This document shows, piece after piece, positions 1 to 32,048 of a DNA stretch of 32,048 bases; position 1 is the stretch's first letter, and each line of letters begins with the position of its first letter. The notes under the pieces were generated by a model. That model did no database searches. It saw only the letters and a program-made list of their open reading frames with translations, and was not told the origin of the DNA. The DNA comes from Tissierellia bacterium (GTDB lineage: Bacteria; Bacillota; Clostridia; Tissierellales; Tepidimicrobiaceae): the NCBI GenBank assembly GCA_012798935.1, contig JAAZMG010000024.1, positions 1 through 32,048 of the forward strand, given 5' to 3'. The position numbers and the translations under genes are program-made.

Positions 1-87
1 ATTTGGATACCTAGGATAGACTTTGAAAAACGAGTAAGGAAGATTTTAGTGGATGGGAAATGGGAAAGTATAGTTAATGTAAAATAG
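1..87 (+). CDS. 3' end of a truncated CDS of unknown function (IWIPRIDFEKRVRKILVDGKWESIVNVK*)
   Basis: Open frame 1 from the window edge to TAG at 85-87, followed directly by a terminator hairpin. Confidence 0.55.
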   Translation: MWIPRIDFEKRVRKILVDGKWESIVNVK

Positions 88-124
88 GATCCAAACAAGA
101 GAAAGTTGTTTGGATCCTATTTTT
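86..124 (+). terminator. Rho-independent terminator
   Basis: AGGATCCAAACAA-gagaaag-TTGTTTGGATCCT followed by ATTTTTTATT. Confidence 0.9.
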
Positions 125-237
125 TATTATGTTTATTATATTAGACAAATTTTCAATTTAATGGTAAAATGTATGTATTGGTATTTACATATATTTATTA
201 TATAGGAAAAGGCATTTAAACTTTAGGGGGTGTCTTA

Positions 238-1419
238 ATGACCTTGAATTATGCTAATCGCATTAGCAATATTAAAGCATCAGAGATTAGAGAATTGCTA
301 AAACTAACTCAAAGGCCAGATGTTATTTCTTTTGCTGGAGGACTACCAGCACCAGAGTTGTTTCCTATTGAGGAATTAAAAAAGATATCAAAGAAAGTAT
401 TAGAGGAAAATGGGACAGCTGCATTACAATATGGTCCTACAGAAGGGTATGAACCTTTAAGAGAAAAAATAACTGAAAGGATGGCAAAAGTTCATGTAAA
501 TGTTACTTCAGATGATGTTCTTATTACTAGTGGATCCCAACAGGGATTAGACTTTTCAGCAAAGGTTTTTATTAATCCAGGGGATATAATTATATGTGAA
601 AGTCCCACATATTTAGGTGCTATAAATGCTTTTAAAGCCTATGAACCTAATTTTATAGAGGTTGAAACTGATGATGAAGGAATGATTATGAAAGATTTAG
701 AAGAAGTACTTAGAAACAATGACAATGTGAAATTTATCTATGTTATTCCAGATTTTCAGAACCCTTCAGGTAAAACTTGGTCTATAGAAAGAAGAAAAAA
801 ACTTGTAGAGTTAGCAAATAAATATAATATAGCTATTGTAGAAGACAACCCATATGGAGAGTTAAGATTTGAAGGAGAAATCTATCCAGCTATTAAACAT
901 TACGATACTGAGGGAAGAGTAATCTTTTTAGGAACTTTTTCAAAGATATTTTGTCCAGGACTTAGATTAGGATGGGTAGTCGCAGATAAGGAAGTATTAA
1001 ATAAATATATTCTAGTTAAGCAAGGAGCAGACTTACAATCCAGCACTATATCTCAAATGGAAGTGGCTAAGTTTTTAGAAGAATATGATATAGAAAAACA
1101 TATTGAAAAAATAAAGGTGGTATATAAGAAAAGAAGAGATATAATGATGAAAACTATAGAAAAGGAATTTCCAAAAGAAGTTAAATACACTTATCCTGAA
1201 GGAGGATTATTTACCTGGGTAGTATTACCAGCTCATATAAATGGAAGGGAGCTAGCTGTAAAGATTTTAGAAAAAAATGTAGCTTTTGTTCCAGGAGGGT
1301 CTTTCTTCCCTAATGGTGGCAATGAGAATACCTTTAGGATGAATTATTCCAACATGGATGAAGAAAGAATAGGTGAAGGAATAAAAAGGCTTGGGATAGC
1401 AATAAAAGAAATGATGTAA
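238..1419 (+). CDS. PLP-dependent aminotransferase, class I/II (2-aminoadipate transaminase/MocR-domain-like)
   Basis: 393-aa ORF; fold-type I features (ISFAGGLPAPELFP, PDFQNPSGKTW, GTFSKIFCPGLRLGW with PLP Lys); start preceded by an AGGGGGTG ribosome-binding site. Confidence 0.9.
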   Translation: MTLNYANRISNIKASEIRELLKLTQRPDVISFAGGLPAPELFPIEELKKISKKVLEENGTAALQYGPTEGYEPLREKITERMAKVHVNVTSDDVLITSGSQQGLDFSAKVFINPGDIIICESPTYLGAINAFKAYEPNFIEVETDDEGMIMKDLEEVLRNNDNVKFIYVIPDFQNPSGKTWSIERRKKLVELANKYNIAIVEDNPYGELRFEGEIYPAIKHYDTEGRVIFLGTFSKIFCPGLRLGWVVADKEVLNKYILVKQGADLQSSTISQMEVAKFLEEYDIEKHIEKIKVVYKKRRDIMMKTIEKEFPKEVKYTYPEGGLFTWVVLPAHINGRELAVKILEKNVAFVPGGSFFPNGGNENTFRMNYSNMDEERIGEGIKRLGIAIKEMM

Positions 1420-1456
1420 AATTAAACCCCTTTTTTAAGGGTGGACCTATTTCACC

Positions 1457-1485
1457 TTGAAAATTAGAAATATTAGTGATATAAT
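1457..1485 (+). promoter_or_regulatory. Sigma-A-type promoter for the rpsF operon
   Basis: TTGAAA (1457-1462), 17-nt spacer, TATAAT (1480-1485). Confidence 0.75.
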
Positions 1486-1495
1486 CTTATAGATT

Positions 1496-1545
1496 AATCC
1501 TTGCTCTATTTATTAGGGCCGTCAGTCCAAAAGGAGGTGAAAGAC
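1496..1545 (+). promoter_or_regulatory. Candidate S6:S18-binding rpsF leader structure
   Basis: GCTCTA-tttat-TAGGGC hairpin followed by CCG (GGGCCGTCAGTCC), flanked by CCTT that can pair with AAGG of the rpsF Shine-Dalgarno. Confidence 0.5.
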
Positions 1546-1830
1546 ATGAGAAAATATGAAGGAGTTTTTATCTTTGCACCAAATATTGAAGATGAAAACA
1601 GAAATAAATTATTTGACAGATTAAAAGGTGTCATAGAAGGAAATGGTACTATTACAAACATTGATGAATGGGGAACGAGAAAACTAGCATATGAAATCAA
1701 CGATTTAACTGAGGGATATTATTTTATTGTTAATTTTGAAACTACCCCAGAAACTGTTCAAGAATTAGATAGAATATGTAAAATTTCTGACAATATAATG
1801 AGACATATGATAATTAGGGAAGATGAATAA
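1546..1830 (+). CDS. rpsF: 30S ribosomal protein S6
   Basis: MRKYEGVFIFAPNIEDENR... typical bS6; AAGGAGGTG ribosome-binding site before ATG 1546. The supplied ORF start at 1501 is probably too early. Confidence 0.95.
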   Translation: MRKYEGVFIFAPNIEDENRNKLFDRLKGVIEGNGTITNIDEWGTRKLAYEINDLTEGYYFIVNFETTPETVQELDRICKISDNIMRHMIIREDE

Positions 1831-1850
1831 AGGCTAAGGTGGTGTTTTGG

Positions 1851-2285
1851 GTGAATAATGTAGTGTTAATTGGAAGACTTACAAGAGATCCAGAGTTAAG
1901 GTATATACCTAATACAGGTACTCCAGTATCTACTTTTTCTTTAGCGGTAGATAAACAGGTTTCTAAGGAAAAGAAACTGGAAATGGAATCGAAAGGACAA
2001 CCAACAGCCGATTTTATAAACATTGTTGTATGGGGAAGACAAGCAGAAAACTGTGCAAATTATCTAGCTAAAGGAAGACTTACTGCTGTTCAAGGAAGGA
2101 TTCAATCTAGGACTTATGATGGAAAGGACGGCATAAGAAGATATGTTACCGAGGTTGTAGCAGAAAGAGTTCAGTTTTTAGAATGGGGAGACGATGATAA
2201 CAGATCCAGATCTAATAATTTACAGGATGATTTCCCTGATATAGATGGTTTTGAACCCGTAGACGATGAAAATATTCCATTCTAA
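1851..2285 (+). CDS. ssb: Single-stranded DNA-binding protein
   Basis: [36 protein letters not shown] fold; acidic tail ending DDENIPF; GTG 1851 after AAGGTGG. Confidence 0.95.
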
Positions 2286-2301
2286 GAAGGAGGGAAAAGC
2301 A

Positions 2302-2526
2302 GTGCAAAGAAGATTTAGACCCAGAAAGCGAGTTTGTAGTTTTTGTGCAAATAAGACAGAAGTTATAGATTATAAAGATATAAATAATTTAAAAAAATAT
2401 GTTACTGAAAGAGGAAAAATTCTTCCAAGAAGAATCTCTGGTAATTGTGCAAAACATCAAAGAGAGCTAACAAGAGCTATAAAGAGGGCAAGACAAATAG
2501 CGCTACTACCATATAGTGCAGACTAA
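2302..2526 (+). CDS. rpsR: 30S ribosomal protein S18 (Cys/His zinc-ligand type)
   Basis: [16 protein letters not shown]...[42 protein letters not shown] 2302 after AAGGAGGG; CxxC + CxxH. Confidence 0.95.
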
Positions 2527-2551
2527 GAGAGGAATATCCTCTCTTTTTTGT
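2525..2551 (+). terminator. Rho-independent terminator after rpsR
   Basis: AAGAGAGG-aata-TCCTCTCTTTTTTG. Confidence 0.9.
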
Positions 2552-2626
2552 TTGACATATAATATTTTACTCTGTATTATTCTAGTAAGGCTATTTTTTA
2601 AATTTTCAAATGGGTGGGATTATAAA

Positions 2627-2947
2627 ATGAAGCACATAAAAAAAGATGTGGATATAATAAAAAACCTTAAAACTATTGAATGGCTAAAAAGTGAAATGTT
2701 AACTTCCTTAGCCAATTTATATCAAATTTTGGCTAAAGGAGAAGATGATATAAAAGAAGATTTAGAAGATTTAATTTCTAATATTATACTTTTATCTTAT
2801 TTGCTAAGCAAAAGGTTAGGATTAAATTACGAAGACATAGACTCTAATCTTCAAGATAAAATAAAGCTAAGCTTAATAGAAGACCATAAAATTGAAAAGT
2901 GGCATGGAGATTTAAGTGAATTATTAGAGTTTATAATGTCTAAGTAA
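2627..2947 (+). CDS. MazG-like family protein
   Basis: MKHIKKDVDIIKNLKTIEWLKSEMLTSLANLYQILAKG...; helical MazG-like small protein in the usual rpsR-yybS context; ATG 2627 after GGGTGGG. Confidence 0.7.
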   Translation: MKHIKKDVDIIKNLKTIEWLKSEMLTSLANLYQILAKGEDDIKEDLEDLISNIILLSYLLSKRLGLNYEDIDSNLQDKIKLSLIEDHKIEKWHGDLSELLEFIMSK

Positions 2948-2954
2948 GATAGGA

Positions 2955-3914
2955 GTGAGTAATTTGAATATAGATGGAAAAAAAGGGAACAAGATCATAG
3001 AAGGTATATTTGTAATAGCCATAGCAACGGTTTTTATGTTAATAGGAATGTATTACCTACCATTGATTATTTTTTTATATCCGATTTTTTTTATAGTGTT
3101 AGGAGTTAGAAATGGAGTAAAATACAATATAATAAGCTTAATAATATCAAGCCTATTTGTGGGATTGATTATAGATAATGTATCTGGCATATTCATATTA
3201 TTAATCTTTGCACCTTTAAGTATTGGACTAAACTATATGATTAAAAAGAGAAGAAAATCTTTTGAGATTATAGCAATCTCCACTGTAATTTTATTGGTTT
3301 CGTTTTTATTGGTAATAAATATAATGGGTGATATGTCTGGTGTTAGTATTATCAGTCAGTTGGAGGATTCTTTTACTCAAGCTTTAAATTCTCAGATAGA
3401 AATATTAAAGGATATGGACTTATCTGCTTATGAAGTTTTAAAAATAAGGGACCTATTAGAAAATGCAATGGATTATGTTCTTTTGATTTTGCCAGCTATA
3501 GTGATTATATTTTCATTGGTTATATCTTATTTAAACTACTTAATTTCTTCATTAATACTTAGAAGATTAGGATACGGCATAGTTTCTATTCCTAAGTTTT
3601 CAAAATTTAAATTGCCTAACAATGTTCTATTAGGAACTGGGATTATGTTTTTAGGAGCATTTATAATAAAGGGTTTAAAGTTATTTTATTATGAAACCAT
3701 ACTTTTAAATATTACAGTTATTGCATCTTTTATGTTTTTTACACAAGGTTTATCGGTGGTAGATTACAAGCTTATTGAAAAAAACTTAGGGAGGATTCCT
3801 AGATTATTGATTATCTTATTTTTTACAATTATATTGCCTTTAGGATGGCTTATATCCTTTATAGGAATACTTGATGTAATAATAGACTTCAGAAAACTTA
3901 GGAGACCTGCTTAA
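2955..3914 (+). CDS. YybS family membrane protein (DUF2232)
   Basis: 319-aa polytopic membrane protein directly upstream of the GdpP homolog, as is conserved in Firmicutes. Confidence 0.8.
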   Translation: MSNLNIDGKKGNKIIEGIFVIAIATVFMLIGMYYLPLIIFLYPIFFIVLGVRNGVKYNIISLIISSLFVGLIIDNVSGIFILLIFAPLSIGLNYMIKKRRKSFEIIAISTVILLVSFLLVINIMGDMSGVSIISQLEDSFTQALNSQIEILKDMDLSAYEVLKIRDLLENAMDYVLLILPAIVIIFSLVISYLNYLISSLILRRLGYGIVSIPKFSKFKLPNNVLLGTGIMFLGAFIIKGLKLFYYETILLNITVIASFMFFTQGLSVVDYKLIEKNLGRIPRLLIILFFTIILPLGWLISFIGILDVIIDFRKLRRPA

Positions 3915-3934
3915 ATCTTAATGGGAGGATTAAA

Positions 3935-5935
3935 ATGGATGATAAAAATCTATTCAAATGGAAAGATGCAAAGGTATATTTAATAATAATTGGTTGTCTT
4001 ATAGCTATAATAGGCTATTACAAACCAGTATTAGCTTTGATTTGGGCTGTAGCTTTAGCTTATTTAATCTACCATTATATTAGAACTATTCATGATAAGG
4101 AAAAGGAATGGACTAAATATATTGAAGGGTTAGCAGAAGAATTTGATTCTGCAACTAAGCATGCTGTATTCAATATGCCTTTTTCTTTAGTAATGTTAGA
4201 GGTAGATGGTACTATATCTTGGTATAATACTAGATTTTTAGATATGATAGATGAGGAAGACATACTAAATAAAAAAATAGATGAACTTGTGCCTAAATTA
4301 GAAGTGGAAAACATTTTAAATAACCATAAGAAAACACCCTTAGATATAAAATATAAAGATAAATATTACAAAGTATATTATAATGTAGTAGATATCAAAA
4401 AGACTGTTAGCACAAAGAGTAATATTATTATGTTATACTGGGTTGATAATACTAGCCAGGTATTTTTAGATAATAAATACCAAGAGGAAAAAATGGCAGT
4501 TTGCTTAGCTTATGTAGACAATTATAATGAGGTAAAGAGCACTACTCCTGAGGTGACCAGACCTTTAGTATTAGCCGAAATTGATAAAACCATAGGTGCT
4601 TACGCAGCAACTAATAACGGGTTTGTAAGAAAATATGAAAATGATAAATATTTATTAATATTCGAAAACAAAGATTTAAAATCTATACAGAGTAAAAAGT
4701 TTGATATATTAGATAGAATTAGGGAAATTGATAAAGGAAATACTATATCTATAACATTAAGTATGGGAGTAGGGGTAAACGGGAAGGATCCAAATGAAAC
4801 CTATGAATATGCGAAAGCTTCTATAGATATTGCTTTAGGTAGAGGTGGAGATCAAGCTGTTGTTAAAGAAAATAATAGTTTGAGTTTCTATGGCGGCAAA
4901 ACCAAAGCTATAGAAAAGAGGAATAAGGTTAGATCAAGGGTTATATCTCATGCATTAAGGCAACTTATAGATCAATCTGAACAAGTATTTGTAATGGGAC
5001 ATAAAAATGCAGATATGGACTCCTTTGGTGCCAGTGTAGGAATAATTAAAGCTGCTAAAATTAGAAATAAAAAGGGTTATTTAGTTTTATCTGGGTCAAA
5101 TCCATCTATTAAGAATATCTATAGCAGAATGGAAAAGGAAGAACCTGAATATTTAAATATAATTATAACTCCAGAAGAGGCTATAAAAATGGCAGATAGG
5201 TTTTCTCTTTTAGTAGTGGTAGATAACCATAAGCCGAGCTTTACGGAGGCTCCAGAGCTTCTTAACTTAACGGACAAGATAGTATTAATTGACCACCATA
5301 GAAGAGGGGCTGAATTTATAAAAGACCCAGTGTTGACCTATTTAGAGCCCTATGCGTCCTCTACTTGTGAATTAGTTACAGAAATACTTTATTATATGTC
5401 AGATAGGTTGGAAATGACAAACTTTGAAGCAGATGCATTATTAGCAGGTATAACTGTAGATACTAAAAACTTTACTTTCCAAACGGGAGTAAGAACCTTT
5501 GAAGCTGCGTCTATACTGAAACGGGCAGGAGCAGACACTACCAGCGTAAGACAGCTTTTTAAAGACGATTTTAATACGTTTTTGTATAAAGCTGAGGTAG
5601 TTAAAAATTCTAAAATTGTATTCGAAAAAATTGCTATAGGTAGACTAAAGAAGGATATGGATGATTCTATATTAATTGCAGCTCAAGCAGCTAATGATTT
5701 ATTAAATATAAATGATGTAGAAGCCTCCTTTGTATTAACCTTATTCGAAGGGAGAATTCATATAAGCGGTAGGTCCTTAGGAAGTTTAAGCGTTCAATTA
5801 ATACTGGAGAGATTAGGAGGGGGAGGGCATTTAACCAGTGCTGGAACCCAGTTGGAGGGTATCTCCATAGAACAAGCAGAAGAGCTGCTTATTGATGCTA
5901 TAGACGAATATTTAATGGAAGGTGATGAAGAATGA
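3935..5935 (+). CDS. gdpP: c-di-AMP phosphodiesterase GdpP/YybT (TM, PAS, degenerate GGDEF, DHH-DHHA1)
   Basis: N-terminal TM helices; DHH motifs MGHKNADMDSFGA, VVVDNHKP, LIDHHRRG, and C-terminal GGGGHLTSAG. Confidence 0.93.
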   Translation: MDDKNLFKWKDAKVYLIIIGCLIAIIGYYKPVLALIWAVALAYLIYHYIRTIHDKEKEWTKYIEGLAEEFDSATKHAVFNMPFSLVMLEVDGTISWYNTRFLDMIDEEDILNKKIDELVPKLEVENILNNHKKTPLDIKYKDKYYKVYYNVVDIKKTVSTKSNIIMLYWVDNTSQVFLDNKYQEEKMAVCLAYVDNYNEVKSTTPEVTRPLVLAEIDKTIGAYAATNNGFVRKYENDKYLLIFENKDLKSIQSKKFDILDRIREIDKGNTISITLSMGVGVNGKDPNETYEYAKASIDIALGRGGDQAVVKENNSLSFYGGKTKAIEKRNKVRSRVISHALRQLIDQSEQVFVMGHKNADMDSFGASVGIIKAAKIRNKKGYLVLSGSNPSIKNIYSRMEKEEPEYLNIIITPEEAIKMADRFSLLVVVDNHKPSFTEAPELLNLTDKIVLIDHHRRGAEFIKDPVLTYLEPYASSTCELVTEILYYMSDRLEMTNFEADALLAGITVDTKNFTFQTGVRTFEAASILKRAGADTTSVRQLFKDDFNTFLYKAEVVKNSKIVFEKIAIGRLKKDMDDSILIAAQAANDLLNINDVEASFVLTLFEGRIHISGRSLGSLSVQLILERLGGGGHLTSAGTQLEGISIEQAEELLIDAIDEYLMEGDEE

Positions 5936-6378
5936 AAATAATTTTGCTAAGAGACGTAAAAAGTTTAGGTAAAGAAGGAGATTTAGTTGAAGCTAAGGAT
6001 GGATATGCAAGAAACTTTTTATTTCCCAAAAATTTAGCTGTAGAAGCTACACCGGGAAATCGAAAAAAATGGGAGGAAAGAAAAAAGCTCCAAAGAGCAA
6101 AGGAAAAAGAAGAAGAAAAAGAAGCTCTTAAGTTAAAGAAAAAGATTGAAGGAATAACTTTAGAGTTAAAAGGCAAGGCTGGTGAAGGCGGTAGATTATT
6201 TGGCTCTATCACATCTAAAGATATTTCAGAGGCCTTAGTAAAACAACATAATATAAAGATTGATAAAAGAAAAATAGAACTTAAAGATAATATAAAAACT
6301 ATTGGTAAAACTCAAGTAGAAATAAGAGTTTATCCAGAAATATCTGCTAGTTTAAAAATAAAAGTAATAGAAGGATAA
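5932..6378 (+). CDS. rplI: 50S ribosomal protein L9
   Basis: MKIILLRDVKSLGKEGDLVEAKDGYARNFLFPKNLAVEAT; 4-bp ATGA overlap with gdpP. Confidence 0.97.
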   Translation: MKIILLRDVKSLGKEGDLVEAKDGYARNFLFPKNLAVEATPGNRKKWEERKKLQRAKEKEEEKEALKLKKKIEGITLELKGKAGEGGRLFGSITSKDISEALVKQHNIKIDKRKIELKDNIKTIGKTQVEIRVYPEISASLKIKVIEG

Positions 6379-6382
6379 TGGG

Positions 6383-7729
6383 GTGGTCAAAATAGAAGCA
6401 CATGTATTAGGTAGAATTCCGCCACATAGTTTGGAAGCAGAGCAATCCGTATTAGGAGCTATGATCATCAATAAAGAGGCAATAAATGTAGCTATAGAAC
6501 AGCTTCATCCTGAGGATTTTTATAAAGAAGCAAATAAGGAAATATTTATAGCTATAATAGAATTATTTAATAGGAATGAACCAGTAGATATTATTACCCT
6601 ATCAGAAGAATTAAGAAGAAGAGGAAATTTAGAGAATGTTGGAGGAGTTACCTATCTTGCCAATCTATCAGGGGGAGTAGCTATAACCTCCAATATAAAA
6701 TATTACTGTGATATAGTTGAGGAAAAATCCATATTAAGACATCTAATAAAATCCTGTGATGAAATAATGGGAAAAAGCTATGAAGATAGTGAAGAAGTAG
6801 GTAGCATAATAGAACAGGCGGAAAAGAATATATTTGACATTACCCAAGGAAGACATAGGGAAGGATTTTCTCCTATAAAGGATGTATTATTGGATAGCTT
6901 TTCAAAAATAGAGGAAATGGCAGCAAATCAAGGGGAATTAACAGGACTTACTACAGGTTTCATAGATATTGATAATAAGCTTTCAGGTATGCAAAAATCA
7001 GATTTAATACTTTTAGCTGCAAGGCCATCTATGGGCAAAACAGCGTTAGGAATTAATATTGCTGTGAATTCTGCTATTAAAGCAGATGCCAGTGTAGCTA
7101 TCTTTTCATTAGAAATGTCTAAAGAGCAGTTAGTACAAAGGATGATTAGTTCCGTAGCTCATGTGGACTTACAAAAGATAATTAGTGGAAGGTTAGCTGA
7201 AGATGAATGGATCAAAATTATAGATGTTATGTCGCCTTTATCCCAAGCTAAAATATTTATAGATGATACAGCAGGTATATCTTTAATGGAAATGAAGGCA
7301 AAATGTAGAAGATTAAAAGTAGAGAAAGGTTTAGATTTAATAGTTATAGATTATTTACAACTAATGGAGTCTACAGGTAGGCAGGAAAATAGACAGCAAG
7401 AAATATCAGCCATATCTAGAGGGCTTAAAGGATTAGCCAAGGAAATGGAATGTCCTGTAATAGCTTTATCCCAACTTTCCCGAGCTCCAGAACTTCGTTC
7501 AGACCACAGACCTATACTTTCAGACTTAAGAGAGTCTGGTGCTATAGAACAAGATGCAGATGTGGTTTTATTTCTTTATAGAGATGAATATTATAATGAA
7601 GATTCAGACAAGAAAAATATTGGAGAAGTAATAATATCAAAACATAGAAATGGACCAACGGGAACTGTAGAATTAGTATGGAAAAAGGAATTTACTAAAT
7701 TTCTAAATAAAGAAAATATTAGAGGGTAG
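6383..7729 (+). CDS. dnaB: Replicative DNA helicase DnaB
   Basis: IPPHSLEAEQSVLGAMI, AARPSMGKTALGIN Walker A, DYLQLM, SDLRESGAIEQDADVV; no intein. Confidence 0.97.
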   Translation: MVKIEAHVLGRIPPHSLEAEQSVLGAMIINKEAINVAIEQLHPEDFYKEANKEIFIAIIELFNRNEPVDIITLSEELRRRGNLENVGGVTYLANLSGGVAITSNIKYYCDIVEEKSILRHLIKSCDEIMGKSYEDSEEVGSIIEQAEKNIFDITQGRHREGFSPIKDVLLDSFSKIEEMAANQGELTGLTTGFIDIDNKLSGMQKSDLILLAARPSMGKTALGINIAVNSAIKADASVAIFSLEMSKEQLVQRMISSVAHVDLQKIISGRLAEDEWIKIIDVMSPLSQAKIFIDDTAGISLMEMKAKCRRLKVEKGLDLIVIDYLQLMESTGRQENRQQEISAISRGLKGLAKEMECPVIALSQLSRAPELRSDHRPILSDLRESGAIEQDADVVLFLYRDEYYNEDSDKKNIGEVIISKHRNGPTGTVELVWKKEFTKFLNKENIRG

Positions 7730-7742
7730 TTAAAAAACTATA

Positions 7743-7801
7743 ATTAGATAAATTATTACTTCTAAGGGAAACTTTTCTCTTCGAAGTAATAATTTTATCT
7801 A
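7743..7801 (+). terminator. Long inverted repeat, probable dnaB terminator
   Basis: ATTAGATAAATTATTACTTC ... GAAGTAATAATTTTATCTAAT arms. Confidence 0.7.
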
Positions 7802-7825
7802 ATATTAAAAAAGGAAGGAATTACT

Positions 7826-8419
7826 ATGGAAATAAAAGGGAAAAGAATAACAATAACTCCTATTGAACTAAAAGATGCCTATTCTATGAAAAAGTGGGGG
7901 AGGCATAAAAATCCTTTACTTTTTGATTATAATCTTCCCTCATTAACAGATGAAGAAATAAAAGAGTGGTACCGTTTTAAAACTAGAGGAAATAATAAAA
8001 AATATTATAGTGTCTTTAATGAACAAAATCGATTTATTGGATATATGGGAATTAAGAATATAAGAAAAATTTTAAGTCAAGCTACTTTCGGAATAGTATT
8101 TGACCCTAACTATGTAAATCAGGGTTATGGCACCGAGGCAATTATTGCATATTTATATTATTTTTTTAATGAGATGAAAATGAGAACTTTATATCTAGAA
8201 GTAGCTAAGTTTAACAAAAGAGCTATACAATGTTATGAAAAAAGCGGATTCAAGGTAGTGGATGTGTATTTAGAAGAGTTTTTTGATCAGAAAATAGATT
8301 TAGAAAATCCATATTTTTTAGAAGAAAAATCTTCTTTTGTAATAGAGGATGGAAAAGTATATAATTATATTTACAAGATGAAAATAGATAAAAAAACATT
8401 TTTAAAAGAGACAAAATAG
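7826..8419 (+). CDS. GNAT family N-acetyltransferase
   Basis: FGIVFDPNYVNQGYGTEAIIAYLYYFFNEMKMRTLYLEVAKFNKRAIQCYEKSGF matches the acetyl-CoA-binding GNAT core. Confidence 0.9.
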   Translation: MEIKGKRITITPIELKDAYSMKKWGRHKNPLLFDYNLPSLTDEEIKEWYRFKTRGNNKKYYSVFNEQNRFIGYMGIKNIRKILSQATFGIVFDPNYVNQGYGTEAIIAYLYYFFNEMKMRTLYLEVAKFNKRAIQCYEKSGFKVVDVYLEEFFDQKIDLENPYFLEEKSSFVIEDGKVYNYIYKMKIDKKTFLKETK

Positions 8420-8513
8420 AAATTCACTACGTAGGTATAGCAGAGGAAGGATATATTAATAAGAGTATGTTGTCCCATTTCAAACAAGTAGTATTGTAGG
8501 TAGAGGTGAAATA

Positions 8514-9608
8514 ATGAATTTTACTATTGAAACAACGGACATAGACTTAGGTGATACACCTATTGAAAATATTTTTATAAATGATTTTATGCCTATGGCT
8601 AATGGTACCTATGTCAAGGTATATCTATTAGGGTACAAAAATGCCCATGATAAGGATAGTAGCATTGAAGTGGACAATAAAACCATAGCTAAACATTTAG
8701 AGATACCTTTAACAGATGTGCTAAATGCCTGGGATTTTTGGGAGAAAAAAGGGATAATAGAAAAAATCATGAAGGATACAGACAACAAATTTGATTATAA
8801 GGTTAAGTTTTTAAACTTAAAACAGCTTTATATAAAGAACAATTATAAACCAATTAATATTAGACAAGAAACTGTTACAAAGCCCTATGCTTGTTCCGTA
8901 GAGGATTTAATAGATGCAAATCGTATTCCAGCAATTAATGAAATGTTTAATTCTATTGATTACATTATGAGGAGACAATTAGTCCCCAATGAAAAACAGA
9001 AGGTATTGGAATGGATACATAATTATAATATGAATCCAGACATTATTGTAAAAGCTTTCTTTTATTCAGTAGAGAAAAAAGGGAAAAGAAATATTAATTA
9101 TATAGGTGGTATAATAAGAAATTGGTACGACCAAGGAATAACCAGTGTAGAAGCCTTTCAAGAGCATCTTAAAGCTACAGATGAAAAATACTATAGATAT
9201 GAACAGATAATGAAACACTTAGGTTATGGAAATAGATTACCTAGTCAAGGAGAAATTAAAGTTATAAACAAGTGGTTTGAAGAATATGAGTTCACAATGG
9301 AAATGGTCCTTAGGGGATGTGAAAACTCTAAAAAAACCTCTAATCCAAGCATTAACTACATTGATGGGGTACTATCTTCTTGGTACCATAAAGGGATTAA
9401 AACTCCTGATGAAATAGATGAAAAGGATAAGAAACCGGAGAGAAAAGAGCATAAGAGAGATAAGACTGAAAGAAGACCCCGGGCAGTTAAGACTAGGTTT
9501 CATAATTTTGAACAGAGAACTTCCAATTATACAGCTGAACAATTAGAAGATGTTGCACGAAGGAAAAGGGAAGAGTACTATCTTAAGAAAGAAGGAGAAA
9601 GTAAATAA
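8514..9608 (+). CDS. DnaD domain protein (replication initiation/helicase loading)
   Basis: Two DnaD-like repeats (IHNYNMNPDIIVKAFFYSVEKKGKRNINYIGGIIRNWYDQGI; WFEEYEFTMEMVLRGCENSKKTSNPSINYIDGVLSSWYHKGI). Confidence 0.9.
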   Translation: MNFTIETTDIDLGDTPIENIFINDFMPMANGTYVKVYLLGYKNAHDKDSSIEVDNKTIAKHLEIPLTDVLNAWDFWEKKGIIEKIMKDTDNKFDYKVKFLNLKQLYIKNNYKPINIRQETVTKPYACSVEDLIDANRIPAINEMFNSIDYIMRRQLVPNEKQKVLEWIHNYNMNPDIIVKAFFYSVEKKGKRNINYIGGIIRNWYDQGITSVEAFQEHLKATDEKYYRYEQIMKHLGYGNRLPSQGEIKVINKWFEEYEFTMEMVLRGCENSKKTSNPSINYIDGVLSSWYHKGIKTPDEIDEKDKKPERKEHKRDKTERRPRAVKTRFHNFEQRTSNYTAEQLEDVARRKREEYYLKKEGESK

Positions 9609-10594
9609 TGTATAGTCAAATTCTAAAGGATATTTTAATGGAATATGAGAAAAAGAGAGATAGGGCAATTTATGAACAGAGGATAAGAACTGAAAAAGTC
9701 TATAAAAAAGTCCCTAGAATAAAAAAAATAGACAAGGAGATATGGGAAACAGGACTTTCTATGTCTAAAGCTGTAATTGAGAATCCTAAGAATTATAAAG
9801 AAGATTTACAAAGAGTAAAAGAAAAAATTGAAAATTTGAAAATGGAAAAAGCTTATTTGCTAACAGAAAATAATATTCCTTTAGATTATTTAGATACTTA
9901 CTATGAATGTAATGAATGTGAGGACAAAGGCTACCTAACAAATGGAGAGAAATGCAATTGTTTGAAACAAGCTCTTATAAATAAAGCCTATAAAATGTCC
10001 AATATTGAAAATGTTCTTAACAAGGAGAACTTTCAAACCTTCGATATAAATGTTTTCCCAGATGAGCCCTTTGATGATGAAAGTATGACTCCAAGAGAGA
10101 ATATGAAAAATATTTCAAGTATATGTGTAGATTTTATAAACAATTTTAATGAAAAAAACGAAGAAAACCTATTATTCTATGGAAGTACAGGATTGGGGAA
10201 AACTTTTATGTGTAATTGTATAGCCAAGTCCTTGTTAGATATGAATAAAATAGTAATATATCAAACAGCTTTTACAATATTGGAAATTATAGAAAAACGT
10301 AGGTTCGGAAGAGATATAGATAGATTTAAAGATTTTGAATATGATATATTATTTGATGCAGATCTTTTAATTATTGATGATTTAGGTACGGAAATATCCA
10401 ATGCATTTACAAATGCAGAAATATTTAATATTGTAAATACAAGATTAATCAATGGCACTAAAACCATAATATCTACTAATTTAACACCAAAAGAAATATC
10501 TGATATCTATACAGATAGAGTGTTTTCAAGAATTCTGGAAAAGTTTATTCCACTAAGATTTTATGGCCCAGATTTAAGGTGGGAATCTAAGTAG
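9608..10594 (+). CDS. DnaC/DnaI-like helicase-loader ATPase
   Basis: CNECEDKGYLTNGEKCNCLK zinc-ribbon-like, LLFYGSTGLGKTFMCNCIA Walker A, LLIIDDLGTE Walker B; overlaps the dnaD stop (TAATG). Confidence 0.92.
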   Translation: MYSQILKDILMEYEKKRDRAIYEQRIRTEKVYKKVPRIKKIDKEIWETGLSMSKAVIENPKNYKEDLQRVKEKIENLKMEKAYLLTENNIPLDYLDTYYECNECEDKGYLTNGEKCNCLKQALINKAYKMSNIENVLNKENFQTFDINVFPDEPFDDESMTPRENMKNISSICVDFINNFNEKNEENLLFYGSTGLGKTFMCNCIAKSLLDMNKIVIYQTAFTILEIIEKRRFGRDIDRFKDFEYDILFDADLLIIDDLGTEISNAFTNAEIFNIVNTRLINGTKTIISTNLTPKEISDIYTDRVFSRILEKFIPLRFYGPDLRWESK

Positions 10595-10619
10595 CATAAA
10601 AAACGAAAGGAGGGTTTTA

Positions 10620-11144
10620 ATGGAGACTTGGGAAAGAAGAAAAGAAATTTTAAAAACTTTAAATAGATCCAAAAAACCCATTAAAGGTACAGACCTTTCC
10701 CAGATGTTTGATGTTAGTAGACAAGTAATAGTTCAGGATATTGCCCTACTAAGAGCAAGAGGGGAAAATATACTGGCAACACCTCAAGGATACATAATTC
10801 CACACATATATGGAAAGAATAAGATCATTAAATCTATAGTTTGTAAACATGAAGGTTATGATCAAATAGAAGATGAGTTAAAAGCAATTATTGATATGGG
10901 GGGAAAAGCAGTAGACGTAATAGTTGAACATCCAGTATATGGAGAAATAAAAAGTCCCCTTGAGATCAGTTCTAGATTAGAATTAGAACAGTTTATGGAA
11001 AATTTAAAACAAACCAAAGCAGAACCTTTGTCTTCCTTAACAGGGGGAATACATATACACACTATAGAGGTAGAGGATGAGGAAAGTTTCAAAAAAATAA
11101 AGGAAATTTTAATGAAGAAAAAATACTTGATAAATGAAGAATAA
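10620..11144 (+). CDS. niaR: NiaR-type transcriptional repressor (HTH + 3H domain), niacin-responsive
   Basis: N-terminal HTH (LSQMFDVSRQVIVQDIALLRARG), C-terminal 3H domain with conserved His (CKHEGY, VEHPVYG, GGIHIHTIEVED). Confidence 0.88.
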   Translation: METWERRKEILKTLNRSKKPIKGTDLSQMFDVSRQVIVQDIALLRARGENILATPQGYIIPHIYGKNKIIKSIVCKHEGYDQIEDELKAIIDMGGKAVDVIVEHPVYGEIKSPLEISSRLELEQFMENLKQTKAEPLSSLTGGIHIHTIEVEDEESFKKIKEILMKKKYLINEE

Positions 11145-11155
11145 AATGGTATATT
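11127..11155 (+). promoter_or_regulatory. Promoter inside the niaR 3' end driving the EIIC-like gene
   Basis: TTGATA (11127-11132), 17 nt, TATATT (11150-11155). Confidence 0.6.
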
Positions 11156-11161
11156 TGTATA

Positions 11162-11183
11162 TACAGGTGACAAGACACATGTA
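11162..11183. promoter_or_regulatory. NiaR-operator-like 22-bp imperfect palindrome
   Basis: TACAGGTGACAAGACACATGTA; dyad ACA-n-GTG-n-C...G-n-CAC-n-TGT placed just after the -10. Confidence 0.65.
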
Positions 11184-11209
11184 AATACAAAACAAAAGAG
11201 GTGGCTCTA

Positions 11210-12238
11210 TTGGATAATAAACCAAGTAAAAAAGACACAGTAAAAGATTATTTAGTTAAGATTTTTAATGGGATGGCTTTAGGACTTTTTTCTTCATTAT
11301 TAATAGGTTTAATAATTAAACAACTAGGTACTTTTTTGAACATAGGTATAATGGTTAGATTTGGTCAAATATCTCAAATGCTTATGGGGCCTGCTATAGG
11401 AGCAGGGGTTGCTTACAGTGTAGGAGCTCCGCCCTTAGGGATTTTTGCTTCAGTAGTAACTGGAGCCATAGGAGCAGGTACTGTTACTTTTGAGGAAGGA
11501 GTTGCATTAATTAAAATAGGAGAACCAGTAGGAGCCTTTGTTGCTGGGCTTCTGGGGGCTGAATTTTCAAAGATAATAAAGGGAAAAACTAAAGTAGATA
11601 TTGTGTTAGTCCCTTTAACCACTATTATTATAGGTGGTTTAGCTGGAAATTATATAGGACCAGTTGTATCTTCTTTCATGACCCTTATTGGTAATATTAT
11701 AAATTTAGCTACAGAGCTGCAGCCTATTCCTATGGGAATAATTGTATCGGTAATAATGGGGATAGTATTAACTTTACCTATTAGTAGTGCAGCCTTGGCT
11801 ATATCTTTAGGCCTTAATGGATTAGCTGCTGGTGCTAGTACTGTAGGTTGTTGTGCTCAAATGATAGGGTTTGCAGTATGTTCCTATAGGGAAAATGGAT
11901 TTGGTGGATTTATTGCACAGGGAATAGGCACATCTATGTTACAAATTCCAAATATAATAAGAAACCCTAGAATATGGATACCCCCTATAATTACATCGGC
12001 TATCCTTGGACCTATTTCTACTACTCTATTTAAAATGGAAAGTAATATGATTGGAGCAGGGATGGGGACCAGTGGATTAGTAGGACAGTTTGCAGTAATT
12101 GAAGTTATGGGTTCTAAACTAGGAACTTTTATTAGTATAATATTAATGCATTTTATATTACCTGGAATTATTTCTTTTATTATATCGGAATGGATGAGGA
12201 AAGCAGGATATATAAAATTTGGTGATATGAAACTATAA
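11210..12238 (+). CDS. PTS EIIC-like membrane transporter (PTS_EIIC_2 type), orphan; candidate NiaR-regulated transporter
   Basis: Polytopic Gly/Ala-rich membrane protein with EIIC_2-like sequence; TTG 11210 after AGAGGTGG (ORF-track GTG 11201 lies within the ribosome-binding site). No EIIA/EIIB nearby. Confidence 0.75.
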   Translation: MDNKPSKKDTVKDYLVKIFNGMALGLFSSLLIGLIIKQLGTFLNIGIMVRFGQISQMLMGPAIGAGVAYSVGAPPLGIFASVVTGAIGAGTVTFEEGVALIKIGEPVGAFVAGLLGAEFSKIIKGKTKVDIVLVPLTTIIIGGLAGNYIGPVVSSFMTLIGNIINLATELQPIPMGIIVSVIMGIVLTLPISSAALAISLGLNGLAAGASTVGCCAQMIGFAVCSYRENGFGGFIAQGIGTSMLQIPNIIRNPRIWIPPIITSAILGPISTTLFKMESNMIGAGMGTSGLVGQFAVIEVMGSKLGTFISIILMHFILPGIISFIISEWMRKAGYIKFGDMKL

Positions 12239-12295
12239 TGAGTCAAAGGCTTAGTCTTTGACTTATTATATGGAAGTTTGTTTTCCTTTTAAAAA

Positions 12296-12324
12296 TTGAT
12301 ATTTTTGTCAAAATATGATATACT
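12296..12324 (+). promoter_or_regulatory. Promoter of the T-box-serS unit
   Basis: TTGATA (12296-12301), 17 nt, TATACT (12319-12324). Confidence 0.7.
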
Positions 12325-12330
12325 AAATTA

Positions 12331-12531
12331 TAAAATTTAATATATTAGCTAAGAAAGGAACTAGTAAATAACAAAGTCTTTTTAGAGAGTCAGTGGTTGG
12401 TGGAAATTGACAAGACTTATTATTGAATCCAGCCTAGAGCTATTACATTATAAGTGAACCGAAAGGTTAACTAGGGTGGCAACGCGGGAGATACTCTCGT
12501 CCCTAATATTTTAGGGATTGAGAGTTTTTTT
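12331..12531 (+). ncRNA. T-box leader (Ser) with intrinsic terminator
   Basis: T-box core AGGGTGGCAACGCGGGAG; Stem I AAGTCTT/AAGACTT; candidate specifier TCC (12428-12430) in GAATCCAGCC; terminator ACTCTCgTCCCTAA-tatt-TTAGGGAttGAGAGTTTTTTT. Confidence 0.93.
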
Positions 12532-12536
12532 ATTAA

Positions 12537-13838
<1,302 letters not shown>

Positions 13839-14018
13839 TAAAACAGCGGGGCTGTCCAAGACCACTGAAAAGGTCGTTCTAGGAAAGCCCTCACTTATAA
13901 ATATTAATTAAAATGAACTTTCCATAGAAGCCTTTTTTATTGTATTAAAAACAATCATAATATTTATATAAAAATATACAATATTAATATATAAGTAGTA
14001 AAACCAGGAGGTATGTAA

Positions 14019-15515
14019 TTGAAAAGGCCAAGGCGCTTATATATTATATTAGTATTTATATTGATATTTACCACAATAGGCTGTGTTAACCAGGTAAAAA
14101 AGTATCCCACATTAATAGTAGATGATTATAATGGGATTGATTTAGATAGGATCAATCATTATAAAATAGACGTTAATTTTGACCCAGTTAATAGATCTTA
14201 TTCAGCTGAGCAGACAGTTACCTATATAAACAATACTAAAAAGGTACTAGGGGAAGTATATTTTCACATATATCCTAATGCCTATAAATCCCCAGAAACT
14301 GCCCCTATTTTATTTAGCAATGCTACAATATCTAAAGGGAACTATGTACCTGGTCATATGGAAATAAAGGAAGTTTTAATAGATAAAGAGAAAGTTGACT
14401 TTCAAATAAAGGGTGTAGGAGATACTATTTTAAAGCTAAGTTTATCAAATCTCCTCAACCCTAATGAAAAAATGAAAGTAGACCTTAAATATGAAGTAAA
14501 ACTTCCATTAAATGTAGATAGATTTGGATATGGTAAAGATGTATTTAATTTTGGCAATTGGTATCCCATAGCTTGTGTATATGATGAAGATGGTTGGAAC
14601 CTAGATCCTTACTATAGCATAGGAGATCCTTTTTATAGTGATATAAGTAGTTATGATGTAGTCATTACAACCCCTAAGGATATAATAGTTGCAACTAGTG
14701 GTAGCATAATTTCAGAAAAAACAAAGGGGAATAAGAAAATCCATACTATTAAAGGGGAACTTATTAGAGATTTTGCCTGGGTAGCTAGTACTGATTTTAT
14801 AGTAAAGAAGACAAAGGCAGAGGGAACCATAATAAAATTATATACCATGGAAAATAAACCGGATATGATAAATTTTGCCCTTCAAATAGGAGCAGATAGT
14901 ATAGAAATATTTAATAGAATATTTGGCAAATATCCTTATGGTGAATATTCTATAGTTATGACAGAATTTCCTACAGGTATGGAATATCCAGGGATAGTAT
15001 TTATAGGTAAGGATTATTTCAATTTATACTATAAAGATGAGTTAGAGAAAATAATTGTCCATGAAACAGCACATCAATGGTGGTATGGTATAGTTGGAAA
15101 TGATCAAATAGATGAAGCATGGCTAGATGAATCCCTTGCTAGTTATTCTGAAGTAATTTATATGGTTGAAAACTATGGAGAAATGGAAGGAGCAGATTAT
15201 TATAACTATTTTTATGAGATGAGTTATGAATATGGAAAAGCTCTTCTTTCTACAGACACTATAATAAACAAACCCTTAAATGAATTTAATAGTTGGGATG
15301 ATTATGGACTTTTAGTATATGTGAAGGGAGCTATGTTTTTAAATGAAATAAAAGAAGACTTTGGCATGGAAGTATTGTATGATATATTAAATAAATATTA
15401 CAGCACATATAAATTTTACAATGGAAACACACAAGATTTTATAAAGATTTGTCAAGAGGTAACCAACACCTCTTTTAAAGAAAGAGTTGATAGATGGTTT
15501 TATGGTATAGAATGA
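14019..15515 (+). CDS. M1 family metallopeptidase, putative lipoprotein
   Basis: HETAHQWWYGIVGNDQIDEAWLDESLASYSE (HExxH-x18-E), GMEYPG; N-terminal lipobox TTIGC. Confidence 0.9.
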   Translation: MKRPRRLYIILVFILIFTTIGCVNQVKKYPTLIVDDYNGIDLDRINHYKIDVNFDPVNRSYSAEQTVTYINNTKKVLGEVYFHIYPNAYKSPETAPILFSNATISKGNYVPGHMEIKEVLIDKEKVDFQIKGVGDTILKLSLSNLLNPNEKMKVDLKYEVKLPLNVDRFGYGKDVFNFGNWYPIACVYDEDGWNLDPYYSIGDPFYSDISSYDVVITTPKDIIVATSGSIISEKTKGNKKIHTIKGELIRDFAWVASTDFIVKKTKAEGTIIKLYTMENKPDMINFALQIGADSIEIFNRIFGKYPYGEYSIVMTEFPTGMEYPGIVFIGKDYFNLYYKDELEKIIVHETAHQWWYGIVGNDQIDEAWLDESLASYSEVIYMVENYGEMEGADYYNYFYEMSYEYGKALLSTDTIINKPLNEFNSWDDYGLLVYVKGAMFLNEIKEDFGMEVLYDILNKYYSTYKFYNGNTQDFIKICQEVTNTSFKERVDRWFYGIE

Positions 15516-15547
15516 AATGGAGGGTTTTTTTATCCCTCCATTTCTAT
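15514..15547. terminator. Terminator between M1 peptidase and the convergent small ORF
   Basis: GAAATGGAGGG-tttttttat-CCCTCCATTTC. Confidence 0.8.
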
Positions 15548-15664
15548 TTAGAATCTTCTAAAGCCAGATTCAAACCCGCCAAATAATATTACTAATAACA
15601 GGAAGAAAAATAGTAAACTAGAGTCTTCATTACAGAATCCGTCACGTCTTTGTAAATCAGTCAT
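15548..15664 (-). CDS. 38-aa small membrane-type protein, possibly sporulation-associated (not in the ORF track)
   Basis: Reverse strand AAAGGGAGGTTTTAAT-ATG...; MTDLQRRDGFCNEDSSLLFFFLLLVILFGGFESGFRRF*; strong ribosome-binding site and hydrophobic segment. Confidence 0.65.
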   Translation of the reverse strand: MTDLQRRDGFCNEDSSLLFFFLLLVILFGGFESGFRRF

Positions 15665-15774
15665 ATTAAAACCTCCCTTTATTGATTTGTATTTTACCTA
15701 ATATATTATATAATTATAAGAGCATATTTGTGACTACTTGTAAGAAGGTTCAACATAAACAAGGGGGAAAATCT

Positions 15775-16962
15775 ATGAAGAAAAAGTTTATCAAAGCAAT
15801 GTCCTTATTTTTATTATTCATTTTAATATTAAGTTCTGCAGCATTTGCTACAGTAGGTATTGAGAATCAGGTGTCAGCATACTTATTGGGAGATTATGAA
15901 ACAGGGGAAATATTAGAAGAATATAATATATATAAACCTATAGAAATTGCTAGTATAACTAAATTAATGTCCTATTTAGTAATTATGGATGAAGTCCAAA
16001 AAGGGTCCATTTCATTAGAAGATATAGTTTATATAGATGAAGATACTGTCAAAGTGAGAGGTTCTAGTTTAGAATTAAAAGAAGGAGAAACATTTACAGT
16101 TAATGAGCTATTAAAGGCTCTTATGGTAGTTTCAGCTAATGATGCTACCTATGCTCTTTCAAAACATGTTGCAGGAGGCGAAGAGGCCTTCGTTAACATG
16201 ATGAATGATAAAGCAAAGAGCCTTGGACTTAGGAATACCATATATTTTAATTCTACAGGGCTTCCTGAAGGTAAAATACAGAATATGATGAGCCCGGAAG
16301 ATATTTTTATTCTATCAAGGCATATAATAAATAAATATCCAGAAATATTATTTTTATCCACTATTCCCTATATAGAAATACCTAGCAGGGATTATAAAGA
16401 ACAAAACACCAATCCTCTATTAAATGAAATAATAGGAGTAGATGGGCTTAAAACTGGCTTTACTAATAAGGCTGGTTATTGTTTAGTTTCCACTATAGGA
16501 GTCAATGGAATAACTGACCAAGATGAAGATTTTAGATTGATTAGTATAGTTATGGGAACAAAAAATGAAGATAAAAGAAAGGAGATGGGAGGGGCATTAG
16601 TTCAATATGGATTAAATAATTACTCTAAAAGGATATTAGCTAATGAAAACATCCCAATAGATACTATTTACTTGCCTAAGAGCAAAAATAAGGAGGTAGA
16701 AGTTTATCCTGCAAGAAGTTCTAGTGCTATAGTTAAAAATGAAGACATTATAGATAAGGATATTTTTATAGATGAGAAATTAAAACTTCCATTAAAGAAA
16801 TCAGATAGAATAGGAAAGTTAGTTATTTTAAAAAATGGCAAAGTTTTGGATGAAATGGATTTGATTGTTCATGAAAAGATAAAAAAAGAAGGATTATTTA
16901 GAGTAATAGGTAGATGTATGAAGAAATTTTTATCTTTTATATTTTCTAAGATAATAAAATAA
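15775..16962 (+). CDS. D-alanyl-D-alanine carboxypeptidase (DacF/PBP5-like)
   Basis: Signal peptide; ASITKL (SxxK), SAND (SxN), LKTGF (KTG); ATG 15775 after AAGGGGGAAA. Confidence 0.93.
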   Translation: MKKKFIKAMSLFLLFILILSSAAFATVGIENQVSAYLLGDYETGEILEEYNIYKPIEIASITKLMSYLVIMDEVQKGSISLEDIVYIDEDTVKVRGSSLELKEGETFTVNELLKALMVVSANDATYALSKHVAGGEEAFVNMMNDKAKSLGLRNTIYFNSTGLPEGKIQNMMSPEDIFILSRHIINKYPEILFLSTIPYIEIPSRDYKEQNTNPLLNEIIGVDGLKTGFTNKAGYCLVSTIGVNGITDQDEDFRLISIVMGTKNEDKRKEMGGALVQYGLNNYSKRILANENIPIDTIYLPKSKNKEVEVYPARSSSAIVKNEDIIDKDIFIDEKLKLPLKKSDRIGKLVILKNGKVLDEMDLIVHEKIKKEGLFRVIGRCMKKFLSFIFSKIIK

Positions 16963-16980
16963 GTTAAGGAAAAATTCAAA

Positions 16981-17009
16981 TTGACAACTAGAAGAAAATG
17001 ATGTAAAAT
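16981..17009 (+). promoter_or_regulatory. Promoter for tRNA-Arg (and possibly tadA)
   Basis: TTGACA (16981-16986), 17 nt, TAAAAT (17004-17009). Confidence 0.75.
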
Positions 17010-17032
17010 ATATTAACGTGAGTACCTTTTGT

Positions 17033-17109
17033 GCATCCGTAGCTCAGAAGGATAGAGCAGCGCCCTCCTAAGGCGTGTGTCGGGGGTTCGATTCCTCTCG
17101 GGTGCACCA
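17033..17109 (+). tRNA. tRNA-Arg (anticodon CCT)
   Basis: Acceptor GCATCCG/CGGGTGC, anticodon loop CTCCTAA, T arm GGGGGTTCGATTCCTC, encoded CCA. Confidence 0.95.
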
Positions 17110-17131
17110 TATTTATTTTGGTGATGTGTTT

Positions 17132-17584
17132 ATGGATAATATCTATATGAGATTAGCCTTGGAAGAAGCATATAAAGCCTTTAGCACCTATGAAGTACCT
17201 ATAGGTGCTGTTATTGTTCATAATGGCAAAGTCATTGGGAAAGGATATAATAAAAGAGAAACATTAAAGGATCCCTTAGCCCATGCAGAGTTAATTGCTA
17301 TAAAAGAAGCTAGTAACTATTTGGGAGGGTGGAGGCTAATAGATTGCACTATGTATGTAACATTAGAACCCTGCGCTATGTGTGCAGGAGCCATAATGAA
17401 CTCAAGGATAGAAAGACTTGTAATAGGGGCAAAGGATCCTAAAATGGGCTGTTGTGGGTCTGTAGTAAATCTAGTAGATAATCCAAAATTTAATCATAGA
17501 GTAGAAGTAGAGACTGGGGTATTAGAAGATGAATGCAGCAACATAATTACCAACTTTTTCAAACAAATAAGAAAGAACAAATAA
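17132..17584 (+). CDS. tadA: tRNA-specific adenosine deaminase TadA
   Basis: HAELIAIKEA and PCAMCAGAI deaminase motifs; ATG 17132. The ORF-track start lies within the tRNA. Confidence 0.9.
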   Translation: MDNIYMRLALEEAYKAFSTYEVPIGAVIVHNGKVIGKGYNKRETLKDPLAHAELIAIKEASNYLGGWRLIDCTMYVTLEPCAMCAGAIMNSRIERLVIGAKDPKMGCCGSVVNLVDNPKFNHRVEVETGVLEDECSNIITNFFKQIRKNK

Positions 17585-17621
17585 ATTAACTTCTAATTTT
17601 TTATATCCCATATCTGTTTTT

Positions 17622-17713
17622 GGAGAGATGTCCGAGAGGTTGAAGGTGGTGGTCTCGAAAACCACTGTGCAGGCCATCCTGTACCGAGGGTTCGAATCCC
17701 TCTCTCTCCGCCA
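17622..17713 (+). tRNA. tRNA-Ser (anticodon CGA)
   Basis: Acceptor GGAGAGA/TCTCTCC, anticodon loop CTCGAAA, long variable arm, discriminator G, CCA encoded. Confidence 0.95.
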
Positions 17714-17719
17714 AAAATT

Positions 17720-17745
17720 TCAACCTGGTATATACCAGGTTGTTT
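17720..17745 (+). terminator. Terminator after tRNA-Ser
   Basis: CAACCTGGTATATACCAGGTTGTTTTC. Confidence 0.8.
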
Positions 17746-17907
17746 TCGTATCAATTCCTATTAATTAATAAAAAAACAATAAAAATGGTTGAAATTTTTT
17801 TATTAATGCGTTAAAGTAATAAAGAGACACTCTAACCGAATAAACTAAGTGTAGGAGGACTATATCTAATATAATTTTGCAAATATTTAGAATATTAAAA
17901 AAACTAC

Positions 17908-17936
17908 TTGACATTTAAGGAACAAAGGTATATATT
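17908..17936 (+). promoter_or_regulatory. Promoter of the first NSS symporter
   Basis: TTGACA, 17 nt, TATATT. Confidence 0.75.
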
Positions 17937-17969
17937 AAATAGTAATTTCAAAAAAAAGGGGTGAATAAA

Positions 17970-19340
17970 ATGAGTAACAAATCTAAAGTTAGAACAAAGG
18001 AAGGTTTTAAAAGTAGCTTTGGCTTACTTGCTGCAGCTATAGGTTCTGCAGTAGGCCTAGGCAATATATGGAGGTTTCCATATATTACTGGTAGGTACGG
18101 AGGTGGAGCATTTTTAATCGTTTATTTACTATGTGTGGCAATAATAGGCATTCCTGTTATGATAGCTGAATTTATAATTGGTAGGGAAGGAGAAAAGGAT
18201 GCAATAGGTTCTTACAAAAGATTGGCACCTGAAAGCAAATGGTATATAAGTAGTGTTCTAGGGGTAGGAGCAGCTTTTTTGATTCTAGCATTCTATGGAG
18301 TTGTAACTGGTTGGACTTTTGAATATATAGCTAGTGCAATTCTAAATAGATTTGCAGGTCAAAGTGCTGAAGCAATTGGGGATTATTTTGTAGGTTTTAT
18401 ATCTAGCCCTATGAAACCAATTATTTGGCAAATTATAGCTATGTCTATTACAGCTTTTGTAGTAGCTGCTGGTGTAGAAAAAGGGATTGAAAAGTCTGCT
18501 AAAATATTGGTGCCACTTTTATTATTGATTATTGTTATTTTAGATATTAGAGCTCTTACTTTGCCAGGAGGGAAAGCAGGTTTAGAATTCTTATTTAAAC
18601 CAAAATTTAATGAATTAACAGCAGAAGGTATTTTAGCCGCCTTAGGTCATGCATTTTTCTCTTTAAGTTTAGGTATGGGTATTATGATAACCTATGGTGC
18701 GTATATACCAAAAGATGAAAACCTAGGCAAAACAGCATTAAATGTAAGCATTGCCGACACTTTAATAGCAGTATTAGCTGGTATAGCTATATTCCCAGTG
18801 GTATTTGCATTTAATATAGAGCCTAACAGTGGAGCAGGGCTTGTGTTCATCACCTTACCTAATATTTTTGGTCAAATGCCAGGTGGATATTTATTCTCTA
18901 TCATGTTCTTTGCATTATTAGGTTTAGCAGCTTTAACATCTACCATATCCTTACTAGAGGCAGTAGTTGCTTATGTAATACAAAGGTTTAATATGGAAAG
19001 GGTAAAAGCTACTGTTATCACAGCCACTTTGATTACATTACTTGGCATAGTAGCCTCATTATCCAACGGTGAACTGTCAAATATATCTATAGCTGGATAC
19101 AATATATTTGATTTTCTAGATAATTTAACGGCTGATTTCTTCTTACCTATATCAGCATTGATAAGCTCCTTATTTGTTGGATGGGTGCTAGATAAACAAA
19201 TAGTAGAAAATCAACTTACTAATAACGGAACTATTCAGGTAGGCTATATAAAGGTACTAAGCTTTTTATTTAAAATATTATCTCCAATAGCTATAATAAT
19301 AGTATTTGTTTCCGGAGTAACACAAAGGTGGATAATGTAG
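17970..19340 (+). CDS. Sodium-dependent transporter, NSS/SNF family
   Basis: SFGLLAAAIGSAVGLGNIWRFPYITGRYGGGAFLIVY NSS signature. Confidence 0.95.
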   Translation: MSNKSKVRTKEGFKSSFGLLAAAIGSAVGLGNIWRFPYITGRYGGGAFLIVYLLCVAIIGIPVMIAEFIIGREGEKDAIGSYKRLAPESKWYISSVLGVGAAFLILAFYGVVTGWTFEYIASAILNRFAGQSAEAIGDYFVGFISSPMKPIIWQIIAMSITAFVVAAGVEKGIEKSAKILVPLLLLIIVILDIRALTLPGGKAGLEFLFKPKFNELTAEGILAALGHAFFSLSLGMGIMITYGAYIPKDENLGKTALNVSIADTLIAVLAGIAIFPVVFAFNIEPNSGAGLVFITLPNIFGQMPGGYLFSIMFFALLGLAALTSTISLLEAVVAYVIQRFNMERVKATVITATLITLLGIVASLSNGELSNISIAGYNIFDFLDNLTADFFLPISALISSLFVGWVLDKQIVENQLTNNGTIQVGYIKVLSFLFKILSPIAIIIVFVSGVTQRWIM

Positions 19341-19349
19341 ATTGGTCAA

Positions 19350-19380
19350 TGAGACAGTAGATTATTCTCCTGTCTCATTT
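19350..19380 (+). terminator. Terminator between the NSS genes
   Basis: TGAGACAG...CTGTCTCATTT. Confidence 0.65.
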
Positions 19381-19407
19381 ACTTTTTAATTAACAAGGGG
19401 GAATTAG

Positions 19408-20751
19408 ATGGAAAAACGGGAAAGTTTCAAAAGTAGTTTTGGGTTATTTGCAGCAGCTGTTGGTTCAGCTGTAGGACTAGGTAATATTTGGCGTTTTCCA
19501 TATATTACTGGTATGAATGGTGGAGCCGCATTTATTTTAGTTTATTTAATATGTGTTGCTATTATCGGTTTACCTGTATTATTGTCAGAATTTATTATTG
19601 GAAGGGAAGGTAAATCTAACCCTATAGATTCTTTTAAAAATCTTATGCCAAAAGGAAAATGGTATATAAGTGGAATATTAGGAGTTATGGCTGCATTTTT
19701 AATTTTATCTTTTTATAGTGTAATTGCAGGATGGACATTGGAGTATATGATAAAGGCTATAGGAAACCAATTTGCCGGGAAGGATGTCAACCAAATTGAT
19801 GCTATGTTTGGGGACTTTATTAGTAACCCTATAAGACCCATTTTTTGGCAGTTTATTATCCTAAGCTTAACTTGTTATATTGTAGCTAGCGGTGTAGAAA
19901 AAGGGATTGAAAAATATTCTAGCCTATTAGTTCCAGCTTTAATAGTAATTATTATAATCTTAGATATTAGAGCTTTAACTTTACCTGGAGCTTCCGAGGG
20001 ATTAAGTTTTTTATTCAAGCCAGATTTCTCAAAGGTAAATGGAAAGGTTATACTTGATGCTTTAGGTCACTCATTTTTTTCTTTAAGTTTAGGAGCAGGG
20101 ACTATGATTACTTACGGTTCATATATTAAAAACAATGAAAGATTAGGTTCTTCCGCTTTAAATATTGCTATAGCAGATACTCTAATTGCTATTTTAGCAG
20201 GTATAGCTATATTTCCAGTAGTATTTGCTTTTGGTATAGAGCCTGATAATGGGCCAGGCCTTGTATTTATTACATTGCCTAATGTATTTCCCAAAATTCC
20301 AGGAGGATATATATTTGGAATACTATTCTTTTTATTATTAGCTTTAGCTGCTTTAACTAGCACTATATCTATGTTAGAAGTTGTAGTAGCTTTTGGGGTG
20401 GACAGGTTTAAGGCTAGTAGAGAAAGGGTAGCCATTATATCTACAATTTTAATATTTATAGTTGGAATATTTGCCTCTTTGTCCCAAGGCGTTTTAGGGC
20501 ATATATCATTTTTGGGTACGGATTTCCTAGATTTTCTAGATAAGCTAACTGCCAATTACTTTATGACTGCAGGCTCCTTAATAACCATATTGTTTGTAGG
20601 ATGGAAGTTGGATAGAAAAATAACAGATAGGCAATTAACCAACGAAGGTATGCTGGATATAGGATATGTAGATACATTTTACTTTGTAGCTAAATATATC
20701 TCGCCAATAGCTATAATATTAGTATTTTTAGCAAGCGTTGGCATAATATAA
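19408..20751 (+). CDS. Sodium-dependent transporter, NSS/SNF family (tandem paralog)
   Basis: SFGLFAAAVGSAVGLGNIWRFPYITGMNGGAAFILVY; clear paralog of the preceding gene. Confidence 0.95.
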   Translation: MEKRESFKSSFGLFAAAVGSAVGLGNIWRFPYITGMNGGAAFILVYLICVAIIGLPVLLSEFIIGREGKSNPIDSFKNLMPKGKWYISGILGVMAAFLILSFYSVIAGWTLEYMIKAIGNQFAGKDVNQIDAMFGDFISNPIRPIFWQFIILSLTCYIVASGVEKGIEKYSSLLVPALIVIIIILDIRALTLPGASEGLSFLFKPDFSKVNGKVILDALGHSFFSLSLGAGTMITYGSYIKNNERLGSSALNIAIADTLIAILAGIAIFPVVFAFGIEPDNGPGLVFITLPNVFPKIPGGYIFGILFFLLLALAALTSTISMLEVVVAFGVDRFKASRERVAIISTILIFIVGIFASLSQGVLGHISFLGTDFLDFLDKLTANYFMTAGSLITILFVGWKLDRKITDRQLTNEGMLDIGYVDTFYFVAKYISPIAIILVFLASVGII

Positions 20752-20755
20752 TTTT

Positions 20756-20797
20756 AAAAAAGGTGGTAGGTTTCTCTAAATCTACCACCTTTTTTTA
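20756..20797 (+). terminator. Terminator after the second NSS gene
   Basis: AAAAAAGGTGGTAGGTTTctctAAATCTACCACCTTTTTTT. Confidence 0.9.
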
Positions 20798-20836
20798 AAT
20801 TTTAAAACAATAGTTTTTATGAGAAAACGTGAAGAA

Positions 20837-20854
20837 GGTCAAGGAAAGTCAAGG
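20837..20854. promoter_or_regulatory. CtsR-like operator (distal copy)
   Basis: GGTCAAGGAAAGTCAAGG. Confidence 0.6.
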
Positions 20855-20893
20855 TTTTTCAAAAAAACAGCTGGTTAACATAAAATACGAGAC

Positions 20894-20922
20894 TTGAATA
20901 TTAATATAGTAGATGGTACAAT
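20894..20922 (+). promoter_or_regulatory. hsp20 promoter
   Basis: TTGAAT, 17 nt, TACAAT. Confidence 0.7.
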
Positions 20923-20932
20923 TTAATTGAAA

Positions 20933-20950
20933 GGTCAAAGAAAGTCAAAG
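20933..20950. promoter_or_regulatory. CtsR operator
   Basis: GGTCAAAGAAAGTCAAAG fits the tandem heptad GGTCAAA-nnn-GTCAAA. Confidence 0.85.
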
Positions 20951-20977
20951 TTTAATTTATACAGGGAGGTTGATTTA

Positions 20978-21418
20978 ATGTTTGGAATAACACCTTATAG
21001 AGGATGGCAAAGAGGAATGCCAAGAAGATTTGACTGGGGATTTGACAGAATGTTTAATGCTATGTTAGAAGAATTTGATGACAAATCATCTTATTACCCA
21101 CTTAGAGTTGATATTAAAGAAAAGAATAAGGAATATTTATTAGAAGCAGAAATTCCAGGAGCAAACAAAGAAGAAATATATCTTAAAATTAAAGACGATA
21201 TTTTAACAATAGCTGTAGAAAGAAAAGAAGAAATAAATGAAGAAAAAGAAAATTATATTAGACAAGAAAGAAGATATGGTTCTTTCAAAAGAAGTTTTTA
21301 TGTAGAAGATGTAGACCAAGAAAAGATTAAAGCTAAATTTAAAAATGGAGTATTACAAGTAAAATTACCTAAAAAAGAGTCAGCTCCCCAAAAAGAAAAC
21401 AGAATTCCTATAGAATAG
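20978..21418 (+). CDS. Hsp20/alpha-crystallin family small heat shock protein
   Basis: Alpha-crystallin domain (LRVDIKEKNKEYLLEAEIPGANKEEIYLKIKDDILTIAVERKEE...FKNGVLQVKLPK); ATG 20978 after AGGGAGGT. Confidence 0.95.
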   Translation: MFGITPYRGWQRGMPRRFDWGFDRMFNAMLEEFDDKSSYYPLRVDIKEKNKEYLLEAEIPGANKEEIYLKIKDDILTIAVERKEEINEEKENYIRQERRYGSFKRSFYVEDVDQEKIKAKFKNGVLQVKLPKKESAPQKENRIPIE

Positions 21419-21427
21419 GCAAAATGC

Positions 21428-21472
21428 AATAACTTTCTTTTTCGGTGCCAGGCACCCAAAAAGAAAGTTATT
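21428..21472. repeat. 45-bp GGTGCCAGGCACC-centred hairpin, copy 1 (probable bidirectional terminator)
   Basis: AATAACTTTCTTTTTC-GGTGCCAGGCACC-CAAAAAGAAAGTTATT between convergent hsp20 and pncB. Confidence 0.85.
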
Positions 21473-21478
21473 TATAAT

Positions 21479-22933
21479 TTATTTATTCTCTTTTAATAAT
21501 CGATCTTTTATATCCCATAATGGTTTAGATAAATCTACAAAATACTCATGAGGACTTTCAAATCTCCGTACCTCTTCCCAAAGAGTATCGATTTGTTGAC
21601 TACAATAATTTCTTATTTCATCTATAGGTGGGTTTTCATAAATACATTTTCCTTTATCAAATATTTTAACTAATAATTTTTTAGCATAGAAATTTGTTAA
21701 GGTTTTTTTCTTCCAAGTATAAAGAGGATGGAATATTTCATAGGGTTTTGTTACATCAATTTTTTCATCATGTAAGGTTACTACGTCGGCAATAGCCTTA
21801 CCAGTATTTTTATTAAACAATCTATAAAGTTGTTTAAATCCAGGAGTAGTAATCTTCCCTACATTTTCGCTGACTTTAATCTTAGGGATTATTTCTCCGT
21901 TTTCTTCAATAGCAGTTAATTTATAGACTCCTCCAAATACAGGTTCGGATCTAGCTGTAATAAGTCTTTCTCCTACACCAAAGGAATCTATTTTTGCTCC
22001 CTGGTTCAATAAGTCTCTTATTACATATTCATCTAAACTACTAGAAGCTACAATAGGACAATCTTCAAATCCAGCTTCATCCAACATCTTTCTTGATTCT
22101 TTAGATAAATATGCAATATCACCACTATCAATCCTTATACCTTTAGGTCTAAATCCCCTAGGTACTATTTCCTCATTGAAGACCTTGATTGCATTTGGAA
22201 CTCCAGAGGTTAGAACGTTATAAGTATCCACTAATAATACGCAATTATCCGGGTAAAGCTCTGCATAAGCTCTGAATGCTTCTAATTCCGTAGGAAAGAT
22301 TTGAATCCAACTATGGGCCATAGTGCCTAATGCAGGGATATTAAAATCTCTATCTACAATAGTGCAAGCAGTACCTATGGCGCCACCAATATATGCAGCT
22401 CTTGCGCCTAGTATGGCTCCTCCGTATCCTTGAGCCCGTCTTGAACCAAATTCCATTACAGGTCGTCCATCGGCAGCTCTAACTATTCTATTAGTTTTTG
22501 TTGCAATAAGACTTTGGTGGTTGATGGTAAGTAAAATCATGGTTTCAATTATTTGAGCTTGGATAATAGGTCCCTTTACTATGACTATGGGTTCACCGGG
22601 AAATATAGGAGTTCCTTCAGGAATAGCCCATACATCACATTGGAAATTAAAATTTCTTAAATAGTCTAAAAAACCTTCGCTGAACATATTTCTACTTCTA
22701 AAATATTCAATATCATCATTGGAAAATCTTAAATTCTTTAAGTATTCTATAAGTTGTTCCACCCCAGCCATTATAGCAAATCCCCCGCCATCGGGAATGG
22801 TTCTAAAAAACATATCAAAATAGGCAATTTTGTCTTCCATGCCTTTTTCAAAATATCCATTGGCCATGGTAAATTCATAGAAATCTGCTAACATAGTTAG
22901 ATTTCTCTTTTCTTTCCAGTCAATACTGTTCAT
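21479..22933 (-). CDS. pncB: Nicotinate phosphoribosyltransferase
   Basis: MLADFYEFTMANGYFE, EFGSRRAQG, GTMAHSWIQ, VDTYNVLTSGVPNAIKV, GIRIDSGDIAYLSK. Confidence 0.95.
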   Translation of the reverse strand: MNSIDWKEKRNLTMLADFYEFTMANGYFEKGMEDKIAYFDMFFRTIPDGGGFAIMAGVEQLIEYLKNLRFSNDDIEYFRSRNMFSEGFLDYLRNFNFQCDVWAIPEGTPIFPGEPIVIVKGPIIQAQIIETMILLTINHQSLIATKTNRIVRAADGRPVMEFGSRRAQGYGGAILGARAAYIGGAIGTACTIVDRDFNIPALGTMAHSWIQIFPTELEAFRAYAELYPDNCVLLVDTYNVLTSGVPNAIKVFNEEIVPRGFRPKGIRIDSGDIAYLSKESRKMLDEAGFEDCPIVASSSLDEYVIRDLLNQGAKIDSFGVGERLITARSEPVFGGVYKLTAIEENGEIIPKIKVSENVGKITTPGFKQLYRLFNKNTGKAIADVVTLHDEKIDVTKPYEIFHPLYTWKKKTLTNFYAKKLLVKIFDKGKCIYENPPIDEIRNYCSQQIDTLWEEVRRFESPHEYFVDLSKPLWDIKDRLLKENK

Positions 22934-22981
22934 TTTTAAAATCTCCTTTTATTTTAATCGTTTATTGTAGCACTTATATTG

Positions 22982-23010
22982 ATTATATTCCTTAAATAAA
23001 GAAAATTCAA
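22982..23010 (-). promoter_or_regulatory. pncB promoter
   Basis: Reverse strand TTGAAT (23010-23005), 17 nt, TATAAT (22987-22982). Confidence 0.7.
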
Positions 23011-23042
23011 CAAAACATATAAAACTTAAAGTGGCAATAATT

Positions 23043-23394
23043 TATTTAAAAAAATAATAGACGGAGGGACCTTGTTTCATTTTAGCCCTCCGTCATTTAA
23101 AATAGAACCAACTACAGTTATTCCAACCCCTAATATCTTTTAAATTTTGAATCTGCAACTTTTTGTAACTCTCCTAACCGTCAAATACCTTACTACTCGA
23201 AAAGAACTTGACTTTTATTTTTTACCTTTACTCCTTATATTATTTTACTTCTTTAAACTACTTTCAACCCCATAAACTTAATACTTTTCAATTGACTCAT
23301 CTAAATAAATTTTGCAATCAAAGGAACTTATAGATACTTAACTGTATTCTTATATTTTACCTATTAGGTTGGAGATAACTATTAGTTCTATTTG
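23043..23394 (-). ncRNA. Candidate structured non-coding RNA with its own promoter and terminator
   Basis: Reverse-strand closing stem AAATAGAAC/GTTCTATTT + AGTTAT/ATAACT + CCAACCTAATA/TATTAGG(GG)TTGG, then terminator GACGGAGGG...CCCTCCGTC + T-tract; no ORF longer than a few codons with a good ribosome-binding site. Confidence 0.6.
23060..23094 (-). terminator. Intrinsic terminator of the candidate ncRNA
   Basis: 9-bp GACGGAGGG/CCCTCCGTC, then TATTATTTTTTT on the minus strand. Confidence 0.85.
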
Positions 23395-23399
23395 CCTTA

Positions 23400-23428
23400 A
23401 TTATATACCAAAATAAGGAATTTGTAAA
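23400..23428 (-). promoter_or_regulatory. Promoter of the candidate ncRNA
   Basis: Reverse strand TTTACA (23428-23423), 17 nt, TATAAT (23405-23400). Confidence 0.65.
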
Positions 23429-23534
23429 GAAAAATTTTGAAAATTCTAAAAACATCTTTTTAATATAGTGTTTGTATTATATATATACCCATTTATTTAG
23501 AATTAAACATATAAATATATACTTTTAAAAGGGA

Positions 23535-23795
23535 CTATCTCCCTAGTAGTTTTTTCCCTTTTTCAGTAACTGTTATAGATTTTATAGGAATATTATTACA
23601 GGAATTAGAGTAGGGGCAATTGCTACATTTTAGATTACAGCTATTTATAGTTTTTTCCTCTTTGATATAGCCCATTCTATTTAACTGGAAAAAGGCATCT
23701 TCTATTAAACCTTCTGATTTATTTAGTTTTGCAGCAATATTGGTTTTGGATATATAATCTGAATCGTTAATTTCCTTTAGCACATCTTTTAACAA
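23535..23795 (-). CDS. FeoC-like HTH protein with a four-Cys cluster
   Basis: Winged-helix-like N-terminus; CNLKCSNCPYSNSC (Cx3Cx2Cx5C); directly downstream of feoB. Confidence 0.75.
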   Translation of the reverse strand: MLKDVLKEINDSDYISKTNIAAKLNKSEGLIEDAFFQLNRMGYIKEEKTINSCNLKCSNCPYSNSCNNIPIKSITVTEKGKKLLGR

Positions 23796-23814
23796 AATAT
23801 CATCTCCCTAAAAT

Positions 23815-25824
23815 CTAACTAAAACCTAGTAGACTACCAATTTGGAATACTAAAACAGCTCCTAACCACCCAATGGCAAAGGTATATACTACGGTAAATA
23901 TTGCCCATTTATAAGAATTAGTTTCCTTTTTTATGGTACCTATAGTAGCAGCACAAGGGATATATAGCAAGGTCATAACCATAAAAGATGCAGCAGTTAA
24001 AGGGGTGAATACCTCCTGTATTGTAGAAACAAGTTCTGCCCCTTGGCTTACACCAGCATATACCATTCCTAAAGTAGCAATTACTGCTTCCTTAGCTGCT
24101 ATTCCTGAAAACAATCCTACTGCGGCCTGCCATGTGCCAAATCCAGCAGGTCTAAATATTGGAGCAATAAATAGGCCAATTTGTCCTAATATACTGCTTT
24201 GCCCATAAGGTTCAACGCCTAAAGGTAGCATGGCTAGAACCCAAAGTACAGTAACTACGGCAAATATAGTGGTTCCAGCTCTTTTTAAAAACCCAGATAC
24301 ATTGTCCCACATATTTCTTAAAACATTTCTAAGGGTAGGTAATCTGTAAGGTGGAAGCTCCATAATAAAATAAGAAGATTCACCTTTAAACAGAGTTTTA
24401 CTAAAGATTTTACCCATTAACAATGCTACAACTATTCCTAAAAGGTAAAGGAAGAATAAAACTAATCCACCGTTATTAGGGAAAAATGCTGCAATAAATA
24501 CTAAATAAATTGGAAGTTTAGCTCCACAGGACATAAAAGGATTAATTAAAATAGCAATCATTCTATCCTTTTTATTTTCTAAAGTTCTCGTGGACATTAT
24601 TCCAGGCACATTACATCCAAAACCTACTATCATAGATATAAAAGTTTTTCCCTGAAGGCCTAAGGCTCTCATTATATTATCCATCACATAAGCAGCTCTA
24701 GCCATATAGCCACTATCCTCTAAAAACCCCATTAGCATATATAAAACTACTATTAATGGAACAAACTCCACAACTGCCCCAACTCCACCAATGATTCCCT
24801 CTGTAACAAAGGATATTATCCAACTAGGAGAGTTTATTATAATAAGTAGATTCTCTATAATTTCACTCAAAATTTCAATACCTCTACCCATAAGCTCACC
24901 AAATAAATCTTCACCAACGGTAAAAGTTAACTGAAACACTATAAGCATAATTAATGCAAATATAGGCAGCCCTAACCATTTATGGGTTAATACCTTATCT
25001 ATTTTATCGGTTATGGTCTCTTCTGCCTCATCAGGTAATGTAACGGTAAGATCTGCTATGTTACTTACAAACTCATATCTTTTATCTACAATTTCCAACT
25101 CATAATCTTCTGTATTGTTTTTAATATTATGGATTACATTTTTAAACTCATTAGATGAATTTACATTTTCATCCTTGTTTACAAGTTCATATATATATTT
25201 ATCTCCTTCTAGAAGCTTTATAGCAATCCATTGGGAAGGATATTCTAAATCTTTATTATTTAAAAATCCTTTTAGTTTTTCAACTTCCTTATCGATGTTT
25301 TCTCCATAGCTTATATTGGCTTTGAAATCTATATCTTTTTCAATTAATTCAATAGATTGTTTAATAAGTTCTTCTATACCTTTTCTTTTAGAAGCCACAG
25401 TAGGAATAACAGGTGCTCCTAGTTTTTCAGATAGAGCCTTAATATCAAACTTAATATTTCTTTCCTTTGCTTCATCGATCATATTTAATGCAACGACTAC
25501 CTTAGCCCCCATTTCTAACAATTGAGTAGTTAAATATAAGTTTCGTTCAATATTGGTTGCATCTACTACATTAATAACCACATTTGGATTACCTTTAAGA
25601 ATATAATCTCTGGCCACTATTTCATCTTCTGAAAAGGCTCCTAAACTATAGGTGCCTGGTAAATCTACAATATTATATATTTTTTCATTAAATTTTAAAA
25701 CACCTTCTTTTTTTTCTACGGTGACTCCTGGCCAGTTTCCCACATGTTGATTAGAACCTGTAAGGGCGTTAAACAAAGTGGTTTTACCGCTATTAGGGTT
25801 ACCGACTAAAGCAATAGTATTCAA
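23815..25824 (-). CDS. feoB: Ferrous iron transport protein B
   Basis: G domain MNTIALVGNPNSGKTTLFNALTG, DLPGTYSL; membrane core GFGCNVPG, FMSCGAKLPIY. Confidence 0.97.
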   Translation of the reverse strand: MNTIALVGNPNSGKTTLFNALTGSNQHVGNWPGVTVEKKEGVLKFNEKIYNIVDLPGTYSLGAFSEDEIVARDYILKGNPNVVINVVDATNIERNLYLTTQLLEMGAKVVVALNMIDEAKERNIKFDIKALSEKLGAPVIPTVASKRKGIEELIKQSIELIEKDIDFKANISYGENIDKEVEKLKGFLNNKDLEYPSQWIAIKLLEGDKYIYELVNKDENVNSSNEFKNVIHNIKNNTEDYELEIVDKRYEFVSNIADLTVTLPDEAEETITDKIDKVLTHKWLGLPIFALIMLIVFQLTFTVGEDLFGELMGRGIEILSEIIENLLIIINSPSWIISFVTEGIIGGVGAVVEFVPLIVVLYMLMGFLEDSGYMARAAYVMDNIMRALGLQGKTFISMIVGFGCNVPGIMSTRTLENKKDRMIAILINPFMSCGAKLPIYLVFIAAFFPNNGGLVLFFLYLLGIVVALLMGKIFSKTLFKGESSYFIMELPPYRLPTLRNVLRNMWDNVSGFLKRAGTTIFAVVTVLWVLAMLPLGVEPYGQSSILGQIGLFIAPIFRPAGFGTWQAAVGLFSGIAAKEAVIATLGMVYAGVSQGAELVSTIQEVFTPLTAASFMVMTLLYIPCAATIGTIKKETNSYKWAIFTVVYTFAIGWLGAVLVFQIGSLLGFS

Positions 25825-25848
25825 TTCAACATCTCTCCTTTAATCATA

Positions 25849-25863
25849 TGATAATCATTATCA
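25849..25863. promoter_or_regulatory. Fur box between feoA and feoB
   Basis: TGATAATCATTATCA, perfect 7-1-7 palindrome. Confidence 0.9.
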
Positions 25864-25891
25864 ATATCTGACAAAAAATAAAGAACCTTAA

Positions 25892-26116
25892 CTAATTACC
25901 TATTATTATTTTTTGTGCTAATCCGCGACCTAATGCGATCTTATTGCCAGATAAAGAAACTATTATAGGACCAGCATCATTTTTTACAACTTTAACTTTA
26001 GCTCCTGTGTTAAAGCCCATTTCATACAATCTTTTAGTAGCACAGCCTCCTGCGCATATTTTTTTAACTTTTCCCTGCTCTCCTGAGTTTAATTGAATTA
26101 AGGATATATCTGCCAT
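25892..26116 (-). CDS. feoA: Ferrous iron transport protein A (SH3-like)
   Basis: 74 aa; LNSGEQGKVKKICAGGCATKRLYEMGFNTGAKVKVVKNDAGPIIVSLSGNKIALGRGLAQKI. Confidence 0.92.
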   Translation of the reverse strand: MADISLIQLNSGEQGKVKKICAGGCATKRLYEMGFNTGAKVKVVKNDAGPIIVSLSGNKIALGRGLAQKIIIGN

Positions 26117-26171
26117 AATTATTTCCCCCTTTATAAAAACTTATAATTAGAATAAGGCCACTAAACGAAAC

Positions 26172-26186
26172 TGATAATCGCTATCA
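26172..26186. promoter_or_regulatory. Fur-box-like site upstream of feoA
   Basis: TGATAATCGCTATCA (13/15 to the perfect palindrome at 25849). Confidence 0.75.
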
Positions 26187-26273
26187 ATATAATAATATAT
26201 TTTTATAATAAAAGCAATACTTTGAGGTAAGATAATTAAAATAATGGATAATAACATAATACATTAAAGTGTG

Positions 26274-26302
26274 TTTACAAAGATATAAAAATAAGTTATA
26301 AT
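26274..26302 (+). promoter_or_regulatory. cop operon promoter
   Basis: TTTACA, 17 nt, TATAAT. Confidence 0.75.
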
Positions 26303-26306
26303 AATA

Positions 26307-26329
26307 GCACACCTACCCCGGGGGTGTAT
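26307..26329. promoter_or_regulatory. CsoR-type operator
   Basis: GCACACCTACCCCGGGGGTGTAT, G/C-rich dyad directly after the -10. Confidence 0.75.
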
Positions 26330-26352
26330 TGTAAGGGAAAAGGAGTGATATA

Positions 26353-28521
26353 ATGGCAAAGGAAAAGGTTACTATAGATATAGTAGGTATGAGCTGTGCA
26401 GCTTGTTCTGCTAGGGTAGAAAAAGCTTTAAGTAGACAAAAGGGGGTAATTAATGTAGCAGTTAATCTACTTCAACAAAAGGCTACTATCGAATTTGACT
26501 TAGAAAAGATTAAAATAGATGAGTTAATTAAAACTATTGAAAAGGCTGGATATAAAGCAGAAATTGAAGTAGAAAGAGATACAGATAGGGAAAAAGAATT
26601 AAGGAAAAAGGAAATAAAATCTCTTAAAACTTCATTTACAATATCAGCAATATTAAGTATACCTTTATTTTCAGCCATGTTTCTCCATATGTCAGGAATA
26701 GATAATATACTTACCAATGGATATTTTCAACTATTATTAGCTACTCCTGTCCAATTTATAATTGGATACAGATTTTATAAAGGAGCATTTAACTCTTTAA
26801 GGGGTGGAGGAGCCAATATGGATGTGTTAGTATCCATGGGAACTTCAGCAGCATATTTTTATAGTTTATATAATCTTTATGCTGGAGTTCATGAATACTA
26901 CTTTGAAGCTTCAGCAGTTATTATTACATTAATACTATTAGGAAAAACCTTTGAAGCAGTAGCAAAAGGAAAGACTTCGGAAGCTATTAAAGAGTTAATG
27001 GGTCTTCAACCTAAAACTGCAAGAGTTATTAAAGATGGGGTAGAGAAGGATATTCCAATAGAAGAGGTAGAAATAGCAGATATTATAGTTGTTAGGCCAG
27101 GGGAGAGGATACCTGTAGATGGTGTGATTATAGAGGGGAATTCTGCCATAGATGAGGCTATGATAACTGGGGAAAGTATCCCTATAGATAAAACCATAGG
27201 AGATGAGGTAATAGGAGCTACTATAAATAAATTTGGTTCCTTTAAATTTGAAGCAACAAAGATAGGAAAAGATACGGTTCTATCCCAGATTATAAAATTA
27301 GTAGAAGATGCTCAAGGTTCTAAAGCTCCAGTCCAAAGATTAGCAGATAAGATATCCGGAATATTTGTTCCGGTTGTAGTAATTATAGCACTAATAACCT
27401 TTTTAGGATTTTACCTAATTAAGGGTAGTTTTAATGTGGGGTTAATAAATGCAGTAGCTGTTCTTGTAATAGCATGTCCTTGTGCATTAGGATTAGCAAC
27501 ACCTACAGCTATTATGGTAGGAACAGGTAAAGGTGCTGAAAATGGAATACTGATTAAATCTGGAGAGCATCTGGAAAGAGCCCATAAAATAGATACCATA
27601 ATATTTGATAAGACAGGAACTATTACCAAAGGGGAACCAGAGGTTACGGATATAATAACTTTTAATTCTATGGATAGAGATGAACTACTAAGGATAACAG
27701 CTACTGTGGAAAAGGTTTCGGAACATCCTTTAGGTCAAGCTATAGTTAGAAAAGGTGAAGAAGAACTACTAAAAATAACAGAACCAGAAACCTTTATGGC
27801 AGTACCAGGGAAAGGATTAAAAGCTAAACTAGAAGGAAAAGAAGTATATATTGGAAATAGAAAACTAATGGTAGATGCAGATATACCTATAGAAGAAGCA
27901 GAAAAAGAGCTATTAAGATTAGAAGAAGAAGGAAAAACTGCTATGATCGCTGCCATAGATAGGAAGGTTTCAGGGATAATTGCAGTAGCTGATCAAATTA
28001 AAGAAAGCTCAAAAAAAGCTATAGAAGATTTAAAAGATATGGGCCTTGAAGTATATATGATAACAGGGGACAATGAAAGAACAGCTAAAGCTATTGGAAA
28101 GGAAGTAGGTATAACCAATGTTTTGGCAGAGGTATTACCTGAGAATAAGGCAGAAGTAGTCGAAAAGATAAAGAAAGAAGGAAAGCAGGTAGGCATGGTA
28201 GGAGATGGAATCAATGATGCACCAGCCTTAGTAGCAGCTGATGTAGGATTTGCTATAGGAACAGGAACAGATGTGGCTATGGAAGCAGCAGATATAACCC
28301 TTATGAGGGGAGATCTAAATAGTATTGTTACAGCCATAAGACTTAGCCATAGAACTATGAGAACTATAAAACAAAATTTATTCTGGGCGTTTTTCTATAA
28401 TTCTATAGGAATACCTTTTGCAGCTTTAGGCTTTTTAAACCCAATGGTAGCAGGGGCAGCTATGGCTTTTAGTTCAGTATCTGTAGTTACTAATTCATTA
28501 AGGCTTAAAAAATTTAAATAA
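26353..28521 (+). CDS. copA: Copper-translocating P-type ATPase
   Basis: HMA domain GMSCAACSARVEKAL, ACPCALG, DKTGTIT, GDGINDAPAL. Confidence 0.96.
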   Translation: MAKEKVTIDIVGMSCAACSARVEKALSRQKGVINVAVNLLQQKATIEFDLEKIKIDELIKTIEKAGYKAEIEVERDTDREKELRKKEIKSLKTSFTISAILSIPLFSAMFLHMSGIDNILTNGYFQLLLATPVQFIIGYRFYKGAFNSLRGGGANMDVLVSMGTSAAYFYSLYNLYAGVHEYYFEASAVIITLILLGKTFEAVAKGKTSEAIKELMGLQPKTARVIKDGVEKDIPIEEVEIADIIVVRPGERIPVDGVIIEGNSAIDEAMITGESIPIDKTIGDEVIGATINKFGSFKFEATKIGKDTVLSQIIKLVEDAQGSKAPVQRLADKISGIFVPVVVIIALITFLGFYLIKGSFNVGLINAVAVLVIACPCALGLATPTAIMVGTGKGAENGILIKSGEHLERAHKIDTIIFDKTGTITKGEPEVTDIITFNSMDRDELLRITATVEKVSEHPLGQAIVRKGEEELLKITEPETFMAVPGKGLKAKLEGKEVYIGNRKLMVDADIPIEEAEKELLRLEEEGKTAMIAAIDRKVSGIIAVADQIKESSKKAIEDLKDMGLEVYMITGDNERTAKAIGKEVGITNVLAEVLPENKAEVVEKIKKEGKQVGMVGDGINDAPALVAADVGFAIGTGTDVAMEAADITLMRGDLNSIVTAIRLSHRTMRTIKQNLFWAFFYNSIGIPFAALGFLNPMVAGAAMAFSSVSVVTNSLRLKKFK

Positions 28522-28537
28522 TAGGGAGGATAGAAAA

Positions 28538-28744
28538 GTGGAGAAGATTATAACAGTAGAAGGTATGTCTTGTAATCATTGTGTAATGGCAGTTAAAAAT
28601 GCATTAAGTAGTATAGAAGGAGTTTACAAGGTGGAAGTAGAATTGGATAATAGTAGGGTAGTAGTAGAAGGGGAAAAATTAGTAGATAAAGTTTTAAAGA
28701 AAGGAATAGAAGAAGCTGGGTATGATGTATTAAAAATAAAATAG
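28538..28744 (+). CDS. copZ: Copper chaperone (HMA domain)
   Basis: 68 aa, GMSCNHCVMAVKNAL. Confidence 0.92.
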   Translation: MEKIITVEGMSCNHCVMAVKNALSSIEGVYKVEVELDNSRVVVEGEKLVDKVLKKGIEEAGYDVLKIK

Positions 28745-28759
28745 GAATTTGGTGAAAAT

Positions 28760-29029
28760 ATGAATCCAGGCAAAGAAAAAGCAGCTAAAAAGCTAAAAAC
28801 CGTAAGAGGCCAAATAGATGGTATAATTAAAATGATAGAAGAAGATAGATACTGTGTAGATATATCAACTCAGATTCTTTCTGCCATAGGTTTACTCAAA
28901 AAAGCCAATATAGATGTATTAAATTCCCATATAAGATCCTGTGTAAAAGATGCAATACTAGAAGGTGAAAAAGAAGGGGAAGAAAAAATAGAGGAGATAA
29001 TTACCATAATAGATAAATATATAAGATAA
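28760..29029 (+). CDS. csoR: CsoR-family copper-sensing repressor
   Basis: DUF156 fold; Cys-His-Cys ligands RYC...NSHIRSCV; GQIDGIIKMIEEDRYC. Confidence 0.9.
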   Translation: MNPGKEKAAKKLKTVRGQIDGIIKMIEEDRYCVDISTQILSAIGLLKKANIDVLNSHIRSCVKDAILEGEKEGEEKIEEIITIIDKYIR

Positions 29030-29044
29030 GTTAATGATTTCACA

Positions 29045-29089
29045 AATAACTTCTCTTTATGGTGCCTGGCACCATAAAGAGAAGTTGTT
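29045..29089. repeat. 45-bp GGTGCCTGGCACC-centred hairpin, copy 2
   Basis: AATAACTTCTCTTTAT-GGTGCCTGGCACC-ATAAAGAGAAGTTGTT. Confidence 0.88.
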
Positions 29090-29191
29090 TTTAGCATAAA
29101 ATAATAGTTGCCAACCAGAACAAAAAACATTATTCTAGTATATGAGAATAAATTATAAATGCTGAAGAAAGCGTAATAAGGAGGAGGCAAG

Positions 29192-29356
29192 TTGCTAGAT
29201 AAAATTATGAAGAAAAGAGAACAATTATATAAACAACTTAATTCAAAACCCATTGATTCTGAAGAGATTTTAAAAACAAGCCAGGAACTAGATAAGCTTA
29301 TGTTAGAGTATTACAAAAACAAGGAAATAGATTATAAAAAGGATAATAGAATTTAG
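29192..29356 (+). CDS. Spo0E-like aspartyl-phosphate phosphatase (54 aa, not in the ORF track)
   Basis: MLDKIMKKREQLYKQLNSKPIDSEEILKTSQELDKLMLEYYKNKEIDYKKDNRI*; SQELD signature; TTG start with AAGGAGGAGG ribosome-binding site. Confidence 0.85.
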   Translation: MLDKIMKKREQLYKQLNSKPIDSEEILKTSQELDKLMLEYYKNKEIDYKKDNRI

Positions 29357-29423
29357 ATTAAATTATGTTTATTCCGGTAATTGAACACATAGTATTTTAA
29401 ATATCGTAATTGAGATCTTATCT

Positions 29424-29630
29424 TTAGTTTTCTGAATATTCTAATATATCACCAGGTTGACATTCTAATTCCCTACAAATTGCTTCTAGGGTAGAAAATC
29501 GTATGGATTTAGCTTTATTGTTTTTCAAAATGGATAGATTAGCATTGGTAATTCCCACTTTTTCTGCCAATTCTATTAGAGACATTTTCCTTTTTGCCAT
29601 TATAACATCTAAATTTACGATAATTGCCAT
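29424..29630 (-). CDS. XRE/Cro-CI family HTH regulator
   Basis: MAKRKMSLIELAEKVGITNANLSILKNNKAKSIRFSTLEAICRELECQPGDILEY. Confidence 0.92.
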   Translation of the reverse strand: MAIIVNLDVIMAKRKMSLIELAEKVGITNANLSILKNNKAKSIRFSTLEAICRELECQPGDILEYSEN

Positions 29631-29815
29631 AGTATCCCTCCTATATAGTTAAAAGGCCTGTTAAAACAATTTTTATCTAGATATGATAATGTATAAAACA
29701 GCTTTCCCAAGGATAGTGTAAAAACAAAGTCTAATTATTAATATATTAAACTATTTATCGTTTGTCAATAAATAGTTATTGAAAAAAGATAAAGATACTT
29801 TATTTAAAGGTGATA

Positions 29816-29844
29816 TTGATTTTTTTGACTAAAAAGGCTATAAT
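29816..29844 (+). promoter_or_regulatory. dnaJ-like/clpB promoter
   Basis: TTGATT, 17 nt, TATAAT. Confidence 0.75.
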
Positions 29845-29853
29845 AAATATGAA

Positions 29854-29870
29854 GGTCAGAGAAAGTCAAA
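29854..29870. promoter_or_regulatory. CtsR operator
   Basis: GGTCAGAGAAAGTCAAA just after the -10. Confidence 0.8.
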
Positions 29871-29912
29871 TTAAATAATCCTCCTATTTTCAAGGAAAGG
29901 GGACTTGAGTTA

Positions 29913-30842
29913 ATGGAATATAAAGATTATTATAAAATTTTAGGAGTAGATAAAAATGCAAGTAATGATGAAATAAAAAAGGTTTATAGGAAATTAGCTA
30001 AAAAATATCATCCCGATTTAAACCCAAATGATAAAGAGGCTCAAGAAAAATTTAAAGATATAAATGAAGCTTATGAAGTCCTAGGAGATGAGGATAAAAG
30101 GAAGAAATATGACACATTTGGTAGTGGATATAATTTTACTAATGGTCAAAACTTCGATCCATCTCAATTTGGATTTGAAAACTTTGGCAATGGCTATAGA
30201 TATACTTACACTACAGGGGGAGGCGGGGAAGGCTTTAGCGATTTTTTTAATATGTTCTTTGGAGGAGATAATTTTGGTATAAGTGATTTATTTGGAGGTA
30301 GAACCAAAAGGGGTACCTATTATAAACCTAAGCCTGAAAGATATGAAAGTGAAATTAGTATAACCTTGGAAGAAGGATATAAAGGTACAACTAAAACCAT
30401 ATCTTTTAGAGTAGGAAATGAAACTAAATCCTTGTCGGTAAAGGTACCAAAAGGAATATTGCCCGGGAAAAAAATAAAGATTAAAGGCGAAAAAGCAGGA
30501 ATCCATGGGGATATCTATTTAAAGGTAAACTTTATTAAGGATTCAAAACTTAGACTTGAAGGGTTAGATATTTATAAAAGAATAGATTTACTTCCTTGGG
30601 AGGCAGCTTTAGGGGCAAAGATAGTAGTTGATACTTTCACAGGAAAAATCAAAATAGCCATTCCTCCAAGTATAGAAGGAGGTAAAAAGATAAGAATACC
30701 TAGAAAAGGCTATAGGGATATGAAAGGAAATACTGGAGATTTGTATATTGAAGTAAATATAGTAAATCCTCCTGACTTAACAGAAGAACAGAAAAAACTA
30801 TATGAAAGGTTAAGAGAAATATCTCAATACAATCCAAGATAA
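29913..30842 (+). CDS. DnaJ/CbpA-type co-chaperone lacking the Cys-rich zinc-finger domain
   Basis: J domain with HPD ([27 protein letters not shown]), G/F region, C-terminal DnaJ domain; no CxxCxGxG repeats. Confidence 0.92.
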
Positions 30843-30858
30843 GAGAGAGGTGATATTG

Positions 30859-32048
30859 ATGGATTTTAATAAATTTACTCAAAGAAGTATAGAAATAGTG
30901 CAAAATTCCCAAGAGACAGCTATTAAAAACGGGAACCCTCAGTTAGAGGAAATTCATATTCACTATGCTTTAATAAATCAAGAAGAGGGGTTAATACCAA
31001 AAGTATTATCCTATATGGGTGAAAATGTAGACCTTATTAAAAACGATGTAGAAAGAGAAGTAGAGGCTCTTCCTAAACAATCAGGTAGTGGAGGTGCTCT
31101 CTATCCTAGTAGGATTTATACCAAAATACTTTTAAACTCTGAAGACGAAGCCAAAAAGTTTGGGGATGAATATATAGGAGTAGAGCATATATATATATCC
31201 TTACTTAAGGAAAGAGGAATACCTTCAGAGAAAATATTTAAAAGATATAATATAAACTTACAGAGGTTTTTAGAGGCCCTAAAAAAAATAAGAGGCAGTC
31301 AAACCATTACCTCTGACAATCCAGAAGCAACCTATAATGCTCTAAAAAGATTTGGAAGAGATTTAACAGAAGAGGCAAGGACAGGAAAGCTAGATCCAGT
31401 TATAGGAAGGGATGAGGAGATAAGAAATACTATCCGAATTCTTTCAAGAAGGACTAAAAACAATCCAGTTCTAATAGGTGAACCTGGGGTAGGTAAGACT
31501 GCCATAATAGAAGGATTAGCTCAAAGGATAATAAATAGAGATGTACCAGATGGATTAAAAGATAAAACCATATTTGCTTTAGATATGGGAGCGTTAATTG
31601 CAGGCGCTAAATATAGGGGAGAATTTGAAGAAAGGCTAAAAGCTGTATTGAAGGAAATAGAAGAATCTGATGGAAGGATTATAATGTTTATAGATGAAAT
31701 CCATAATATTGTCGGTGCAGGTAGAACAGAAGGCTCTATGGATGCATCAAACCTATTGAAACCAATGCTTGCTAGGGGAGAGATCCTTTGTATAGGAGCA
31801 ACTACTTTAGATGAATATAGAAAATATATAGAAAAGGATGCAGCTTTAGAAAGAAGATTCCAAAAGGTGCTAATAGACGAACCTACAGTAGAAGATACCA
31901 TATCCATACTTCGAGGAATTAAGGAAAAATATGAAATTCACCATGGTATAAGGATATCGGATAATGCAGTTATAGCCTGCGGCACTTTATCCGATAGATA
32001 TATTAGCGATAGGTATTTACCAGATAAGGCAATAGATTTAATGGATGA
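30859..32048 (+). CDS. clpB: ATP-dependent chaperone ClpB, 3'-truncated by the window edge
   Basis: [38 protein letters not shown]..., [18 protein letters not shown] Walker [33 protein letters not shown]; open to position 32048. Confidence 0.93.

Follow-up and report, generated by a model that had tools for sequence, protein, structure and literature searches.

RNAIII/delta-haemolysin and SR1/SR1P are dual-function RNAs, stand-alone molecules of a few hundred nucleotides that carry a short ORF. Attenuators of the PheM/PheL/TrpL type encode an aromatic-rich short leader peptide ending at a terminator, and 6S RNA (RF00013) is a free-standing RNA whose ends pair. In the type I toxin mRNAs hok and aapA, the 5' and 3' ends interact over a long distance (PMC6733600). 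Here we describe an element that resembles each of these systems in part. Like VcdRP (PMC8672173), it is predicted to be a stand-alone RNA of a few hundred nucleotides with a short ORF; unlike the dual-function RNAs, to which it is unrelated in sequence and structure, it carries this ORF at its 3' end, where it forms one arm of a stem. Its resemblance to hok and aapA (PMC6733600) is that of a putative short mRNA, coding for a small peptide, with long-distance pairing between its two ends; its 5' end, however, binds the coding sequence rather than the Shine-Dalgarno region. With 6S RNA it shares end pairing and a free-standing layout, although it is much longer and encodes a peptide. With the PheM/PheL/TrpL type it shares an aromatic-rich short peptide that ends at a terminator, whereas many of its copies lack a regulated downstream gene and its stem joins the 5' end to the coding sequence instead of forming an antiterminator. 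The explanation we favour, and consider reasonably probable from sequence comparison, is that of a free-standing gene: a short mRNA, perhaps a dual-function RNA, for a conserved peptide of about 21 residues, in which pairing joins the 5' end to the coding sequence. Such a molecule would work like an mRNA controlled by long-distance pairing.

The element spans positions 23428-23060 on the minus strand, between feoC and pncB, in a window of 32,048 nucleotides (the whole stretch of DNA analysed) from a Tissierellia bacterium. Its features, in the order in which they are read on that strand, are:

23485-23508, minus strand: upstream promoter-like site P1, GTTTAA-N12-GGGTAT, sigma-B type by motif match
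23400-23428, minus strand: sigma-A type promoter P2, TTTACA-17-TATAAT, 11 of 12 consensus positions matched
23366-23393, minus strand: 5' arm of the closing stem, AAAUAGAACUAAUAGUUAUCUCCAACCU, located at the predicted RNA 5' end or very close to it, pairing with 23100-23128
23176-23365, minus strand: variable interior, C-poor and stop-rich, without conserved structure
23171-23175, minus strand: Shine-Dalgarno-like AGGAG, 12 nt from the TTG, a long spacing for a Shine-Dalgarno sequence
23093-23158, minus strand: 21-codon ORF with TTG start and TGA stop, MQIQNLKDIRGWNNCSWFYFK, in a conserved frame
23100-23128, minus strand: 3' arm of the closing stem, ORF codons 11-20, placed by fold, duplex and arm-swap energies
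23060-23094, minus strand: intrinsic terminator, its stem starting within the ORF stop codon
22982-23010, minus strand: separate pncB promoter, TTGAAT-17-TATAAT, not part of the element

The first-pass annotation of this DNA had drawn a complete transcription unit here, and its signals are present as it described them: the promoter at 23428-23400, the terminator at 23094-23060 (GACGGAGGG/CCCTCCGTC followed by a T-tract) and, downstream of the terminator, a promoter belonging to pncB itself. From these signals, an RNA of about 340 letters would be transcribed. Among homologues the letters of the terminator stem vary and its pairing is retained, and pncB is preceded by a similar promoter site in those that were read. 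Elsewhere in the window, a T-box leader (RF00230, 100.6 bits) lies at 12342-12507 on the plus strand.

A cmscan of the region against Rfam 15 gave no match at the gathering score and chance-level matches only at a permissive threshold. The suggestion of a 6S-like RNA proved wrong: the region has no RF00013 match, and because a canonical 6S is encoded elsewhere in the window's own genome (G000:C129, 83 bits) the element is not the 6S gene; 6S was found in 60 of the 61 genomes searched. We found no description of the element in the open-access literature. As far as we could find it is undescribed, and it belongs to none of the families tested.

In a DNA search of 61 relatives, six other genomes matched clearly in the feoC-pncB gap. 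With covariance models R1 and R2, built from the 3' part of the element, matches appeared in 43 of 250 genomes of the window's order (E<=0.02, the weakest partly verified), spread over many of its families; a second order of Clostridia gave 35 of 249 genomes at the same threshold, partly weak. Fifty homologues from these two orders were checked. An order-level match (G161) and weak class-level matches (G437, G465 and G498) were read and discarded as chance. An exact DNA pattern matched Tissierella praeacuta DSM 18095, Tissierella sp. P1, Clostridium sp. Cult2 and several Tissierellia MAGs among GTDB genomes. A further model, R3, found nothing at E<=0.001 in 399 genomes of the phylum, a weak negative because R3 also missed the window's own copy. 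Presence is patchy, with apparent losses. In one genome (G007, L064 1501-1548) the element is missing and the terminator directly follows the feoC stop codon, as if the element had been lost by recombination at TTAAATGACGGAGG; this arrangement suggests loss in some lineages. Another genome (G018, L067 1501-1552) keeps just the terminator-end match. Two genomes carry two copies each, G243 (L154 and L155) and G733 (C1:364021-364187 and 367308-367449, about 3 kb apart on the same strand).

Across most of the window's order the element is flanked by feoB/feoC and pncB; in some genomes its neighbours are flagellar genes, parA/noc-like genes or others, and in many second-order genomes they are, as named from their sequences, DUF1385 and thymidine kinase (tdk) genes. 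The downstream gene is convergent in many genomes, and both convergent and unrelated in G030, G054, G452, G555, G041, G025, G733 and others. Because the contexts vary and the downstream gene is so often convergent, the element is, to judge from its surroundings, an independent stand-alone gene and not a leader, and these contexts led us to reject a cis leader of pncB. Two earlier claims are thereby borne out: that the RNA is not simply the pncB leader, given pncB's own promoter and the unrelated neighbourhoods elsewhere, and that it is a stand-alone RNA of an undescribed family, since it lacks an Rfam match and is conserved with covariation in those neighbourhoods.

The two ends of the predicted RNA fold together strongly. 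RNAfold gave -74.6 kcal/mol for 23396-23060, compared with -55.0 +/- 4.4 kcal/mol for shuffled sequences (z -4.4; 0 of 100 as stable), and the ends pair as had been drawn, with a slightly different innermost helix. The closing stem comprises 25 bp and leads directly into the terminator hairpin; its 5' arm/ORF duplex has an energy of -30.7 kcal/mol, and the best among 200 shuffles reached -24.6. In the 23 loci tested first, without exception, the last 11-12 ORF codons form a duplex of -25 to -38 kcal/mol with a segment close to the predicted 5' end of the RNA; each duplex is more stable than any obtained from 200 shuffles of that locus's 5' region, some narrowly. Swapping arms between genomes changed the mean energy from -31.9 (matched) to -18.3 (swapped) kcal/mol in 34 loci, and from -30.6 to -18.2 kcal/mol in 50 loci, of which the 16 second-order ones lean towards pairing in that their arms were located by it. 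The 5' arm/ORF pairing is present in every one of the 50 homologues examined. Pair types vary widely at most stem positions, with many compensatory changes, and RNAalifold on an independent alignment of 13 second-order sequences recovered the closing stem and terminator and nothing else, 16 of their 34 pairs having changed on both sides. That the long-range stem is not a product of chance, as had been argued, is confirmed by its recurrence in every homologue examined and by the strong covariation seen in arm swaps and RNAalifold. The 5' arm has a conserved internal loop, which in L202-L219 is rich in pyrimidines (CUCCC); it could form a pseudoknot with the purine Shine-Dalgarno run, and covariation between loop and run was not evident by eye in these sequences.

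The interior enclosed by this stem is variable, with lengths of 106-574 nt among homologues, a C content of 9% and a stop rate of 0.106 per codon. The consensus fold of the 13 second-order sequences (RNAalifold) contains no conserved interior structure, and the smaller hairpins that had been pointed out there are not conserved among homologues. As to shared words, we found just mild enrichment of GTAGTA, TTAAGTAT, AGTATC and GATTTA. In G555 the interior (L145 1663-2057) is a 17-nt tandem repeat, AAGTTAGTAGTAAAAGT x 23.

The first-pass annotation saw no convincing ORF and regarded the RNA as non-coding. Neither view survives, because the stem's 3' arm belongs to a short coding sequence, a 21-codon ORF that is conserved in frame and stops at the terminator base; the second half of this ORF is the arm. 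The first seven homologues each have, in their 3' part, an ORF that runs for exactly 21 codons up to the terminator, and many insertions and deletions lie upstream of it. Of 23 homologues, 22 keep this frame open; the other two frames have stops in 22 and 23 of them. Residue similarity in the codon frame is high across the 23 homologues (z 4.9; matched by 0 of 300 column-shuffled alignments), and also in the N-terminal half, which is not part of the stem (z 3.3); the C-terminal half is subject to coding and stem constraints at once, and the two can be told apart only in part. The peptide consensus is M..x-P-P/E-P-K..W-Y-S-Y-F-R-F-Y-F/Y. Second-order peptides show a clearer pattern: most copies start with ATG, and (D/N/S)PPK, 4-5 residues and WYSYFRFY(Y/F) follow; the spacer lengths of their ORFs differ exclusively by multiples of 3. 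Family f5 has IEPK...W.SC.KFYFK, the ORF is shifted and shorter in G027 and G043 (family f9), and N-terminal differences between clades are of a protein-like kind.

A purine run (AAGGAG, GGGAG or AAAGGA) is conserved upstream of the ORF in nearly all homologues, often 10-17 nt from the start codon, which is above the usual distance. Start codons are TTG, GTG or ATG, with TTG or GTG in many copies; G233 has no obvious candidate (GTA/ATT) and a few other copies have no clear start. The non-ATG or unclear starts, the long spacing and the shifted ORF of G027 and G043 count against the favoured reading, in which the ORF would be translated and the peptide may itself be the functional product. The peptides are polar and aromatic (GRAVY -1.6 to 0), without a membrane-like 15-residue stretch, and gave no convincing match in NCBIfam, Pfam, PADLOC, PDB, phages, plasmids or viral contigs. 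The pattern hits L069, L070, L078 and L080-L082 were rejected as chance.

The window has both P1 and P2. P1-type sites occur upstream in about half of 23 loci scanned, always with a 12-nt spacer, and among 50 homologues GTTTA-N12-16-(G/T)GGTA precedes the 5' arm in 29 (0.26 expected) and a sigma-A-type site in 13 (0.2 expected from shuffles). P1 is like the B. subtilis SigB promoters, with the consensus GTTTAA-N15(+/-2)-GGGTAT, except that its spacer is 1 nt below the published range (PMC9847131); it matches the published C. difficile consensus (PMC7494833) only partially. An rsbV-rsbW-sigma operon is present in relatives and follows gyrA wherever the contig extends that far. In the window's assembly (90% complete), only sigF and sigG of that sigma family were found, and a third sigma gene was not. 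Genome-wide, the P1 motif is no more frequent than reversed controls, and we rejected a genome-wide P1 regulon; control of the element by a sigma-B-type factor is, for the same reason, offered as a suggestion. In P1-only copies (L089 in G233, L090 in G246, L094 in G249 and L043 in G001) a hairpin that resembles a 5' cap lies between the promoter and the 5' arm.

How might such a molecule operate? The Shine-Dalgarno region is about half unpaired (probability of about 0.5) with or without the 5' arm, a figure for sites that were located automatically and are imprecise in some homologues. Sequestration of the Shine-Dalgarno by the stem is not supported by this result; since the site is equally accessible either way, the stem is expected to act on elongation, as a hindrance, or on RNA stability, and not on initiation. 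After transcription, the 5' end of the RNA would fold back onto the last 11-12 codons of the ORF, and the stem between the ends, together with the adjoining terminator hairpin, would shield both ends from exonucleases and may stabilise the RNA. A ribosome could start, the ribosome-binding region lying outside the stem, and would have to unzip the stem to complete the peptide, which would free the 5' end. Stem and elongating ribosome would thus be mutually exclusive, and the pairing may gate peptide output. If a ribosome paused on PPK, it would extend roughly as far as the stem's foot.

The same geometry fits a regulatory or structural RNA that senses ribosomes, in which the ORF would serve mainly to let translation, or stalling at Pro-Pro-Lys or at the aromatic codons, open or preserve the stem, the active form is either the stable closed RNA or the 5' arm once released, and the peptide itself has no job. 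The stem is built exactly from the run of aromatic codons, 12-15 nt (4-5 codons) separate PPK from its inner end, so that a PPK-paused ribosome would come up against it at roughly that point, and the RNA is free-standing, without a downstream target in many genomes. The conservation of residues outside the stem and the protein-like variation of the N-terminus between clades speak against a jobless peptide, and we regard this reading as tentative and rather unlikely. That the conserved frame is an accident of conserved stem sequence in a purely non-coding RNA is harder still to believe: stem pairing does constrain the second half of the ORF, and start codons are often non-ATG, but the frame, the multiple-of-three length, the stop position and the residues are kept in two orders, also outside the stem.

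A type I toxin-antitoxin-like module, in which the closing stem would silence a toxin mRNA until processing, as in hok and aapA, would account for the short ORF with 5'-3' long-distance pairing (PMC6733600) and for the patchy presence with apparent losses. It is improbable, because the peptides are polar and aromatic rather than hydrophobic and membrane-spanning, and because no antisense sigma-A-type promoter was found on the opposite strand of the 23 homologues, where 7 were expected by chance (a scan limited to that promoter type and to cis-encoded antitoxins); nor does the stem bury the Shine-Dalgarno. Least probable of all, and very much so, is a leader-peptide attenuator governing readthrough into pncB. 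Its aromatic-rich peptide, its stop at the terminator base and the presence of pncB downstream in most of the window's order would suit that role, yet the gene contexts disfavour it: pncB has its own promoter, and the unrelated, often convergent genes downstream elsewhere leave no conserved gene in the same direction. The consensus fold, moreover, offers no antiterminator alternative.

We therefore return to the short mRNA with 5'-end/coding-sequence pairing. It is a speculative further step, and an unlikely one, that the element represents a new class of ribosome-gated stand-alone RNA in two orders of Clostridia: with a 5' end that is antisense to the final codons of its own peptide, the molecule would be opened by ribosomes, whether passing or stalled, which would expose that 5' end and link RNA stability or activity to translation under stress. 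More generally, supposed non-coding RNAs can hide short conserved peptides that are easily missed. The coevolution of a 5' end with its own coding sequence, seen here in 50 loci from two orders, is a clean example, of a sort seldom documented, in which codons make up a conserved structure. At this locus, a seemingly non-coding RNA is probably the product of a gene for a small peptide, and its control structure is unusual.
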